A DNA stretch of 64,000 bases from Mitsuokella multacida DSM 20544 (lineage in GTDB: Bacteria > Bacillota > Negativicutes > Selenomonadales > Selenomonadaceae), in assembly GCF_000155955.1 (NCBI RefSeq), contig NZ_GG697141.2, positions 1-64,000 of the forward strand. The letters are read 5' to 3'. Shown here one piece after another: positions 1 to 64,000 of this stretch. The notes below the pieces were generated by a model, which saw only the letters and a list, made by a program, of their open reading frames with translations, did no database searches and was not told where the DNA came from. How positions within the stretch are numbered: the stretch's first letter is position 1; the number at the start of each line of letters is the position of its first letter. Made by a program: the position numbers and the translations under genes.

Positions 1-112
1 AGAGGCGAGTTGGACCGAAAGGTTGAATCAACCTTCGGTTCCAACAGAACTGAAATGTTCGCAAAGTAGTTTCTTCTGTATAGTTTTGAATGTGCAAGCA
101 TTCAATAGAATA
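1..112 (+). other. 23S-5S rRNA internal spacer
   Basis: This AT-richer stretch just before the 5S gene shows no 23S core sequence that I recognise. It holds two hairpins typical of rRNA processing stems: one around 13-43 (GGTTGA pairing with TCAACC, extended with a bulge) and one at 88-108 (TTGAATG pairing with CATTCAA). The window therefore starts inside a ribosomal RNA operon read left to right. The exact 23S 3' end lies outside the window or cannot be placed by eye. Confidence 0.7.
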
Positions 113-229
113 TCCGGTGATGATGCCTGAATGGTTCCACCTGTTCCCATACCGAACACAGTAGTTAAGCATTCAGAGGCCGAAAGTACTTGTCTGGAGA
201 CGGACTGGGAGGATAGGAAGTTGCCGGTT
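113..229 (+). rRNA. 5S ribosomal RNA
   Basis: This is the last gene of an rRNA operon. The sequence has the standard 5S landmarks: a TCCGGTGATGATG start, the CACCTGTTCCCATACCGAAC loop, the GTAGTTAAGC segment, and a 3' end (TTGCCGG) that pairs with the 5' end to close helix I. The length of about 117 nt is normal. A strong intrinsic terminator follows within 10 nt and no tRNA gene lies between, so the operon ends here. Confidence 0.95.
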
Positions 230-235
230 AAGCAA

Positions 236-263
236 GGGCTCCGCTGAGGCGGGGCTCTTTTTT
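236..263 (+). terminator. rRNA operon terminator
   Basis: A 9-bp GC-rich stem (GGGCTCCGC with GCGGGGCTC, one internal G-U pair and one more wobble) around a TGAG tetraloop is followed by six T. It sits directly after the 5S gene. Confidence 0.85.
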
Positions 264-298
264 GTTATGCATTATGCGAGTGAAATGTGATACAAGAA

Positions 299-336
299 GG
301 GCTCTGTCCCAAAGTAAATGCTTTGAGGCAGAGCCC
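299..336 (-). terminator. Terminator of the speD-like gene
   Basis: A 16-bp imperfect inverted repeat (299-314 with 321-336, loop TAAATG) lies just downstream of the minus-strand speD-like gene. The following U tract on the minus strand is weak (TTCTTGT). It may also act as a barrier between the rRNA operon and this gene. Confidence 0.6.
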
Positions 337-364
337 TTTATCATGTGTGGATGAGACGAATTGT

Positions 365-823
365 TTACTGGCGGTTGCGGCGTGCCAGCACGCGCAGGAC
401 CTTGGCACCCGTGTTGTGAATCTTGCGCAGCGGAGCAACGCGCGTCTTGACCTTGGGGCGGATGTCCTTGGCGGAACCGAAGTCGCCGCGCTTCAAGAGC
501 GTGGTCTTCGTCTTGTCCGGTTTGAAGAAATCGCGCATCTCCTTGGCGATGTGCTCTGGCTCGGCGTTTTCCTGGCAGAGGAAGATGTCGATAGCGACGT
601 ACTTGAGCTTGGTGTAGACGTGCAGGACCATGTGTCCCTCGCGGAAGAGCATCATGATGGCGTAGTGCTCATCCGTCAGGTGCTCGGAGCACTCGGAGAT
701 CTTTGTCAGCGTGAAATGTTCAGGCAGTTCTGCTATATAGTCTTTGATCTGGTCGATATCCTTGAGTTTGCTGTTCTTGCAGTTGAAGAGATCGACGGTG
801 AGATGACGTGCTAAGATTTTCAT
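365..823 (-). CDS. speD: S-adenosylmethionine decarboxylase-like protein lacking the pyruvoyl serine
   Basis: The 152-residue protein aligns by eye with the short prokaryotic AdoMetDC family (SpeD/SpeH), which makes decarboxylated SAM for spermidine synthesis after self-cleavage at an internal serine that becomes the pyruvoyl cofactor. The cleavage region reads REGHMVLHVY, where the family has ESH followed by a conserved His. The residue at the cleavage site (63) is Gly, codon GGA at 635-637 on the minus strand. The other two catalytic residues are present at the expected places: His68 and Cys83 (AIDIFLC). After the usual end of the family (about residue 120) there is a basic tail of some 30 residues. 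The gene has its own promoter and a GAAGGAG ribosome site, so it looks expressed. Without Ser63 classical processing should be impossible, so decarboxylase activity is doubtful. No spermidine synthase is nearby. Confidence 0.8.
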   Translation of the reverse strand: MKILARHLTVDLFNCKNSKLKDIDQIKDYIAELPEHFTLTKISECSEHLTDEHYAIMMLFREGHMVLHVYTKLKYVAIDIFLCQENAEPEHIAKEMRDFFKPDKTKTTLLKRGDFGSAKDIRPKVKTRVAPLRKIHNTGAKVLRVLARRNRQ

Positions 824-866
824 GAATTCGTTACTCCTTCATGCATTTTTTATGATTCCATGTTCC

Positions 867-896
867 ATTATAGTAGATGGGATTCGGTTCCGTCAA
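867..896 (-). promoter_or_regulatory. Sigma-A-type promoter of the speD-like gene
   Basis: On the minus strand a TTGACG -35 (891-896) and a perfect TATAAT -10 (867-872) are separated by 18 nt, about 40 nt ahead of the start codon. The -35 box lies inside the last codons of lgt, so the gene can be transcribed independently of lgt. Confidence 0.75.
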
Positions 897-1702
897 ACTT
901 TATGGCCGGGATTCGTTCTGATTTTTTTCGGTTTCTTTCCATAGAGCTGGAGACCGATGAAGAAGATGGCGGCAATCAGGAAGGCGGTGATGCTTGTGGC
1001 CTGGGCGCTCGTGACGAGGCCGAGCACTTTTTCGGTGTAATCGCCGCGCAGGAATTCGAGCCCGAAGCGCGCGAGGCTGTAGAGCATGACGTAGAGGGCG
1101 AAGCACTGGCCCTTGGCGTGGTTCGTCGTGCGGAAGAGCAAGAGCAGTGCGAAGATGACGACGTCGAGCTGTCCTTCCCAGACTTCAGCCGGCCAGAGCG
1201 GCTGGTCGCCGTATGTGTGGTAGGCGAGCGTTGTCGTCGGATAGATGATGCCGAATGAGCTGCCCGTCGGTGCGCCGAAGGCATCGCCGTTCAGCAGGTT
1301 GGCACAGCGGCCGAGCGCCTGGCCGAGGATGATGGCCGGTGCGAGTACGTCCATGAGGTGGACAGTGTCGAGATGATGGCGGTGGCAGTACCAGACGCCC
1401 GTCAGCACGCCGAGAAAGACGCCGCCTTGGATGGCCATGCCACCCTGCCAGACGTTCAGCAGTTCGGTCAGATGGTGACCGTAGTAATCCCAGTCAAAGA
1501 AGAAGACGTCCCAGAGGCGCGCACCGAGCAGTCCGGCGACGCCGCAGTAGATGCCGAGGTCGACGATGTACTTCTCGTAACCGCGGCCGTCTGCCTTCGT
1601 CAGGAAGTAGCCGACGCCTGTCGCGAGGATGATGGAGAGAGACAGCACGAGGCCGTAGGCCCGAATCGGGAAGTCTCCGATATAGAAAAGATACTGATGC
1701 AT
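893..1702 (-). CDS. lgt: Prolipoprotein diacylglyceryl transferase
   Basis: Lgt moves the diacylglyceryl group of phosphatidylglycerol onto the lipobox cysteine of prolipoproteins in the inner membrane, the first step of lipoprotein maturation. The 269-residue protein starts with the typical short N-terminus (MHQYLFYIGDFPIRAYGL) and has about seven hydrophobic segments. The Lgt signature is GRCANLLNGDAFG at 131-143: Arg132, Asn135 and Gly143 match the essential E. coli Arg143, Asn146 and Gly154. The position of E. coli Glu151 is Asp140 here, a conservative change. The size is normal. The gene is divergent from ileS and is followed by the speD-like gene on the same strand, which has its own promoter. 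Confidence 0.95.
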   Translation of the reverse strand: MHQYLFYIGDFPIRAYGLVLSLSIILATGVGYFLTKADGRGYEKYIVDLGIYCGVAGLLGARLWDVFFFDWDYYGHHLTELLNVWQGGMAIQGGVFLGVLTGVWYCHRHHLDTVHLMDVLAPAIILGQALGRCANLLNGDAFGAPTGSSFGIIYPTTTLAYHTYGDQPLWPAEVWEGQLDVVIFALLLLFRTTNHAKGQCFALYVMLYSLARFGLEFLRGDYTEKVLGLVTSAQATSITAFLIAAIFFIGLQLYGKKPKKIRTNPGHKV

Positions 1703-1818
1703 GAGATCCCTTCCTTTTCTGATTCTATTGAAATCCTGTTCTCGTTTTGCTCAAACAATCTTCATTATAGCGTAAACGAGATGGCTTGAGAAGAGAGACT
1801 GCAACGCTCAAATAGTAT

Positions 1819-1847
1819 TTGAAATCTGTCTATCCCTGTGGTACAAT
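1819..1847 (+). promoter_or_regulatory. Promoter of the ileS T-box transcript
   Basis: TTGAAA (1819-1824) and TACAAT (1842-1847) are separated by exactly 17 nt, about 20 nt before the T-box leader. It lies in the 414-nt gap between the divergent lgt and ileS genes. Confidence 0.75.
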
Positions 1848-1867
1848 AAACTCTGTCAACATGTAAA

Positions 1868-2094
1868 TGCATCGATGGAGAGAGTAGACTGCAGGGAGAG
1901 CGGAAGCGAACCGGGAGAGGTGAGAGCCGGGCGTGCGTACTTGCAGGGGAAAATCACTCCGGAGCAGCGGGCTGAACGAATGGAGTAAGCTTCGCCGGCA
2001 TCCCCCGTTACGGGACAGCGCATGGTGGTGCGTGGAAATAGGTGGTTATCCTGTAGGTATCATGAGCCTGCATCCTATTTGGGTGCAGGCTTTT
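1868..2094 (+). promoter_or_regulatory. Isoleucine T-box leader of ileS
   Basis: This is a tRNA-sensing leader that reads through when uncharged tRNA-Ile accumulates. Stem I carries the conserved GGTGAGAGCC-type distal loop near 1918-1928. The specifier bulge has ATC (1953-1955) in the context GAAAATCACTCC, which is an isoleucine codon and agrees with the gene downstream. The T-box proper is unusual: GAAATAGGTGGTTATCCTG around 2035-2053 instead of the common GGGTGGNACCGCG. It is followed by an intrinsic terminator with a 10-bp stem (GCCTGCATCC with GGGTGCAGGC, 2067-2090) and a T run. The specifier codon and the match to ileS make the call firm despite the divergent T-box. Confidence 0.85.
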
Positions 2095-2116
2095 CATATG
2101 TGAGGAGGCAATCTGT

Positions 2117-5100
2117 TTGTATAAGAAAGTGGATACGAACTTGAACTTCGTGGAGCGCGAGAAAGAGATCCGCGAGTTCTGGAAAGCACATGACATCGCT
2201 CAGAAGGCAATCGACCAGCGCGAGGGCTGCGATACCTTCACGTTCTACGATGGCCCGCCGACGGCCAACGGCAAGCCGCATATCGGCCACGTCTTGACGC
2301 GCGTCATCAAGGATATGCTGCCGCGCTTCGCCTCGATGAAGGGCAAGAAGGTCCTCAGAAAGGCTGGCTGGGATACGCATGGTCTGCCGGTTGAGCTCGA
2401 GGTCGAGAAGCAGATCGGCATCAACGGCAAGGAACAGATCGAGGCATACGGCATCGAGCCGTTCATCAAGAAGTGCCGCGAGTCCGTCTGGAAGTACAAG
2501 GGCATGTGGGAGGAATTCTCCGATGTTGTCGGCTTCTGGGCCGACATGGAGCACCCGTACATCACCTATGAGAATGACTTCATCGAGTCGGAATGGTGGG
2601 CGCTCAAGGAGATCTGGAAGAAGGGCCTGCTCTACGAGGGCTACAAGGTCGTCCCGTACTGCCCGCGCTGCGGCACGCCGCTTTCCTCGCATGAGGTAGC
2701 GCAGGGCTATAAGGATGTCACGGAGCGCTCGGCCATGGTCGAATTCAAGGCCAAAGACGGCGATTACTCGTTCCTCGCATGGACGACGACGCCGTGGACG
2801 CTGCCGTCGAACATGGCACTTTGCGTGAACCCCGCGGTCGATTACGTCAAGCTCCAGGTCGGCGACAAGAAGTACGTCCTCGCAGAGGCACTCGTCGACA
2901 AGGTCTTCGAGGGTGTCGAGGGCGAGCGTCAGGTTCTCGAGCGCTATAAGGGCAAGGACCTCGAGTACCGCGAGTACGAGCCGCTCTATCCGTATGCCGT
3001 CGAGAAAATCAAGAACCAGCGCGGCAAAAAGGCGTTCATCGTGACCTGTGATGACTACGTCACGACGGAGGACGGCACGGGCATCGTCCATATGGCTCCG
3101 GCATACGGCGAAGACGATAACCGCGTCTGCCAGAAGTACGGCGTCGCTTTCGTCAACCTCGTCAACAGCAAGGGCGAGCTCACGGCTGAGACGGATTGGC
3201 CGGGCCTCTTCGTCAAGAAAGCCGATCCGCTGATCCTCGCAGACCTCGAGAAGAAGGGACTGCTGTTCAAGGCGCCGGAGTTCACGCACAGCTATCCGCA
3301 TTGCTGGCGCTGCGATACGCCGCTGCTCTACTACTCGTTCCCGACCTGGTTCATCAAGATGACGTCGGTCAAGGATGAGCTCGTCGCCAACAACAAGACG
3401 GTCAACTGGATCCCGAAATCCATCGGTGAGGGCCGCTTCGGCAACTGGCTCGAGCATGTACAGGACTGGGGTCTCTCGCGCAACCGCTACTGGGGCACGC
3501 CGCTGCCGGTATGGCAGTGCGAATGCGGCCATCAGCATGTCATCGGCTCGATCGAGGAACTCAAGTCCATGAGCTCGAACTGCCCGGATGACATCGAGCT
3601 GCATCGCCCGTACATCGACAAGGTCACGATCAAGTGCCCGGAGTGCGGCAAGGAGATGCACCGCGTCAAGGAAGTCATCGACTGCTGGTTCGACTCGGGC
3701 TCCATGCCTTTTGCGCAGTGGCATTATCCGTTTGACAACAAGGAGATCTTCGAGAAGCGCTTCCCGGCGGACTTCATCTCGGAGGCTGTCGACCAGACGC
3801 GTGGCTGGTTCTACTCGCTGATTGCCATCTCGACGCTGCTCTTCCACAAGGCACCGTACCGCAATGTCATCGTCCTTGGCCACGTCCAGGACAAGGAAGG
3901 CCGCAAGATGTCGAAGTCGAAGGGCAATGCCGTCGACCCGATGGAAGCACTGCAGAAGCATGGCGCCGATGCCATCCGCTGGTATTTCTACGAGAACAGC
4001 GCACCGTGGCTGCCGAACCGCTTCCACGACGATGCCGTCCAGGAAGGCCAGCGCAAGTTCATGGGCACGCTCTGGAACACGTACGCGTTCTTCGTGCTCT
4101 ACGCCAACATCGACAACTTCGATGCGACGAAGTACACGCTCGACTACGATAAGCTGCCGGTCATGGACAAGTGGTGCCTCTCACGCCTCAACACGATGGT
4201 CAAGGATGTCGACTACGACCTCTCGAACTACCGCGTGACGGAAGCCGCCAAGGCACTCGAGGAGTTCGTCGACGAGCTCTCGAACTGGTACGTCCGCCGC
4301 AGCCGCAGCCGTTTCTGGGCAAAGGGCATGGAGCAGGACAAGATCAACGCCTATATGACGCTCTACACGGCACTCGTCACGACGGCCAAGGCCGCTGCGC
4401 CGATGATCCCCTTCATGACGGAGTCCATCTACCGCAACCTCGTCTGCAGCATCGACAAGAAGGCGCCGGAATCCGTCCATCTCTGCGACTTCCCGAAGGT
4501 CAATGAGGCCCACATCGACAAGGAGCTCGAGAAGAACATGGGCGAAGTCCTCGAGATCGTCGTGCTCGGCCGCGCTGCGCGCAATGAGGCCAACATCAAG
4601 AACCGCCAGCCAATCGGCAAGATGTACGTCAAGGCACCTGTCGTACTGCCGGACTTCTACAAAGAAATCGTTGAAGAAGAGCTCAACGTCAAGGAAGTCG
4701 TCTTCAAGGACGACATGGAGGCGTACCTCACGTACAGCTTCAAGCCGCAGTTCCGCATTCTCGGACCGAAGGTCGGCAAGAAGATGGGCGCCATCCAGAA
4801 GGCCCTGAAGGCGGTCAACGGCCACAAAGCCAAAGAAGAGCTCGACACGACGGGCAAGCTCGTCGTCGCATTGCCGGATGGCGATGTCACGTTGCTGCCG
4901 GAAGACGTCGAGGTCACGATGGCACAGACGGAAGGCTACAACTGCCAGCGCTACAATGGCGTGACGATTGCTCTGGAGACGACGCTCAGCGAAGAACTCC
5001 TCGAAGAGGGCTTCGTCCGCGAGATCATCAGCAAGGTCCAGACGATGCGCAAGGAAAATGGCTACGAAGTCACGGACCACATCGCTGTCGGCCTCAAGGA

Positions 5101-5248
5101 CAACGAGAAGCTCGAGAACCTCGTCAAGAAGAACGAGAGCTTCCTCAAGGACATTACGCTTGCCGACAAGGTCACTTACGGCGAGACGTCCGGCCACGAG
5201 AAAGAGTGGAATATCAACGGCGAGACGGTCACAATCTCGGTCGACTGA
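2117..5248 (+). CDS. ileS: Isoleucyl-tRNA synthetase
   Basis: The enzyme charges tRNA-Ile in the cytoplasm. The protein is 1043 residues with class I motifs: HIGH within PTANGKPHIGHV near residue 56 and KMSKS within GRKMSKSKGNAVDP near residue 600. The editing (CP1) domain has the WTTTPWTLPSN motif. The length and sequence (for example YCPRCGTPLSSHEVAQGY) suggest the longer type-2 IleS group, which includes mupirocin-tolerant enzymes, rather than the roughly 930-residue type 1. The start is TTG at 2117, supported by AGGAGG at 2103-2108 eight bases upstream; no ATG fits. Expression is set by the isoleucine T-box ahead of it, and a terminator follows at once, so the gene is monocistronic. Confidence 0.96.
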   Translation: MYKKVDTNLNFVEREKEIREFWKAHDIAQKAIDQREGCDTFTFYDGPPTANGKPHIGHVLTRVIKDMLPRFASMKGKKVLRKAGWDTHGLPVELEVEKQIGINGKEQIEAYGIEPFIKKCRESVWKYKGMWEEFSDVVGFWADMEHPYITYENDFIESEWWALKEIWKKGLLYEGYKVVPYCPRCGTPLSSHEVAQGYKDVTERSAMVEFKAKDGDYSFLAWTTTPWTLPSNMALCVNPAVDYVKLQVGDKKYVLAEALVDKVFEGVEGERQVLERYKGKDLEYREYEPLYPYAVEKIKNQRGKKAFIVTCDDYVTTEDGTGIVHMAPAYGEDDNRVCQKYGVAFVNLVNSKGELTAETDWPGLFVKKADPLILADLEKKGLLFKAPEFTHSYPHCWRCDTPLLYYSFPTWFIKMTSVKDELVANNKTVNWIPKSIGEGRFGNWLEHVQDWGLSRNRYWGTPLPVWQCECGHQHVIGSIEELKSMSSNCPDDIELHRPYIDKVTIKCPECGKEMHRVKEVIDCWFDSGSMPFAQWHYPFDNKEIFEKRFPADFISEAVDQTRGWFYSLIAISTLLFHKAPYRNVIVLGHVQDKEGRKMSKSKGNAVDPMEALQKHGADAIRWYFYENSAPWLPNRFHDDAVQEGQRKFMGTLWNTYAFFVLYANIDNFDATKYTLDYDKLPVMDKWCLSRLNTMVKDVDYDLSNYRVTEAAKALEEFVDELSNWYVRRSRSRFWAKGMEQDKINAYMTLYTALVTTAKAAAPMIPFMTESIYRNLVCSIDKKAPESVHLCDFPKVNEAHIDKELEKNMGEVLEIVVLGRAARNEANIKNRQPIGKMYVKAPVVLPDFYKEIVEEELNVKEVVFKDDMEAYLTYSFKPQFRILGPKVGKKMGAIQKALKAVNGHKAKEELDTTGKLVVALPDGDVTLLPEDVEVTMAQTEGYNCQRYNGVTIALETTLSEELLEEGFVREIISKVQTMRKENGYEVTDHIAVGLKDNEKLENLVKKNESFLKDITLADKVTYGETSGHEKEWNINGETVTISVD

Positions 5249-5270
5249 TAGAGACCCATCTCGGGAAAAG

Positions 5271-5296
5271 TCTCCTCCTTGCGAGGAGATTTTTTT
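5271..5296 (+). terminator. ileS terminator
   Basis: A 7-bp stem TCTCCTC/GAGGAGA with loop CTTGC is followed by seven T, 22 nt after the ileS stop codon. Confidence 0.9.
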
Positions 5297-5387
5297 AATG
5301 CTGGAAAGAAGGAAAAACGGAAGAGAAGGACGAATAAAAACAATAGTCTATTACAACGAGAACATCAGGCAGGTGATATCGAGAAGA

Positions 5388-5738
5388 ATGGAAGAGAAAG
5401 AACACACCCATGTGCTGGCCGATGGCACGGTCATCCATCATAATCATCACGCGCATGGCGCTCATGGCCATCAGCACAGCCACACGCAGACGAAGGCCGT
5501 GCTCAACCGCATGGCGCGTCTCATCGGCCATCTGGAATCCATCAAGCACATGATCGAGGATGGCCGCGACTGCAGCGAGGTGCTCGTGCAGCTCTCGGCG
5601 GTCGACAGCGCTATCAAGGGTGTCAGCCGCATCATCCTCAAGGACCATCTGGAGCACTGCATCGTCGATGCCGTACGCGACAATGATCAGCAGGCTTTAG
5701 AGCAGCTCAACCGGGCCATCGATCGTTTCATCAAATGA
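5388..5738 (+). CDS. CsoR/RcnR-family metal-sensing repressor with a His-rich N-terminus
   Basis: The 116-residue protein is an all-helical CsoR/FrmR (DUF156) repressor. The metal site of this family is a Cys in helix 1 and an HxxxC in helix 2; here they are Cys62 (RDCSEVL), His87 and Cys91 (DHLEHC), matching the Cu(I)-sensing x-Cys-His-Cys type. Ahead of the core, residues 1-33 contain about eleven histidines (HHNHHAHGAHGHQHSH), which is more typical of nickel, cobalt or zinc handling. No metal exporter or chaperone gene is adjacent, so the target is unknown. The start at 5388 is chosen because an AGGTGAT site precedes it; a longer reading frame from 5298 would begin inside the ileS terminator. 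Confidence 0.85.
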   Translation: MEEKEHTHVLADGTVIHHNHHAHGAHGHQHSHTQTKAVLNRMARLIGHLESIKHMIEDGRDCSEVLVQLSAVDSAIKGVSRIILKDHLEHCIVDAVRDNDQQALEQLNRAIDRFIK

Positions 5739-5878
5739 GTGGACGCGCAGTGGCTTTGTGATTCAGTCACGGTATTTCCCGATTGAATCTTATATCCTAT
5801 TCCTATATCCTAAGGTTGTATATCATGTTAGCATAAGCGGAGCACGCGCTCTGCGGCGATAGAGCAGGAGGTTTTTCC
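5739..5878 (+). other. Intergenic region before the thioesterase gene
   Basis: About 140 nt, AT-rich in the middle with repeated TATCCTA words (near 5790-5812). A promoter for the following gene is expected here, but I see no convincing -35/-10 pair. An AGGAGG ribosome site lies at its end. Confidence 0.4.
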
Positions 5879-6400
5879 ATGGCACAGAATAAACTCATAA
5901 TCAGCCAGGTTATGATGCCGAATCAGACGAATCCGAGCGGCAATATCTATGGCGGCGATATCATGAAGATGATGGACTCGGCGGCTTATGCCGTGACGCG
6001 CAAGTACGCGCGCTGCAACGTCGTCACGGCCCGCGTCGACGAGCTCGAGTTCCATCTGCCGATTCTCGTCGGCGACCTCGTCACCTGCACGGCAGAGATC
6101 GTCTTCGTCGGCCACAGCTCGATGGAGGTCACGGTCAATGTCGATGTCGAGGACCTCGATCAGGAAGGCAAGCCGCAGCGCGCGCTGACGGCCTACTTCA
6201 CGATGGTCGCGCTCGACCGCAATTCGCGCCCGAAGGCTGTGCCGCCGCTCATCATCGACTCGGAAGAGGCGAGAAGGGCTTTTGAGGAAGGCCGCCGCCG
6301 CTATGAAGCGCACAAGGAGCAGAAGCGCCAGCAGCGCGAGGTCGAGAAGAAGCTCAGCCAGGCCAAGAAGACGCTGCGCGAGCCAGAAGAGAAAAAATGA
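5879..6400 (+). CDS. Hotdog-fold acyl-CoA thioesterase
   Basis: The 173-residue protein belongs to the YciA/BACH-type thioesterases that hydrolyse acyl-CoA esters to CoA and free acid. The N-terminal hotdog fold carries the expected MMPNQTNPSGNIYGGDIMKMMD segment with the catalytic Asp in GGDIM, and a second strand-rich part (VTARVDELEFHLPILVGDLV). After residue 130 there is a charged helical tail rich in Lys, Arg and Glu, probably a coiled coil, longer than in E. coli YciA. The ATG is preceded by AGGAGG at good spacing. The substrate cannot be deduced. The gene stands alone between the CsoR gene and the leuA leader. Confidence 0.9.
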   Translation: MAQNKLIISQVMMPNQTNPSGNIYGGDIMKMMDSAAYAVTRKYARCNVVTARVDELEFHLPILVGDLVTCTAEIVFVGHSSMEVTVNVDVEDLDQEGKPQRALTAYFTMVALDRNSRPKAVPPLIIDSEEARRAFEEGRRRYEAHKEQKRQQREVEKKLSQAKKTLREPEEKK

Positions 6401-6441
6401 GCCTGCTCGGATAAAAAAGTTTACAGATTTACAAAAAACGC

Positions 6442-6470
6442 TTGCAAAATAGATTTTCCTGTGCTATTCT
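6442..6470 (+). promoter_or_regulatory. Promoter of the leuA T-box transcript
   Basis: TTGCAA (6442-6447) and TATTCT (6465-6470) are separated by 17 nt, just upstream of the leucine T-box. Confidence 0.65.
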
Positions 6471-6489
6471 AGTACCCAACACAGGGAAA

Positions 6490-6764
6490 TGCGTTGAAGA
6501 GGAATAGTAAAGATTCTGGAACCACCAGAGAGCTGCCGGTAGGTGCGAGACAGCAGGGAAGGAATCTGGAACTCACCTTGAAGCAGCCCACTGAACGTGC
6601 TAAGACTACATTTGTGTGTATTTGGTGCACTATTAGGCAGGGACGGAGCCTGACCGTTACAGCAGGAGGATTTGCTAGAATCCGTAGAGGTACTCCGCAA
6701 GGAGTATGAATTTGAGTGGTAACACGCAGGTACAGCCCTTCGTCTCATCAGACGAAGGGCTTTT
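6490..6764 (+). promoter_or_regulatory. Leucine T-box leader of leuA
   Basis: The leader has the classic parts in order: stem I with AGAGAGCTGCCGGTAGGTGC (about 6529-6547), a specifier loop GGAACTCACC in which CTC (6572-6574) is a leucine codon, a T-box at 6714-6731 (GAGTGGTAACACGCAGGT), and a terminator with a perfect 10-bp stem (GCCCTTCGTC/GACGAAGGGC, 6735-6760) and T tract. Uncharged tRNA-Leu should stabilise the antiterminator and turn on leuA, so leucine synthesis is controlled by tRNA charging. Confidence 0.93.
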
Positions 6765-6786
6765 CTATTTGGGGAGGTTTTGTCAA

Positions 6787-8457
6787 ATGATGAATTATCA
6801 GAAGTACAGCAAAGGTTATTTCATGCCGCCGGAGATTGACCTGGAGTGGGCCAAGAAAGATGCCCCAGACCATGCGCCAATCTGGTGCAGCGTCGACCTT
6901 CGCGATGGCAACCAGTCGCTCGTCATCCCGATGAGCCTGGATGAGAAAATGGAATTCTACAAGATGCTCCTCAAAGTCGGCTTCAAGGAAATCGAGATCG
7001 GCTTCCCGGCTGCATCGGAGACGGAGTACGAGTTCCTGCGCCGCCTCGTCGAGGAAGACCTGATCCCGGACGATGTGACGATCCAGGTCCTGACGCAGGC
7101 GCGCGAGCACATCATCCGCAAGACGTTCGATGCCTTGAAGGGCGTCAAGAACGCCATCGTCCACGTCTACAACTCGACTTCTGTTGCACAGCGCCAGCAA
7201 GTCTTCCGCAAGGACAAGGAACAAATCAAGCAGATGGCCGTCGACGGCGCCAAGCTCCTGCAGGAGCTGACGGAAGAAGCCGGTGCGAACTACCGCTTCG
7301 AGTATTCGCCGGAGTCCTTTACGGGCACGGAGCCTGAGTACGCGCTCGAGGTCTGCAACGCTGTCCTCGATGTCTGGAAGCCGACGGCTGACCGCAAGGC
7401 CATCATCAACCTGCCGGCAACGGTCGAGATGAGCATGCCGCACGTCTTTGCGATGCAGGTCGCTTACATGAACAAGCACCTCAAGTACCGCGACAACGTC
7501 GTGCTCTCGCTGCATCCGCACAACGACCGCGGCTGCGGTGTCGCCGATGCGGAGATGGGCATCCTGGCCGGTGCGGACCGCATCGAGGGCACGCTGTTCG
7601 GCAACGGCGAGCGCACGGGCAACGTCGATATCATCACGGTCGGCATGAATATGTTTGCACTCGGCGTCGACCCGGAGCTCGACTTCTCGAACATGCCGGA
7701 GCTCGTCGAGATGTACGAGCGCGTCACGCGCATGCACGTCTCGCCGCGCCAGCCGTATGCCGGCGACCTCGTCTTCGCTGCCTTCTCTGGCTCGCATCAG
7801 GATGCCATTGCGAAGGGCATGCACTGGAAAGAGGAGAAGAATCCGGACAAGTGGACGCTGCCGTACCTCTACATCGACCCGAAGGATGTCGGCCGCGAAT
7901 ACGACGGCGACGTCATCCGCATCAACAGCCAGTCCGGCAAGGGCGGCGTCGGCTTCATCATGGAGCAGAAGTACGGCATCGACATGCCGAAGAAGATGCG
8001 TGAGGACTTCGGCTACTGCGTCAAGGGCGTTTCCGACCACAAGCACAAGGAACTCATGCCGGATGAGATCTACCAGATCTTCCAGGATGAGTACGTCAAC
8101 GTCGATACGCCGTACAAGCTCAACGACTTCCTGCTCCAGAAGGAGCCGGACGGCACGCGCAAGGGCACGGTCGATATCTTCGTCAACGGCGAGCCAAAGA
8201 CCTTCCTCGCGCGCGGCAACGGTCGACTCGACGCCGTCTCCAATGCCCTGCAGGCGAACCTCGACATCACCTACAAGGACCTTACGTACAGCGAGCACGC
8301 GCTGGAAATCGGCCAGAACAGCCGCGCGATGGCCTATATCGGCATCACGAATGAAGACGGCCACATCACCTGGGGCGCCGGCATGGACACGGATATCATC
8401 ACGGCATCCATCCAGGCCCTGATAAGTGCCATCAACCGCATGAAGGCGGGAAAATAA
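6787..8457 (+). CDS. leuA: 2-isopropylmalate synthase
   Basis: LeuA condenses acetyl-CoA with 2-oxoisovalerate, the first committed step of leucine synthesis. The 556-residue protein fits the LeuA type 2 group. It starts the TIM barrel with CSVDLRDGNQSLVIPMS, where the metal-binding Asp follows the R of LRDGNQ, and carries the metal-binding HPHNDRGCGVAD motif near residue 245. A C-terminal LeuA regulatory domain (from about 430) normally binds leucine for feedback inhibition. The ATG at 6787 follows a GGGGAGG site; an upstream in-frame codon at 6706 lies inside the T-box and is rejected. A second ATG follows directly at 6790. No other leu genes are adjacent. Confidence 0.96.
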   Translation: MMNYQKYSKGYFMPPEIDLEWAKKDAPDHAPIWCSVDLRDGNQSLVIPMSLDEKMEFYKMLLKVGFKEIEIGFPAASETEYEFLRRLVEEDLIPDDVTIQVLTQAREHIIRKTFDALKGVKNAIVHVYNSTSVAQRQQVFRKDKEQIKQMAVDGAKLLQELTEEAGANYRFEYSPESFTGTEPEYALEVCNAVLDVWKPTADRKAIINLPATVEMSMPHVFAMQVAYMNKHLKYRDNVVLSLHPHNDRGCGVADAEMGILAGADRIEGTLFGNGERTGNVDIITVGMNMFALGVDPELDFSNMPELVEMYERVTRMHVSPRQPYAGDLVFAAFSGSHQDAIAKGMHWKEEKNPDKWTLPYLYIDPKDVGREYDGDVIRINSQSGKGGVGFIMEQKYGIDMPKKMREDFGYCVKGVSDHKHKELMPDEIYQIFQDEYVNVDTPYKLNDFLLQKEPDGTRKGTVDIFVNGEPKTFLARGNGRLDAVSNALQANLDITYKDLTYSEHALEIGQNSRAMAYIGITNEDGHITWGAGMDTDIITASIQALISAINRMKAGK

Positions 8458-8484
8458 GAGAATAGAAGCAGAGAGCTGCTGACC

Positions 8485-8532
8485 ATGCCCTGCATGCAAA
8501 GTGTCCATCGCTTTGCGCGCAGGGCATTTTTT
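8485..8532 (+). terminator. leuA terminator
   Basis: ATGCCCTGC and GCAGGGCAT pair around an inner helix (GCAAAG with CTTTGC) and are followed by five T. Confidence 0.85.
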
Positions 8533-8591
8533 GTGCCATTCAAGACGGAGAGCAAGGGAAGAACGGACGCTGTGCAGTGATGTGCGTATAC

Positions 8592-8624
8592 AAAAAACGC
8601 TGGTCATCCGACCAGCGTTTTTTT
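8592..8624. terminator. Bidirectional terminator between leuA and the GH13 gene
   Basis: AAAAAACGCTGGTC and its mirror GACCAGCGTTTTTTT form a 10-bp or longer stem with A and T runs on both flanks, so it can stop transcription from either side. It lies 16 nt after the end of the minus-strand GH13 gene. Confidence 0.85.
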
Positions 8625-8639
8625 GTAAGGGGATAGAAA

Positions 8640-10325
8640 TCAGGCGTTGCGGAGCAGCAGGACGCGTGCCTCGTACGGTTGCAGGGCACCCGTCTTGTGG
8701 TTGGCGTAATTGGAGATGAGTTCCTCGCCATCCTTCCCGTCGAACAGGTTGCAGGGGACTTCTTCGCTCGTCCAGTTGCAGGCAATCAGCAGCGTCTCGC
8801 CGCCGAGGTGGCGCGCGAAGGCGTAGGCATTTTGGTCATCTTCTAAGAGCGGTTCGAAGATGCCGTAGACGATGATGGGGTAGGCGTGGCGCAGGCGGAT
8901 GAGCTTCTGGTAGTAGTAGAAGGTGGAGTCCGGGTCCTTGAGCGCGGCCTCGGCGTTGATGGTCTTGTAGTTCGGATTGACGGCGAGCCAGGGCGTGGCG
9001 TCCGTGAAGCCCGCATTCTTGCCGGCCGTCCACTGCATCGGCGTGCGCGCGTTGTCGCGTGCGACCGTGTTGAAGCAGGCGAGCATCGTCTCAGGCGAGA
9101 CCTTCTTCTGCTCGTCGACGTACTGGTGCCAGGCGTTGATCTCCTCGAGGTCCTGGCAGTCGTCGAGGGAGTGGAAGGTCGTGTTCGTCATGCCGAGCTC
9201 TTCACCCTGGTAGATGTAGGGCGTGCCCTTCTGCATGTGCAGGCAGGTCGCGAGCATCTTGGCCGAGAGCACGCGCCACTCGGGGCTGTCATTGCCGAAC
9301 ATCGAGACGCAGCGCGGCTGGTCGTGGTTGTCGAGGTAGAGCGAGTTCCACGCCTTGCCCTCGAGCTCCTGCTGCCACTTGTTGAGGATGGCGCGGACCT
9401 TCGGCATCTGCGGCTTGCCCGTCGTCCACTTGTCGATGACGCTGCCCTTGCCGTTTTCCGGGCCGACGTGCTCGAACTGGAAGACCATGCCGAGTTCCTT
9501 GCCGTCGCTGCGGGCGTACTTCTTGGCTTCGTCGATCGTGACGCCGGCGGCCTCGCCGACCGTCAGCAGGTCGTAGTGCGAGAGCACGCGGTGGTTCATC
9601 TCCTGCAGGAATTCGTGAACGCGCGGCCCGTTGCAGACGTGCGGCGAGAGGTCACCGTAGCCGTCCGCCTTGACTGGGCCGTCCGGGAAGGTCTGGTCCT
9701 TGGAGATCATCGAGATGACGTCCATGCGGAAGCCGTCGATGCCCTTCTCGCACCACCAGTTCATCATGTCGAAGACGGCATCGCGGACCTTCGTGTTCTC
9801 CCAGTTGAGGTCCGGCTGCTTCTTCGAGAAGCAGTGCAGATAATACTGGTCCGTCGCCTCGTCGTACTGCCAGGCCGGGCCGCTGAAATACGACTCCCAG
9901 TTGTTGGGCGCCTTGCCGTCCTTGCCATCCTTCCAGATGTAGAAGTCGCGGTAGGGATTCGTGCGGGACTTGCGGCTCTCGATGAACCAGGCGTGCTCGT
10001 CGGACGTGTGGTTGACGACGAGGTCCATGACGAGCTTGATGCCGGCTTCATGTGCCGCCCTCAAAAGCGTGTCGAAATCTTCCATCGTGCCGAAGTCCTT
10101 CATGATGGCGCGGTAGTCGGAGATGTCATAACCGTTGTCGTCGTTGGGGGACTGGTAGATCGGGGAGAGCCAGATGACGTCGACGCCGAGCTCCTTGAGA
10201 TACGGGATGCGGCGCGTGATGCCCGGCAGGTCGCCGATGCCATCGCCGTTCGAATCCTGGAAACTGCGCGGATAGATCTGATAGATGACGGCCTCTTTCC
10301 ACCAGGCCTTCTGTTCTTCTGCCAT
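8640..10325 (-). CDS. GH13 alpha-glucosidase (oligo-1,6-glucosidase type)
   Basis: This 561-residue cytoplasmic enzyme most resembles GH13 subfamily 31 (oligo-1,6-glucosidase or alpha-glucosidase). The TIM barrel begins with WWKEAVIYQIYPRSFQDSNG, including the NGDGIGD calcium loop near residue 26. The catalytic triad is visible: nucleophile Asp202 (GFRMDVIS), acid/base Glu258 (TVGEAAG) and stabiliser Asp335 (NHDQPR). No signal peptide is present, so it acts on imported isomaltose-, maltose- or sucrose-like oligosaccharides. Trehalose-6-phosphate hydrolase is a near relative, but the GEAAG and NHDQPRCVSMFG contexts favour a neutral glucosidase. The start follows AGGAGG. No sugar transporter is adjacent, which leaves the substrate open. 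Confidence 0.9.
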   Translation of the reverse strand: MAEEQKAWWKEAVIYQIYPRSFQDSNGDGIGDLPGITRRIPYLKELGVDVIWLSPIYQSPNDDNGYDISDYRAIMKDFGTMEDFDTLLRAAHEAGIKLVMDLVVNHTSDEHAWFIESRKSRTNPYRDFYIWKDGKDGKAPNNWESYFSGPAWQYDEATDQYYLHCFSKKQPDLNWENTKVRDAVFDMMNWWCEKGIDGFRMDVISMISKDQTFPDGPVKADGYGDLSPHVCNGPRVHEFLQEMNHRVLSHYDLLTVGEAAGVTIDEAKKYARSDGKELGMVFQFEHVGPENGKGSVIDKWTTGKPQMPKVRAILNKWQQELEGKAWNSLYLDNHDQPRCVSMFGNDSPEWRVLSAKMLATCLHMQKGTPYIYQGEELGMTNTTFHSLDDCQDLEEINAWHQYVDEQKKVSPETMLACFNTVARDNARTPMQWTAGKNAGFTDATPWLAVNPNYKTINAEAALKDPDSTFYYYQKLIRLRHAYPIIVYGIFEPLLEDDQNAYAFARHLGGETLLIACNWTSEEVPCNLFDGKDGEELISNYANHKTGALQPYEARVLLLRNA

Positions 10326-10531
10326 GAATGAATACCTCCTGTGCGTTCGTTTTTCTTGAGATATATCCTGTATTCGCGCTGTTCTTGCCGATTTCCTACG
10401 GGAAAGTGATACAGAATGCGAATCTCGTTCCAGATACCCGTCGCAAAATTTTCTGCGGCAGTTTTCTTTTCGGTGCCTTTTTCCAGATAAGATGATATAA
10501 TGGAATCACATTTTGGCAGAAGGGTGGTTCT
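10326..10531. other. Divergent intergenic region between the GH13 and alpha/beta hydrolase genes
   Basis: About 206 nt that must hold two opposite promoters. A TATAAT lies at 10496-10501 on the plus strand, about 30 nt before the hydrolase start, without a clear -35. I see no convincing pair for the GH13 gene and no operator-like repeat. Confidence 0.4.
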
Positions 10532-11491
10532 ATGAAGAAGATCCTCATATCCTGCCTCTTGACGGCCGTCATCGTGACGGCGGCGCTGGTCATCGAGGCA
10601 GGATATTTTATTGGCAATTACTGCGTGCACTTCGGCCTGGAACGCGGGACGGCGGAGAACCCACAGGAGCCGCCGCGGGCCTATGCGCTCCTGATGCCGC
10701 CGGAGGCGCGGCAGTTCGACAAGCCGAACTACGCCTCGGAGAACTGGAACATCGACTCGGAGGACGGCATCTACCTCGCGGCGACGCATTTCAAGCCGGA
10801 GCGTGAGACGGACAAGTGGGTCATCGTCGTGCACGGCTACGGCTGCACGCAGCAGAATTCCTATTACATTGCCGAGAATTATCTCTCGATGGGCTATCAC
10901 GTGCTGACGCCGGACCTCAGGGCGTCGGGGCTCAGCGGCGGCCGCTACCTGACGCTCGGCTACCGCGAGAGCGAGGACATCGTGCTCTGGGCGAGGAGAA
11001 TCGCGCAGGAAAATCCGCAGGCAAAGATCATCCTGCACGGCGTCTCGATGGGCGCGGCGACGGTCATGATGGCGGCGGGCCGCGAGGACCTGCCGCCAGA
11101 GGTCGTCGCGGTGGTCGAGGACTGCGGCTACACGAATGCGGATGAGCTCATCGCCTTGCAGATGGAGAATTCCTTTGGCCTGCCCTCGTTCCCGGCCATG
11201 AATCTCCTGAACTGGCGCTGCGAGAAAATGGCGGGCTTCAGCCTCAAGGATGCCTCGCCAATTGATGCCGTGCGCCATGCCCGCGTGCCGCTGCTCTTCA
11301 TCCACGGCACGAAGGACACGCTCGTGCCGCCGAACATGGCCGAGAAGCTCTATGCGGCGGCCAATGCCCCGAAGAAGGAGATCCTCATGATCCCCGGAGC
11401 CGTGCACGCGGCCGCGAGCCAGGCCGACCAGCAGACGTACTTCCGGACCATCCGGAAATTCGTACAACCCTATATGGAGGAAAACAAATGA
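10532..11491 (+). CDS. Membrane-anchored alpha/beta hydrolase
   Basis: The 319-residue protein has one N-terminal hydrophobic segment (residues 4-28) and then an alpha/beta-hydrolase fold. Visible landmarks are the oxyanion region VVHGYGCTQ (about 98-106), the nucleophile elbow GVSMGA (Ser near residue 172), a C-terminal acid in HGTKDTLVPP and a late His in GAVHAAA. It resembles the YqkD/FrsA-like group of extracytoplasmic hydrolases; the substrate is unknown. The start follows AGAAGGGTGG. Its stop codon overlaps the dtd start, so the two are translationally coupled. Confidence 0.85.
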   Translation: MKKILISCLLTAVIVTAALVIEAGYFIGNYCVHFGLERGTAENPQEPPRAYALLMPPEARQFDKPNYASENWNIDSEDGIYLAATHFKPERETDKWVIVVHGYGCTQQNSYYIAENYLSMGYHVLTPDLRASGLSGGRYLTLGYRESEDIVLWARRIAQENPQAKIILHGVSMGAATVMMAAGREDLPPEVVAVVEDCGYTNADELIALQMENSFGLPSFPAMNLLNWRCEKMAGFSLKDASPIDAVRHARVPLLFIHGTKDTLVPPNMAEKLYAAANAPKKEILMIPGAVHAAASQADQQTYFRTIRKFVQPYMEENK

Positions 11492-11931
11492 AAGCAGTTG
11501 TGACAAGAGTCCGGGAAGCATCCGTCGAGATTGCGGGGGAGGTCCATGGTGCGATTGACCAGGGATTCCTCGTGCTCTTAGGCGTCGGCCCCGAAGATGA
11601 TGAGGAGACCTGTGACCGGCTGGCCGAGAAGGTCGCGCATGTGCGCGTCTTCTCCGATGAAGCGGGCAAGATGAACCTGAGCATCGACCAGGTCGGTGGC
11701 GCCTTCCTCGTCATCTCGCAGTTCACGCTCTACGCCGACCTCAAGAAGAGGCGCCCCGGCTTCTCGCATGCGGCCAAGCCGGAGCTCGCCGAGCCGCTCT
11801 ACAAGCGCTTCATGGCGGATTTGCGCGCGAAGGGCTTCAGCGTGGAGCACGGTGAGTTCGGCGCTGACATGAAGGTCGCCTCCGTCAACGACGGCCCGGT
11901 GACACTTCTTTTTGATACGGACAACTTATGA
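11488..11931 (+). CDS. dtd: D-aminoacyl-tRNA deacylase
   Basis: DTD removes D-amino acids (and glycine from tRNA-Ala) mischarged onto tRNA. The 147-residue protein has the two family signatures: SQFTL (LVISQFTLYAD, near residue 75) and the GP cis-proline motif NDGPVT near the C-terminus, which build the chiral proofreading site. The N-terminus MKAVVTRVREASVEI is canonical. It overlaps the preceding hydrolase gene by 4 nt and is followed 22 nt later by the M29 aminopeptidase gene. Confidence 0.97.
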   Translation: MKAVVTRVREASVEIAGEVHGAIDQGFLVLLGVGPEDDEETCDRLAEKVAHVRVFSDEAGKMNLSIDQVGGAFLVISQFTLYADLKKRRPGFSHAAKPELAEPLYKRFMADLRAKGFSVEHGEFGADMKVASVNDGPVTLLFDTDNL

Positions 11932-11953
11932 GAATTTGACAGGAGGTAAGGAT

Positions 11954-13183
11954 ATGAAGGATTTACTGCGAGCTTATGCGGACCTCGTCGTGCGCGTGGG
12001 CGTCAATCTGCAGAAGGACCAGATCCTCGTCATCAATGCGCCAATTGAATGCGCGGCGTTTGCGCGCATGATCGCGCAGCAGGCCTTTGCGGCGGGCGCG
12101 CACGATGTCGTCGTGAGCTGGAGTGATGAGCAGCTCGCGCACATCCGCTATGCGGGCGGCAAGAAGGCGCTCTTCACGGAGTTCCCCGAATGGCGGCGCG
12201 CGTTCTACGAGGATTACGCGGCGCAGGGCGCGGCATTCGTCTCGATTGCGGCGCGCGACCCCGAAATCTTCGGCGACATCGACCCGGAGAAGCTCAAGCT
12301 GGCCAATCAGGCGGCCGGCGCGGCGCTCATGGAGTACCGCGAGCGCCTCATGAACAACCGCAACACCTGGTGCGTCGTCTCGGTGCCGACGAAGGGTTGG
12401 GCGAAGAAGGTCTTCCCCGACCTCTCGGAGGATGAGGCCGTCGCACGCCTCTGGCGCGAGATCTATAAGACTGTCCGCGTCGGCGAGGGTATCGACACCA
12501 TCCAGGCATGGCAGGAGCACATCGCCTTCCTGCACAAGGCAGCCGACTTCCTCAATGCGAACGACTTCCAGGAACTCCATTACACGAACGGTCTCGGCAC
12601 GGACCTGACCATCGAGCTGCCAGAAGGACACATCTGGGCGGGCGGCGCCGAGAAGTCGGAGCTAGGCACGGTATTCGCGGCGAACATGCCGACAGAAGAG
12701 GTCTACACGCTGCCGAAGCGCGACGGCGTCAACGGCATCGTCTACGCGACAAAGCCGCTGAACTTCAACGGCAACCTCATCGAGGATTTCTGGCTGCGCT
12801 TCGAGAACGGACGTGTCGTAGACTTCGCTGCGAAGAAGGGCGAGGCCATCCTCAAGGGCCTGATCGAGACGGATGAGGGCTCGCACTTCCTCGGTGAAGT
12901 GGCACTCGTGCCGTACGATTCGCCCATCTCGCAGAGCGGCGTGCTCTTCTACAACACGCTGTTCGACGAGAATGCCGCCTGCCATCTGGCACTCGGCAAG
13001 GCGTATCCGACCTGCCTCAAGGACGGCGAGAAGATGGACAGCGTGACGCTCTTGCAGCACGGCGTCAACGACTCGCTGATGCACGAGGACTTCATGGTCG
13101 GCAGCCGTGACCTCGAGATCGTCGGCACGCGCCGCGACGGCACAAAGGTCCAGGTATTCCATCAGGGCAACTTCGCCTTCTGA
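11954..13183 (+). CDS. ampS: M29 family aminopeptidase
   Basis: This 409-residue cytoplasmic metallo-aminopeptidase is of the AmpS/aminopeptidase T type, which releases N-terminal amino acids with low specificity. Family landmarks seen: the N-terminal VGVNLQKDQILVINAP domain, and metal-ligand segments in the C-terminal half: ELPEGHIWAGG, AANMPTEEVYTLPKRDGVNG, SHFLGEVALV, and a final HEDFMVGSRDLEIVG. The ATG at 11954 has an AGGAGG 7 nt upstream; an earlier in-frame codon at 11912 overlaps dtd and lacks such a site. Position after dtd suggests a small operon for peptide and tRNA quality control. Confidence 0.93.
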   Translation: MKDLLRAYADLVVRVGVNLQKDQILVINAPIECAAFARMIAQQAFAAGAHDVVVSWSDEQLAHIRYAGGKKALFTEFPEWRRAFYEDYAAQGAAFVSIAARDPEIFGDIDPEKLKLANQAAGAALMEYRERLMNNRNTWCVVSVPTKGWAKKVFPDLSEDEAVARLWREIYKTVRVGEGIDTIQAWQEHIAFLHKAADFLNANDFQELHYTNGLGTDLTIELPEGHIWAGGAEKSELGTVFAANMPTEEVYTLPKRDGVNGIVYATKPLNFNGNLIEDFWLRFENGRVVDFAAKKGEAILKGLIETDEGSHFLGEVALVPYDSPISQSGVLFYNTLFDENAACHLALGKAYPTCLKDGEKMDSVTLLQHGVNDSLMHEDFMVGSRDLEIVGTRRDGTKVQVFHQGNFAF

Positions 13184-13215
13184 GGATGGCTTTATCAGAT
13201 CAGGGAGGAGATACA

Positions 13216-13851
13216 ATGATGCAAAGGACTCTCGGTATCCTCATGGCGCTCCTGCTGGCGCTCACGGCGCTGGGCCTGCCGACGGGCCGCTCTGAGGCGG
13301 CAGGGCTGCAGGACAGCGATTTCTCCTGCCGCGGTGTCGCGCTCGGCGCGAGTGAGCAGGAGCTCTTCAAGGCCTGGGGCGAGCCGCTCTTCGACAAGGC
13401 GGAGCGCCGGCAGGGCGTGACGGTCAAGGTCTATGTCTACAAGGACCATTATGAGGCCGCCGTCGACAAGAGCGGCCATGTCGTCGATTTCGTCATCAAG
13501 AACGACCGCTATGAGGCGCGGGGTGGAATCAGGCTCGGCGCGACCTCGTACTGGATCCAGAAGACGTACGGCAAGGCAGAGCGCCAGCGCATCGACGGCA
13601 TGCCGTACTACATCTACACGCGCGAGGGCCATCCGCACGACCACCTGCTGCTCGGCGTCGATGCGCAGGACGGCTACCTGACGTCGATGCGCATCACCTC
13701 GCTGCCGCTGACCGATGAAGAGGCGGAGAAGCGCGCACTCGAGGATGACGCGGAAGAGGGCGCACTCGATCCGCGCTTCGCGGAGAAGGAGATCGACATC
13801 TCCGCTCTCGGGAAGGCGGAGGCGCCAATCCTCAAGGAGGCGCAGCCATGA
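13216..13851 (+). CDS. Exported protein of unknown function
   Basis: I do not recognise a family. The 211-residue product starts with a clear signal peptide (positive start, hydrophobic core LGILMALLLALTALGLP, likely cleavage after SEA). The mature part has two similar blocks, each a FxCRGVALGASEQELFKAWG / GGIRLGATSYWIQKTYG segment followed by a strand rich in Tyr and Val. This resembles the small repeated modules that sense or bind ligands in periplasmic SmpA/OmlA-like proteins, but that is only a resemblance. The C-terminus is acidic. The start is chosen by a GGGAGGAG site. It overlaps the yitT-like gene by 4 nt. Confidence 0.75.
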   Translation: MMQRTLGILMALLLALTALGLPTGRSEAAGLQDSDFSCRGVALGASEQELFKAWGEPLFDKAERRQGVTVKVYVYKDHYEAAVDKSGHVVDFVIKNDRYEARGGIRLGATSYWIQKTYGKAERQRIDGMPYYIYTREGHPHDHLLLGVDAQDGYLTSMRITSLPLTDEEAEKRALEDDAEEGALDPRFAEKEIDISALGKAEAPILKEAQP

Positions 13852-14780
13852 TCCACCTCAAGATGATGCGCCACCGGCTGCTGCGCTACGTCGGCATCAC
13901 GCTGGGCTGCCTAATCGCGAGCTGCTCCATCAACCTGTTCCTCGTGCCGTCGCACCTGCTGACGGGCGGCGCGACGGGCATCGCGATCATCGTCTACTAC
14001 CTGACGCAGCTGCCCATCGGCCTGCAGACCTTCCTCTACAACATCCCGCTGCTCATGGCCGCCTGGAAGACGCTCGGCCATGGCTACACCGTCGACGTCG
14101 TCATCGGCACGGGTATCTTCTCGCTGTGCCTCGACCTCACGCGCTTCCTCAATGCGTACGCGCCAGTCAATGATCTCATGCTCGCCGCCATCTTCGGCGG
14201 CGTCTTCAACGGCATCGGCTACGGCATCGTCTTCCGCATGAACGGCAGCACGGGCGGCTTCGACATCGTCGGCGCCATCGCCAAGAAGTACTACTCGCTC
14301 AACATGGGCGGCGTCATCTTCGCCTTCAACTGCATGATCATGTGCGTGGCGGCGTTCCTGTTCGGCGTGGCCCCCGCGATGTTCACACTGATCTGCATGT
14401 ACATGAACGCGATGGTCACCGACAAGGTCATCGCGGGCTTCAACAGCCGCAAGGCCGTGCTGATCATCTCCGACCGCGCGCAGCAGATCGCGGACGGCAT
14501 CATGGAAGTCGGGCGCGGCGTGACCTTCCTGCACGGGCAGGGCGCCTTCACGCGCAAGGAGCGCAACGTCGTCTTCGTCGTCGTCAAGCTCACGCAGGTC
14601 AGCAAGATTAAGCTCATCGCGCATGCCGTCGACCCGCATGCCTTCATGATCATCATGTCGGCCAACGAGGTCATGGGCCGCGGCTTCAGCGAACCGGGCA
14701 TCGCCTTCCGGCGCTTCATCCACAAGGACAAGAACCAGTTGGTGCACCCGGAGCACCTGCAGTGGCACGATGACCGCTGA
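13848..14780 (+). CDS. YitT family membrane protein (DUF161 and DUF2179)
   Basis: The 310-residue protein has about six membrane segments in residues 12-190, including the family motif LTGGATGIAI and the later MNGSTGGFDIVGAI, then a soluble C-terminal DUF2179 domain (from about residue 200: SRKAVLIISD...GVTFLHGQGAFT...VVVVKLTQ-like) that forms a ferredoxin-like fold. The transport role of the family is not known. The start overlaps the stop of the exported protein, implying coupled translation. Confidence 0.92.
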   Translation: MIHLKMMRHRLLRYVGITLGCLIASCSINLFLVPSHLLTGGATGIAIIVYYLTQLPIGLQTFLYNIPLLMAAWKTLGHGYTVDVVIGTGIFSLCLDLTRFLNAYAPVNDLMLAAIFGGVFNGIGYGIVFRMNGSTGGFDIVGAIAKKYYSLNMGGVIFAFNCMIMCVAAFLFGVAPAMFTLICMYMNAMVTDKVIAGFNSRKAVLIISDRAQQIADGIMEVGRGVTFLHGQGAFTRKERNVVFVVVKLTQVSKIKLIAHAVDPHAFMIIMSANEVMGRGFSEPGIAFRRFIHKDKNQLVHPEHLQWHDDR

Positions 14781-14808
14781 GCATTGATTTTTTACAGGAG
14801 GACTCCTT

Positions 14809-15543
14809 ATGATTGAAATGACCTATCTCTTGAACAGCGGCTTCCTCGTGCGCGTCGGCCGCACGCTGCTCGTCTTCGATGACTTCAAGGACCCGGCGGG
14901 TGCCGTCGACGCGGCCGTGGCAGCTGCCGATTTCGACCACCTCTACTTCTTCGCATCGCACAGCCACTTCGACCACTTCGATGCGCACATCCGGCGCTAC
15001 GAGGCGCAGGCAGACCGCTACATCCTCAGCGATGACATCCGCTGCATGAAGGACTGCAGCGCCTTCAACCCCCAAAAGCTCACGTTCCTCAAACCGTATG
15101 CGAGCTGGCAGGACGATGTCCTCGCGGTCGAATCCTTCGACTCGACCGACCTCGGCACCTCGTTTTGCGTCACGCTCAAAGAGGAAGGCACGACCATCTT
15201 CCACGCCGGCGACTTCAATTGGTGGGACTGGACGGGGGAGCCAGCCGAGCAGCGGAAGCTCGCGGAGAACGCCTTCCGCAAGCAGATGAAGAAGCTCGAG
15301 GGGTTAGAAGCAGACGTCGCATTCTTCCCCGTCGACGGCCGCATGGGGCCGAGGCTCGACAAGGGGGCCAAGGTCTTCTGTGCTGAGACAGAAATCCGCG
15401 CACTCGTCACGATGCATTCCATCGGTTATTCGGCCTGGCAGCCGCCGGCGGGCTTTTTCGCGCCGGGCCGCGAGATTCCCGTCTGGTCGCCGCGCAAGTC
15501 GGGCGAAAAGAATTGCCTCAAAGACGGCAGACTATTGAAATGA
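14809..15543 (+). CDS. MBL-fold metallo-hydrolase
   Basis: The 244-residue cytoplasmic protein has the metallo-beta-lactamase fold with the metal motif SHSHFDHF near residue 51 (HxHxDH), a second His in FHAGDFNWWDW near residue 140, and a late His in VTMHSIGYS. It is close to the UlaG-like or hypothetical MBL hydrolases whose substrates are unknown. It has its own GGAGGA ribosome site, 28 nt after the yitT-like gene, and the cyclophilin gene follows after 19 nt. Confidence 0.88.
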   Translation: MIEMTYLLNSGFLVRVGRTLLVFDDFKDPAGAVDAAVAAADFDHLYFFASHSHFDHFDAHIRRYEAQADRYILSDDIRCMKDCSAFNPQKLTFLKPYASWQDDVLAVESFDSTDLGTSFCVTLKEEGTTIFHAGDFNWWDWTGEPAEQRKLAENAFRKQMKKLEGLEADVAFFPVDGRMGPRLDKGAKVFCAETEIRALVTMHSIGYSAWQPPAGFFAPGREIPVWSPRKSGEKNCLKDGRLLK

Positions 15544-15562
15544 CAGGAGAGGATAGGGTAAA

Positions 15563-16198
15563 ATGAAGAAGGTATTCCTGCTGCTGCTCGCCATGGTCTT
15601 GATGACGGGCAGCTGCCTTGCCGCATCTGGCAATGCATCCGGCAATGAGAGAACAACAAGCGTCCAAGACGGTCCGGCCGTCAAGGATGTCCATAAAGAC
15701 GTTCATAAAGGAGATAAGAAAATGGTAAATCGCATCGCAGTATTTGAGACGAACCTCGGCAACTTCAGCGTGGAGCTCTTTGAGGACGAGACGCCGATCA
15801 CGACGGAGAACTTCATCGACCTCGCCGAGAAGGGCTTCTACGACGGCGTCATCTTCCACCGCGTCATCGACGGCTTCATGATCCAGGGCGGCGACCCGGA
15901 GGGCACGGGCATGGGCGGCCCGGGCTACACGATCGAGGACGAGTTCCGCGACGACCTGCGCTTTGACGGCGAGGGCATCCTCGCGATGGCCAACACGGGC
16001 ATGCCGCACACGGGCGGCAGCCAGTTCTTCATCACGCTCGACAAGACGCCGTGGCTCAACGGTCATCACACGATCTTCGGCAAGGTCAAGGAAGGTATGG
16101 ACGTCGTGCGTCGCATCGGCCATTCGGAGACGGACATGGCGGACCGCCCGCTCGAGGACGTCGTCATCAAGACCATCGAGATCAAGTATCCGGAGTGA
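15563..16198 (+). CDS. Cyclophilin-type peptidyl-prolyl isomerase with an export signal and an internal start
   Basis: Residues 54-211 form a compact bacterial cyclophilin that speeds cis-trans proline isomerisation: FHRVIDGFMIQGGDP, SQFFITL and the ligand-site Trp of TPWLNGHHTIFG are all present. Before it lies an export signal (MKKVFLLLLAMVLMTGSCLAA; a lipobox-like TGSC is weak) and a low-complexity linker rich in Asn, Asp, His and Lys. The second possible start, ATG at 15722 (Met54), is preceded by AAAGGAG with 8 nt spacing, better than the site before 15563. Two products are possible, exported and cytoplasmic. The last base of the stop is shared with the start of the GIY-YIG gene. Confidence 0.92.
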   Translation: MKKVFLLLLAMVLMTGSCLAASGNASGNERTTSVQDGPAVKDVHKDVHKGDKKMVNRIAVFETNLGNFSVELFEDETPITTENFIDLAEKGFYDGVIFHRVIDGFMIQGGDPEGTGMGGPGYTIEDEFRDDLRFDGEGILAMANTGMPHTGGSQFFITLDKTPWLNGHHTIFGKVKEGMDVVRRIGHSETDMADRPLEDVVIKTIEIKYPE

Positions 16199-16461
16199 TG
16201 GCAGAGGCGTACACCTACATCCTCGAGTGCAAGGACGGCAGCCTCTACACGGGCTGGACGAATGACCTGACGCGGCGCGTCAAGGCGCACAACGAGGGGC
16301 GCGGCGCGAAGTACACGCGCTCGCACCGCCCAGTCCATCTCGTCTACTTCGAGTCCTTTGCGACGAAGGAAGAAGCGCTCGCGCGCGAGGCTGCTATCAA
16401 GAAGCTCACGCGCGCGGCAAAGCTCGCCTTGATTGACACAGCTGAAGAAAAAAAATTATAA
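16198..16461 (+). CDS. GIY-YIG nuclease-like protein (UPF0213)
   Basis: The 87-residue protein is the small single-domain GIY-YIG type related to YhbQ/YazA. The signature appears as TYILECKDGSLYTGWT followed by the conserved Arg (DLTRRVKAHN) and KYTRSHRPVHLVYFE. The real substrate of this group is poorly known. The ATG overlaps the TGA of the cyclophilin gene (TGATG), so it is translationally coupled to it. The greA promoter is embedded in its last codons. Confidence 0.92.
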   Translation: MAEAYTYILECKDGSLYTGWTNDLTRRVKAHNEGRGAKYTRSHRPVHLVYFESFATKEEALAREAAIKKLTRAAKLALIDTAEEKKL

Positions 16462-16462
16462 T
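16433..16462 (+). promoter_or_regulatory. greA promoter
   Basis: Consensus TTGACA (16433-16438) and TATAAT (16457-16462) are separated by 18 nt, overlapping the 3' end of the GIY-YIG gene. Confidence 0.85.
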
Positions 16463-16499
16463 AAGTAAGTTAAACTGAAACAAAAAGGGGCGTTTTATC

Positions 16500-16970
16500 A
16501 TGGCAGATAAACAGGTCATGCTGACCGAAGAAGGCTATAATAAACTCGTAGAAAAGCTCAATTACCTCAAGAGCGTCAAGCGTATCGAGATTGCGCAGCG
16601 CCTGAAGGCAGCTATCGCACTCGGCGACCTCTCCGAGAACTCGGAGTACGATGACGCCAAGAATGAGCAGGCATTCCTCGAGGGCGAGATCCAGGACCTC
16701 ACGGCCAAGATCCGCAACTCGCACATCATCAAGGCCGGTGCCGGCGACGTTGTCCAGATGGGCAGCAAGGTCACGGTCAAGGACATCGAGTTCGGCGATG
16801 AGGAGACCTTCATGCTCGTCGGCTCGACGGAGGCAGACCCGGACGAGGGCAAGATCTCGAACGAGTCCCCGCTCGGCCAGGCACTGCTCGGCCAGAAGAG
16901 CGGCAGCGTCATCGATGTGCATGCTCCGGCCGGCATCATCAAGTACGAGATTCTCGATATCAAGGGCTGA
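16500..16970 (+). CDS. greA: Transcription elongation factor GreA
   Basis: GreA enters the secondary channel of stalled RNA polymerase and triggers transcript cleavage. The 156-residue protein has the N-terminal coiled coil with the catalytic tip [15 protein letters not shown] (acidic residues near 43-49) and the C-terminal FKBP-like domain ending [23 protein letters not shown]. The length is standard. It has its own consensus promoter and is followed closely by lysS. Confidence 0.97.
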
Positions 16971-17005
16971 GCCAGCAATCCTGTCAGATTGGAGTAATGG
17001 AAAGT

Positions 17006-18517
17006 ATGTCAGATAAGAAGCAGAAGGGGCAGCAGGCTCCTGTGGAAGACCTCAATGAGATGATGAAGGTCCGCCGCGAAAAGATGGAAGAGTTCCGCGC
17101 CATGGGCGTGCCGCCGTTTGGCCATCGCTACGATGTCACGGACTATGCCGAGCCAATCAAGGAGAAGTACGCGCACCTCGAGGGTGACGAAGAGGGCGGC
17201 GAGGTCCGCATCGCCGGCCGCCTCATGGCCATCCGCGGCCACGGCAAAGCATCGTTCTGCACGCTCAACGACCGCACGGGCAACATCCAGGTCTACTTCA
17301 AGATCGATGTGCTCGGCGAGGATAAGTACAAGAACCAGTTCAAGAAGCTCGACATCGGCGACATCGTCGGCATTCGCGGCATCGTCTTCAAGACGCATCG
17401 CGGCGAGGTGACGGTCCGCGTCGAGGATTTTGACCTGCTCTCGAAATCCCTGCGCCCGCTGCCGGAGAAGTTCCACGGCCTGCAGGATGTCGACATCCGC
17501 TACCGTCAGCGATACCTCGACCTCATCATGAACCCGGAGGTCCGCGAGACCTTCCGCAAGCGCACGAAGATCATCCAGTCCATCCGCTCGTACCTCGATA
17601 CGCGCGATTACCTCGAAGTCGAGACGCCGGTGCTCTCGACGATCGCCGGCGGCGCTGCGGCGCGCCCGTTCGTCACGCACCACAATGCGCTCGACATCGA
17701 CCTCTACCTGCGCATCGCGACGGAGCTCAACCTCAAGCGCCTCGTCATCGGCGGCTTCGACCGCGTCTACGAGATGGGCCGCGTCTTCCGCAACGAGGGC
17801 ATGGACGTCCGCCACAATCCGGAGTTCACGACGATCGAGTTCTATCAGGCGTACGCGGACTATACGGACATGATGGACATCACCGAAGGCATTGTCGTCA
17901 ATGCCGCTAAGTCGGTTCTCGGCACGCCGGTCATCAACTACCAGGGCGTCGAGATCGACCTCTCGAAGGTCAAGCGCATCAGCATGAACGACGCCGTCAA
18001 AGAGGCGACGGGCAAGGACTTCCTCTCCTGCGAGACGGTTGAAGAGGCCCGCAAGATGGCCGATGAGATCGGCGTCCCGTACGAGCAGCGCCATGGCATC
18101 GGCGGCATCCTCAACCAGGCCTTCGAGGAGAAGGTCGAGGAGACCCTGATGCAGCCGACGTTCATCACGGGCCATCCGACGGAGATCTCGCCGCTTGCCA
18201 AGCGCAATCCGGAAGACCCGCGCATCACGGACCGCTTCGAGTTCTTCATCTACGGCCGCGAGCTGGCCAACGGCTTCACGGAGCTCAACGACCCGATCGA
18301 CCAGGAAGGCCGCTTCCTCGACCAGCTCAAGCAGCGCGAGGCTGGCGACGATGAGGCGCACGTCATGGACCGCGACTACATCACGGCCATGGAGTACGGC
18401 CTGCCGCCAACGGGCGGCGTCGGCATCGGCATCGACCGACTCGTCATGCTGCTGACGGACGCGCCGTCCATCCGTGACGTCTTGCTGTTCCCGACGATGA
18501 AGCCGCTTGCCGAATAA
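17006..18517 (+). CDS. lysS: Lysyl-tRNA synthetase, class II
   Basis: LysRS charges tRNA-Lys. The product is about 503 residues with an N-terminal OB-fold anticodon domain ([21 protein letters not shown]) and a class II core: motif 1 around [12 protein letters not shown], motif 2 [20 protein letters not shown] and motif 3 [14 protein letters not shown]. The start at 17006 gives about 11 nt from the GGAG site; an in-frame ATG at 16997 sits only 2 nt from that site and is less likely. It follows greA by 35 nt as in many Firmicutes, and a terminator ends the unit. Confidence 0.96.
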
Positions 18518-18541
18518 GGCAGAATACGAATGATTGAAATG

Positions 18542-18574
18542 ACTTCTGGCACCGTTAGGTGCCAGGAGTTTTTT
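18542..18574 (+). terminator. greA-lysS terminator
   Basis: A 12-bp stem (ACTTCTGGCACC with GGTGCCAGGAGT, one wobble) with GTTA loop and a T6 tract. Confidence 0.92.
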
Positions 18575-18595
18575 CTATATCAGGCAACAGAACGA

Positions 18596-18624
18596 TTGAC
18601 ACGAGCCCTGCGCTATATTACAAT
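18596..18624 (+). promoter_or_regulatory. Promoter of the M20 amidohydrolase gene
   Basis: TTGACA (18596-18601) and TACAAT (18619-18624) with a 17-nt spacer, about 50 nt before the start codon. Confidence 0.85.
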
Positions 18625-18674
18625 ATCGGTAAAACATATTAATTAACTATGTATATAGATTGAGAGGGACAGAC

Positions 18675-19808
18675 ATGAACGAAAGAGAAATCCTCCAGAA
18701 GATAACCGACGAATTCTACTGGTTCCACCGCCATCCGGAGCTCTCCTACGAGGAAGTCGAGACGACGAAGCGCCTCAGAGACGACCTCGCGGCGGCAGAC
18801 ATCGAGGTCCTCGACCTGCCGCTCAATACAGGCCTCGTCGCCAAGGTCGGCACAGGAGAGGCGCCGTTCATCGCGCTGCGCTGCGACATCGACGGCCTGC
18901 CCATCCAGGAGGAGTCGGGCCTCGACTACGCCTCGGAGCACGCGGGACGCATGCATGCCTGCGGTCATGACTTCCACATCAGCACGGTGCTCGGCTCAGC
19001 CTACCTGCTCAAGGCGCAGGAAAAGGATCTTGCTGGCACGGTCTACCTGATCTTCCAGCCGGCGGAGGAAGCGCCGGGCGGCGCGCGCAAGGTCATGGAG
19101 ACAGGCGTGCTCAAGGAAGTGCAGGCCATCTTCGGACTGCACACGTCGCCGCTCTACGATGTCGGCACGCTCGGCATCCGCGCGGGCGCCGTGACGGCTT
19201 CCGTCGACAAGTTCACGGTGACATTCTGCGGCAAGGGCACGCATGCGGCGCATCCAGAGCGCGGCACGGACCCGATCGTCATGGCGGCGAGCTTCGTCAC
19301 GGCGGCGCAGAGCATCGTCTCGCGCAACATCGACCCCGCACATCCGAGCCTCGTCTCGATCACGCACATCGAGAGCGGCAACACCTGGAACGTCATCCCC
19401 GAATCCGCGTGGCTTGAGGGCACGGTCCGCTGCCTGACGGCGGAGGACCGCAAGCGCATCAAGCAGCGCATCTACGAACTCGCAGAGGGGCAGGCGGCTT
19501 CCTTCGGCGGTCATGCTGAGCTGACCTGGTATGCCGGACCACCGGCGACGAATAACACGCCCGCCTGGACAGATTTTGCCATCCAAATGGCCGAGGAGTC
19601 GGGCCTGACCGTGGAGCCGGCCCCCGTCAATCTGGCCGGTGAGGACTTCGCCTACTATCAGGAGGAGATCCCCGGTGCTTTCGTGCTCGTCGGCACGGGC
19701 AAGTCGCCGGCCAACCACAACCCGAAATTCCACGTTGATCCGGCAGCCCTCGGACCGGCTGCCAAGTACATGGCGCGTCTCGCCAAAGAGGCCTTTGCAC
19801 GCCTCTGA
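18675..19808 (+). CDS. M20D family amidohydrolase
   Basis: The 377-residue protein belongs to the amidohydrolases that include hippurate hydrolase, IAA-amino acid hydrolase and N-acetyl-diaminopimelate deacetylase. Dinuclear metal residues are in MHACGHDFH (near residue 95-103), FQPAEEAPGGA and the C-terminal HNPKFH. A lid domain sits at about 180-290 (GKGTHAAHPERGTDP). The N-terminus EFYWFHRHPELSYEE is typical. The substrate is an N-acylated amino acid, but which one cannot be read. The ATG at 18675 follows GAGAGGGAC. The next gene encodes another hydrolase 29 nt later. Confidence 0.93.
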   Translation: MNEREILQKITDEFYWFHRHPELSYEEVETTKRLRDDLAAADIEVLDLPLNTGLVAKVGTGEAPFIALRCDIDGLPIQEESGLDYASEHAGRMHACGHDFHISTVLGSAYLLKAQEKDLAGTVYLIFQPAEEAPGGARKVMETGVLKEVQAIFGLHTSPLYDVGTLGIRAGAVTASVDKFTVTFCGKGTHAAHPERGTDPIVMAASFVTAAQSIVSRNIDPAHPSLVSITHIESGNTWNVIPESAWLEGTVRCLTAEDRKRIKQRIYELAEGQAASFGGHAELTWYAGPPATNNTPAWTDFAIQMAEESGLTVEPAPVNLAGEDFAYYQEEIPGAFVLVGTGKSPANHNPKFHVDPAALGPAAKYMARLAKEAFARL

Positions 19809-19837
19809 GGCGATGCGCCGAGATAAGGTGAAAGTCT

Positions 19838-20671
19838 ATGAAAATTATCGATGCACATCTTCACTTTGCGACGGATGCCTACTTTGACGAGATTGCCAAG
19901 GCGGCAGAGCACGAGAACAGCGCCGACCACCTGCTCGAGCAGTACAGGATGCGCGGCATGGTGCACGGCATCGTCATGGGCAATCTGCCCGTCGAGGAGC
20001 TCGAGCCCGCTTACCCGCCGTTCCTGTCCTACTGCATCGGGCTCGACAGCCAGGTATTCGACATGGCGAAGCTGCCGCAAAAGCTCCATCTCATCGAGCA
20101 GCATCTGAGGAGCGAGCGCTGCGTCGGCATCAAGCTCTATCCGGGCTACGCTTCGTTCTATCTCTACGACGACCGGCTCACGCCCATCTATGAGCTGGCC
20201 GCGCGCTATAAGAAGCCAGTCGCGGTCCACACGGGCCTGACGGCGACGGATAAGGCGCTGCTGAAGTACAGCCACCCGCTCGTCATGGATGAGGCGGCGA
20301 CGAAGTTCCGCGAGGTGCAGTTCGTCATGTGCCACTTCGGCGAGCCGTGGTTCACTGACGCGGCAGCCGTCATCGAGAAGAACCCCAATGTCGCAGCAGA
20401 TCTCTCGGGGCTCTTGGAGCGCAAGATACCGGATTTTGCGGCGTTCTGCGAGAAGAAGCATTTCTACATCGAACGGCTCAAGGGCTGGCTCGAGTATCTC
20501 GACCTCTATGATCGCTTCATGTTCGGCACGGACTGGCCGCTTGCCAACCTCGGGGATTACATCGCCTTCACGAAGGAGATCATCCCAGAGGAGCACTGGC
20601 AGGAAGTCTTCTATGAGAACGCCGTGCGCATCTACCATCTGAAGCCGGAGTCGATGCTCGCTGTCCGATGA
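19838..20671 (+). CDS. Amidohydrolase-2 family metal-dependent hydrolase
   Basis: The 277-residue protein has the TIM-barrel amidohydrolase pattern: metal ligands HLHF at residue 7-10, GIKLYPGY with the barrel Lys near residue 95, His in VAVHTGLT, HFGEPW, and the final Asp in MFGTDWPL. This is the aminocarboxymuconate-semialdehyde decarboxylase-like (amidohydrolase 2) branch, which contains hydrolases and decarboxylases. The substrate is unknown. It probably shares the mRNA of the M20 gene before it. Confidence 0.88.
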   Translation: MKIIDAHLHFATDAYFDEIAKAAEHENSADHLLEQYRMRGMVHGIVMGNLPVEELEPAYPPFLSYCIGLDSQVFDMAKLPQKLHLIEQHLRSERCVGIKLYPGYASFYLYDDRLTPIYELAARYKKPVAVHTGLTATDKALLKYSHPLVMDEAATKFREVQFVMCHFGEPWFTDAAAVIEKNPNVAADLSGLLERKIPDFAAFCEKKHFYIERLKGWLEYLDLYDRFMFGTDWPLANLGDYIAFTKEIIPEEHWQEVFYENAVRIYHLKPESMLAVR

Positions 20672-20681
20672 GGCAGCGGCT

Positions 20682-20738
20682 CCCCATACGAAAATACGGT
20701 ATCCATCGTAAGGATGGATACCGTATTTTCGTATGGGG
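20682..20738. terminator. Perfect 26-bp inverted repeat between convergent genes
   Basis: Arms 20682-20707 and 20713-20738 are exact reverse complements around a 5-nt loop (GTAAG). It lies between the ends of the amidohydrolase and MFS genes, so it most likely terminates or protects both transcripts, but neither side has a run of T after the stem, so it is not a standard intrinsic terminator. Confidence 0.7.
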
Positions 20739-20762
20739 TATTGGAAATCGTGGGAGTCTTGG

Positions 20763-22043
20763 TCAGTGCGCTGCGGCGAGGCGCTTCTCGTAGAAGCGCT
20801 GGCGGCGCTCGGCGATGATTGTCTTGGCCTCGCTATCGCGGTCCATCTGATGGCGCGTGAAGCGATGATGGCGTGCGAGCAGGTAGTAGTAGAGCGCGAT
20901 ACCGCCGAGGGAGATGGCACCGGCTGCGAGATAGACGAAGGAGAAGCCGAAGCTCGGGACAAAGCTGCCGAGCGTGTACGGGCCGACGCCGATGCCGAAG
21001 TCGAGCAGCACGAAGTAGGTGCTCGTCGCGACGCCGACCTGATGCATCGGTGCGCAGTGAACGGCGAGTGCATGGCAGGAAGCCGTCGTCGTGCCGTAGC
21101 CGAAGCCGAGAAACAGGGCGCCGATGAGCATTGCAGCATCCGTGCTGGCCGTGCCGATGAAGGCCATGGCGATGGCCATGCAGATGAGTGCCGGGTAGAT
21201 GACGACGTTGCCGCCGAAGTGGTCGAGCAGGTATCCCGTCAGCGGGCGGCTGATGAAGGACGTAGCGGCGAAGCAGAGGAAGAAGCCCGTCGCGCCGATG
21301 CCCGTGATGCCGATGTGGGCCGTGTAGGCGCCGAGGAAGCTCAGGACAGTGGAGTAGCAGACGCCTGCCATCAGGGCGATGCAGGAGATGGCGAGGGCTT
21401 TGATGGAGAAGAAGCGGTCGAACGATACCTTGTGGAGGTCGGCCTTCTCTTCCGGCAGGATCGTGCGCTCCGGTGCCTTGATGAAGAAGGAGAGCGCGAA
21501 GATGACGAACGTGGCGACCGAGCAGATCTCGATGGCGAGCGTGAACTCATGCGCAGAAGTGAGATTCATGGCGATGAACGGGCCGATGGCCGAGGCCATC
21601 GTGACGCCGAGCGTGAAGTAGCCGATGCCCGTGCCCATGCGCTTGAGCGGGACGAGCGCGGCGACGACCGTGCTCGCCGCCGTCGAAGTCGTGCCGAACG
21701 AAAGGCCGTGCAGGAAGCGGACGACCATGAAGACCTCGAGCGTCGGCGCGAGCTCGTAGCAGAGGACAAGCAGGAAGAACATCAGCGTTCCCGCGAGGAA
21801 CATCTTGCGGCGGCCGACGAAGTCGATGAAGCGTCCGGCCGGGATGCGGGCGAACAGGGCGCCGACGATGAAGAGGCCCGAGGCGAGGCCGGCCATGCTG
21901 ATGGAGGCATTCCATGTGTAGATGGCATAGGCCGTGGACCAGAGCATCAGGAGGAAGTGGACCGAATAGACGAGGAAGTTGACGCCAATGTCGAATACGT
22001 AATCGCGCGACCAGAGGCGCGTCGGGGCAGCTACATCTGCCAT
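20763..22043 (-). CDS. MFS transporter
   Basis: From the start chosen the protein is 426 residues with about 12 membrane helices and the family loop motif GRFIDFVGRRKMFLAG between helices 2 and 3. It resembles YfcJ/YhhS-like drug or metabolite exporters; the substrate is unknown. The start at 22043 (MADVAAPTRLW) has AAAGGAG nine bases upstream. The reading frame continues upstream without a stop to a TTG at 22205 with an AGGTGAG site, which would add a 54-residue soluble segment (LDYVEELCAETGMSESDAYR...). Which start is used is open. A divergent LysR gene next door is the likely regulator. Confidence 0.88.
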   Translation of the reverse strand: MADVAAPTRLWSRDYVFDIGVNFLVYSVHFLLMLWSTAYAIYTWNASISMAGLASGLFIVGALFARIPAGRFIDFVGRRKMFLAGTLMFFLLVLCYELAPTLEVFMVVRFLHGLSFGTTSTAASTVVAALVPLKRMGTGIGYFTLGVTMASAIGPFIAMNLTSAHEFTLAIEICSVATFVIFALSFFIKAPERTILPEEKADLHKVSFDRFFSIKALAISCIALMAGVCYSTVLSFLGAYTAHIGITGIGATGFFLCFAATSFISRPLTGYLLDHFGGNVVIYPALICMAIAMAFIGTASTDAAMLIGALFLGFGYGTTTASCHALAVHCAPMHQVGVATSTYFVLLDFGIGVGPYTLGSFVPSFGFSFVYLAAGAISLGGIALYYYLLARHHRFTRHQMDRDSEAKTIIAERRQRFYEKRLAAAH

Positions 22044-22205
22044 ATCAGAAGACTCCTTTCCAGCTGAAACAAGTTTCTTGTGATGACGTGGATGATGGAT
22101 TGCCGTGCAGTGCGCGACGGTCAGCATGCGGTAGGCATCGCTCTCTGACATGCCTGTCTCTGCACAGAGCTCTTCAACATAATCCAAGGGGATACGGTTA
22201 TTCAA

Positions 22206-22532
22206 AATCTCTCACCTGCTTATCAAATGATTAAAACGCTTATCGGAAATACTTATGGATGAAATCTGAAACTCAGTATAGTCGTCTTTTTCCGGGCCGT
22301 CTAATGTATTATTTTCACAAATAAGATGCGAATTGTGCATAATCAAGGCAAATCCTCGCAATTCTTGCAGGAAATTCATGATAAATGCTTTGTATACATG
22401 GATACATTGCAAAAAACTCATGGAAAAGAAGCAGGAAAACGTTGTCAGTCTATGCACCCATGCATATAATAGACTATAACCTAAAGTAATTATGCATAGT
22501 ATGCAAGAAAGTAAGAAACGAGGAACAATAGA
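22206..22532. promoter_or_regulatory. Divergent control region between the MFS and LysR genes
   Basis: This 327-nt AT-rich stretch holds no gene that I can support. A good plus-strand promoter for the LysR gene is present: TTGTCA (22442-22447), 17 nt, TATAAT (22465-22470). Several ATGCA words (TATGCACCCATGCATA near 22451-22466; TTATGCATAGTATGCAAG near 22490-22507) form partial inverted repeats that could be LysR sites between promoter and gene; this is inference. Confidence 0.65.
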
Positions 22533-23456
22533 ATGGAATTGACACAACTCAAGTATTTCCAGGCGATGGCCAAGTGCCACCATTTCACGCAGGCGGCGGA
22601 AGAGATGGCCGTCTCGCAGTCAGCACTCTCCCGCTCCATCCAGAAGCTGGAGCAGGAGCTCGGTGTCACCTTGTTCGAGCGCCATGGCCGCACGTCGGAG
22701 CTGACCGAGGCCGGACAGAAATTCCTGTTCCACGTCGACCGCGTGATCCGCGAACTCGCCCTGGCTGAGCAGGAGATCGAGCTTGATAACGGCGGCGCAG
22801 GCGTCGTGCACCTCTCGTTCCTGCACTCGCTCGGCGACACCTTTTTGCCGCTGATCCTGCGCCAGTTCCACGAGCGCTACCCGCACATCGATGTCAAGCT
22901 CAACCAGCAGAACTCGTCGATGCTCTCGGAGCAGCTGACGAGTGGCGAGACGGATATCTGCCTCTGCTCGACGATGAATGAGCCCGACACGGCCTGGATG
23001 TACCTCTGGTCGGAGGAAATGTTCCTCGTCGTGCCGGAGGATCATCCGCTCGCTCAGAAGTCGCGCGTCAACTTGCGCGAGATCGAAGACGAGCCTTTCG
23101 TCGCTTTGAAGCCGGAGTACACGCTGCGCCAGCAGGTCAACCAGTTCCTCGACCTTGCGGAGAGCCATCCGCAGATCGTCTTCGAAGGGGATGAGGTCCA
23201 CACGCTCGTCTCGTTCGTCGCGGCGCACCTTGGCGTCAGCATCCTGCCGCATGTGCCGTGCACGGAACACCTCGGCGTCGTCTTCGTGCCGATATCGTTC
23301 CCGCTCTGCAAGCGCGCCGTCGGCATCGCCTGGAATACCTCGCGGCCGCTCTCGCCGGCCGCCATGACGTTCCAGCAGTTCACGATCCATCACTTCGTGC
23401 ATGACGGCGAGATTCCCCTGACGCAGTCGCAGGACGGCGGAAAGGCGGCGCGCTGA
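22533..23456 (+). CDS. LysR family transcriptional regulator
   Basis: The 307-residue protein has the LysR winged helix-turn-helix at residues 1-60 (MELTQLKYFQAMAKCHHFTQAAEEMAVSQ, split here as FTQAAEEM and SQSALSRSIQKLE) and a periplasmic-binding-protein-like effector domain from about 90. It is divergent from the MFS gene, the usual arrangement for LysR control of a neighbour. The effector is unknown. It has its own promoter about 60 nt upstream. Confidence 0.94.
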   Translation: MELTQLKYFQAMAKCHHFTQAAEEMAVSQSALSRSIQKLEQELGVTLFERHGRTSELTEAGQKFLFHVDRVIRELALAEQEIELDNGGAGVVHLSFLHSLGDTFLPLILRQFHERYPHIDVKLNQQNSSMLSEQLTSGETDICLCSTMNEPDTAWMYLWSEEMFLVVPEDHPLAQKSRVNLREIEDEPFVALKPEYTLRQQVNQFLDLAESHPQIVFEGDEVHTLVSFVAAHLGVSILPHVPCTEHLGVVFVPISFPLCKRAVGIAWNTSRPLSPAAMTFQQFTIHHFVHDGEIPLTQSQDGGKAAR

Positions 23457-23457
23457 C

Positions 23458-23486
23458 TTGTCGCTGTCTGCGATTCTTGGTATAAT
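23458..23486 (+). promoter_or_regulatory. pepT promoter
   Basis: TTGTCG (23458-23463) and a perfect TATAAT (23481-23486) with a 17-nt spacer. It begins at the LysR stop codon, so pepT is transcribed separately. Confidence 0.85.
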
Positions 23487-23519
23487 GATATGATGATTTA
23501 ATAGTACGAGGTGATCGAC

Positions 23520-24785
23520 ATGAAAATGGAAATCAAGATGGAGACCGTCGTCAAGCGGTTCCGTGATTATATTTCCTTCAATACACAGTCGGATGAGGCA
23601 AATGACAAGGAATGCCCTTCGACACAGGGACAGATGGTGCTCGCAGAGCATCTGGCAGAGGAGCTCCGCTCTATCGGCCTCACGGAGGTGACGGTGGATG
23701 AGCATGCCTACGTCATGGCGACGCTGCCGGCCAACGACGACGGCGATGCGCCGGTCGTCGGTTTTATCTCGCATCTCGATACGAGTCCTGATGCGGCGGG
23801 CGGTCCCATCCACGAGCAGATCATCCGCGCGTATCCGGGTGGCGATATCGTGCTGAACAAGGAGAAGAACATCGTCTTCTCAGTAGCGGATTTCCCAGGC
23901 ATCGAGCGCTACAAGGGCCAGGATATCATGATGACGGACGGCACGACGCTCTTGGGCGCGGATGACAAGGCCGGCGTCACGGCCATCGTCAGCGCGGCGG
24001 AATACCTCATGGCACATCCGGAAATCCGGCACGGCAAGATCCGCCTGGGCTTCACACCGGATGAGGAGACGGGCCGCAGCGCGGACCGCTTCGACGTCAA
24101 GGCGTTCGGCGCGGATTTCGCCTACACGGTCGACGGCGGCGAACTCGGCGGCCTGGAGTACGAGAACTTCAATGCGGCCAACCCGACAATCGTCTTCCAC
24201 GGCCGCAGCGTCCACACGGGCGATGCCAAGGGCAAGATGAAGAATGCGGTCTCGATGGCCGCGGAGTGGCAGCAGATGCTGCCGGCCGGCGAAAAGCCGG
24301 AGTACACGGAAGGCCATGAGGGCTTCTTCCATGTCCACACGATCCATGGCGGCGTCGAGACGGTTACGATGGAGATGCTCGTGCGCGACCACGACCGCGC
24401 GCATTTCGAGCGCCGCAAGGCGCTGCTAGATGATATGGCCGCGTTCTTCAACAAGAAGTACGGCGAGGGCTCTGTCGAGGTGCATCATCGCGATGTCTAC
24501 TACAACATGCTCGAGAAGATCGAGGATGGCAATATGTGCGTCGTGGATCTCGCGCGTGCGGCCATGGAAGAGGTGGGCGTCGAGCCGGATGTCCAGCCAA
24601 TCCGCGGCGGTACGGATGGTGCACGCCTCTCGTTCATGGGCCTGCCGTGCCCGAACCTCTTCACGGGCGGCGCGAACTTCCACGGCCGCTTTGAGTACTT
24701 GCCGCTGCCGTCGCTCAAGAAGGCGGCGGAGGTAGTCCTCGCCATCATGGTCAAGGTCGGACAGACGGCCAAGGAACGCAAATGA
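23520..24785 (+). CDS. pepT: Peptidase T (tripeptide aminopeptidase)
   Basis: PepT is an M20B metallopeptidase that removes the N-terminal residue of tripeptides in the cytoplasm. The 421-residue protein has the zinc residues in SHLDTSPD (near residue 83), LGADDKAG (Asp near 140), the catalytic Glu pair in TPDEETGRS, and a final GGANFHGRFEY. The N-terminus RFRDYISFNTQSDE is typical. The ATG at 23520 sits 6 nt after a GAGGTG site; a GTG at 23511 is part of that site. Confidence 0.96.
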   Translation: MKMEIKMETVVKRFRDYISFNTQSDEANDKECPSTQGQMVLAEHLAEELRSIGLTEVTVDEHAYVMATLPANDDGDAPVVGFISHLDTSPDAAGGPIHEQIIRAYPGGDIVLNKEKNIVFSVADFPGIERYKGQDIMMTDGTTLLGADDKAGVTAIVSAAEYLMAHPEIRHGKIRLGFTPDEETGRSADRFDVKAFGADFAYTVDGGELGGLEYENFNAANPTIVFHGRSVHTGDAKGKMKNAVSMAAEWQQMLPAGEKPEYTEGHEGFFHVHTIHGGVETVTMEMLVRDHDRAHFERRKALLDDMAAFFNKKYGEGSVEVHHRDVYYNMLEKIEDGNMCVVDLARAAMEEVGVEPDVQPIRGGTDGARLSFMGLPCPNLFTGGANFHGRFEYLPLPSLKKAAEVVLAIMVKVGQTAKERK

Positions 24786-24802
24786 GAATGCAGTGATTGA
24801 TA

Positions 24803-24827
24803 GACGCGTCAGGCAGCCTGGCGCGTC
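24803..24827 (+). terminator. Hairpin after pepT
   Basis: An 11-bp stem (GACGCGTCAGG with CCTGGCGCGTC, one wobble) with loop CAG lies between pepT and def. No T run follows, so termination is uncertain. Confidence 0.45.
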
Positions 24828-24866
24828 CGTGCTATTGTATAAGAGTATAAAAGGAGAATTTTCTTT

Positions 24867-25334
24867 ATGGCAATATTGGAAATCAAGAAGGCAGGAGCAC
24901 CGGTCCTCAAGGAGGTCTGCGCTCCAGTGGAGAAGATCGACAAGGATCTGCGCAAGCTGCTCGACGACATGGCCGTCACGATGTATGAGAGCGATGGTGT
25001 CGGCCTCGCAGCGCCGCAGGTCGGCCGTCCCATCCGCGTCGTCGTCATCGACTGCCAGGACGACCACGGGCTCATCGAGCTCATCAATCCCGTCATCACG
25101 TTCCGTGAGGGCACGGCGACGGACACGGAGGGCTGTCTTTCCGTGCCGGGCATCTACGGTGAGGTGGAGCGTGCGGCCAAGGTCAAGGTGGAATTCCTCA
25201 ACCGACGCGGCAAGAAGCAGCATCTGACGGCAACGGGACTACTGGCCCGCTGCATCCAGCACGAACTCGACCATCTCGAAGGCCAGCTCTTCATCGACAT
25301 CGCCAAGAGTCTGCACAGGGGGAATCAGGCATGA
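24867..25334 (+). CDS. def: Peptide deformylase
   Basis: Def removes the formyl group from nascent protein N-termini. The 155-residue protein has all three motifs: GVGLAAPQ (residues 45-52), EGCLSVP with the metal Cys, and QHELDH with the two metal His and catalytic Glu. It begins the operon def-fmt-DUF116-rsmB-rlmN, overlapping fmt by 4 nt (ATGA). The ATG follows AAAGGAG. Confidence 0.97.
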   Translation: MAILEIKKAGAPVLKEVCAPVEKIDKDLRKLLDDMAVTMYESDGVGLAAPQVGRPIRVVVIDCQDDHGLIELINPVITFREGTATDTEGCLSVPGIYGEVERAAKVKVEFLNRRGKKQHLTATGLLARCIQHELDHLEGQLFIDIAKSLHRGNQA

Positions 25335-26269
25335 AGAAGTTTCGCGTCATTTTCATGGGCACGCCGGAGTTTGCCGTGCCGTGCCTTGCGGCCCTCTACG
25401 AGCACTGCGACGTCATCGGCGTCGTGACGCAGCCGGACAAGCCGAGAGGCCGCGGCCAGAAGCTCGTGCCGTCGCCAGTCAAGGCCTGGGCCGAGGCTCA
25501 CGGCCTGCCCGTATGGCAGCCGAAGAAGATCAAGGAAGAGGCATTCACGGCCTTCCTCGAGGAGCAGAAGCCGGACCTCATGGTCGTCGTGGCCTTCGGC
25601 CAGATTCTCTCGCAGCGCATCCTCGATATCCCGCCGTACGGCTGCATCAATGTGCACGGCTCGCTCTTGCCGCGCTACCGCGGTGCGGCGCCGATGCAGT
25701 GGTGCGTCATCGACGGCGAGAAGAAGACGGGCGTTACGACGATGTTCATGGACGCCGGCCTCGATACGGGCGACATGCTGCTCAAGGCAGAGTTCCCGAT
25801 CGGCCCGGACACGACGCTCGAGGAGGTCCATGACGGCCTCATGGAGCTCGGCGCCAAGGTGCTTATCGAGACGCTCGAAGCGCTCTCGGCTGGCACGCTC
25901 AAGCGCATCCCGCAGACGGGTGAGTCGAATTACGCGCCGATGCTGACGAAGGAGACGGGGCACATCCACTGGGCAGAGCCTGCCAAGAAGATCCACGACC
26001 TCGTGCGCGGTCTCGATTCGTGGCCTGGTGCCTACACGTTCCTCGGCGGCAAGAAGTACAAGATCTGGCGCACGCGCTGCACGGCGGAGAAGACAGCCGA
26101 GCAGCCGGGCACCATCCTGCGGGCCGACAAGAAAGAAGGTCTCTTTGTGGCAGCGGGCGACGGCGTGCTGGAGGTCACGGAGCTCCAGGCTCCTGGCAAG
26201 AAGCGCATGGCGGCACGGGATTACCTCAACGGCCATGCCATCGCGCTGCCCGCTCAGTTTGAGGACTGA
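25331..26269 (+). CDS. fmt: Methionyl-tRNA formyltransferase
   Basis: Fmt formylates initiator Met-tRNA using 10-formyl-tetrahydrofolate. The 312-residue protein shows the catalytic segment NVHGSLLPRYRGAAPMQW and the downstream MDAGLDTGDML, followed by the C-terminal OB-fold tRNA-binding domain (from about 205). The ATGA overlap with def couples the two opposite reactions on initiator methionine. Confidence 0.97.
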   Translation: MKKFRVIFMGTPEFAVPCLAALYEHCDVIGVVTQPDKPRGRGQKLVPSPVKAWAEAHGLPVWQPKKIKEEAFTAFLEEQKPDLMVVVAFGQILSQRILDIPPYGCINVHGSLLPRYRGAAPMQWCVIDGEKKTGVTTMFMDAGLDTGDMLLKAEFPIGPDTTLEEVHDGLMELGAKVLIETLEALSAGTLKRIPQTGESNYAPMLTKETGHIHWAEPAKKIHDLVRGLDSWPGAYTFLGGKKYKIWRTRCTAEKTAEQPGTILRADKKEGLFVAAGDGVLEVTELQAPGKKRMAARDYLNGHAIALPAQFED

Positions 26270-26272
26270 ACT

Positions 26273-27073
26273 ATGACAAAGGCAAAAAACGATTACGTGA
26301 TGACGGGGCGCCCGAAGAAGCGCCTGTTCATCGGCATGCTGTCTCTGACGGCCGTGCTGATGGCCGCCATCCTCTACGCCATCTGGTACATCGGCGTGCC
26401 GGGACTCCGGTCCATCCAGCCCATGTTGCCCTGGATCATCGGCGCGGTGTTCACCGTCCTGGTGCTCGGGGCGTTCTTCAGCATCTTCAACATGGTCCTC
26501 GCGGTGGCGGGGCTTCCGTACCTGCCGTTCTTGCAGCGCCAGACGTACGAGCTCATCAACCTGCTCTTCCCGCTGGCCGTGCGCTTAGGGACCGTCTTTG
26601 GCATCCGGCGCCGCAAGCTCGAAGGCTCGTTCATCGCGGTCAGCAACCTCCTGTTCAACCGCATGGGCATCCGCGTGCCAGCTGACCGTTTGCTCGTCGT
26701 GACACCGCACTGCCTGCAGCTCGCTTCGTGCCCGCATAAGATCACGCGGGACCCGGAGAACTGCAAGCGCTGCGGCGCCTGTGACATCGGTGCCCTCGTG
26801 ACGCTGTCGCACGAGATGGGCTTCCACTTCTTCGTGGCGACGGGCGGGACGCTCGCCCGCCAGATTGTCTACAAGACGAAGCCGAAGGCCGTGCTGGCCA
26901 TCGCTTGTGAGCGAGATCTCATGAGCGGCATCCAGGATGTCTATCCGCTGCCGGCTGTCGGCGTCCTCAACATCCGCCCCAACGGGCCGTGCTACAACAC
27001 GCATGTGGACATCGAGGAAGTGCGGGCTCAGCTCGAGAAGATCATCATCCCGAAGCCAAAGGATAAAAAATAA
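26273..27073 (+). CDS. DUF116 membrane protein
   Basis: The 266-residue protein has two N-terminal membrane helices (about residues 19-42 and 50-78) and a soluble DUF116 domain with a conserved cysteine pattern: CLQLASCPHKI and CKRCGACDIGAL, then ACERDLMSG. These cysteines suggest a metal or iron-sulfur site, but no activity is established for the family. It is 3 nt after fmt and 46 nt before rsmB, a position I know as common for DUF116 in Clostridia and Negativicutes, which hints at a role tied to translation or envelope. Confidence 0.9.
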   Translation: MTKAKNDYVMTGRPKKRLFIGMLSLTAVLMAAILYAIWYIGVPGLRSIQPMLPWIIGAVFTVLVLGAFFSIFNMVLAVAGLPYLPFLQRQTYELINLLFPLAVRLGTVFGIRRRKLEGSFIAVSNLLFNRMGIRVPADRLLVVTPHCLQLASCPHKITRDPENCKRCGACDIGALVTLSHEMGFHFFVATGGTLARQIVYKTKPKAVLAIACERDLMSGIQDVYPLPAVGVLNIRPNGPCYNTHVDIEEVRAQLEKIIIPKPKDKK

Positions 27074-27119
27074 ACATAGATATAAATATAAATACAGATA
27101 AGATGAATGAGGTGGATTT

Positions 27120-28478
27120 ATGGATAAAGCGCGCGAGACGGCAGTCCGCATCCTATATGAAGTACATGAGAACGGCGCCTACGCCAATGTGGCGCTTGCA
27201 AAGGCGCTGCGCCAGCTGGACCTCGGCGAGCAGGACCGCCGCTTTGTCACGGAGCTCGTCTACGGCGCTGTGAAGGCGGGCGGCACGCTCGACTGGATCC
27301 TGCGCCGCTACGTCAGCCGCCCCGTCCGCAAGATCCAGCCGTTCGTGCGCGAGATCTTGCGGCTCGGCCTCTACCAGATCTTCTACCTCGACAAGGTGCC
27401 GGCCTCCGCTGCCTGCAACACGGCCGTGGACCTCGCCAAGGGCATGGGCGTGAAAGGGCTTTCGGGCTTCGTCAATGCCGTCCTGCGCACGGCGGTGCGC
27501 GAGCCCGAGAAGGCGGCCTTCCCGAGCGGCAAGGGCCATGCGACGGAGAACCTCGCGCTGCGCAGCCAGCACCCCGAGTGGCTCGTGCGCCACTGGGTCA
27601 GGACTTTCGGCTTCGAGGCGGCGGAGAAGCTCTGCGCATTTGACAATGAACAGCCCGTCCTCTCCGTGCGCGCGAATACCCTGCGCACAGACCGCGAAGC
27701 GCTCCTCGCTGAGCTCGCGGCGGCCGGTGCTGAGGCAGAGCCATCGCAATGGGCTCCCGAGGGCATCCTCGTGCGTCATCATGGGGCACTCGACGCGCTC
27801 GCTCCCTTGCAGGAGGGGCGCTGCCAGGTGCAGGACGAGAGCTCGATGCTCGTCGCACACGTCGTGGGACCGCAGCCCGGTGAATTCATCATCGACTGCT
27901 GTGCAGCGCCGGGCGGCAAGACGACGCACATGGCGGCGCTCATGCACGACGAGGGCCGCATCCTTGCCGGCGACATCTACAGCCACAAGCTCCAGCGCAT
28001 CGAGGAGAACGCGGCGCGGCTCGGCATCCAGAGCATCGAGACAGAAGAGATCGACGCGCGTGAGATTGGTGAGCAGTATGAGGCGATGGCCGACCGCGTG
28101 CTCGTCGATGCGCCGTGCTCCGGCCTCGGCGTCCTGCGCCGCAAGCCGGACGCCCGCTGGCGCAAGACGCAGCAGGAGATCGCGGCGCTGCCAGATTTGC
28201 AGCTCGCCATCCTCGAGAGCGCGGCGAGAGCCGTCAAGCCGGGCGGCGTGCTCGTCTACAGCACCTGTACGATTGAGCTCGCCGAGAATCAGGGCGTGGT
28301 CAGCCGCTTCCTCGAGCAGCATCCGGAGTTCGAGCTGGAGACGACGGGCCACTACCTGCCACTGCCGACGAAGCATGCCGAGTCGAAGATGGTCCAGCTG
28401 TTGCCGCATATTGACGGCACGGACGGCTTCTTCATCTGCCGCATGAAGAAGATGGATCAGACGGATAAGAAAGGATAA
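27120..28478 (+). CDS. rsmB: 16S rRNA (cytosine(967)-C(5))-methyltransferase
   Basis: RsmB (Sun) methylates C967 of 16S rRNA. The 452-residue protein has the NusB-like N-terminal domain (ARETAVRILYEVHENGAYAN) to about residue 140 and a SAM-dependent methyltransferase domain with DCCAAPGGKT (near residue 260), DAPCSGLGVLRRKPD with one catalytic Cys, and YSTCTIE with the other. It has its own GAGGTGG site. Confidence 0.96.
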   Translation: MDKARETAVRILYEVHENGAYANVALAKALRQLDLGEQDRRFVTELVYGAVKAGGTLDWILRRYVSRPVRKIQPFVREILRLGLYQIFYLDKVPASAACNTAVDLAKGMGVKGLSGFVNAVLRTAVREPEKAAFPSGKGHATENLALRSQHPEWLVRHWVRTFGFEAAEKLCAFDNEQPVLSVRANTLRTDREALLAELAAAGAEAEPSQWAPEGILVRHHGALDALAPLQEGRCQVQDESSMLVAHVVGPQPGEFIIDCCAAPGGKTTHMAALMHDEGRILAGDIYSHKLQRIEENAARLGIQSIETEEIDAREIGEQYEAMADRVLVDAPCSGLGVLRRKPDARWRKTQQEIAALPDLQLAILESAARAVKPGGVLVYSTCTIELAENQGVVSRFLEQHPEFELETTGHYLPLPTKHAESKMVQLLPHIDGTDGFFICRMKKMDQTDKKG

Positions 28479-28482
28479 GACG

Positions 28483-29526
28483 TTGAAGGATATTTTTGGA
28501 CTGACCGTTGAGGAGCTCCAGGAAGCATTGCAGCCGTTCTCGCTGCCGAAGTACCGCGCCCGCCAGATTGCGGAGTGGATGTACCAGCGCGGCGCCACCG
28601 GCTTTGCGGACATGACGAATCTCTCGAAGAAGCTCCGTGAGGAGCTCTCCGGTGCCTTTGTCATCGGCCGGCCGAAGTGCAAGGACAGGCTCGATTCGTC
28701 CGACGGTCATACGACGAAGTTCCTGCTGGAGTTTACCGATGGCACGGCGGTGGAGACGGTGCTCATGCGCCAGCCCTACGGCAATAGCATCTGCGTCTCG
28801 ACGCAGGCCGGCTGCAATATGGGCTGCGCTTTCTGCGCCTCGACCCTGCACGGCATGGCGCGCAACTTGACGACGGGCGAGATCCTCTCACAGGCCATCG
28901 TTATAAGTGACATGCTGCGCGCGGAGGGGCAGGGTGAAAAAGTCGACACGGTAGTCATCATGGGCTCGGGCGAGCCGCTGATGAATTACGAAAACGTGCT
29001 CGGCTTCATCCGCCTGCTGCACGAGGACTACGTCCTCGGTCTGAGCTACCGCAGCATCACGCTCTCGACGTCGGGCATCGTGCCGCAGATGTACAAGCTC
29101 GCCGAGGAGGGCATCCCCATCTCGCTGTCGGTCTCTTTGCACGCACCAGAGCAAGAACTTCGGAGCACGCTCATGCCAATCAACCGCAAGTACCCGCTCG
29201 TGGATGTCGTGCGCGCAGCGCGCCACTACGCCGAGGTGACGAAGCGCCGCGTGACGTACGAGTACATCCTCATCGACCGCGTCAACGACGGTGAGGAACA
29301 GGCGAGGGAGCTCGTCTCCCTGTTGCGCGGCCAGCTGGCCAGCGTCAATCTCATCCCCATCAACCCCGTGGCGGAGCGCCATCTTTTGCGCCCGTCGGCT
29401 GCGCGCATCGATTGGTTCGAGCACTACCTCACTGCACATCACATCAATGTCACCGTGCGGCGCGAGATGGGGACGGACATCCAGGCGGCCTGCGGGCAGC
29501 TGCGCAACAAGCACCTGGAGGGATGA
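28483..29526 (+). CDS. rlmN: 23S rRNA/tRNA adenine C2-methyltransferase
   Basis: RlmN is a radical SAM enzyme that methylates C2 of A2503 in 23S rRNA and A37 of some tRNAs. The 347-residue protein contains the cluster motif CNMGCAFCAS (CxxxCxxC, near residue 110), the GSGEPL loop, and the methyl-carrying Cys region near the C-terminus (TDIQAACGQL). The start is TTG at 28483, 4 nt after rsmB, with AAAGGATAAGA as a weak ribosome site and probable coupling. Confidence 0.96.
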   Translation: MKDIFGLTVEELQEALQPFSLPKYRARQIAEWMYQRGATGFADMTNLSKKLREELSGAFVIGRPKCKDRLDSSDGHTTKFLLEFTDGTAVETVLMRQPYGNSICVSTQAGCNMGCAFCASTLHGMARNLTTGEILSQAIVISDMLRAEGQGEKVDTVVIMGSGEPLMNYENVLGFIRLLHEDYVLGLSYRSITLSTSGIVPQMYKLAEEGIPISLSVSLHAPEQELRSTLMPINRKYPLVDVVRAARHYAEVTKRRVTYEYILIDRVNDGEEQARELVSLLRGQLASVNLIPINPVAERHLLRPSAARIDWFEHYLTAHHINVTVRREMGTDIQAACGQLRNKHLEG

Positions 29527-29565
29527 CCGTTTTCCGATAAATTCACAGCTTTTTCAGCAGATATC

Positions 29566-29574
29566 TGGTATAAT
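29566..29574 (+). promoter_or_regulatory. Extended -10 promoter before the FHA/kinase genes
   Basis: TGGTATAAT (TG at 29566-29567, TATAAT at 29569-29574) lies 43 nt before the fhaA-like start. No good -35 is seen, as expected for an extended -10 promoter. Confidence 0.6.
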
Positions 29575-29616
29575 GTACGGATAGTGGTCATTGTAAAAGA
29601 AACGGAGGCGAAAACC

Positions 29617-30351
29617 ATGGGGCTAGGGACATGGGAATCGTATCTGGCCAATCACATAGAAGGTTTCTTCAACAAGAAATTCAGCAGCAGCCTTGAGACC
29701 GTCGAGCTCATGAATGGCATGGAACGGGAAGTCCGCCATCAGGCTTCGGGCAAGAAGCGGCAGGACATCGACACGGCGTTCATCTTCTCGCTGAATCCCG
29801 AGGATTACCACCGCCTCTGTGCGCGGCGCGTCATCGAGGACCTGCGGACGACGGCGGCCAAGCAGATCATCCTGCAGGACTGCGCGGCAGACGGTGTGAT
29901 CACCGTGCGCATGGAGCAGGATGAGAGACTCAGCCGCGGCGTCTACAAGCTGCGCTGCGGGCGGTCCGATGAGATGGAGGACGTCTCGGCCAATACGCTC
30001 GTCCTGCAGAAGCGGCCGTCGCTCGACGGCCACGTGCCGCTCAACCTGCCGGCTTTCCACGCGATGGCGGCGCTGACGGTCGTCGAGGGACCTGACCTCG
30101 ATGCCTACCTCGAGATTGGGGAGAAGCAGGTCTACATCGGGCGGCGGGACAAGAATGAATTCATCCTGACGGACACGAATGCCTCGCGGCTGCATGCCTG
30201 GATCTCCTATGAGCATCATCGCCATGTGCTCTACGACGCGCAGAGCACGAATGGCACATTTGTCGAGGGGCGGCGCATCGATTCCTGCCGCCTGCAGCAT
30301 GGGGATACGATACGGATCGGCATGACGGTCCTTCGATATGAGGTGATATAA
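29617..30351 (+). CDS. FhaA-like protein: DUF3662 plus FHA domain
   Basis: The 244-residue protein has an N-terminal DUF3662 domain (residues 5-115, starting SYLANHIEGFFNKKFSSSLE), and a C-terminal phosphothreonine-binding FHA domain (about 165-240) with IGRRDKNEF, SRLHAWI and QSTNGTFVEG. In Mycobacterium, FhaA is a substrate and partner of the PknB kinase and acts in cell-wall synthesis control. Here it precedes fhaB, a PP2C gene, rodA, pbpA and pknB, the same set. The ATG at 29617 has GGAGG nine bases upstream. Confidence 0.88.
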   Translation: MGLGTWESYLANHIEGFFNKKFSSSLETVELMNGMEREVRHQASGKKRQDIDTAFIFSLNPEDYHRLCARRVIEDLRTTAAKQIILQDCAADGVITVRMEQDERLSRGVYKLRCGRSDEMEDVSANTLVLQKRPSLDGHVPLNLPAFHAMAALTVVEGPDLDAYLEIGEKQVYIGRRDKNEFILTDTNASRLHAWISYEHHRHVLYDAQSTNGTFVEGRRIDSCRLQHGDTIRIGMTVLRYEVI

Positions 30352-30804
30352 TTGGCGGTGACAGCCGTTTTTCTCAAGGGCATCCGCGTGGTGCTCGAAT
30401 ATGGCATGCTCCTGTGGCTCCTGTGGTTTACTGTGACACTCGCGCGGCGTCTCTTCGGAGATGTGCGCAAGAAGGCAGCGGCGATCCGGGAGCCGGAGAC
30501 GAAGCCGCAGGAGGCCGTCGTCTCTGTGCTGGAAGCGCCGGAGCCGGAGCTCGCGGGCAAGCGCTTTGCCTTCGGTGAGCAGCTCATGGTCGGACGCGGG
30601 CGCGACAATCACATCGTGATCCCCGAGGGCTACGTGTCGCACCATCATGCGCAGATTTATCGTCATGGCAATCAGTATGTCATCGAGGATCTCGGCAGCA
30701 TCAACCATACGTATGTGAACGGTCAAATCCTGGAGGGCAGGGCGTATCTGCGCCCTGGTGACAAGATCCGCATTGGTCTCGTCACCCTTCGGTTCGAGAG
30801 GTGA
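30352..30804 (+). CDS. FhaB-like membrane-anchored FHA protein
   Basis: The 150-residue protein has one N-terminal membrane segment (residues 10-32), a short linker rich in Glu, Pro and Lys, and an FHA domain (about 70-150) with VGRGRDNHIV, SHHHAQIY and INHTYVNG, where the usual NGT is NHT. It should bind phosphothreonine of the nearby kinase or its targets at the membrane. The start is TTG at 30352 directly after the previous stop (AGGTGATATAATTG), so it is coupled. It overlaps the PP2C region. Confidence 0.88.
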   Translation: MAVTAVFLKGIRVVLEYGMLLWLLWFTVTLARRLFGDVRKKAAAIREPETKPQEAVVSVLEAPEPELAGKRFAFGEQLMVGRGRDNHIVIPEGYVSHHHAQIYRHGNQYVIEDLGSINHTYVNGQILEGRAYLRPGDKIRIGLVTLRFER

Positions 30805-30809
30805 GAATT

Positions 30810-31514
30810 TTGAGTAAGGTTTATGAAGCGACCGATGTCGGCTGTGTCAGGCCGATCAATGAGGATAGCGCCGCTGTCTTTGCCCCGGAGGTCTATGTGG
30901 TAGCCGACGGCATGGGCGGCCATGCGGCCGGAGAGGTCGCGAGCCACATCCTCGTCAAGTCCGTGCGGGAGTCTCTCTCGGGACTGCCGCATATCGAGGA
31001 GCAGGACCTCTGCGAGGCAATCCATCGTGCCAATCACGAGATCCTCGCCACGGTGGCGCAGAATCCGGACTGCCAGGGCATGGGGACGACGGCGACCATG
31101 CTGCACATCGAGGAAGGACGGGCCGTCTGGGCGCATGTCGGGGACAGCCGGCTCTACCTGCTGCGCGGCGAGAGCCTCCAGCAGATCACGCGCGACCACT
31201 CGTACGTCGAGGACCTCGTCGAGCACGGTGAGCTCACGGAGGCAGAGGCGCGCATCCATCCGCAGAAGAACATGCTGACGCGCGCCGTGGGGGTTGAGGA
31301 ATCGCTCGAGGTCGACAGCGGCTGCTTCGAGGTCCAGCTGGGCGACGTACTGCTCTTGGCGACGGACGGCCTCATGAACATGGTCTCGGAAGAGGAGATC
31401 GTGGCCATCCTGCAGCAGGGCACAGCTGATCCAGCGCGGGCTCTCGTAGAGGCCGCGCTGCGCTCGGGCGGGCGCGACAATGTCACAGCCGTCGTGGTGG
31501 TGTATGCCGTATGA
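30810..31514 (+). CDS. prpC: PP2C-family Ser/Thr phosphatase (PstP/PrpC)
   Basis: The 234-residue enzyme reverses phosphorylation by the Ser/Thr kinase of this cluster. The PP2C metal-binding pattern is present: VRPINEDSA near the N-terminus, VADGMGGHAAGE, HVGDSRLYLLR, and LLATDGLMNMV plus GRDNVTAVVV at the end. Unlike mycobacterial PstP it lacks a membrane helix and extracellular part. The TTG at 30810 follows AGGTGAG at short spacing; a GTG at 30801 would be inside that site. It overlaps rodA by 4 nt. Confidence 0.94.
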   Translation: MSKVYEATDVGCVRPINEDSAAVFAPEVYVVADGMGGHAAGEVASHILVKSVRESLSGLPHIEEQDLCEAIHRANHEILATVAQNPDCQGMGTTATMLHIEEGRAVWAHVGDSRLYLLRGESLQQITRDHSYVEDLVEHGELTEAEARIHPQKNMLTRAVGVEESLEVDSGCFEVQLGDVLLLATDGLMNMVSEEEIVAILQQGTADPARALVEAALRSGGRDNVTAVVVVYAV

Positions 31515-32779
31515 AGAACTGGAGTCTGCTCTTGGCGCCCTTTGGCATCCTGCTCTCGGGGCTCATCGTCCTCTACCTCAAGGCACATCCGCAGTCGGGC
31601 ATCATCCACACAGAGAGCCTGCTCGGCATCTCGTACCTGCCGTGGCTCGCGGCCGTCATCGTGGCGGCCGTCGTCATGCAGGGCGTGCTCGTGCGGCGGC
31701 ACATGGATACGTGCCTCTTTCCGCTCGTCATGCTGCTCGCCAGCGTCGGCGTCGTCGAGATCGCGCGCCTCAAGCCCACACTTCTCATCCCGCAGCTGCG
31801 CTGGCTGCTCATCGCGATGGTCCTGATGTTTTTCGTCATCCGCTTCTGGAATCGCATCGGCAGGCTGGTCGATTACCCGTACATCACGGGCATCTGCTGC
31901 GTCGTCGTGCTCTTCCTGCCCATCCTGTTCGGCACGGAGATCGGCGGCAGCCGCAACTGGCTGGTGCTCGGTCCGTTCTCGGTGCAGCCGTCGGAATTCG
32001 GAAAGATCCTCATCGTGCTGTTCCTCGCGGCGTACCTCTCGGATCACCGCAAGGTGCTCACGCTGCCGAAGCGCAGACTGCTGTTCCTGCAGCTGCCGCC
32101 GCTTCGCTTCATCGCGCCGCTCATCTGCATCTGGAGCATCGCGGTCCTGATGTTTGTCGTGGAGAAAGACCTTGGCTCGGCCTTGCTGTTCTTCGGCATC
32201 GCCGTGCTCATGACGTACATGGCGACGGGCAGCCGTTCCTATGTCTTCCTGGCTCTGTTCTTCATGGGCATCGCCGCAGTCATCTGCTACATGGGCTTTG
32301 CCCATGTGCGCGTGCGCTTTGATATCTGGCTCAATCCCTGGCAGGACCCGAACGGCATGGCCTATCAGGTCGTCCAGTCCCTGTTTGCCTTCGGCACGGG
32401 CGGCGTCTGGGGGACCGGCTTTGGCTACGGCCATCCGGGCTTCATCCCCGAGGTCCACACGGACTTCATCTTCGCCGCCATCGCAGAGGAGATGGGCCTC
32501 ATCGCCTCGCTGATGCTCATGGCCTGCTATGTCATGGCCTTCTGGCGCGGCATCTGCATCGCGCTCTCCTGCCCGCAGGAGAAGGAGCTGTTGCTCGCCG
32601 CTGGCTGCAGTGCGCTCTTATTGATGCAGGCCTTCATCATCATCGCCGGCGTGACGAAATTCCTGCCGCTGACGGGCATCACGCTGCCCTTCATCAGCTA
32701 TGGCGGCAGCTCGATGGTGTCGGGATTCATCTTGCTCGGCATGCTCTTATCCCTGTCAAAGGAGCGGAAAAATGTCTGA
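31511..32779 (+). CDS. rodA: RodA/FtsW family peptidoglycan glycosyltransferase (SEDS)
   Basis: SEDS proteins polymerise lipid II into glycan strands together with a class B PBP. The 422-residue protein has about 12 hydrophobic helices and family motifs: GSRNWLVLGPFSVQPSEFGK (the conserved loop with the catalytic-type acidic region), VEKDLGSALLF, and the C-terminal PLTGITLPFISYGGSSM. Its partner, the transpeptidase gene, overlaps its end. Whether it serves elongation or division cannot be told from sequence; the pairing with pbpA and pknB favours the actinobacterial RodA role. Confidence 0.94.
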   Translation: MKNWSLLLAPFGILLSGLIVLYLKAHPQSGIIHTESLLGISYLPWLAAVIVAAVVMQGVLVRRHMDTCLFPLVMLLASVGVVEIARLKPTLLIPQLRWLLIAMVLMFFVIRFWNRIGRLVDYPYITGICCVVVLFLPILFGTEIGGSRNWLVLGPFSVQPSEFGKILIVLFLAAYLSDHRKVLTLPKRRLLFLQLPPLRFIAPLICIWSIAVLMFVVEKDLGSALLFFGIAVLMTYMATGSRSYVFLALFFMGIAAVICYMGFAHVRVRFDIWLNPWQDPNGMAYQVVQSLFAFGTGGVWGTGFGYGHPGFIPEVHTDFIFAAIAEEMGLIASLMLMACYVMAFWRGICIALSCPQEKELLLAAGCSALLLMQAFIIIAGVTKFLPLTGITLPFISYGGSSMVSGFILLGMLLSLSKERKNV

Positions 32780-34166
32780 CTGGAAAATCAAGCGGCAGGT
32801 TCTCAGGGCGGCATCGTTTGCGATGGCCCTGTTCGGCCTGCTGGCTGTTTATATCATCTATCTTTCGACCTGGGATGCGGATGACCTCGCGAAGAATCCG
32901 CTCAACATGAGGAGCGCCGCAGCCCAGTCGGATATCCAGCGCGGGTCCATCCTCGCGGCGGACGGCCAGGTGCTGGCCGAGACGCGCCCGGATGGCCGCC
33001 GCGTCTACCCGTTCGGCGTGAGCATGGCCGCCGTCACGGGCTACAACGGCGAGAACATCGGCAGTGCCGGCATCGAGGGCCATGCCAATCAGGCCCTGCT
33101 CGGCCTGACGGCCGACATGAGCCGGCTCGGCCCGCTCTCGCAGCTCCTGCAGTCGGAGCGCGGCAATGATGTCAAGCTGACGATCGAGCCGGCTGCCCAG
33201 AAGGCGGCAGTCGAGGGACTCGGCAACCGACGCGGCGCCGTTGTCGCGCTCGATGCGAGGACGGGGGCCGTGCTCGCGATGGTGAGCTCGCCTTCGTACG
33301 ACCCCAATGACATCGAGTCGAATTGGAAGTCGCTGTCCTCTCAGGAGGACAGTCCGCTCCTCAATCGCGTGGTCCAGGGACTCTATCCGCCGGGATCGAC
33401 CATCAAGCCGATGATTGCGGACGCGGCGCTGACGGACGGCGTGACGAACGCATCGGAGATCTTTGACTGCGACGGCGTCCTCGACGTCGGCGGTGGTCAC
33501 ACGATACGCGAGAGCCACGGAGAAGTCCACGGCCGCGTCGACCTCAGGCAGGCTGTCACAGAGTCGTGCAACATCACCTTCGGCACGCTCGGCATGCGCA
33601 TGGGGGATGAGAAGCTCAAGAATGCTTTTTCGCGCTTCGGTTTCGACCGCGAGATCGGCGATGAGATCCTCATGACGAAGTCGCATTTCCCGGACTTCGG
33701 CAAGCTGTCCAAGGGCGATCAGGCCCAGACGGCCATCGGCCAGAGCGCGCTGCTCGTCACGCCGATGCACATGGCGCTGCTCGCCGACGCCTTTGCCAAT
33801 GGCGGCAAGGTCATGAAGCCGTACCTCGTGCAGGATGTCATCACGCCGGGCGGCACGGTCGTCTACAAAGCACAGCCTTCGCGCTGGCTCACGGCCACGA
33901 CGCCGGAGATGGCCTCCGTCATCGACAGCTATATGGAAGATGTCGTGACGAAGGGCACGGGCACGGCGGCGCGGGTACAGGGCGTCCGCGTGACGGGCAA
34001 GACCGGCACGGCCGAGAATCCCGCAGGCAAGGATCACGCCTGGTTCACCGGCTCGGCCGAACTGCCGGCGCGCAAGATCGTCTTTGCCATCATCGTGGAG
34101 AATGGCGGCGGAGGCGGCACAGAAGCCGCGCCGATTGCACGAGACATCATTGAGAGCCTGATGTGA
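32772..34166 (+). CDS. pbpA: Class B penicillin-binding protein (PbpA type)
   Basis: This 464-residue transpeptidase cross-links peptidoglycan on the outer face of the inner membrane. It has one N-terminal helix (residues 12-32), a short non-catalytic domain and the transpeptidase domain with all three active-site motifs: STIK (Ser209-Lys212), SCN (Ser265-Asn267) and KTG (VTGKTGTAE). It is smaller than E. coli PBP2 and matches the size of Mycobacterium PbpA. The ATG at 32772 lies inside the end of rodA with GGAG upstream, so SEDS and PBP are made together. Confidence 0.95.
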   Translation: MSDWKIKRQVLRAASFAMALFGLLAVYIIYLSTWDADDLAKNPLNMRSAAAQSDIQRGSILAADGQVLAETRPDGRRVYPFGVSMAAVTGYNGENIGSAGIEGHANQALLGLTADMSRLGPLSQLLQSERGNDVKLTIEPAAQKAAVEGLGNRRGAVVALDARTGAVLAMVSSPSYDPNDIESNWKSLSSQEDSPLLNRVVQGLYPPGSTIKPMIADAALTDGVTNASEIFDCDGVLDVGGGHTIRESHGEVHGRVDLRQAVTESCNITFGTLGMRMGDEKLKNAFSRFGFDREIGDEILMTKSHFPDFGKLSKGDQAQTAIGQSALLVTPMHMALLADAFANGGKVMKPYLVQDVITPGGTVVYKAQPSRWLTATTPEMASVIDSYMEDVVTKGTGTAARVQGVRVTGKTGTAENPAGKDHAWFTGSAELPARKIVFAIIVENGGGGGTEAAPIARDIIESLM

Positions 34167-34232
34167 CTCTTCTTAGATCGTTAGATACTGGAATAATCCA
34201 CTTGGAATACTGGAATCGTAGGGGGAACGGAT

Positions 34233-36017
34233 ATGGTACAGCGTATCTTGGATCAGCGCTATGAACTCGAAGAGCTGATCGGCGGAGGCGGTATGGCCGA
34301 TGTCTACAAGGCAAAGGATTGCCTGCTCAATCGGCCTGTGGCCGTCAAGATCCTGCATGAAGAGTTCAAGCAGGACAAGGAATTCATCGATAAATTCCAG
34401 CGTGAGGCCCAGGCGGCAGCACGCCTCTCGCACCCGAATATCGTCAACATCTACGATGTCGGCGTAGCGGACGGCGACCACTACATCGTCATGGAATACG
34501 TGCCGGGCCGCACCCTCAAGGACCGCATCCGCCAGGAGGGGCACCTCTCGGTCAGCGAGTCCCTGCGCGTGGCCCGCGAGATCGCGGAAGCGCTCGCGCA
34601 CGCGCATGCGAACAACCTCGTGCACTGCGACATCAAGCCGCACAACATCCTCATGATGGCCGACGGCCATGCGAAGGTGGCCGACTTCGGCATCGCGCGC
34701 GCGGTCACAGAGTCCACGATGACGTACAGCGGCAATGTCATCGGCTCGGTCCATTACTTCTCACCGGAGCAGGCCAAGGGCACGATGATCACGCCGAAGT
34801 CGGATGTCTACTCGCTCGGCGTCGTGCTCTACGAGATGCTGACCGGCAAGCTGCCGTTCACGGGCGATAACCCTGTCAGTATCGCGGTCAAGCACCTGCA
34901 GGAGGAGCCGGTGCCTGTACGCCAGATCGACCCCGCCATCCCACCCGTCGTCGAGGCCATCGTCTCGAAGGCGATGAGCAAGGACCCGGCCATGCGCCCG
35001 ACGAGCGCGGAGCTCGTGCAGGACATCAGCCAGGCCGAGCGCATGCTCATGGCGGGCTCGCAGCCGATGCCGCAGATGGCGCCGATGGCGCAGGACCCCG
35101 ATGCGACGCAGGTCCTGCCGCGCGTCCAGCCCACGCAGCAGCCCATACCTCCGCGCCGCGCGCCGCAAGATGAAGGCTATGACGAGGACGAACCCGAGAA
35201 GGAGAAGTCCATCTTCAAGTCGAAGAAATTCATAGCAGGTTTGCTCGTCGTCTTGCTGGCTGGCTTCTTTGTAGGCGCGTTCATGAGCTACGGCAAGTTC
35301 TGGAGCACGGCGGAAGTCACAGTCCCCGATGTCACGGGCAAGCAGATGACGCTTGCGCGCCAGATCCTCGAAGACAAGAAGCTGCGCGTCAACGTGGCGG
35401 AGACCTACAATGCCGATGTGCCGGCGGGACAGGTCGTCTCACAGAATCCGACGGCTGGCTCCAAAGTCAAGGAGCAGCGTCTCGTCACGATCTACGTCAG
35501 CAAGGGCGGCGAAGAGATCGAGATGCCGGACCTCACGGGACTCTCGAAGTCGGATGCCGAGGCCCAGCTCAAGAAGATGGGGTTGAAGCTCGGCTCAGTC
35601 TACGAGAAGTACTCGAATGAAGAGGCGGGCACGGTCATCAAACAGGACCCGAAGGCGGGCACGAAGATTAGCCGCGGCCAGACGGTCGACCTCACGGTCA
35701 GCAAGGGCAAGCAGAGCCACAAGGTCAGCGTGCCGGATGTGACGGGCGTCTCGCTCGATGCAGCGAAGGCCGCTCTGCAGAGCCGCGGCCTCAGGGTCGG
35801 CAGCGTCTCGAAGCAGGAGAGCCGTCAGGCGGCAGGGACTGTCGTCAGCCAGTCGCCGGCGAGCGGTGAGGTAGAAGAGGGCTCGAGCATCAGCCTGGTC
35901 ATCGCCGAGCCGGCCAAGCAGCAGGTCCAGAAGACCGACAAGAAAGACCCGGAGAAGAACAGCAACAGCGAGGCAAAAGTCCCATCCAAGCAGAATGAGA
36001 CAGGCAAAGAGCGGTGA
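34233..36017 (+). CDS. pknB: PASTA-domain Ser/Thr protein kinase (PknB/PrkC)
   Basis: The 594-residue protein is a membrane kinase that senses peptidoglycan fragments or lipid II. Residues 10-270 are a Hanks-type kinase: G-loop GGGGMADV (17-24), Lys39, catalytic loop HCDIKPHN (131-138), DFG at 151-153 and SPEQ. The HRD Arg is Cys132. A Pro-rich acidic linker leads to a membrane helix (about 331-351) and three PASTA domains (about 361-428, 430-497, 499-565), with a Lys-rich tail. Partner genes fhaA, fhaB, prpC, rodA and pbpA lie upstream. It starts 66 nt after pbpA with a GGGGGAACG site. Confidence 0.96.
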   Translation: MVQRILDQRYELEELIGGGGMADVYKAKDCLLNRPVAVKILHEEFKQDKEFIDKFQREAQAAARLSHPNIVNIYDVGVADGDHYIVMEYVPGRTLKDRIRQEGHLSVSESLRVAREIAEALAHAHANNLVHCDIKPHNILMMADGHAKVADFGIARAVTESTMTYSGNVIGSVHYFSPEQAKGTMITPKSDVYSLGVVLYEMLTGKLPFTGDNPVSIAVKHLQEEPVPVRQIDPAIPPVVEAIVSKAMSKDPAMRPTSAELVQDISQAERMLMAGSQPMPQMAPMAQDPDATQVLPRVQPTQQPIPPRRAPQDEGYDEDEPEKEKSIFKSKKFIAGLLVVLLAGFFVGAFMSYGKFWSTAEVTVPDVTGKQMTLARQILEDKKLRVNVAETYNADVPAGQVVSQNPTAGSKVKEQRLVTIYVSKGGEEIEMPDLTGLSKSDAEAQLKKMGLKLGSVYEKYSNEEAGTVIKQDPKAGTKISRGQTVDLTVSKGKQSHKVSVPDVTGVSLDAAKAALQSRGLRVGSVSKQESRQAAGTVVSQSPASGEVEEGSSISLVIAEPAKQQVQKTDKKDPEKNSNSEAKVPSKQNETGKER

Positions 36018-36072
36018 CGCATTGCCCGCACACGTATTATAATTGTAATAGACAAGGATAGCAGGAGGGTAC

Positions 36073-36969
36073 ATGGTAGAAGGTCGCGTCATCAAGGCGT
36101 ACAACAGTTTTTTCTATGTCATGACGGAAGCGGGGCTCGTGAGCTGCAAGCTGCGCGGCAAGTTCAAGAAGCGGCGGCAGAGCACGGGCGTCGTGCCGGG
36201 CGACCGCGTCGCCATCGAGCTGCTGCCCGACGGCACGGGCGTCATCGAACAGCAGCTGCCGCGCGTGAACCTGTTGCGCCGGCCAGCGGTGGCCAACCTC
36301 ACGCAGGTCATCCTGACGTTTGCGGCGGCAGCACCTGACCTCCATCCGCTTCTCCTTAACCGCTTTCTCGTACTAGCGGAGTGGTCGGGCATCCCGAAAA
36401 TCGTCATCTGCGTCAACAAGATGGACCTGCACGAGGGGCCCTGGCAGGATTTCCTGCGCGACTACGAGACAATCGGCTACCCCGTCGTGCGCGTCTCTGC
36501 GCAGACGGGGCAGGGCATCGATGTACTGCGCAGCCGTCTGCGGGGGGAGGTCTCCGTCTTCGCGGGGCCGTCCGGCGTCGGCAAGTCCTCGCTGCTCAAT
36601 CAGGTCAATCCAGCTCTGACGCTGGCGACGGGGCATGTCAGCGAGAAGATCAAGCGCGGCCGCCACACGACGCGCGTCGCGGAGCTCCTGCCCTACGAGG
36701 GTGGCTACATCGTCGACACGCCGGGCTTCAGCGCCATGGAGATGGCGGAACTTCAAGTGACCGACCTGCCGCATTATTTTCCGGAATTCCGCCCGTATGA
36801 GGGCGCCTGCCGCTTCTCGCCCTGCAGCCACACACACGAGCCGGGCTGCGCGGTCAAAGCGGCCGTAGAAGAGAGAAGCATCACGCGCGAGCGGTATGAT
36901 GCTTATGAACAGATTCTGCAAGAAGTCAAGGAAGCACAGATGCTTGCCAGAAAGAAGGAATACAAATGA
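36073..36969 (+). CDS. rsgA: Ribosome small-subunit GTPase RsgA
   Basis: RsgA is a late 30S assembly factor. The 298-residue protein has an N-terminal OB fold (GRVIKAYNSFFYVMTEAG), the circularly permuted GTPase motifs in the order NKMD (G4), GPSGVGKSS (G1) and DTPGF (G3), and a C-terminal zinc motif (CRFSPCSHTHEPGC). In Bacillus the same gene (cpgA) also follows prkC. A TATAAT at 36039-36044 suggests an extra promoter, but I see no clear -35. Confidence 0.96.
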   Translation: MVEGRVIKAYNSFFYVMTEAGLVSCKLRGKFKKRRQSTGVVPGDRVAIELLPDGTGVIEQQLPRVNLLRRPAVANLTQVILTFAAAAPDLHPLLLNRFLVLAEWSGIPKIVICVNKMDLHEGPWQDFLRDYETIGYPVVRVSAQTGQGIDVLRSRLRGEVSVFAGPSGVGKSSLLNQVNPALTLATGHVSEKIKRGRHTTRVAELLPYEGGYIVDTPGFSAMEMAELQVTDLPHYFPEFRPYEGACRFSPCSHTHEPGCAVKAAVEERSITRERYDAYEQILQEVKEAQMLARKKEYK

Positions 36970-37610
36970 TCAAGATTGCACCGTCCATCCTTTCCGCCGA
37001 TTTTGCTCACCTGGCCGATGAGGTCAAGCGTGTCACGGACGCCGGCGCCGATTACATCCACATCGATGTCATGGACGGCACGTACGTGCCGAACATCACG
37101 CTGGGCTCACCTGTCGTCAAGAGCCTGCGCAAGGCATCGAAGGGCGTCTTCGATGTCCACCTGATGGTCGAGCATCCCGAGACGCAGATCGAGGCCTTCG
37201 CTGAGGCCGGCGCGGACATCATCACATTCCACATCGAGGCGGCCAAGCACAGCCACCGCATCGTGCAGCAGATCAAGGCTGCCGGCTGCAAGGCTGGCAT
37301 CGCACTGAATCCCGGCACGAGCCTCGCGATGATCGAAGAGCTCTTGCAGGACCTCGACATGGTCCTCATCATGACGGTCAATCCGGGCTTCGGTGGCCAG
37401 AAGTTCATCGAGTCGCAGCTCGAAAAGATCCACATGCTGCGCCACACGATCCAGGACATGGGCTTCGACTGCGACATCGAGGTCGACGGCGGTATCAACG
37501 AGGAGACGAGCCGTCTCGTCCGTCAGGCCGGCGCCAATGTGCTCGTGGCGGGTTCGGCCATCTACGGCGCAGAAAATATCGAAGAAGCCATCAAGAAGAT
37601 CCGCGGCTGA
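36966..37610 (+). CDS. rpe: Ribulose-phosphate 3-epimerase
   Basis: Rpe interconverts ribulose 5-phosphate and xylulose 5-phosphate in the pentose phosphate pathway. The 214-residue TIM barrel has all signatures: PSILSADFAHL, HIDVMDGTYVPNIT, HLMVEHPE, MTVNPGFGGQKF and EVDGGIN. It overlaps rsgA by 4 nt, the same neighbour order as in Bacillus. Confidence 0.97.
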   Translation: MIKIAPSILSADFAHLADEVKRVTDAGADYIHIDVMDGTYVPNITLGSPVVKSLRKASKGVFDVHLMVEHPETQIEAFAEAGADIITFHIEAAKHSHRIVQQIKAAGCKAGIALNPGTSLAMIEELLQDLDMVLIMTVNPGFGGQKFIESQLEKIHMLRHTIQDMGFDCDIEVDGGINEETSRLVRQAGANVLVAGSAIYGAENIEEAIKKIRG

Positions 37611-37642
37611 GCGCCGCTCAAAAATAGCAGGGAGTAATCATC

Positions 37643-38326
37643 ATGGAAAAAGCAGTCGTTTTACTTTCAGGCGGCCTTGACAGCTGCACGTGCATGGCCG
37701 TGGCCAAGAGCAAGGGCTACGACGTCTACCCGATCAGCTTCAACTACCACCAGCGCCACAGCATCGAGCTCGAGGGCGCGAAGAAGATTGCCTCATACTA
37801 CGGCGTCAAGAAGCACCTGATCATCGAGACGAATATGGAGGCCATCGGTGGCTCCGCACTGACGGATGAGAAGATCGAGGTGCCGGAGGGCGATGTCAAC
37901 CGCCATTCGGTGCCGCCGACGTATGTGCCGGCGCGCAACCTGATCTTCCTCTCGTACGCGATGGGCTACGCCGAGGTGCTCGGTGCCACGCACGTCTACA
38001 TCGGCGTCAATTCCGTCGACTACTCGGGCTATCCGGACTGCCGTCCAGAATTCATCGAGAAATTCCAGGCCCTCGCCGACTACGCGACGACGGCGACGGC
38101 TGTCAAGGGCCAGAAGATCACGATTGAGACGCCGCTGCAGGACCTCTCCAAGAAGGACATCGTGCTGCTCGGCACGAAGCTCGGCGCGCCGTTCCAGTTC
38201 ACGCACAGCTGCTACAAGGGCGGCGAGAAGGCCTGCGGCATCTGCGACAGCTGCAAGCTGCGCCTGCGCGGCTTTGCTGAGGCCGGTGTCGAGGACCCCA
38301 TCGCCTACGAGACGAGGGAAGTCTGA
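37643..38326 (+). CDS. queC: 7-cyano-7-deazaguanine (preQ0) synthase
   Basis: QueC converts carboxy-deazaguanine to preQ0 with ATP and ammonia, a step towards queuosine tRNA modification. The 227-residue protein has the PP-loop LSGGLDS at residues 8-14 and a C-terminal zinc site with four Cys (CYKGG...CGICDSC). It shares one base with folE2 (TGATG), so preQ0 synthesis and GTP cyclohydrolase are coupled. queD and queE are not in the window. Confidence 0.97.
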   Translation: MEKAVVLLSGGLDSCTCMAVAKSKGYDVYPISFNYHQRHSIELEGAKKIASYYGVKKHLIIETNMEAIGGSALTDEKIEVPEGDVNRHSVPPTYVPARNLIFLSYAMGYAEVLGATHVYIGVNSVDYSGYPDCRPEFIEKFQALADYATTATAVKGQKITIETPLQDLSKKDIVLLGTKLGAPFQFTHSCYKGGEKACGICDSCKLRLRGFAEAGVEDPIAYETREV

Positions 38327-39114
38327 TGCGCGACGTACAGAATCAGGCCGATGCGCGCGGCATCGCCATCCAGCGCGTCGGCATCAAGGACGCGCATTTG
38401 CCGTTCCTGATCAAGACGAAGGACGGCGGCTTCCAGCAGGTCCTCGCGCGCATCCTCTTCACGGTCGCGCTGCCGATGGAGTACAAGGGCACGCACATGA
38501 GCCGCTTCCTCGAGATCCTCATGCCGTGGAGCAAGAAGCCGCTGGCTGAGCCGGAGATGGAGGCCATGCTCGAGGAGGCCCTCGAGCGCCTCGACGCGCA
38601 GTCGGCCGAAGTCGAGCTTTCCTTCAAGTACTTCATCGATAAGGAGGCGCCGGTCAGCCGCCGCAAGTCCGTGCTGGACCTCGACTGCTTCTTCCGCGGC
38701 ACGAAGGTGCGCGGCGAGAAGATGGCGTTCACGCTCGGCGTCGACGTCCCCTTCACCTCGCTCTGCCCGTGCAGCAAGGAGATTTCAGAGTACGGAGCGC
38801 ACAACCAGCGCTCGGTCTGCCGCACGGCCGTGCGCTTCCGCGAGGGGCAGGAGTGCATCTTCATCGAGGACCTCGCCGCGCTCATCGAGAAGCAAGGGTC
38901 TTCGCCCATCTATCCGCTCCTGAAGCGCGAGGATGAGAAGTACGTGACAGAAGCTGCTTATGAGAATCCGAAATTCGTCGAGGACATCCTGCGCGACACG
39001 GTCCTCGCGCTGCGCAGCCTGCCGGGCATCGCCTGGTTCTCGATTGAATGTGAGAATTATGAGTCCATCCACAATCACAATGCGTTTGCGGCTCATGAAG
39101 AAACCGTCGTCTGA
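38326..39114 (+). CDS. folE2: GTP cyclohydrolase FolE2 (type IB)
   Basis: FolE2 makes dihydroneopterin triphosphate from GTP, the first step for folate and, with QueD-E-C, for queuosine. The 262-residue protein has the family features VGIKDAHLPF, the catalytic Cys region FTSLCPCSKEIS (near residue 147) and NYESIHNHNAFA at the end. FolE2 works with metals other than zinc and often replaces the zinc-dependent FolE. Its start overlaps the queC stop. Confidence 0.96.
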   Translation: MRDVQNQADARGIAIQRVGIKDAHLPFLIKTKDGGFQQVLARILFTVALPMEYKGTHMSRFLEILMPWSKKPLAEPEMEAMLEEALERLDAQSAEVELSFKYFIDKEAPVSRRKSVLDLDCFFRGTKVRGEKMAFTLGVDVPFTSLCPCSKEISEYGAHNQRSVCRTAVRFREGQECIFIEDLAALIEKQGSSPIYPLLKREDEKYVTEAAYENPKFVEDILRDTVLALRSLPGIAWFSIECENYESIHNHNAFAAHEETVV

Positions 39115-39149
39115 AGATAAGGCGGCACGACAGCTGGATTGGAGTTTTC

Positions 39150-40136
39150 ATGAATAAGTTTTACAAGCGATTCCTTATATTGATTGTCCTGGTGCTTGTG
39201 ATTTCCGGGACCGTCATCTACACGACGGTGGACATCAATACGCTTAAAAACCTGACTCAGTTCAAGACGTGGTCAATCGCGCTGGCTATCCTTGCCGTGT
39301 CTCTCGGGCTGTTCTTTGACGGCAGCCGCCTCATGCATCTCGTCAAGATATCGGACGAGAAGATCACGCTGTACCAGGCCGTACAGGTCGTCTTCGGCAA
39401 TTACTTCCTCGCACTCTTGACGCCGGGCGCGACGGGCGGCGCGGTCGCACAGCTGATGTTCCTGCGCCATGCGGGCGTGCCGACCGGCAAGGCGGCCGTG
39501 CTCGTCATCGTGCGCACGCTGCTGTCCATCCTGTTCCTCGTGCTCTGCATGCCGTTCATCTTCATGCACGATGCGGGCATCGTGCCGGGCATCTCGAACG
39601 ACACGTTGATGGCCATCACGCTGACGGCCTTCGTTGTCATCATCGCCATCGTCGTGGGCGCAAGGCGCGGCTACCTCGACTACCTGGTCATCCGCATCGC
39701 GCGCCATGCGAAGAAGGAGCGGCGTTGCAAGATCATCGCCTTCTACCGCGACACGAAGAGCGCCATCGCGCTCCTCGCGGCTTCGCCGAAGGCGATGCTG
39801 CTCGTCTTTGCGGAGTCGGGGCTCAACCTGCTCTGCATCTACGCCATCGTGCCGTGCCTGCTCTTGGGGCTCGGCGTCACGGATGCGGACTGGTACAGCG
39901 TCATGGGGCGCATGATCTTCCTCAACATGCTGCTTTACTTCACGCCGACGCCGGGCGGCTCGGGCATTGCGGAGGGCGGCTTCGTGCTGCTGTTCAGCGA
40001 TACGGTGCCTGCCGGTACCGTCGGCATCGTCGCAGTCTGCTGGCGCCTCATCGCCGAGTACATCCCGTTCCTCATCGGTCTCTACTACACGCTGACGGTC
40101 TTTGGGCGCGACTTCCTCAACCGTCAGCTGCGCTGA
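39150..40136 (+). CDS. Flippase-like membrane protein (UPF0104, LPG synthase TM domain family)
   Basis: The 328-residue protein has eight or so membrane helices and matches the integral membrane domain found at the N-terminus of lysylphosphatidylglycerol synthase MprF and in stand-alone flippase-like proteins. Recognisable segments are LTPGATGGAVAQLMFLRHAGV and YFTPTPGGSGIAEGGFVLLF. No soluble aminoacyltransferase domain is present, so it would move rather than modify a lipid. It lies 35 nt after folE2 and directly before the cobamide operon, which may share its transcript. Confidence 0.85.
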   Translation: MNKFYKRFLILIVLVLVISGTVIYTTVDINTLKNLTQFKTWSIALAILAVSLGLFFDGSRLMHLVKISDEKITLYQAVQVVFGNYFLALLTPGATGGAVAQLMFLRHAGVPTGKAAVLVIVRTLLSILFLVLCMPFIFMHDAGIVPGISNDTLMAITLTAFVVIIAIVVGARRGYLDYLVIRIARHAKKERRCKIIAFYRDTKSAIALLAASPKAMLLVFAESGLNLLCIYAIVPCLLLGLGVTDADWYSVMGRMIFLNMLLYFTPTPGGSGIAEGGFVLLFSDTVPAGTVGIVAVCWRLIAEYIPFLIGLYYTLTVFGRDFLNRQLR

Positions 40137-40146
40137 GGTGACGCGC

Positions 40147-41256
40147 ATGAGAAGCGGTTATACGACTGGGGCCTGTGCGGCGGCGGGGGTCAAGGCGGCC
40201 CTGCTCTTTGAAGCGGGGAAAAACTGGCAGACCGTCACGCTCACGGCCCTCGACGGCACGGAGCTCACGATTCCCGTCAAGGCGGTCGCGCGGACGGAGG
40301 CGGGCATCTGCGCAGAGGTCGTCAAGTTCTCGGGCGACGACCCCGACATCACGGACGGCGTCTCCGTCTTCACGACGGTGCGCCACGTGGCGGGCGGCGC
40401 GATGACCTTCGCGGCTGGCGAGGGCATCGGCACGGTGACAAAGCCGGGGCTCTCGGTCCCCGTCGGCGAGCCCTCCATCAATCCCGGCCCGCGCGAGCTC
40501 ATGCGCCGCGCGGCGTGCGAAACCATCGGCACGAGCGACGGCCTGCACGTCACAATCGCCATCCCTGCGGGGAAACAGCTGGCCGAGAAGACGCTGAACC
40601 CCGTCCTCGGCGTCAAGGGCGGCATCTCCGTCATCGGCACGACCGGCGTGCTGCGGCCCATGTCGGAGGAGGGGTTCAAGAACTCGCTCGTGCCGCAGAT
40701 CGACGTCGCGCGCGCCGATGGTGCCGAGGAGCTCGTCTTCGTGCCGGGCAAGATCGGCGAGAACCTGGCGAAGGCGTGGGGCCTGCCGCAAAAGCTTCTT
40801 GTACAGACGAGCAACTTCATCGGCTTCATGCTCGAGAAGGCAGCAGAGCGCGGCATCAAGCGCGTCCTGCTCTTTGGCCACATCGGCAAGCTCTGTAAGG
40901 TCGCGGCCGGCGTTTTCTACACGCACAACCGCATCGCGGACGCGCGGCTCGAGACGATTGCCGCCTATGCGGCGGCCGCGGGGCTCAGCACCGCGGGCAC
41001 GCGCCGCGTCCTCGCGAGCAATGCGACAGAGGAAGCACTGACTGTCCTGCGCGAAGCGGGGCTCGAGCAGGCGGTCTGCACGAGCATCGCCGAGCGCGCG
41101 GGCCTGCGCGCCGAGCGCTATCTGTTCGGCAAGATGAAGGTCGGCGTCGTCATGGTGACATTGCAGGGCAGGCTGCTCGGCATGAACGAAGTGGCGCGTG
41201 AGATCGGGGAGGCGTATCACTGGCGTCTGCCAGAACAGGAGAGGGAACATGAATGA
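40147..41256 (+). CDS. cbiD: Cobalt-precorrin-5B C1-methyltransferase
   Basis: CbiD methylates C1 of the corrin ring in the anaerobic pathway. The 369-residue protein starts with the diagnostic MRSGYTTGACAAAGVKAA and ends with the family-typical MKVGVVMVTLQGRLLGMN. It opens the 16-gene cobamide cluster. The ATG at 40147 has GAGGTGA just upstream. No cobalamin riboswitch is visible in the 10 nt gap or within the preceding gene end. It overlaps cbiE by 8 nt. Confidence 0.96.
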   Translation: MRSGYTTGACAAAGVKAALLFEAGKNWQTVTLTALDGTELTIPVKAVARTEAGICAEVVKFSGDDPDITDGVSVFTTVRHVAGGAMTFAAGEGIGTVTKPGLSVPVGEPSINPGPRELMRRAACETIGTSDGLHVTIAIPAGKQLAEKTLNPVLGVKGGISVIGTTGVLRPMSEEGFKNSLVPQIDVARADGAEELVFVPGKIGENLAKAWGLPQKLLVQTSNFIGFMLEKAAERGIKRVLLFGHIGKLCKVAAGVFYTHNRIADARLETIAAYAAAAGLSTAGTRRVLASNATEEALTVLREAGLEQAVCTSIAERAGLRAERYLFGKMKVGVVMVTLQGRLLGMNEVAREIGEAYHWRLPEQEREHE

Positions 41257-41908
41257 GATCATCGTGGCCGGCATCGGGCCGGGCCATCCCGACTACATGC
41301 TGCCGGCGGCCGCACGGGCCATCCGCGAGGCCGAAGTCCTCGTGGGCGGGCGGCGCGCTCTTTCGCAGTTTGCGCGCGAGGGCCAGCGGACGATGGCGGT
41401 GACGGGTGACATCGCTGCGGTCATGCAGTTCATCCGTGAGGCGCTCGCAACGTCATCCGTCGTGGTGATGGTCTCGGGCGATCCGGGATACTACTCGCTG
41501 CTCGACGCCCTGCGCCGCCACTTCTCAACCGCATGCATCCGCGTGATTCCGGGGCTCAGCGCCATGCAGCTGGCCTTCGCGCGGCTCGCTCTGCCGTGGC
41601 ACGAGGCACGCCTGCTGTCGTTCCACGGCAGGAAGCCGGCGGCGGAGCGCCTCGCGTACCAGAGCGGTAGCGTGCTTGGCATGCTGACCGACAGGACATT
41701 CACATCAAAGACCATACCGGCCGTATTGCTCGCGAACGGCTGGCCGCCAGAGACGCGCCTCTTCATCTGTGCGCGTCTTTCTTATGAGGACGAGCGCATT
41801 GAAGAGACGACGCTGGCGGAGGCTCCGGCGCTGCCGGAGACGGGCAGCTGTATCCTGATTGCAGTCGACGCGAAAATGGAAGAAGGCGAGGGAGGGGGAT
41901 GGCAATGA
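41249..41908 (+). CDS. cbiE: Cobalt-precorrin-7 C5-methyltransferase
   Basis: CbiE methylates C5 and works with CbiT, with which it is fused (CobL) in aerobic organisms. The 219-residue protein has the tetrapyrrole methylase fold: VAGIGPGHPDYMLPAA at the start, MVSGDPGYYSLL and VIPGLSAMQLAFARL. The ATG at 41249 has GGAGAGGG upstream and overlaps cbiD; cbiT overlaps its 3' end by 10 nt. Confidence 0.95.
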   Translation: MNEIIVAGIGPGHPDYMLPAAARAIREAEVLVGGRRALSQFAREGQRTMAVTGDIAAVMQFIREALATSSVVVMVSGDPGYYSLLDALRRHFSTACIRVIPGLSAMQLAFARLALPWHEARLLSFHGRKPAAERLAYQSGSVLGMLTDRTFTSKTIPAVLLANGWPPETRLFICARLSYEDERIEETTLAEAPALPETGSCILIAVDAKMEEGEGGGWQ

Positions 41909-42483
41909 AGCTGGGACTCAGCGATGAGGCATTCATCCGCGGCAAGGCGCCGATGACGAAGCAGGAGATCCGCATCCTGACGCTCGTCAAGGCTCATATT
42001 GAAGCCGATGCTATCATCTACGACATCGGCGCGGGGACGGGCTCGCTGTCAATCGAGGCGGCGCGTCTCGCGCCAGCGGGCCATGTCTACGCCATCGAGC
42101 GCAAGAAAGAGGCAGTCGCGCTCATCGAGGCGAACGGCGCGCACTTCGGCCTGCGGAACCTCTCCATCATCGAAGCGGAGGCGCCAGAGGGCATAGAGGC
42201 GCTCCCCGCTGCTGACGTCATCCTGATCGGCGGCAGCGGCGGTCATCTTGAGGCGATACTCGACTGCGCGGCGAGAAAGCTGCGCAGGGGCGGCCGCCTC
42301 GTACTCAACTGCATCACGGTGCAGACACTCGCGGCAGCGCTCTCGTACCTGCACGCGCATGTGGACCTCTACCGCTACGAGACCATCCAGGTGCAGGTCA
42401 GCCGCCTGCGCCGCGTGGGCCCCTACGACATGGCCGAGGCACAGAATCCCATCTACATCATCACATGCACGAAGGAGGCATAG
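41899..42483 (+). CDS. cbiT: Cobalt-precorrin-6B C15-methyltransferase (decarboxylating)
   Basis: CbiT methylates C15 and removes the C12 acetate carboxyl. The 194-residue protein is a Rossmann SAM methyltransferase with the binding loop YDIGAGTGSLSIEAA and the N-terminal PMTKQEIRILTL typical of CbiT. It is separate from CbiE here, as usual in anaerobes. GAGGGGG precedes the ATG. Confidence 0.95.
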   Translation: MAMKLGLSDEAFIRGKAPMTKQEIRILTLVKAHIEADAIIYDIGAGTGSLSIEAARLAPAGHVYAIERKKEAVALIEANGAHFGLRNLSIIEAEAPEGIEALPAADVILIGGSGGHLEAILDCAARKLRRGGRLVLNCITVQTLAAALSYLHAHVDLYRYETIQVQVSRLRRVGPYDMAEAQNPIYIITCTKEA

Positions 42484-42486
42484 TTC

Positions 42487-43242
42487 ATGGTACACATCGT
42501 TGGCGCGGGCCCTGGCGACCCGGAACTCATCACGGTCAAGGGCAGGCGCTATCTCGAGGAGGCCGACGTCGTCATCTACGCGGGATCGCTCGTCAATCCG
42601 GCGCTGCTCGCGGTCTGCCGTGAGGATGCCGTCATCCACAATTCGGCGAAGATGACGCTCGACGAGGTCATCGCAGTCATCGAAGAGGCTGAGGCAGCCG
42701 GCAAGATGACGGTGCGCCTGCACACGGGTGACCCCGCCATCTACGGGGCCATCCAGGAGCAGATGGATGCGATGGCGAAGAAGGGCATCGCCTACGACGT
42801 CGTGCCGGGCGTCAGTTCGTTTCTCGCAGCAGCCGCTGCGTTGCGCCAGGAGTACACACTGCCCGGTATCTCGCAGACGGTCATCATCACGCGGCAGCCG
42901 GGGCGCACGCCCGTGCCGGAGCGCGAACAGCTCCGCGCGCTCGCCGCGCATCAGTCGACGATGTGCATCTTCCTCTCCATCACGATGCTCGAGACGGTCG
43001 TCGCTGAATTGATCGCGGGCGGCTATGCAGAGGACACGCCAATCGCCATCGTGCAGAAGGCCTCGTGGCCCGAGCAGAAGATCGTGCGCGGCACGCTCGC
43101 GACGATCGTCGCCAAGGTGGAAGGGGCGCAGATCGACCGCACGGCGATGATCGTCGTCAGCCACTGCCTCGGGGCGGATTACGAGCTCTCGCGCCTCTAC
43201 GCGCCAGAGTTCTCGCACATGTTCCGCAAGGCGAGCCGATGA
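42487..43242 (+). CDS. cbiF: Cobalt-precorrin-4 C11-methyltransferase
   Basis: CbiF adds the C11 methyl group. The 251-residue protein has the methylase motifs VHIVGAGPGDPELITVKG, VIYAGSLVNP, RLHTGDPAIYGAI and VVPGVSSFLAAAA. The start follows GAAGGAGGC (within cbiT). The stop codon overlaps the cbiG start (ATGA). Confidence 0.96.
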   Translation: MVHIVGAGPGDPELITVKGRRYLEEADVVIYAGSLVNPALLAVCREDAVIHNSAKMTLDEVIAVIEEAEAAGKMTVRLHTGDPAIYGAIQEQMDAMAKKGIAYDVVPGVSSFLAAAAALRQEYTLPGISQTVIITRQPGRTPVPEREQLRALAAHQSTMCIFLSITMLETVVAELIAGGYAEDTPIAIVQKASWPEQKIVRGTLATIVAKVEGAQIDRTAMIVVSHCLGADYELSRLYAPEFSHMFRKASR

Positions 43243-44309
43243 GGACGGCCGTCTTTGCGCTGACCGAGGCGGGCGCGCAACTGGCAAGGCGGGTCGGCGG
43301 CGCTCTCGGCGATCAGGCGACGCTCTTCGTCAGCAGCCGCCATGCCACCCTTGGGGTGCAGACCTTCGGACGCCTGCGCGAAGCGGTGCAGGAGAACTTC
43401 CACCGCTACGACGCGCTCGTCTTCATCATGGCGGCGGGCATCGCCGTGCGCAGCATCGCGCCATATCTCGTGAGCAAGCTCGAGGACCCGGCGGTCGTCG
43501 TGCTCGACGAGCAGGGCCGCCACGTCATCAGCCTGCTATCCGGTCATGTCGGCGGCGCGAACCGCCTGACGCGCGCGCTGGCGGCCGCCCTCGGCGCGGA
43601 GCCCGTCATCACGACGGCGACGGACGTCGAGGGCCTTGTGGCGCCCGACGCATTGGCGGCGGAGCTCGGGCTCTTCCCCGAGTCGCACGCGGCCATCCTC
43701 GCCATCAACAGCGCTCTGCTTCGCGGTGAATCCATCTCGTATTACGTGGACCCCGCCTGTGCGCTGGCTTCGTTCTATCGAGAAGAACTCGCGCGGCGCG
43801 GTCTGACGGTGCGCGGGATGGCAGAGCGGGAGCGCGAAACGGGGCCACAGGTCATCATCAGCGCCGCGTGCACGGAGGCGCGGGCGGGGCGCCTCTTCCT
43901 GCGCCCGATGGCACTGCGCGCGGGCGTCGGTTGCCGCAGGGGAACGCCGAAAGAAGTTATCCTTGCAGCACTAAAAGAAGCGGCAGCGCGCATCGGCATG
44001 CCGATGGAAGCGATCACCTCGCTCGGCTCCACTGTGTTCAAGCGGGAGGAGCGGGGCCTTCACGAGGCGGCGGCAGAGCTTCGCCGCCCGCTGTATTTCT
44101 ATGAAAATAATGCGCTCCAGCGCATCATCGAGCAGTACGGCCTTAGAGAATCGGACTTCGTCCGGCAGACGATTGGCATCGGCAACGTCTGTGAGGCAGC
44201 GGCGCTGGCCGCAGGAGGAGGGCGCATGGCGCTCGGCAAGACAAGATTTGAGAAAGTGACGGTGGCACTCGTATGGCAGCAAAGACAGAAATGGCAGGAA
44301 TCACAGTAG
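43239..44309 (+). CDS. cbiG: Cobalt-precorrin-5A hydrolase
   Basis: CbiG opens the lactone of cobalt-precorrin-5A and releases the C20 fragment as acetaldehyde, a step specific to the anaerobic pathway. The 356-residue protein has the N-terminal FIMAAGIAVRSIAPYL and LLSGHVGGANRLTRALA segments, and the C-terminal GVGCRRGTPKEVIL and TIGIGNVCEAAAL motifs of CobE/CbiG. It begins in the cbiF stop and overlaps cbiH by 37 nt. Confidence 0.95.
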   Translation: MRTAVFALTEAGAQLARRVGGALGDQATLFVSSRHATLGVQTFGRLREAVQENFHRYDALVFIMAAGIAVRSIAPYLVSKLEDPAVVVLDEQGRHVISLLSGHVGGANRLTRALAAALGAEPVITTATDVEGLVAPDALAAELGLFPESHAAILAINSALLRGESISYYVDPACALASFYREELARRGLTVRGMAERERETGPQVIISAACTEARAGRLFLRPMALRAGVGCRRGTPKEVILAALKEAAARIGMPMEAITSLGSTVFKREERGLHEAAAELRRPLYFYENNALQRIIEQYGLRESDFVRQTIGIGNVCEAAALAAGGGRMALGKTRFEKVTVALVWQQRQKWQESQ

Positions 44310-45046
44310 TCGGCATCGGCCCGGGCAGTCTGCTCGACATGACGCCGCGGGCGCGCGCCGCAATCGAGCATGCGGAGGTCGTCGCGGGCTACACGACCTA
44401 CATCCGCCTGATTGAGCCGCTTCTCGCGGACAAGGAGGTCATCGGCACGGGCATGATGCACGAGATCGACCGCTGCCGCATGGCCGTCGAGGCCGCGGCA
44501 TCTGGCAAAGAGACTGTCGTCGTCTCGAGCGGCGACGCCGGCGTCTACGGCATGGCCGGCCTCGTGCTCGAACTCGTGCTGCAGCGAGAGGTGGCGGAGC
44601 GCCCACATTTTGGCGGCGTGATCGCCGGTGTCTCGGCCGTCAATGCAGCGGCCTCCATCCTCGGCGCCCCACTCATGCACGACTTCGCAGTCATCAGCCT
44701 CTCAGACCTGCTGACGCCTTGGGAGACCATCTGCAAGCGTGCGGAGATGGCGGCGGCCGGCGACTTCGTCATCGCGCTCTACAACCCGAAGAGCAAGAAG
44801 CGCGTGCAGCACATCGAGGAGATCCGTCGCATCGCCTTGAAGTACCGAGATCCGGAGACGCCGGTCGGCATCGTGACGGCGGCGAGCCGCGCGGAGCAGG
44901 CGAAGACCATCTCGACGCTTGCGGACTTCACGAAGGAGACGATCAACATGTTCTCGCTCGTCATCATCGGCAATTCGCAGACGTATGTCAAAGAGGGCTG
45001 GATGCTGACGCCGCGCGGTTACGGCAAGAAGGAGAGCGGCCTATGA
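44273..45046 (+). CDS. cbiH: Cobalt-precorrin-3B/precorrin-3B C17-methyltransferase
   Basis: CbiH methylates C17 with ring contraction. The 257-residue protein has VVGIGPGSLLDMTPRA, VVSSGDAGVYGMAG, VIAGVSAVNAAA and YNPKSKKR, all typical of the C17 methylase. The first ATG (44273) overlaps cbiG by 37 nt; a second ATG at 44291 is possible, and neither has a strong ribosome site. Confidence 0.95.
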   Translation: MAAKTEMAGITVVGIGPGSLLDMTPRARAAIEHAEVVAGYTTYIRLIEPLLADKEVIGTGMMHEIDRCRMAVEAAASGKETVVVSSGDAGVYGMAGLVLELVLQREVAERPHFGGVIAGVSAVNAAASILGAPLMHDFAVISLSDLLTPWETICKRAEMAAAGDFVIALYNPKSKKRVQHIEEIRRIALKYRDPETPVGIVTAASRAEQAKTISTLADFTKETINMFSLVIIGNSQTYVKEGWMLTPRGYGKKESGL

Positions 45047-45834
45047 TCTTCGTCGCAGCGGGCACGCAGGACGGGCGCGAGCTCACGGGGCTCCTGCTCG
45101 ATGCGGGATACAAGGTGACAGCCTCCGTCGTCAGCCATTATGGCGAGCATCTGCTCGAGCGTTGCGGCAGCGAGAGACTGACCATCAACGACAAGCCGCT
45201 TGACCGCGAGGCGCTGGAAACGTACCTGCGCGGACATCGGGCAACCTGCTTCGTCGATGCGAGCCACCCCTATGCCGTGCACGTCTCGGAGAATGCGATG
45301 GCGGCCTGCCAGGCGCTCGGCATCCCGTACCTGCGCTACGAGCGCTCGCTGACGGATCTAAGCGCGGAGACTGCCGCCAAGATCATCTGCGTCCACTCGT
45401 ACGAGGAGGCGGCTGAGGCGGCCGCAAAATGCGGCAAGGTCGTTTTCCTGACGACGGGCAGCCGCAACCTGCAGCGCTTCACGGAGTCGAAGGCGCTTGC
45501 GGACTGCACGCTCATCGCGCGTGTCTTGCCGACAGCTGAGGTCCTCTTGCTCTGCGAGAAGCTCGGCCTTTCGCCGAAGCAGGTCGTCGCCATGCAGGGC
45601 CCGTTCTCGAAGGAACTCAACTATGAGATGTTCCGGCAGTGCCGCGCAGATGTCATCGTGACGAAGAACAGCGGCACGATTGGTGGGACGGATACGAAGA
45701 TTGCGGCTGCCGCAGCGCTCGGCATCCCCGTCATCATCATCGACCGCCCTGTCCTTCCGTACGACCATCTCGTGCACACGTATGAAGAAGTTCTGGCATT
45801 TGTAGAAACGATAGAGAATCGGGAGGATTCATGA
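45043..45834 (+). CDS. cbiJ: Cobalt-precorrin-6A reductase
   Basis: CbiJ reduces a ring double bond of precorrin-6A with NADH or NADPH. The 263-residue protein has the expected MIFVAAGTQDGRELTGLL start, DASHPYAVHVSENA, LTTGSRNLQRF and TKNSGTIGGTDTKI. The start overlaps the cbiH stop (ATGA) and the end overlaps cbiC by 4 nt. Confidence 0.94.
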   Translation: MIFVAAGTQDGRELTGLLLDAGYKVTASVVSHYGEHLLERCGSERLTINDKPLDREALETYLRGHRATCFVDASHPYAVHVSENAMAACQALGIPYLRYERSLTDLSAETAAKIICVHSYEEAAEAAAKCGKVVFLTTGSRNLQRFTESKALADCTLIARVLPTAEVLLLCEKLGLSPKQVVAMQGPFSKELNYEMFRQCRADVIVTKNSGTIGGTDTKIAAAAALGIPVIIIDRPVLPYDHLVHTYEEVLAFVETIENREDS

Positions 45835-46469
45835 TGGAGTTTATCAAGCAGCCGATGGCAATCGAGCACCGCAGCATGGAGCTCATTGCGCCGTACCTTG
45901 CGGGACTCTCGCTGAGCGAAGCGGAGAAGAAGGTCTACTCGCGCATCATCCATGCGGCTGGCGATGTCGAATACGCGCCGATCATCCGCATCTCTGAGAC
46001 GGCCGTGGCGGCGGGCCTCGCCGCCCTGCGCGGCGGCGCGGACATCTACACGGATGTCGAGATGGTCCGCACGGGCATCAACAAGCGCAAGCTCGCCTCG
46101 TTTGGCGGCACGGTCCACTGTAGGATAGCGGACTCTGAGATCGCGGCGCGCGCCAAGGCGGAGGGCGTGACGCGCTCGCTTATGGCCATGCGCAGTTTCG
46201 GCGCGGCGCTGACGGGCAGCGTCATCGCCATCGGCAATGCGCCGACGGCGCTCTTTGAGGTCCTGCGGCTCGTCCGCGAGGAAGGCGTGCGGCCGGCCTG
46301 CATCGTCGGCATCCCCGTCGGCTTCGTCGGCGCGGCCGACTCCAAGAAGGAGCTGGCTGAGAATGGCCTCGTCCCGTACATCACGGTCGAGGGCACGAAA
46401 GGCGGCAGCCCGATTGCCGCCGCTGCCGTCAATGCGATGCTCTACGAGATTGACGACAGCCGCGACTGA
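45831..46469 (+). CDS. cbiC: Cobalt-precorrin-8X methylmutase
   Basis: CbiC moves the C11 methyl to C12 to give cobyrinate. The 212-residue protein has the catalytic His segment RIIHAAGDVEY (His near residue 43), the N-terminal IEHRSMELI, and PACIVGIPVGFVGAADSKKEL. A GGGAGGA site precedes the start (a second ATG follows at 45834). A 65-nt gap to cbiA is the first real gap in the operon. Confidence 0.96.
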   Translation: MMEFIKQPMAIEHRSMELIAPYLAGLSLSEAEKKVYSRIIHAAGDVEYAPIIRISETAVAAGLAALRGGADIYTDVEMVRTGINKRKLASFGGTVHCRIADSEIAARAKAEGVTRSLMAMRSFGAALTGSVIAIGNAPTALFEVLRLVREEGVRPACIVGIPVGFVGAADSKKELAENGLVPYITVEGTKGGSPIAAAAVNAMLYEIDDSRD

Positions 46470-46534
46470 GCTCATTGTGTAAGATTCACTAAATGCACGG
46501 ACATGACATTCAGATATTCAACAGGAGGTTTACC

Positions 46535-47890
46535 ATGCGCTATTCGATTCCACGCTTAGTGATTGCGGCGACGCAGTCCGGTTCTGGCAAGACGACGATT
46601 GCGACGGGGCTGCTGTCGGCCCTGCGCGAGCAGGGCATCGCGGTCCAGTCCTTCAAGGTCGGCCCCGACTACATCGACCCCGGCTACCACACGATGGCCA
46701 GCGGCCGCCCCGCACACAATCTCGACAGCTGGCTCGTGCCAGAGCAGGTGCTGCCGGAGCTCTTCACGAGGACGATGGAGGGGTCGGATATCGCCGTCAT
46801 CGAGGGCGTCATGGGCCTCTACGACGGCGGGCGCGAGGGCGTGAGCTCGACGGCTGCCATCGCCAAGCTGCTCAAGGCACCTGTCGTGCTCGTCCTCGAT
46901 GTCAAGTCGATGGGCGCTTCGGCCGCGGCGATTGCCTGCGGGTTCCGCGATTACGACCCGGAGGTCAACCTGGCCGGCGTCATCCTCAACCGGCTCGGCT
47001 CGGCGACGCATGAGGAGATGATCCGCCGCGCCATGAAGGATGCGGGCATCCGCGTGCTCGGTGCGCTGCGCCGCGACGATTCGCTCAAGATGCCGGAGCG
47101 CCATCTCGGCCTCGTGCCCGTAGCCGAGAACGAGGGCGAGCGCCAGGCCATCGAGGCGATGGGCACAGCCGTCGCCAAGTCGCTTGACATCGAGGCCATC
47201 CTGCACCTGGCCTGCCTGGCGCCGGAGCTCGAAGTCGCGATGCCAGAGCGCAAGATGCAGCCGAGGCGCTGCCGCATCGGCATCGCGCGCGACGAGGCCT
47301 TCTCCTTCTACTACACGGCGAGCCTCGCCATCCTCGCGCACTGCGGCGCCGAGCTCGTGCCGTTCAGCCCGCTGCACGACGCGGAGCTGCCGGAAGTCGA
47401 CGGCCTCTTCATCGGCGGCGGCTTCCCCGAGATGTTCGCCGCGAAGCTCGAGGCCAATGAGACGATGCGACGCTCCATCCGCGAGGCTGCCGAGAAGGGC
47501 ATGCCGATCTATGCGGAGTGCGGCGGCTACATGTACCTACTGCAGTCCCTCAAGGACTTCGCGGGTAGGGAATACGCGATGTGCGGCGCCCTGTCCGGTC
47601 GGGCCGCGATGACCGAGAAGCTCCAGATGGTCGGCTACGTCGAGGCGGAGCTCCTAGAGGACACAGTGCTCGGCAAGGCCGGCACGAAGCTGCGCGGCCA
47701 CGAGTTCCACTTCTCGCAGGATGAGGCAGAAAGAGAGAGCCCCTTCCGCTTCAAAAAACTGCGCACGGGTGAATGCTATGAGGCGGGAGAAAGTCGCAAG
47801 AACGTGCTCGGCAGCTATCTGCACCTGCACTTCGCCGGCTGCCCCGAGGCGGCGCACTTCGTGGAGGCCTGCAGCGCATGGGCAAGATGA
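46535..47890 (+). CDS. cbiA: Cobyrinate a,c-diamide synthase
   Basis: CbiA amidates the a and c side chains with glutamine and ATP. The 451-residue protein has the dethiobiotin-synthetase-like P-loop TQSGSGKTT near the start, the signatures DYIDPGYH and EGVMGLYDG, and a C-terminal class I glutamine amidotransferase domain with nucleophile Cys in YAECGGYMYL and a late HLHFAGCP. The ATG at 46535 follows AGGAGG; upstream in-frame codons are ignored. It overlaps cobU by 13 nt. Confidence 0.96.
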   Translation: MRYSIPRLVIAATQSGSGKTTIATGLLSALREQGIAVQSFKVGPDYIDPGYHTMASGRPAHNLDSWLVPEQVLPELFTRTMEGSDIAVIEGVMGLYDGGREGVSSTAAIAKLLKAPVVLVLDVKSMGASAAAIACGFRDYDPEVNLAGVILNRLGSATHEEMIRRAMKDAGIRVLGALRRDDSLKMPERHLGLVPVAENEGERQAIEAMGTAVAKSLDIEAILHLACLAPELEVAMPERKMQPRRCRIGIARDEAFSFYYTASLAILAHCGAELVPFSPLHDAELPEVDGLFIGGGFPEMFAAKLEANETMRRSIREAAEKGMPIYAECGGYMYLLQSLKDFAGREYAMCGALSGRAAMTEKLQMVGYVEAELLEDTVLGKAGTKLRGHEFHFSQDEAERESPFRFKKLRTGECYEAGESRKNVLGSYLHLHFAGCPEAAHFVEACSAWAR

Positions 47891-48423
47891 TCCTCGTCAC
47901 GGGCGGCGCGCGCAGCGGCAAGTCCGCCTTTGCCGAAAAGCTGGCCAGAGAGAGCGGTGGCAAGGTGGCCTACATCGCGACGGCAGAAGTCTGGGACGCG
48001 GAGATGGAGCACCGCATCGCCTTACACCGCAGCCGCAGGCCTTCCGACTGGCAGACGTACGAGGCACCGCGCGAAGCGGCGAAGGTCATCCGCGAGGCGG
48101 GGCAGGAGCACGGCACCATCCTCTTCGACTGCGTGACCATCTACCTCAGCAACCTGCTCTGCCGCAAGGCGGAGCCGTATGACGAAGCGCAGTTGGCCGC
48201 GCTCGTGCAGGGCGCGATGGCATCACTGATTGAGGCTGTGCAGGGACTGCCGGAGGAGACGGCAGTCCTCTTCGTGACGAATGAGGTCGGGGCCGGCATC
48301 GTGCCGGAGAACCGCCTCGCGCGCCTCTACCGCGACCTTGCGGGCCTCGCGAACCAGCAACTCGCTGCAGCTGCCGATGCGGTCTACGCCGTGCTCTGCG
48401 GCATCCCGCTGCGCATCAAGTAA
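47878..48423 (+). CDS. cobU: Adenosylcobinamide kinase / adenosylcobinamide-phosphate guanylyltransferase
   Basis: CobU activates adenosylcobinamide by phosphorylation and GMP transfer. The 181-residue protein has the P-loop TGGARSGKS, the guanylylation-region His (HRIALHRSRRP), and the VTNEVGAGIVPEN motif. It overlaps cbiA. Confidence 0.96.
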   Translation: MGKMILVTGGARSGKSAFAEKLARESGGKVAYIATAEVWDAEMEHRIALHRSRRPSDWQTYEAPREAAKVIREAGQEHGTILFDCVTIYLSNLLCRKAEPYDEAQLAALVQGAMASLIEAVQGLPEETAVLFVTNEVGAGIVPENRLARLYRDLAGLANQQLAAAADAVYAVLCGIPLRIK

Positions 48424-48459
48424 TCGTTTCAGAGAGATCAGAGAGAAAGGGGCAATACC

Positions 48460-50010
48460 TTGGAATCCATTATGCTCATGGGCACGAGCTCCCATGTCGG
48501 CAAGAGCATCCTGACGACGGCGCTCTGCCGCATCTTCTACCGCGAGGGGCAGCGCGTCGTGCCGTTCAAGGCGCAGAACATGGCGCTCAATTCGTACGTC
48601 ACGAAGGACGGCCTTGAGATGGGCCGTGCGCAGGTCGCGCAGGCGGAGGCGGCGGGCCTTGAGCCGATGGTGGACATGAATCCCGTGCTCTTGAAGCCGA
48701 CGGGCAATTCCCGCTCACAGGTCATCCTCGCGGGCCGTCCCATCGGGAACATGAGCGCGCGCGAGTACCACGCCGGCTATTCCCTCGAGGCATTCGCAGA
48801 GGTCAAGGCGGCCCTGCAGCGCCTGCAGCAGCAGTTTGACACGCTCGTCGTCGAGGGGGCTGGCAGTCCGGCCGAGGTCAACCTCAAATCGCACGACATC
48901 GTCAACATGCGCGTGGCCAAGTACCTGCATGCGCCGGTGCTGCTCATCGCAGACATCGACCGCGGCGGTGCGCTGGCCTCGCTCGTCGGCACGTTGGAGC
49001 TCCTTGACGAGGAGGAGCGCGCGCTCGTCAAGGGTCTCGTTATCAACAAGTTCCGCGGCGATGTCTCGCTCTTCACGCCGGCCGTCGACTTCCTCGAAGC
49101 GAAGACGGGCAAGCCGGTGCTCGGCATCGTGCCCTACATCGAGGAGATGGGCATCGACGACGAGGACTCTGTCTCTCTCGAAGAACGGGATGAGAAACAG
49201 GAGAAGCGGGCGGACATCCGCATCGCCGTCATCGAGCTGCCGAAGCTCTCGAACTTCACGGATTTCGATGCGCTTGCCGACGAGCCCGATGTCGAAGTCA
49301 CCTATGTGCGCCGTCCGTTGGAACTCGGCAGCCCCGACCTCATCATCCTGCCCGGCTCGAAGAATACGACGGAGGACCTGCTCTTCCTGTGCGAGTCTGG
49401 CCTAGAGAGAGCCATCCGCACGTGCGTCGAGAATGGCACGCCGCTCGTCGGCATCTGCGGCGGCTACCAGATGCTCGGCGAAGAGATTGCAGACCCGCAT
49501 CACGTGGAGTCGGAGCACGGCGCAGTCAAGGGACTCGGCTACCTGCCGATGAAGACCACATTTGCAGAGACAAAGCACACGCGCCAGGTCACAGCCGACT
49601 GCCCCGGCATGGAGTTCTTCGGCTGCACGCTGCTCGGCAGAGGACTCAAGGGCTATGAGATCCACATGGGGGAGACGAAATTCTCCGCACCCGTGCGCCA
49701 TCCCTTCTACATCCATGCGGCCAAGGGTGAGCCGAGCCGCTGGGACGGCGCCTTGCGCGAAGATGGACTCGTCTTCGGCACCTACATCCACGGCCTCTTC
49801 GACGATGACGCCTTCCGCCGCCAGCTCATCAACACCTTGCGCATCCACAAGGGACTCCGGCCGCTCGCCATCCAGCGCAACCGCAACCAGGCGAAAGAGC
49901 GTGCCTACGAGCATCTGGCCGATGTCGTCGAGCGCGCCCTCGACATGGAGAAGCTCAAGGCCATCATGGCGGAGATGGCAGAAGAGCGCAGAGAGGAGGA
50001 GCGCGTATGA
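48460..50010 (+). CDS. cbiP: Cobyric acid synthase
   Basis: CbiP (CobQ) amidates the b, d, e and g side chains. The 516-residue protein has the N-terminal MLMGTSSHVGKSILTTALCR loop, FKAQNMALNSYV, and a C-terminal glutamine amidotransferase with nucleophile Cys in GICGGYQMLGEE and a YIHGLFD segment. The start is TTG at 48460 with GAAAGGGGC upstream; an ATG six codons later (MLMGTS) is an alternative. It overlaps cbiB by 4 nt. Confidence 0.96.
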   Translation: MESIMLMGTSSHVGKSILTTALCRIFYREGQRVVPFKAQNMALNSYVTKDGLEMGRAQVAQAEAAGLEPMVDMNPVLLKPTGNSRSQVILAGRPIGNMSAREYHAGYSLEAFAEVKAALQRLQQQFDTLVVEGAGSPAEVNLKSHDIVNMRVAKYLHAPVLLIADIDRGGALASLVGTLELLDEEERALVKGLVINKFRGDVSLFTPAVDFLEAKTGKPVLGIVPYIEEMGIDDEDSVSLEERDEKQEKRADIRIAVIELPKLSNFTDFDALADEPDVEVTYVRRPLELGSPDLIILPGSKNTTEDLLFLCESGLERAIRTCVENGTPLVGICGGYQMLGEEIADPHHVESEHGAVKGLGYLPMKTTFAETKHTRQVTADCPGMEFFGCTLLGRGLKGYEIHMGETKFSAPVRHPFYIHAAKGEPSRWDGALREDGLVFGTYIHGLFDDDAFRRQLINTLRIHKGLRPLAIQRNRNQAKERAYEHLADVVERALDMEKLKAIMAEMAEERREEERV

Positions 50011-50957
50011 ATATTGCGATCTTTGCCTTTATCATCGATACAATCATCGGCGACCCGCGCTCGCGTTTCCATCCCGTCGTGCTGATCGGCAAGCTCATCT
50101 CGTTCTTGGAGCGCATCTACTACCGCGAAGAGGACAGCGACCAGAAGAAATTCTTCTGTGGCGCCATTCTCGTACTGCTCGTGCTCTTCATCACCTACGA
50201 TGTGGCAGCGGGCATCATCTACTTCTCGTACAGCATCCCGTGGGAGTGGGGCACGATGGCCGTCGAGGCGCTGCTGCTCGCCTTCACGATCTCGCCGAAG
50301 AGCCTCGCGAAGGCCGGCCGCGGCATCTACGCGCTGCTCTTGACGAATGAACTCGACAAGGCGCGCAAGGCTGTCGGCTGGATCGTCGGCCGCGATACCG
50401 CGAAGCTCGACGAGTCGGAGGTCGCGCGCGCGACCGTCGAGACGATTGCGGAGAACACGGTCGACGGCGTCATCGCGCCGCTCTTCTTCTTCATGCTCGG
50501 CGGCGTGCCGCTTGCCGTGCTCTACCGTGCGGCCAACACGATGGACTCGATGATCGGCTACAAGAACGAGAAGTACCTTTACTTCGGCAAGGCGGCGGCC
50601 AAGCTCGACGATGTGCTCAACTACATCCCCGCGCGCATCACGGCTGTGCTCTTCATCATCGCGGCCTGGCTCTTGGGCTTCGACTCCCGCAATGCTCTGC
50701 GCATGATGCGCCGCGATGCGGCCAAGCATCCGAGCCCGAACGGCGGCTACGCCGAAGCGACAGTGGCCGGTGCCCTGCACATCCGCCTCGGCGGCATCAA
50801 CTCGTACTTCGGCAAGAAAACGTTCCGCGCCTACATGGGCGAGGCCATCGAGCGCACGGCCCCCAAGCACATCATGGAGGCCATCCGCATGATGTACACG
50901 GCAACCGTCCTGTTCCTGATCTTTGTCTATGCGCTCTTGAAGTGCATGGGGTATTAA
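50007..50957 (+). CDS. cbiB: Adenosylcobinamide-phosphate synthase
   Basis: CbiB joins aminopropanol phosphate (made by CobD) to adenosylcobyrate. The 316-residue protein is an integral membrane protein with DTIIGDPRSRFHPVVLIG near the N-terminus, GRDTAKLDESEVARATVETIAENTVDGVIAPLFFF (quoted here in parts: TVETIAENTVDG) and PSPNGGYAEATVAGAL. The start overlaps cbiP. Confidence 0.96.
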   Translation: MNIAIFAFIIDTIIGDPRSRFHPVVLIGKLISFLERIYYREEDSDQKKFFCGAILVLLVLFITYDVAAGIIYFSYSIPWEWGTMAVEALLLAFTISPKSLAKAGRGIYALLLTNELDKARKAVGWIVGRDTAKLDESEVARATVETIAENTVDGVIAPLFFFMLGGVPLAVLYRAANTMDSMIGYKNEKYLYFGKAAAKLDDVLNYIPARITAVLFIIAAWLLGFDSRNALRMMRRDAAKHPSPNGGYAEATVAGALHIRLGGINSYFGKKTFRAYMGEAIERTAPKHIMEAIRMMYTATVLFLIFVYALLKCMGY

Positions 50958-50969
50958 AGGAGACCTAAA

Positions 50970-51746
50970 TTGCGAAGTTTCATCACTGCCCTTCAGTTTC
51001 TCACGCGCATCCACCTCGTCAAACAGGAAGACCTGACGGCCGAGGACTTCGGCCGCAGCACGCGCTTCTTCCCACTTGTCGGTGCCGTGCTCGGCTGCCT
51101 CTACCTGCTGGCGGCGCTCGCCTGCCTCGCGCTCCTTGGCCTGCCATCGTACACGGCCAAGGCCATCCTCGTCATCCTGCCCATCCTGCTGACGGGCGGC
51201 CTCCACTGCGACGGCTTCATGGATGCGGTGGACGGCCTCTTCTCGGGCCGCAGCCGCGAGCGCATGCTCGAGATCATGAAGGACAGCCGCGCGGGCTCGT
51301 TCGGCGTCGTGGCCTTCGGCAGCATCCTGCTGCTCGACTGGTCCCTGCTGCTCGACCTGCCGGCGCCCGTCCTGCTCATCGCCGTCTTCGTCATGCCCGT
51401 CATCGGGCGCATGGCCATGCTCTTTGCCGTCGCGCACTTCCCTTATGCGCGGCCGAGCGGCATGGGGCAGGCCTTTGCTGAGGCGGCAGATCGCAGGGCC
51501 GTCGTCATCGGCCTCGTCACCTCACTCGTCTTCGTCGCGCCCTGGGGCATCGCCGCCATCGCCGCATTGCTCGCGGGGCTTATCTTTGCCTTCGTGTTTG
51601 GCCGCTATGCGACTGCGAAGCTCGGCGGCCTCACGGGCGATGTCTACGGCGCCATCGAGCTCATGACGGAGACGCTCGTGCTCATCGTCTTCTTCCTCTT
51701 CGCCGTCCTGCCGTTTGACCGCATGGACTGCTTCCTTTGGATGTGA
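50970..51746 (+). CDS. cobS: Adenosylcobinamide-GDP ribazoletransferase
   Basis: CobS attaches the lower-ligand nucleotide to adenosylcobinamide-GDP in the membrane. The 258-residue protein has about seven helices and the CDP-alcohol-like motif HCDGFMDAVDGLFSGRSRERMLEIMKDS (core HCDGFMDAVDGLF), then PYARPSGMG and GGLTGDVYGAIE. The start is TTG at 50970, supported by AAAGGAG. Presence of CobS without CobT nearby is noted under the findings. Confidence 0.95.
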   Translation: MRSFITALQFLTRIHLVKQEDLTAEDFGRSTRFFPLVGAVLGCLYLLAALACLALLGLPSYTAKAILVILPILLTGGLHCDGFMDAVDGLFSGRSRERMLEIMKDSRAGSFGVVAFGSILLLDWSLLLDLPAPVLLIAVFVMPVIGRMAMLFAVAHFPYARPSGMGQAFAEAADRRAVVIGLVTSLVFVAPWGIAAIAALLAGLIFAFVFGRYATAKLGGLTGDVYGAIELMTETLVLIVFFLFAVLPFDRMDCFLWM

Positions 51747-51750
51747 TGCG

Positions 51751-52605
51751 ATGAGAGCGACCGATGTGAAGGACGTGACCGTGCGCGTGCCGGGCTCCTG
51801 CGGCGAGCTCCTGCAGGGCTGGCACGCGGGAGGGCCGTTTCTCGTGACCTGCCCGATCGCGCGCTATACGACGGTGCGGGCCTCTGTCACGCTGTCGGGG
51901 TTCGTCGGCCTCGGCGAGAAATCGCGCCGCGCCCTGCAGCTCTACCTGCGTGGGGCAGACATCGAGAAGCTTCCCTTTGGCATGCGCCTGACGTCGGAAC
52001 TGCCGCGCGGCAAGGGCATGGCCTCGTCGAGCGCAGACATCGCCGCGGTCCTCGCGGCGGCTTCGCATGCGCTCGGGCAGCCGCTCGCCCCCGAGGCTAT
52101 CCTGCGGCTCGCCGTGCAGGTCGAGCCGACGGATGCCGTCTTCATGCCGGGCATTGTCTGTCTCAATCAGGTGACGGGCCGCGTGCAGCGGACATACCGC
52201 AGTCTTTCCTATCCGCAGCTGACCATCTTCGACACGGGCGGCACGGTCGACACGGCGGCCTGCCATGCAGAGGCCATGGGGCAGGAGGCGCATCCGTGGG
52301 AGCCGCTGCTCGCGGCGCTGGCGCAGGGCGAGCGCCGTCTGGCCGAGGCCGCCACGCAGAGCGCGCGCTGGAATCAGGCCATCCTGCCAAAAGACGCGTT
52401 CGAGGCGCTGCTGCAAGAGGCGCGCGCCTGCGGAGCGTTGGGCCTCGTCGCCGCGCACAGCGGCACAGTCATCGGCGTCATCTGGCCATCACAGCTGGCG
52501 CACGATGCGATAGCGTACCGCTCGGCAAAGCTTGCGCAGCAGTTCCCCGAGCTCGAGTGCCTCGGCATCTCTTTGATGCGCAGCGGCGGCATAGAGATAC
52601 TATGA
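51751..52605 (+). CDS. pduX: L-threonine kinase (PduX type, GHMP family)
   Basis: PduX phosphorylates L-threonine to feed CobD and so supplies the aminopropanol linker. The 284-residue protein is a GHMP kinase with VRVPGSCGELLQGW near the start and the phosphate loop LPRGKGMASSSADIAA (near residue 90). A C-terminal GHMP motif (AHSGTVIGVIW) is present. It begins 4 nt after the cobS stop and shares bases with the next start region. Its place between cobS and cobD fits the role well. Confidence 0.9.
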   Translation: MRATDVKDVTVRVPGSCGELLQGWHAGGPFLVTCPIARYTTVRASVTLSGFVGLGEKSRRALQLYLRGADIEKLPFGMRLTSELPRGKGMASSSADIAAVLAAASHALGQPLAPEAILRLAVQVEPTDAVFMPGIVCLNQVTGRVQRTYRSLSYPQLTIFDTGGTVDTAACHAEAMGQEAHPWEPLLAALAQGERRLAEAATQSARWNQAILPKDAFEALLQEARACGALGLVAAHSGTVIGVIWPSQLAHDAIAYRSAKLAQQFPELECLGISLMRSGGIEIL

Positions 52606-52616
52606 AAGGAAGAGAT

Positions 52617-53711
52617 ATGATGCAGGAAGATCCGCGCTTTGTCCATGGCGGCAATGTCTACGAGCCGACGGCAGATGGAGAGCCGTGGCTCGACTTCTCG
52701 GCCAACATCAATCCGCTCGGCCTCTCGCCGCGCGTGAAAGAGGCCATCCTCGCGCACATCGATGCGGCCATCCACTATCCGGACCCGAGGGCGCGTGAAC
52801 TCCGGGCATCACTTGCTGCCCACTACGACAGAGCCCCGGGAGACTTCATCCTCGGCAACGGCGCGGCGGAGCTCTTTTACCTCTACACCTTCGTCACGCG
52901 GCCGAAGCGCGTCCTCCTGCCCGTTCCTGCCTTCAGCGAGTACGAGCGGGCGGCGCATGCCGCTGGTGCTGCCGTGTCGTACAGCCCGCTCGAGGAGCGG
53001 GCGGGCTTTGAGCCGGACCTAATCTTCCTCGCCGAGGAGGCGCAGCGCGTGCAGGCGGACTGCATCGTGCTCGGCAACCCCAACAACCCGACTGGCACGC
53101 TCGTGGAGCGCGAGGCCATCGCAGACCTCGCGAAAAAGCTGCTGCCGTCCGGCACACAGCTCGTCATCGACGAGTCCTTCCTCGACTTCCGCGAGGACGA
53201 GGCGCGCTTTACCGTGCGCCAGGAACGGCTGCCGAATCTCTTCCTCGTGCGCTCGCTGACGAAGTTCTTCGCCGTGCCCGGCCTGCGGCTCGGCTTCGGT
53301 ATCGGCAGCCCGGAGCTGCTGCAGGCGATGGAGGCGGCCAAAGACGTCTGGAACGTCAACGTGCTCGCGCAGGCCGCGGGCGTGGCGGCACTCGCCGACA
53401 CGGCCTACCAGCAGCAGACGCGTGCGCTCGTCAAAGAGGAGAAGGAGAGACTGTCTGCCACGCTGGCCGCTCTGCACGATGTCAAGGTCTTCCCGCCGAG
53501 TGTCAACTTCATCCTCGTGAAGCTGCCTGCGGGGCGGGCGGAACGGCTCGTAACGTATCTGCGGGCGCATCATATCCTCGTGCGCGACTGCCAGCATTAC
53601 CCGGGGCTCACCGGGGGATTCCTGCGCCTCGCTGTGCGCACGCGCGAGGAGAATGAGGCACTGCTCGCCGCCTGGCGCAGCTTTGACCAGATGACTGATG
53701 CTGTATCTTGA
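52617..53711 (+). CDS. cobD: Threonine-phosphate decarboxylase
   Basis: CobD is a PLP enzyme that gives (R)-1-amino-2-propanol phosphate from threonine phosphate. The 364-residue protein has a fold-type I aminotransferase layout: FSANINPLGLSP, GNGAAELFYL, LGNPNNPTGTL, IDESFLDF and the PLP Lys in RSLTKFFAVPGLRLGF. The start at 52617 has AAAGGAAG upstream; an earlier ATG at 52602 overlaps pduX. Histidinol-phosphate aminotransferase is the near relative; the operon context decides for CobD. Confidence 0.93.
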   Translation: MMQEDPRFVHGGNVYEPTADGEPWLDFSANINPLGLSPRVKEAILAHIDAAIHYPDPRARELRASLAAHYDRAPGDFILGNGAAELFYLYTFVTRPKRVLLPVPAFSEYERAAHAAGAAVSYSPLEERAGFEPDLIFLAEEAQRVQADCIVLGNPNNPTGTLVEREAIADLAKKLLPSGTQLVIDESFLDFREDEARFTVRQERLPNLFLVRSLTKFFAVPGLRLGFGIGSPELLQAMEAAKDVWNVNVLAQAAGVAALADTAYQQQTRALVKEEKERLSATLAALHDVKVFPPSVNFILVKLPAGRAERLVTYLRAHHILVRDCQHYPGLTGGFLRLAVRTREENEALLAAWRSFDQMTDAVS

Positions 53712-53740
53712 TATAGAGATAAAATAGATTGGAGATTCTT

Positions 53741-54367
53741 ATGACAAAGATCATTTTTGTCCGCCATGGCCAGACCGAGTGGAATGTGCTCGGCCGCTAT
53801 CAGGGCCAGACGGATGTCGCGCTCTCGCCACTCGGCATCGAGCAGGCCGAGAAGCTCGCGGCACATTTCCCGGTTGACAAGATCGAGGCCGTCTACTCGA
53901 GCGACCTCGCGCGCGCGATGAAGACGGCCAGCTGCGTCGCCGACCGCTTCGGCCTGACGGTCGAGCCGCGCCCGGAGCTGCGTGAGCTCAACTTCGGCGA
54001 CTGGGAGGGACTGACGTACGACGAAATCGTCGCCAAGTGGCCCGACGCCCTCGAGAACTTCTTCCAGCATCCCGATGTCCTCGAGATTCCGCATGGCGAG
54101 AGCTTCCCGAAGCTCCGCGAGCGCGCGCTCGCCTGTATCGAGGAGATCGTGGCCCGTCATCCCGACCAGACCGTCGCCGTCTTCGCGCACGGCGCCATCC
54201 TGCGCACCATCCTGACGGCGGCCCTGCACATGGATCTCCAGTACGTCTGGACCATCCGCCAGTTCAACACGGCCGTCAACATCGTGACCTACACCGAGCA
54301 CGGCACGACGGTCGAGCTCATCAACGGCACGGGCCACCTGAAGTATACACAGGAACCTGTGGATTAA
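53741..54367 (+). CDS. cobC: Histidine phosphatase, probable alpha-ribazole phosphatase
   Basis: The 208-residue protein has the phosphoglycerate-mutase-like catalytic motif FVRHGQTEWN (His near residue 8), LRELNFGDWEGLTYDEI with the proton-donor Glu region, and a second His in FAHGAILRTIL. In this operon it should remove the phosphate from alpha-ribazole or adenosylcobalamin phosphate. The ATG at 53741 follows TTGGAG. A general sugar phosphatase is the alternative. Confidence 0.85.
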   Translation: MTKIIFVRHGQTEWNVLGRYQGQTDVALSPLGIEQAEKLAAHFPVDKIEAVYSSDLARAMKTASCVADRFGLTVEPRPELRELNFGDWEGLTYDEIVAKWPDALENFFQHPDVLEIPHGESFPKLRERALACIEEIVARHPDQTVAVFAHGAILRTILTAALHMDLQYVWTIRQFNTAVNIVTYTEHGTTVELINGTGHLKYTQEPVD

Positions 54368-54391
54368 ATTTGTTTTTCGGAGAAAAATCCC

Positions 54392-54420
54392 TTGACTTTC
54401 TCGGGACTTTTCTTTAGAAT
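54392..54420 (+). promoter_or_regulatory. rplM-rpsI promoter
   Basis: TTGACT (54392-54397) and TAGAAT (54415-54420) with a 17-nt spacer. A leader of about 105 nt follows before rplM, long enough for an autoregulatory structure. Confidence 0.85.
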
Positions 54421-54530
54421 AGTTCTATGTGATGTCACGGACGAGCGTTTCCATTAGCCCCGGAAGCCTGTTTCAATACATCATACAACATGGAAAATTG
54501 ATACTGAAAAAACTCTAGGGGGGAAATCGC

Positions 54531-54971
54531 ATGAAGACAACGTTTATGGCAAATGCATCCAATATCGAGCGCAAATGGTACGTTGTAGACGCTGAAGGCC
54601 AGACTGTCGGCCGCCTCGCAGCTGAAGTCGCAAAAGTTCTTCGCGGTAAAAATAAACCGACCTTTACTCCGCACGTTGATACGGGTGATTACGTCATCGT
54701 CATCAATGCAGAGAAAGTAAAATTCACGGGTAAGAAACTCACGGATAAGACGTATTTCCGTCATTCCGGCTACCAGGGTGGCACGACGTTCACGGCGGCT
54801 GGCCACATGCTGGAGCGCTTCCCGGAGCGCGTTCTCGAGCATGCAATCAAGGGCATGCTGCCGAAGAACCGTCTCGGCGCTCAGATGTACCGCAAGCTCA
54901 GCGTTTACGCTGGCCCGGAGCATCCGCATGCAGCTCAGAAGCCGAAGAAGCTTGAGCTGAACATCCGCTAA
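54531..54971 (+). CDS. rplM: 50S ribosomal protein L13
   Basis: L13 is an early-assembling 50S protein. The 146-residue protein has the typical [17 protein letters not shown] start, the signature [20 protein letters not shown] and the [13 protein letters not shown] end. GGGGGG precedes the ATG. Codon use (more GTT, GCA, CGT) differs from the neighbours as expected for a highly expressed gene. Confidence 0.98.
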
Positions 54972-54995
54972 TCTGGAAAGGGAGGAACATAACAC

Positions 54996-55388
54996 ATGGC
55001 AGAAGTCATCTACTACGGCACTGGCCGCAGAAAATCGTCCGTTGCCCGTGTTCGTCTGGTTCCAGGCGAGGGCAAAGTCACGATCAATGGTCGTGACATG
55101 GAAGAGTATTTTGGTCTCAAGACTCTCGAACTCATCGTTCGTCAGCCGCTGAACCTCACGGAGACGGTTGATAAGTACGACGTCATCGCAAACGTTGCTG
55201 GTGGCGGCGTCACGGGCCAGGCTGGCGCAATCCGCCACGGCATCACGCGCGCTCTCATGGAGATGAACGCAGAGCTCCGTCCGGCCCTCAAGAAGGCTGG
55301 CTTCGTTACGCGCGACCCGCGCGAGAAAGAGCGCCGCAAGTACGGCCTCAAGAAAGCCCGCAAGGCTTCCCAGTTCTCGAAGCGTTAA
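54996..55388 (+). CDS. rpsI: 30S ribosomal protein S9
   Basis: S9 sits at the 30S head and its C-terminal tail reaches the P-site tRNA. The 130-residue protein starts [16 protein letters not shown] and ends [11 protein letters not shown], the universally conserved tail. GGGAGG precedes the ATG. The last codons (Q-F-S-K-R-stop) and the following terminator form the first of three direct repeats; see the repeat entries and the findings. rplM-rpsI is the standard pair. Confidence 0.98.
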
Positions 55389-55446
55389 TCGCTCGTTGCA
55401 TACGAACATACAAAATCCCGTCAGCTACGGCTGGCGGGATTTTTTG
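55370..55446 (+). repeat. rpsI 3'-end direct repeat, copy 1 (resident gene end)
   Basis: The unit begins with CCAGTTCTCGAAGCG (codons Q-F-S-K-R of S9), continues over the TAA stop and ACGAACATAC, and ends with the rpsI terminator. The first 26 nt are identical to copy 3 (60140) and differ at two places from copy 2 (58239). Confidence 0.9.
55413..55446 (+). terminator. rpsI terminator
   Basis: A 13-bp stem (AAATCCCGTCAGC with GCTGGCGGGATTT, one wobble), TACG tetraloop and T run, 25 nt after the rpsI stop. Its A flank also serves the converging Ntn hydrolase gene. Confidence 0.93.
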
Positions 55447-55449
55447 CGT

Positions 55450-56370
55450 TCATTGTTGCGCAGTACTGTCGAATATCTCCTGTTTCGTGAGTTGGACCGT
55501 CTGCTCATGTCCGGCATCGTCAGCTGCGGCCCGGTATTTCACATAGACCGTGAAATCTCCGTCCGGATGCAGCCAGACTACCATTTGAGCCACTGTCTGA
55601 GTATGACTCGTCTCATCGCCTGTACGCCATAGCGAATTGACCGGACCGGCGGTCTGATCCTCGCCGATGCGAATGAAATCAGCGAGTGTATATTGTTTCT
55701 GTGCTTGAAGTAGTTCCATGACCCGGTCATAGCGTTTATGGCTGCTCTCATAATACTTCTCATTTTGCGCCGCCAGATCGGCGATCAGATAGTGGTTGGT
55801 ATGGGCCAGGACGCCATTTTGACGCCTCTCTATGCGCACTTCTCCGTCCAGCCCGCCCTCTATCCAGGCGACCTCACTGCGGTCAGCCAGCATGACGAAT
55901 CGCACGCCCTGGAATAGTTCCGGATGCTGCACCGCCTCCTCGACCGTTGCATAGCGCTCCAGCACCTTGCGCAGTGTTCCTTGGACCGGCGGATGAGCTT
56001 CAGCAGCTGCGGCCTTCTGCTTCTTCGTCACCGAGCTGACTGCCGCCGAATAGGCCACGAGTCCCGCCTCATTGACACCGCCACGCAGCTGATGACGCTC
56101 GAACGGCCCACCATAGAGACCATAATAACGATAACCGCCTGGCTGGCGAGGTTCCGATAGATGCAGTGACTGTTCCTGCGGCCGCCAGTCGCGGTTCTTT
56201 GCTGCTATCGTACCGCCGTCTGCCACAGCCGTTCCTTGCGCCGCATAAAGCGTACAGGCCAATGCTGGCACAGGAATACATAGCAACGCTGCTCCAAGCA
56301 GGCCTGTTAGCGCTCCCCGTAAGCCTTTGCCAGACCGTCCTGGCTCACCATGTAGCTGGCTTTTATTCAT
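55450..56370 (-). CDS. Exported N-terminal-nucleophile hydrolase (C45/choloylglycine-hydrolase-like)
   Basis: The 306-residue protein has a signal peptide ending PVPALA at residue 38, and the next residue is Cys39, followed by TLYAAQG. In linear-amide C-N hydrolases (penicillin V acylase, bile salt hydrolase, acyl-CoA:6-APA acyltransferase) the mature enzyme begins with the nucleophile Cys, so cleavage by signal peptidase would create the active site directly. Other fitting parts are KNRDWRPQ (the Arg-Asp pair), VRFVMLADRSEVAWIEGG and VLAHTNHYL. The C45 acyltransferase/carcinine hydrolase branch looks closest. Substrate unknown. GGAGTGA precedes the ATG. It is the first gene of the rpsI-linked island. 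Confidence 0.8.
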   Translation of the reverse strand: MNKSQLHGEPGRSGKGLRGALTGLLGAALLCIPVPALACTLYAAQGTAVADGGTIAAKNRDWRPQEQSLHLSEPRQPGGYRYYGLYGGPFERHQLRGGVNEAGLVAYSAAVSSVTKKQKAAAAEAHPPVQGTLRKVLERYATVEEAVQHPELFQGVRFVMLADRSEVAWIEGGLDGEVRIERRQNGVLAHTNHYLIADLAAQNEKYYESSHKRYDRVMELLQAQKQYTLADFIRIGEDQTAGPVNSLWRTGDETSHTQTVAQMVVWLHPDGDFTVYVKYRAAADDAGHEQTVQLTKQEIFDSTAQQ

Positions 56371-56457
56371 TTTATATCACTCCAAATCGTACGTTATATC
56401 GCCAACATAACACAAAAAACTTTATCCTGCAAGAGTCGCAGCTTTTCACAGCTGTGG

Positions 56458-56487
56458 TTGTACGTCTAAAAGACGGTATGGTATAAT
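56458..56487 (+). promoter_or_regulatory. Promoter of the metallophosphoesterase gene
   Basis: TTGTAC (56458-56463) and TATAAT (56482-56487) with an 18-nt spacer and an extended TGG before the -10. A leader of about 100 nt without an evident riboswitch follows. Confidence 0.75.
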
Positions 56488-56589
56488 TGATAAAAGTTGG
56501 AGGCTTCGCAGACATTGGCGTGGGATGATGAAGTAGCTGCTTAGTGGTAAACTACTGTCTTATCACTTGTGGGGGAGATGGATAGATGC

Positions 56590-57555
56590 ATGATGAACAG
56601 GCGTACATTCATAAAACGAGCACTATTGGGAGCTGGAGCCTTGTATTTGTGGCCGTGGCAATCTTGGATGCCAGTGCGGGGGAGCGAGCGTGCCTATAAA
56701 CGTCTCGTTGTGCTCGGTGATCCACATCTGCCGGTGCGCGTGGAGAAGCATCCGGACAAAGCGAAGCGTCAGGCTATCGTAGCGGCTAAACTGCGCGCCA
56801 TAGCCGATATAAATTCCTGGCCGGATGTCGATAGCATAGCGGTTGTGGGCGATATCGTGGCCCGCTATAGTATCCCGAGTGAGTATGATTTCATTCGTCA
56901 GTATTTTTCAAGTGTCAAGGTGCCACTGTACGTCATCGATGGCAATCATGAGATTCTGTATGAGGATGAACCGAATGAGAACGGCAAGCTCGTGAAAGGT
57001 GATGCCGAATCCAGGCGGCGCAAGTTGCAGCATTTCTGCGAGTTCTGGCAACTTTCGAAACCCTATTACAGTCTTGAGCTTGGCGGATGTCATCTGATAT
57101 TCTTGGCGACAGAGGGGCCATTGCCTACGCAGATAGGTGCTGAACAGTTCGCCTGGCTAAAGAACGATTTGACAGAGCACCCGCAATCTACGCTGATATT
57201 CTTCCATGGACCACTCATGGGGACGTTGCTGAACTATAACAACTCGGTGAACAAGAAATCGACCGTGGCTCAACCGGTCAATGAGCTGCATGATTTGCTC
57301 ATGTCCAATCCGCAAGTGCGTCTCTGGATTTCGGGACATACGCATACACCGGCTACAAATGACAGCTTTGCGGCTCCAGAAATCAATATGTATGGCTCGC
57401 GGATCATGAATATACACAATAGCGATATGGACAGGAAACATATCTGGACGAATTCGCTGTATATTTATGGCGATCATATCGATATTCGGACATTCGACCA
57501 TAGAAGTCAGGACTGGATCGAAAACTATGATCGACAGATAAGACTTGATGATTGA
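56590..57555 (+). CDS. Tat-exported metallophosphoesterase
   Basis: The 321-residue protein starts with a Tat-type signal (NRRTFIKRALLGAGALYLW). The calcineurin-like phosphoesterase motifs follow: GDPHLPV (near residue 40), VGDIV, DGNHEILYED, FFHGPLMG and SGHTHTPA, giving the two-metal site. It should act outside the cytoplasm on a phosphoester; the substrate is unknown. Start choice: ATG 56590 or 56593 after GGGGGAG; an in-frame ATG at 56578 touches that site. Base composition is lower in GC than the chromosome around. It is followed by the nitroreductase gene after 44 nt. Confidence 0.85.
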   Translation: MMNRRTFIKRALLGAGALYLWPWQSWMPVRGSERAYKRLVVLGDPHLPVRVEKHPDKAKRQAIVAAKLRAIADINSWPDVDSIAVVGDIVARYSIPSEYDFIRQYFSSVKVPLYVIDGNHEILYEDEPNENGKLVKGDAESRRRKLQHFCEFWQLSKPYYSLELGGCHLIFLATEGPLPTQIGAEQFAWLKNDLTEHPQSTLIFFHGPLMGTLLNYNNSVNKKSTVAQPVNELHDLLMSNPQVRLWISGHTHTPATNDSFAAPEINMYGSRIMNIHNSDMDRKHIWTNSLYIYGDHIDIRTFDHRSQDWIENYDRQIRLDD

Positions 57556-57599
57556 GTGAAACTAAGTTAGGATAGATAATGAATAGGAGGTTGATGAAC

Positions 57600-58115
57600 A
57601 TGGCATTTATGGATTTGGCTAAGTCTAGATATTCGGTACGGAAATTCAGCGACAAGCCCATTGAGAAGGAAAAGTTGGATGCTATCCTGGAAGCCGGGCG
57701 CATTGCTCCGACGGGGCATAACTACCAGCCTTATCGGGTGTATGTGCTGCAGAGCGCGGAAGCACTGGAGAAGATCCGGGGGCTGACTCGCTGCGCGTTC
57801 AACGCGCCGGTCGTGCTGATGGTGACGGTGCGCAAGGATGAGGAATGGGTCAACCCGTTTGAGCACAGCATCCGTGCGGGTGAACAGGATGCCAGCATCG
57901 TGGCCACTCATATGATGCTGGAAGCCTGGGATCTTGGCATCGGGTCCTGCTGGGTGAACTTTTTCCCGGTGACGAAGACGGCGGATGCCTTCCAGCTGGA
58001 ACTGAATGAAGTGCCTTTGCTGTTGTTGCCTATTGGCTACGTCGCGGCAGGAGCAAAGGCTGCCCCTCAGCACGCGCAGCGTAGGAGTAATGACGAGCTT
58101 GTAAGGGTATTGTAG
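57600..58115 (+). CDS. Nitroreductase family protein
   Basis: The 171-residue protein is a short FMN-dependent nitroreductase: RYSVRKFSDKPIEKEKL (FMN phosphate Arg-Ser-Arg region), GRIAPTGHNYQPYRVYVL, and LGIGSCWVNFFP near residue 125. Such enzymes use NAD(P)H to reduce nitro groups, quinones or flavin. The ATG at 57600 lies 9 nt after AGGAGG. It shares an operon with the metallophosphoesterase gene. Downstream the frame continues open beyond the TAG stop for some 70 codons into the second rpsI repeat. Confidence 0.88.
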   Translation: MAFMDLAKSRYSVRKFSDKPIEKEKLDAILEAGRIAPTGHNYQPYRVYVLQSAEALEKIRGLTRCAFNAPVVLMVTVRKDEEWVNPFEHSIRAGEQDASIVATHMMLEAWDLGIGSCWVNFFPVTKTADAFQLELNEVPLLLLPIGYVAAGAKAAPQHAQRRSNDELVRVL

Positions 58116-58238
58116 TATCGCGCAGAGCAGTGGCAGTACATTCTCTTGAATGTCGTCATGCTGTACCTCGGCAATCGCAAGACACAGGACAGCCTGATCG
58201 AGATGCTGCGCATCAAAATAAGGGCTTTTCGGCGTCAT
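58116..58238 (+). pseudogene. Possible gene remnant after the nitroreductase
   Basis: Directly after the nitroreductase TAG, the same frame stays open and reads with coding-like codons (YRAEQWQYILLNVVMLYLGN and onwards) up to the second rpsI repeat. It has no start codon with a ribosome site and I do not recognise a family. It may be the tail of a lost gene cut off by the insertion event. Confidence 0.3.
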
Positions 58239-58316
58239 CCAGTTCTCGAAGCGTTGATCACTCGCTTTACACGAGCACACAAGATTCCATCAGCATCAGC
58301 TGGTGGGATTTTTTTT
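58239..58316 (+). repeat. rpsI 3'-end direct repeat, copy 2
   Basis: Codons for Q-F-S-K-R are kept exactly, but the stop is TGA in place of TAA. Then follow CTCGCTTTACACGAGCACAC and a terminator whose stem has compensating changes relative to copy 1. The right half encodes, on the other strand, the last residues of the LysR regulator. Confidence 0.9.
58284..58316. terminator. Terminator of repeat copy 2
   Basis: An 11-bp stem (ATTCCATCAGC with GCTGGTGGGAT, two wobbles), loop ATCA and a T8 run. It ends the metallophosphoesterase-nitroreductase transcript; its T run and 3' arm double as coding sequence for the opposing LysR gene. Confidence 0.88.
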
Positions 58317-59195
58317 ATGTATCCACTCTAAAAGAAAGTCACGGAAAAGGCGGCTTGCCTTTGTCGTGCGGACCTGCAGGTTTGCTACGAGATAGATCAT
58401 CTGCCCGCCATTTTCTGCTTTCAGTCTTCGGCTCACGATATCTGGATGTGGGTATAGGGCATCCGCATAGTCGTAGCCGATGTTGATGGCCTTGTTTTCA
58501 AGGAGAAACGCGCGGATGATGTTTTCATCAGCCGTTTCCGCAAGGATGTGGATCTGTCGGCCGGGCACGAGGATGTGCTGGTCGATATTGTGGCGGAAGC
58601 AGTCATAGGCACGGCCTTTGCTGATGATAGTCTGACCGTCTAGGTCGTCATAGGTCAGAAATGTTTTTTTCGCCAGAGGATGTGATTTGTGCATCCGTAC
58701 ACTGTAATTGCTGAAAAAGAGGGGGATTCCCTCAAAACGCGTCTCGTCCAGCGGCCCCGTTACGATGGCAAAGTTGCATTGCTGCGCCGTCAATGCGGCT
58801 AGAGCCATGGCATCTGTCGTATCTACGATGCTGAGAATGATGGAAGGATACGCCTCATGGAAGTCGTTGATCAGGGGCGCACCAAGATAGGCGAGCACAT
58901 GGTCGAGTGCATGAATGGTGACCACACTTTTTGACTGCGCTGCGAGCGTGTGGAGGCCGCATATGGCGTCGTATTCCTCTAGGAGACGTTTTGCATGAGG
59001 CAGCAGGATTGTTGCGTAGTCTGTTGGCATGACTCCTTTTATGCTGCGTACAAAAAGCGGCTGCCCCAGCTCTTCCTCAAGCAGACGGATTACCTTGCTC
59101 ACGCCTTGCCTTGAGACAAATAGCCTGTCTGCGGCTGTCTTTATGTTCTGTGTCTGATAGACGGTTACGAAATACTGAAGCTGTTTCTGATTCAT
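58296..59195 (-). CDS. LysR family transcriptional regulator (island)
   Basis: The 299-residue protein has a LysR helix-turn-helix (residues 1-60: MNQKQLQYFVTVYQTQNIKT start, then ADRLFVSRQGVSKVIRLLE) and an effector domain from about 90 (TIHALDHVLAYLGAPLIND). It is divergent from the MBL hydrolase gene and probably controls it. The ATG at 59195 follows AGGAGGTG. The last seven codons lie in the terminator of the second rpsI repeat: the T run reads as two Lys codons. Composition is lower in GC than the host genes. Confidence 0.9.
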   Translation of the reverse strand: MNQKQLQYFVTVYQTQNIKTAADRLFVSRQGVSKVIRLLEEELGQPLFVRSIKGVMPTDYATILLPHAKRLLEEYDAICGLHTLAAQSKSVVTIHALDHVLAYLGAPLINDFHEAYPSIILSIVDTTDAMALAALTAQQCNFAIVTGPLDETRFEGIPLFFSNYSVRMHKSHPLAKKTFLTYDDLDGQTIISKGRAYDCFRHNIDQHILVPGRQIHILAETADENIIRAFLLENKAINIGYDYADALYPHPDIVSRRLKAENGGQMIYLVANLQVRTTKASRLFRDFLLEWIHKKNPTS

Positions 59196-59213
59196 AGAGC
59201 ACCTCCTGTGTTC

Positions 59214-59242
59214 ATTATAGCGCAACTATATAGTTGCTTCAA
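59214..59242 (-). promoter_or_regulatory. Promoter of the island LysR gene with embedded palindrome
   Basis: On the minus strand TTGAAG (59237-59242) and TATAAT (59214-59219) are spaced by 17 nt. The spacer holds a perfect 16-bp palindrome GCAACTATATAGTTGC (59222-59237), a likely operator for autoregulation and control of the divergent gene. Confidence 0.75.
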
Positions 59243-59281
59243 TCATCTCTTTATCTTCTTTTCCCTGTGTCATGACTCCGC

Positions 59282-59287
59282 TATAAT
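59282..59287 (+). promoter_or_regulatory. -10 element of the island MBL hydrolase gene
   Basis: A TATAAT lies 35 nt before the start codon. No fitting -35 is visible, which suits an activator-dependent promoter; the palindrome at 59222-59237 is centred about 55 nt upstream of the -10. Confidence 0.5.
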
Positions 59288-59321
59288 GAGGCATATAAAG
59301 AACGAGGAGGTTTTGCATACT

Positions 59322-60116
59322 ATGAAAATCACACAGATCCGCAACGCGACTAACCGCTTAGTATATGCCGGTAAGACGTTTCTCATCGATCCCTGGCTTT
59401 CCCCGAGCCACATGTTCACTTTCGCCGACGTGCCCGGGCATCCCTACCATATCCCTGACCAGGTGAAGGAGCATCTGCCGATGCCGTTCTATGACCTTCC
59501 CATGTCTACAGAAGAAATCCTGGAAGATGTCGACTGCGTTATCGTCACGCACCTCCATCCGGACCACATTGACATTTCTTTCGCCGACGGTACTGTAGGC
59601 GCCCCACTCGATAAGGCTGTACCCATTCTCTGCCAGAACGAAGAAGATGCGGTTGTCCTGAAGAAATCTGGATTTCAGGAGATCACCATCCTTCCGAAAG
59701 AATGGATGAAAATAGGAGATGCCAGCATCCGTCAGGTTCCCGCTCTCCACGGCACCTACCTCCCCTGCGGGAATGCCATGGGCGTCCTCTTTGAAGCAAA
59801 AGACGAAAAGACATTCTATCTTGCTGGCGATACCATCTGGTATGAGGAAGTCGCTGCAACCATTGAGAAATTCCGACCAGGAGTAATCGCCCTCAATGCC
59901 TGTGCAGCGGAGACTCTCGAGAATGGCCGTCTGATCATGGGGGATGAAGATGTCTGGAATGTGTCGCTTGCAGCTCCTGATGCCAGACTCTATATCACGC
60001 ATATGGACAATGTTGCTCATGCATCCATCACTCGCCATGTGATGCGCGGCCGCCTGGCTTCTCGTGGCGTCGTGAATTACGATATGCCAGCCGATGGCGA
60101 GAGCGTTGTATATTGA
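59322..60116 (+). CDS. MBL-fold hydrolase, UlaG-like (island)
   Basis: The 264-residue cytoplasmic protein has the metallo-beta-lactamase motif THLHPDHID (near residue 75), a later FYLAGDTIWYEE with the bridging Asp, and ITHMDNVAHAS with a final His. The N-terminus RNATNRLVYAGKTFLIDPWL is typical of UlaG-like hydrolases that act on lactones or phosphoesters; the substrate is unknown. GAGGAGG precedes the ATG. It is the only plus-strand gene between repeat copies 2 and 3. Confidence 0.87.
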   Translation: MKITQIRNATNRLVYAGKTFLIDPWLSPSHMFTFADVPGHPYHIPDQVKEHLPMPFYDLPMSTEEILEDVDCVIVTHLHPDHIDISFADGTVGAPLDKAVPILCQNEEDAVVLKKSGFQEITILPKEWMKIGDASIRQVPALHGTYLPCGNAMGVLFEAKDEKTFYLAGDTIWYEEVAATIEKFRPGVIALNACAAETLENGRLIMGDEDVWNVSLAAPDARLYITHMDNVAHASITRHVMRGRLASRGVVNYDMPADGESVVY

Positions 60117-60139
60117 TGGATACCAATCAATCAAACTAT

Positions 60140-60216
60140 CCAGTTCTCGAAGCGTTAATCGCTCGCTTTACACGAACATACAGATCCCATCGGTCATTGG
60201 CCGGTGGGATTTTTTG
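60140..60216 (+). repeat. rpsI 3'-end direct repeat, copy 3
   Basis: Codons Q-F-S-K-R plus TAA and the following ATCGCTCG are identical to the resident rpsI end; the next part (CTTTACACGAACATAC) resembles copy 2. It marks the right border of the island, 115 nt before the diguanylate cyclase gene. Confidence 0.9.
60184..60215 (+). terminator. Terminator of repeat copy 3
   Basis: A stem of 10-11 bp (ATCCCATCGGT with GCCGGTGGGAT, including wobbles), loop CATTG and a T6 run. It ends the MBL hydrolase transcript. Confidence 0.88.
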
Positions 60217-60330
60217 TGTGTTGTCAATCTCTCTGATTCCTAGTAGAATGGAGATAGAAAGACAGAAAGACCGTTTCGACGAGAAGCTGGCGAAGCGGTG
60301 CTGAGAACGGATACGCAGAAAGGCAATATC

Positions 60331-61323
60331 ATGGACGATATTTCGGGGGAAAAAATAGAGGCACATCCAACGGAACCGGGGCGCGTGGATATGCTGCAGG
60401 GCGTGGCAGGAGGCTTCGGGGAGGGCAACCGGATGCTGAAGACGCTGATGGATGCCATGCCGATTGGCTGCTATGTGCTGCGGCCGGACCACACGGTGCT
60501 GTACTGGAATCCTACGGCGGAGAAGCTCTTGGGTTTCTCGGCGGAGGAGATGCGGGGCAAGCGCTGCGTGGACATGCCGCTCGGCTGCTCGTTCACGAAC
60601 AGTAGCCGTATCGGTGCGCATTGCCCGGCCATCGTCGCCTATGCGACAGGCAAGGCCAAGACGCTCGAGATGTTCATGCGGCGCAAGGATGGCAAGGACA
60701 TCCTGCTGCGCAATACGCTGGTGCCATTGGCCGACGAGAATGGGGAGGTCAAGGAGCTCGTCTCGTTCTTCGTGCCGCTGACGGATGCGAATTACGACCA
60801 GGGCCTCATCAAGGCCATCTACGAGACGGCGACGCGCGACCCGCTGACGTGCCTGCCCGGGCGGAAATTCATGGAGGTCTGCATCGATGAGGCGATGGAG
60901 ATCTACCGGCGGACGGGGCAGCCGTTTGCCGTGCTCTTCGCCGATGTCAACAACTTCCATGACATCAACAACACGTATGGCCATGCAGCGGGCGATGACC
61001 TCTTGCGCGCGTTCGGGATTGCCCTGCGCAAGTACGGCAGGAAGGCCGACAAGTTCTGCCGCTGGGGCGGTGACGAATTCGTGGGCCTGCTGCACCTGAG
61101 GCATCCGGAGGACATCGAGGGCGCAGCAAAACGCTTCTTGAAGATTGCCCATAACTGTGAAGTAACGGAAGATGGGAAGACCATATCCTGCCGCGCATCA
61201 ATCGGCATCACGGTGGTGCGCGACGACGATACTGTCAAGTCCATTGTCTCGCGTGCGGACCACTACATGTATCTGGCCAAGAAGCGCAAAGAGGACCAGA
61301 TTGTCACGGACTTTGACCAATAA
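60331..61323 (+). CDS. PAS-GGDEF diguanylate cyclase
   Basis: The 330-residue protein should make cyclic di-GMP from GTP. An N-terminal PAS domain (about residues 35-150: MDAMPIGCYVLRPDHTVLYW) is followed by a GGDEF domain (about 170-320). The active site reads WGGDEFVG and is intact. RKAD lies five residues before it, matching the RxxD inhibitory site for feedback by the product. There is no membrane helix, so the PAS domain senses a cytoplasmic signal. The start follows AAAGGC. The downstream rhodanese-TtcA gene begins 3 nt after its stop. Confidence 0.93.
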   Translation: MDDISGEKIEAHPTEPGRVDMLQGVAGGFGEGNRMLKTLMDAMPIGCYVLRPDHTVLYWNPTAEKLLGFSAEEMRGKRCVDMPLGCSFTNSSRIGAHCPAIVAYATGKAKTLEMFMRRKDGKDILLRNTLVPLADENGEVKELVSFFVPLTDANYDQGLIKAIYETATRDPLTCLPGRKFMEVCIDEAMEIYRRTGQPFAVLFADVNNFHDINNTYGHAAGDDLLRAFGIALRKYGRKADKFCRWGGDEFVGLLHLRHPEDIEGAAKRFLKIAHNCEVTEDGKTISCRASIGITVVRDDDTVKSIVSRADHYMYLAKKRKEDQIVTDFDQ

Positions 61324-61326
61324 TAA

Positions 61327-62532
61327 ATGAAAGGGAAGATTGCAAGCAATATGACCGCTATTATCGACGATTGGAAGATGAAACAGGAAATCACGGTGGA
61401 GGAGTTGGCAGAGCTGAGCCCGGACGAGGTCTATCTCGTGGACATCCGCGATGAGGTGGCGTTTGAGCGCGGCTCGCTGCCGGGCGCGCAGAACCTCAAT
61501 CCTCTGGAACTGCAGCAGGGCGGCTACGACCTGCCGGAGGAAAGGCTCATCGTCTGCATCTGCATGTGGGGCAAGATCAGTCTTGGCCTCGCGCAGAATC
61601 TGCGCGAGCAGGGCTATGCGGCCGTCTCACTGCAGGGCGGCTACTCGCTCTGGCTGCAGCGCAAACTGGAACGCGAGACGGCTGAGGCGGCTGAGGATTC
61701 GGAGCGCCTCAAGCGCATCGAGAACTCCCTGCGCAAGAAGTACAAGCACAAGATCTACAGCAAATTCGTCGAGGCCGTCTGCAAGTTCGAGCTCGTGCGC
61801 CCCGGCGACAAGATTGCCGTCTGCATCTCGGGCGGCAAGGACTCGATGCTCATGGCGAAGCTCTTCCAGGACCTCAAGCGCCACAACAAGTTCCCGTTTG
61901 AGCTCGTCTTCCTCTGCATGGACCCCGGCTACAACGAGATGAACCGCCGCATCATCGAGGAGAACGCGAAGCTCCTGCACGTGCCGCTGACCTTCTTCTC
62001 GACGGACATCTTCGAGTCGGTCTTCCATGTGGAGGAGTCGCCGTGCTATCTCTGCGCCAAGATGCGCCGCGGCTACCTCTACCGCAAGGCTCGCGCGCTC
62101 GGCTGCAACAAGATCGCGCTCGGCCATCACTTCGACGATGTGATCGAGACGAATCTCATGAGCATGCTCTACTCCGGCGCCATCCGCACGATGATGCCGA
62201 AGGTCAAGAGCACGAGCTGCCCCGGCATGGAACTCATCCGGCCGCTTTACTACATCCACGAGGCGGACATCAAGCGCTGGCGCGACGACAACGGCCTCTA
62301 CTTCATCCAGTGTGCCTGCAAGTTCACCGAGACGTGTTCGACCTGCCATACGGATGGCACGACGGATTCCAAGCGCCTCGAGGTCAAGAAGCTCATCGCG
62401 AAGCTCGCTGAGACGAACAGCCAGGTCCCGGGCAATATCTTCCACGCACTCGAGAACGTCAACCTCGACACCGTCCTGAAGTACAAGCAGGCGGGCGAGG
62501 AGCACAGTTTCCTGGAGCATTACGATCAATAA
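61327..62532 (+). CDS. Rhodanese-TtcA fusion: sulfur carrier and tRNA-thiolation-like ATPase
   Basis: The 401-residue protein has an N-terminal rhodanese domain (about 22-115; VYLVDIRDEVAFERGSLPGA, and a catalytic loop CMWGKIS with Cys79), a charged linker, and a TtcA-like N-type ATP pyrophosphatase (about 130-390) with the PP-loop SGGKDS (168-173), CYLC (Cys240, Cys243) and CACKFTETCSTC. TtcA proteins thiolate C32 of tRNA using an iron-sulfur cluster. A built-in rhodanese could pass the sulfur. The first ATG (61327) is probably coupled to the previous gene; an ATG at 61351 is an alternative. Confidence 0.88.
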   Translation: MKGKIASNMTAIIDDWKMKQEITVEELAELSPDEVYLVDIRDEVAFERGSLPGAQNLNPLELQQGGYDLPEERLIVCICMWGKISLGLAQNLREQGYAAVSLQGGYSLWLQRKLERETAEAAEDSERLKRIENSLRKKYKHKIYSKFVEAVCKFELVRPGDKIAVCISGGKDSMLMAKLFQDLKRHNKFPFELVFLCMDPGYNEMNRRIIEENAKLLHVPLTFFSTDIFESVFHVEESPCYLCAKMRRGYLYRKARALGCNKIALGHHFDDVIETNLMSMLYSGAIRTMMPKVKSTSCPGMELIRPLYYIHEADIKRWRDDNGLYFIQCACKFTETCSTCHTDGTTDSKRLEVKKLIAKLAETNSQVPGNIFHALENVNLDTVLKYKQAGEEHSFLEHYDQ

Positions 62533-62567
62533 TACAAGAGAACACACCATAGAAATGAGGGGAACAT

Positions 62568-63335
62568 ATGCTGTGGGATGGGAATGTGTCGAAACGGGAG
62601 CAGATGCGGCGGGATATCCAGCGGAAGATCTCGCAGATCAACATGGAGCGGCGGGAAATGGAGCTGCCGCACAATCCGTATGACCAGGAACAGCGCGAGT
62701 GCCTGAGCATCGAGCAGGGAGACCGTGAGGCGCTCAAGAGGGCCTTGGCGGAGAAGCGGACGGGCACGATGACGGGGAAGCTGGCAGATGACCCGTTGCG
62801 CTCGGCCAAGAACATCGGCATCGTCATCCTGACGCTGGCCTCACGGGCGGCCATCCGCGGCGGCATGGACCCCGAGACATCCTTCACGATTGAAGATGCT
62901 TATGCGCAGCAGATCGAGAAACTGCAGACGGAAGAGGAAGTCGACAGGGTGGCGCGAGAGGCAGAATTCTACTACACAGCAGAGGTGGCAAAACTGCGGC
63001 AGGCCAGGCGCGATGACGACCTGACGGCACGCTGCAAGACGTATATCCAGCAGCACATCCAGGAACCCCTGCGCCTGAACGGCATCGCGAAGGCCTTCCG
63101 GCTGTCGACGGACTATCTGTCGGCACATTTCTCGCAGATCACGGGGGTGCCGCTCAAGGAGTACATCCTGCAGGAGAAGGCCCGTCAGGCAGCAGACCTG
63201 CTGCGCTATACGGATTATCCCATCAATGTCATCAGTTCGTATCTATCGTTCTCGTCACAGAGTCATTTCGGACAGGTCTTTCGCAAGTACATGGGGATGA
63301 CGCCAAAAATCTATCGGAATAAATACAAAGAATAA
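62568..63335 (+). CDS. AraC family transcriptional regulator
   Basis: The 255-residue protein has a C-terminal AraC DNA-binding domain (about 152-255) with two helix-turn-helix units: LRLNGIAKAFRLSTDYLSAH and YPINVISSYLSFSSQSHFGQ, ending KYMGMTPKIYRNKYKE. The N-terminal part is mainly helical and charged, without the usual cupin, so the signal is unknown. It lies just before a GH43 xylosidase gene and may control it; a terminator separates them. Confidence 0.9.
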   Translation: MLWDGNVSKREQMRRDIQRKISQINMERREMELPHNPYDQEQRECLSIEQGDREALKRALAEKRTGTMTGKLADDPLRSAKNIGIVILTLASRAAIRGGMDPETSFTIEDAYAQQIEKLQTEEEVDRVAREAEFYYTAEVAKLRQARRDDDLTARCKTYIQQHIQEPLRLNGIAKAFRLSTDYLSAHFSQITGVPLKEYILQEKARQAADLLRYTDYPINVISSYLSFSSQSHFGQVFRKYMGMTPKIYRNKYKE

Positions 63336-63360
63336 TGATCGATACCGTATTTCTTATATT

Positions 63361-63396
63361 CAGGACGCGTTTTTTATAGAATGCGTCCTGTTTTTT
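63361..63396 (+). terminator. Terminator after the AraC gene
   Basis: CAGGACGC pairs perfectly with GCGTCCTG around a 14-nt AT-rich loop, followed by six T. Confidence 0.85.
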
Positions 63397-63489
63397 CGTT
63401 ATGATAATCGTAAAGATAAGGCGTGCACAGGAACGCACGCAGTGTGAAATGATTTTCATCTGATTTCTCGAGAAAGGAGTCATACGTAT

Positions 63490-64000
63490 ATGGGCATCAT
63501 CTGTAATCCAATCATCTCGGGCATGGCACCGGACCCGAGTATCCTGCGCGTCGGCGACGATTACTATCTGGCGACGTCCACCTTCCACTGGCTGCCGGGC
63601 ATCCCCATCTACCACTCAAGGAATCTTGCGGACTGGGAACTCCTGACACATGTGCTCAAGGGGACAGAGGTCAATCTGCGCGGCACGCACACGCCGGCGG
63701 GCATCTGGGCGCCGCATCTCTCCTACGATGCACAGGCGAAGAAGTACTGGCTGGTCTTCTGCCACATGAAGAACATGGCGGGACGCGAGTTCAATGCGGA
63801 GAGCTACGCGATGTCGGCCGACGATATCACGGGGCCGTGGTCGGACCCCGTCTACCTGACTTCCATCGGCTTTGACCCGTCGCTCTATCACGAGGACGGC
63901 CATCACTATCTCGCCATCCTCGAGTGGGAGACGCGCAGCGGCTATCAGGCACCGGGCACCATCGTCATGGCGGAAGTCGACCTGCGGACAGGCAAGCTCG
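63490..64000 (+). CDS. GH43 family glycosidase, probable beta-xylosidase (cut by window end)
   Basis: The frame from ATG 63490 is open to the window end (170 codons) and continues beyond. It reads GMAPDPSILRVGDDYYLATSTFHWLPG, here the catalytic base Asp is in APDPSI, and GFDPSLYHEDG holds the second conserved Asp. This is the start of the five-bladed propeller of GH43 beta-xylosidases that release xylose from xylo-oligosaccharides. There is no signal peptide, so it is cytoplasmic. AAAGGAG lies 10 nt before the ATG. The preceding AraC gene is a likely regulator. Confidence 0.9.
   Translation, partial: MGIICNPIISGMAPDPSILRVGDDYYLATSTFHWLPGIPIYHSRNLADWELLTHVLKGTEVNLRGTHTPAGIWAPHLSYDAQAKKYWLVFCHMKNMAGREFNAESYAMSADDITGPWSDPVYLTSIGFDPSLYHEDGHHYLAILEWETRSGYQAPGTIVMAEVDLRTGKL

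Follow-up and report, generated by a model that had tools for sequence, protein, structure and literature searches.

The window analysed here is a stretch of 64,000 nucleotides (positions 1 to 64,000 of contig NZ_GG697141.2 of Mitsuokella multacida DSM 20544, assembly GCF_000155955.1). Near its start lies a gene for a relative of the AdoMet decarboxylase (AdoMetDC) SpeD that carries a basic C-terminal extension, which we call the tailed form. The gene and the elements around it are as follows:

297 to 341, strand not assigned: hairpin separating the SpeD-like gene from the 5S rRNA gene (seen in the sequence; partial stem computed)
365 to 823, minus strand: tailed SpeD-like gene, 152 amino acids, ATG start and TAA stop (Pfam AdoMet_dc, 79.1 bits)
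368 to 514, minus strand: basic C-terminal arm, residues 104-152 (KTKTTLLKRGDFG..DIRPKVKTRVAPLRKIHNTGAKVLRVLARR)
515 to 823, minus strand: AdoMetDC-fold core, residues 1-103 (AlphaFold2 and alignment to 1vr7)
635 to 637, minus strand: codon GGA for Gly63, at the pyruvoyl-forming Ser position (aligned to Ser63 of 1tlu)
834 to 839, minus strand: ribosome-binding site AAGGAG, seen in the sequence
867 to 896, minus strand: sigma-70-like promoter TTGACG-18-TATAAT (11 of 12 matches)

The 5S rRNA gene, at 113-229 of the window, lies beyond the hairpin from the SpeD-like gene, and the hairpin is probably a two-way terminator. An earlier note on this DNA had rated the promoter and ribosome site as good, which the matches bear out; together with the hairpin before the 5S rRNA gene, they make the SpeD-like gene look like a single, expressed unit. 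Further along the window, a T-box leader was found at 1863-2080 (Rfam RF00230, 55.4 bits, E 1e-10, the gathering score of 93 not being reached), with a large gene directly downstream that, judged by its translation, is probably ileS.

The 152-residue protein matches the Pfam AdoMet_dc family over residues 7-113 (E 3.9e-22, with a cut-off of 25 bits), and scores 69.3 bits, under the cut-off of 75.65, with the NCBIfam SpeD equivalog TIGR03330. The residue aligned to Ser63 of 1tlu is a glycine, as the earlier note had reported, and His68 and Cys83, which it had described as kept, are both found, together with His64. At positions 49 and 72, which we take to be SAM contacts in the T. maritima AdoMetDC structure, the protein has Leu and Lys, and the contact residues are not kept. 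The claim that the protein cannot mature in the usual way also holds on the sequence: Ser63 is absent, there is no known route to the pyruvoyl group, and the Gly63 protein would be expected to remain unprocessed. The tail is indeed basic, but it is longer than the 30 or so residues first proposed, since residues 104-152, with 16 K/R, 2 D/E and a computed pI of 12.0, reach about 38 residues beyond the end of the known fold.

We used AlphaFold2 on the tailed-form profile A1 to model the protein, obtaining a mean pLDDT of 85.8, with most of the core at 90-97 and the first ten residues at 83. The modelled core aligns with T. maritima AdoMetDC (1vr7) over 117 residues, with a VIA-align Z of 15.7 and an rmsd of 2.1 Å. 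Human AdoMetDC gives a further match, between its latter half, where there is no cleavage site (PMC10407285), and residues 1-133. At moderate confidence (pLDDT 57-77), the arm model has a short helix, one strand and, at the C-terminus, an amphipathic helix with a moment of 0.5-0.7. Searched against Pfam, the arm gave no match, and its own profile hit other proteins of 26 genomes at chance level only. A PDB match of the arm to 'PLZ2.3' (9szu; E 1.4e-4, 17 positions, no stretch passing alone) was taken as chance.

A short SpeD relative is present in nearly all of the 60 relatives searched, and profile A1 matches 357 of 380 Negativicutes genomes; among good-quality genomes of the class, 228 of 234 (97%) carry the tailed gene. 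A sample of Bacillota from outside Negativicutes yielded nothing but ordinary short SpeDs, and there the match stops near model position 113-126, the exceptions being a few matches that extend past this point by reading through a stop codon. The same tail is common to homologues with Gly63 across Negativicutes, a possibility that the earlier note had raised. Sequencing error, which it had allowed as a cause of Gly63, is refuted by the independent genome of M. jalaludinii, where the protein is 99% identical and also has Gly63, and by the occurrence of Gly63 in 128 different sequences. Phage origin of the tailed protein was considered and rejected, the matches to phage SpeD being only weak. Separately, the record MT839461.1 ('Bacteriophage sp.', unannotated, 4.3 kb, human faeces) holds at 1078-1470 a relative whose match extends into the arm, as far as residue 134; the record is possibly a bacterial fragment.

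Relatives' loci were gathered with a narrower alignment (A2), giving a set biased to Selenomonadaceae. No operon partner conserved across Negativicutes was seen. The tailed gene adjoins lgt in many Selenomonadaceae; outside the family to which the window belongs, many relatives have it near ctsR-mcsB-clpC. An rRNA operon is often no more than about 6 kb away. Examples of the rRNA or ctsR-mcsB-clpC neighbourhood are the window itself (113-229) and loci L203, L204, L206, L207, L209, L210, L227, L230, L231 and L237. In draft assemblies the gene is often near a contig end.

Over 171 different sequences, position 63 is Gly in 128, Ser in 29, Ala in 5, Cys in 4 and Thr in 2, with His, Phe and Val in 1 each. 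In other words, Negativicutes have conserved an AdoMetDC-fold protein whose pyruvoyl-forming residue is absent in most of the class. Comparison of the Gly forms with the ESH forms shows that other positions have drifted along with the loss of Ser63: entropy at residue 62 is 2.14 bits in Gly forms against 0 in ESH forms, at position 49 it is 2.95 against 0.87 bits, and at position 72 it is 2.74 against 0.64 bits, the ESH forms having Phe at 49 in 21 of 25 and Glu at 72 in 22 of 25. This joint drift of Glu62 and positions 49 and 72 counts against the suggestion that the protein represents a new solution for the cofactor, and so does the variety of residues at position 63 in other lineages. In the Gly forms Asp79 is invariant, His64 is nearly so, and Cys83 and His68 are kept in 112 and 120 of 128, respectively, whereas Cys83 has become Phe in 15 of the 18 tailed forms without Gly63 and without the ESH motif. 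Since a freely decaying site would have no need of Cys83 and His68, their retention in most Gly forms makes a ligand or some residual chemistry possible.

Where Ser63 persists, it is mostly in a single set of tailed relatives. In a tree built by a quick method from few columns (62-64 excluded), with ordinary SpeDs as outgroup and with low resolution, the ESH tailed set falls outside a 63-row clade (SH-aLRT 100) that holds most other tailed forms. Within this clade the early branches have Gly, and one later group has Ala, Cys, Ser or Thr; the tree as a whole needs at least 9 changes between Ser and not-Ser at position 63, including separate Gly forms within the ESH set. We infer that Ser63 was ancestral and was lost repeatedly, on one deep branch and in several later independent events.

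The tailed protein is under strong purifying selection, which is strongest in the arm. Over 126 pairs, which are not mutually independent but nearly all agree in direction, the median dN/dS is 0.07; dN is lower in the arm (0.019) than in the core (0.056). The arm (104-149) is also the better conserved part by entropy, at 1.66 bits compared with 2.28 for the core. Across 95 rows D11, R112 and P123 do not vary and T108 hardly does; in the 171 sequences, Gly, Ser and other forms alike keep T108, R112 and P123 invariant or almost so. The most conserved residues of the arm are those of its RGDFG..DMKP loop, not those of the helix.

Another way to view the function of the tailed protein is through the polyamine genes that accompany it. 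The second, normal speD and the speE that the earlier note had proposed looking for are both in the genome. The second SpeD is a long form of 279 aa, class 1a-like and different from the tailed protein, which keeps the Ser in KSHVTVHTYPE and is clustered with an Orn/Lys/Arg decarboxylase (ODC/LDC-type), SpeE, agmatinase, a saccharopine-dehydrogenase-like CASDH and NspC. Given this complete and separate polyamine operon with a normal SpeD and SpeE, the tailed copy is not needed for AdoMet decarboxylation. We note that one cluster unites the AdoMet-dependent (speD, speE) and carboxyspermidine (CASDH, NspC) routes (L062 682-6000; G000:C6:767027-768136). Elsewhere in the class, 18 near-complete genomes (at least 94% completeness) have the tailed protein without any other SpeD. 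Seven of these are Selenomonadaceae (G005, G011, G012, G015, G017, G026 and G033), and in the 11 from other families the tailed protein is the sole PF02675 match. G005, G012, G015 and G026 are also without SpeE and without NspC above the cut-off. G011, G017 and G033 have a SpeE-family protein and NspC, yet no normal AdoMetDC to supply aminopropyl. As for expression, the V. parvula 'AdoMetDC' Vpar_0438 drops 18-fold on coaggregation (PMC6529473); we did not accept this as data on the tailed family, Vpar_0438 being probably the long SpeD by its gene number and map positions.

The reading that we favour, and hold to be on balance probable, is of a class-wide pseudoenzyme: an AdoMetDC-fold scaffold unable to mature, with a basic arm that probably binds RNA or another polyanion. 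Of the three readings that the earlier note had offered, its 'regulatory or structural paralogue' fits best. The Mitsuokella protein would be a member of a Negativicutes-wide, stand-alone AdoMetDC-fold family with a basic C-terminal arm, which in most of the class, for want of Ser63, would neither cut itself nor form a pyruvoyl group and would persist as a single-chain AdoMetDC-fold domain. The core would form a homodimer, like other short SpeDs, and act as a scaffold; the arm (loop, short strand and amphipathic basic helix) would bind a polyanion, with RNA or the ribosome as the likeliest partner, because the arm's charge and constraint fit such binding. The role would be a housekeeping one, independent of spermidine synthesis. 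A bolder version, which we put forward as speculative and rather unlikely, has the protein binding RNA or ribosomes as a class-defining regulator, whose dead AdoMetDC domain may still sense SAM or polyamines and so link polyamine or methionine state to translation. Were this true, the protein would provide the first bacterial example of a stand-alone AdoMetDC pseudoenzyme that acts outside polyamine synthesis.

If the arm instead docked the protein to the inner membrane, or to cell-wall precursors modified with polyamines (such modification being a hallmark of Negativicutes), the protein would have an envelope role. The tailed family is restricted to a class with cadaverine/putrescine peptidoglycan, which is bound by OmpM (PMC10628300), and the amphipathic last helix would suit such docking. 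However, no linkage to envelope genes is seen across the class, the greatest conservation lies in the loop and not the helix, and restriction to a class is by itself weak evidence, leaving the envelope role unlikely. We rate slightly lower, as quite unlikely, a neofunctionalised enzyme that dispenses with the pyruvoyl group and uses His64, His68 and Cys83 for another reaction, a reading that the earlier note had also offered. Retention of these three residues agrees with it, as does the existence in other bacteria of SpeD homologues with altered substrate (PMC10407285). Known substrate changes, however, retain the Ser-derived pyruvoyl, and the drift at Glu62, 49 and 72, the replacement of Cys83 by Phe in most forms with neither Gly63 nor ESH, and the variety of residues at position 63 in other lineages (Ala, Cys, Thr, Phe, Val or His) all tell against it.

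A dead paralogue could also pair with the active long SpeD and tune AdoMet decarboxylation, as activator or inhibitor, in the manner of trypanosomes, where a dead AdoMetDC paralogue activates a live one (PMC5201418); the tailed protein and the long SpeD do occur together in the window genome and most relatives. The long SpeD is, however, of a different, class 1a-like form, and the tailed protein is kept in the 18 genomes that have no other SpeD, so partnering or regulating SpeD cannot be its general function. A prozyme-like activator role is excluded in these genomes, of which G005, G012, G015 and G026 also lack SpeE and full NspC, and overall we regard it as improbable. That the gene is merely decaying, or misread, might be thought from the loss of an active-site residue, but the low dN/dS, the presence in nearly all good genomes and the same residue in independent genomes refute this, and we give it a negligible chance.

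The pseudoenzyme reading has practical consequences, in that the Pfam SAM decarboxylase match creates an annotation risk for almost all genomes of Negativicutes, among them Mitsuokella, Selenomonas, Megamonas, Anaerovibrio and others from gut and rumen, and pathway predictions that took these proteins for AdoMetDC would be wrong. With a near-universal stand-alone dead form, and Ser and Gly forms coexisting in one class, the step from enzyme to pseudoenzyme becomes directly testable. Precedents for dead AdoMetDC domains exist in the prozyme (PMC5201418) and in fusions (PMC10407285); in the literature searched we found no description of a tailed or Ser-less stand-alone bacterial SpeD, nor of a class-wide one.

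Among known systems, the class 1b prokaryotic AdoMetDC (SpeD/SpeH; T. maritima TM0655, 1tlu, 1vr7) is alike in fold over about 117 residues (Z 15.7) and has in common with the tailed protein His64, His68, Cys83 and single-domain size. The tailed protein differs from it in lacking Ser63, in the relaxation of positions 49 and 72, in its added basic arm of about 38 residues and in an identity of only about 20%. The pyruvoyl-dependent ADC/ODC enzymes derived from SpeD keep their Ser-derived pyruvoyl, whereas the Mitsuokella protein has Gly63. An AdoMetDC-like fold is also found in the N-terminal domain of human spermine synthase (3c6k, Z 11.0), reported to function in dimerisation (PMC11203672), but that domain is part of an aminopropyltransferase and has no basic arm. 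SpeD-SpeD fusions (Victivallis vadensis; PMC10407285) and eukaryotic AdoMetDC have a degraded C-terminal SpeD domain that likewise does not cleave itself, though it is joined to a live SpeD domain, whereas the tailed protein stands alone with its arm. The trypanosomatid prozyme (5tvm, 6bm7), which is reported to occur only in trypanosomatids (PMC5201418), resembles it as a catalytically dead, unprocessed AdoMetDC paralogue under selection, the loss of processing being presumed for the tailed protein. The prozyme, however, is a eukaryotic protein of class 2 with two domains and acts as the partner of a live AdoMetDC, while the tailed protein persists in many genomes without any live AdoMetDC at all.
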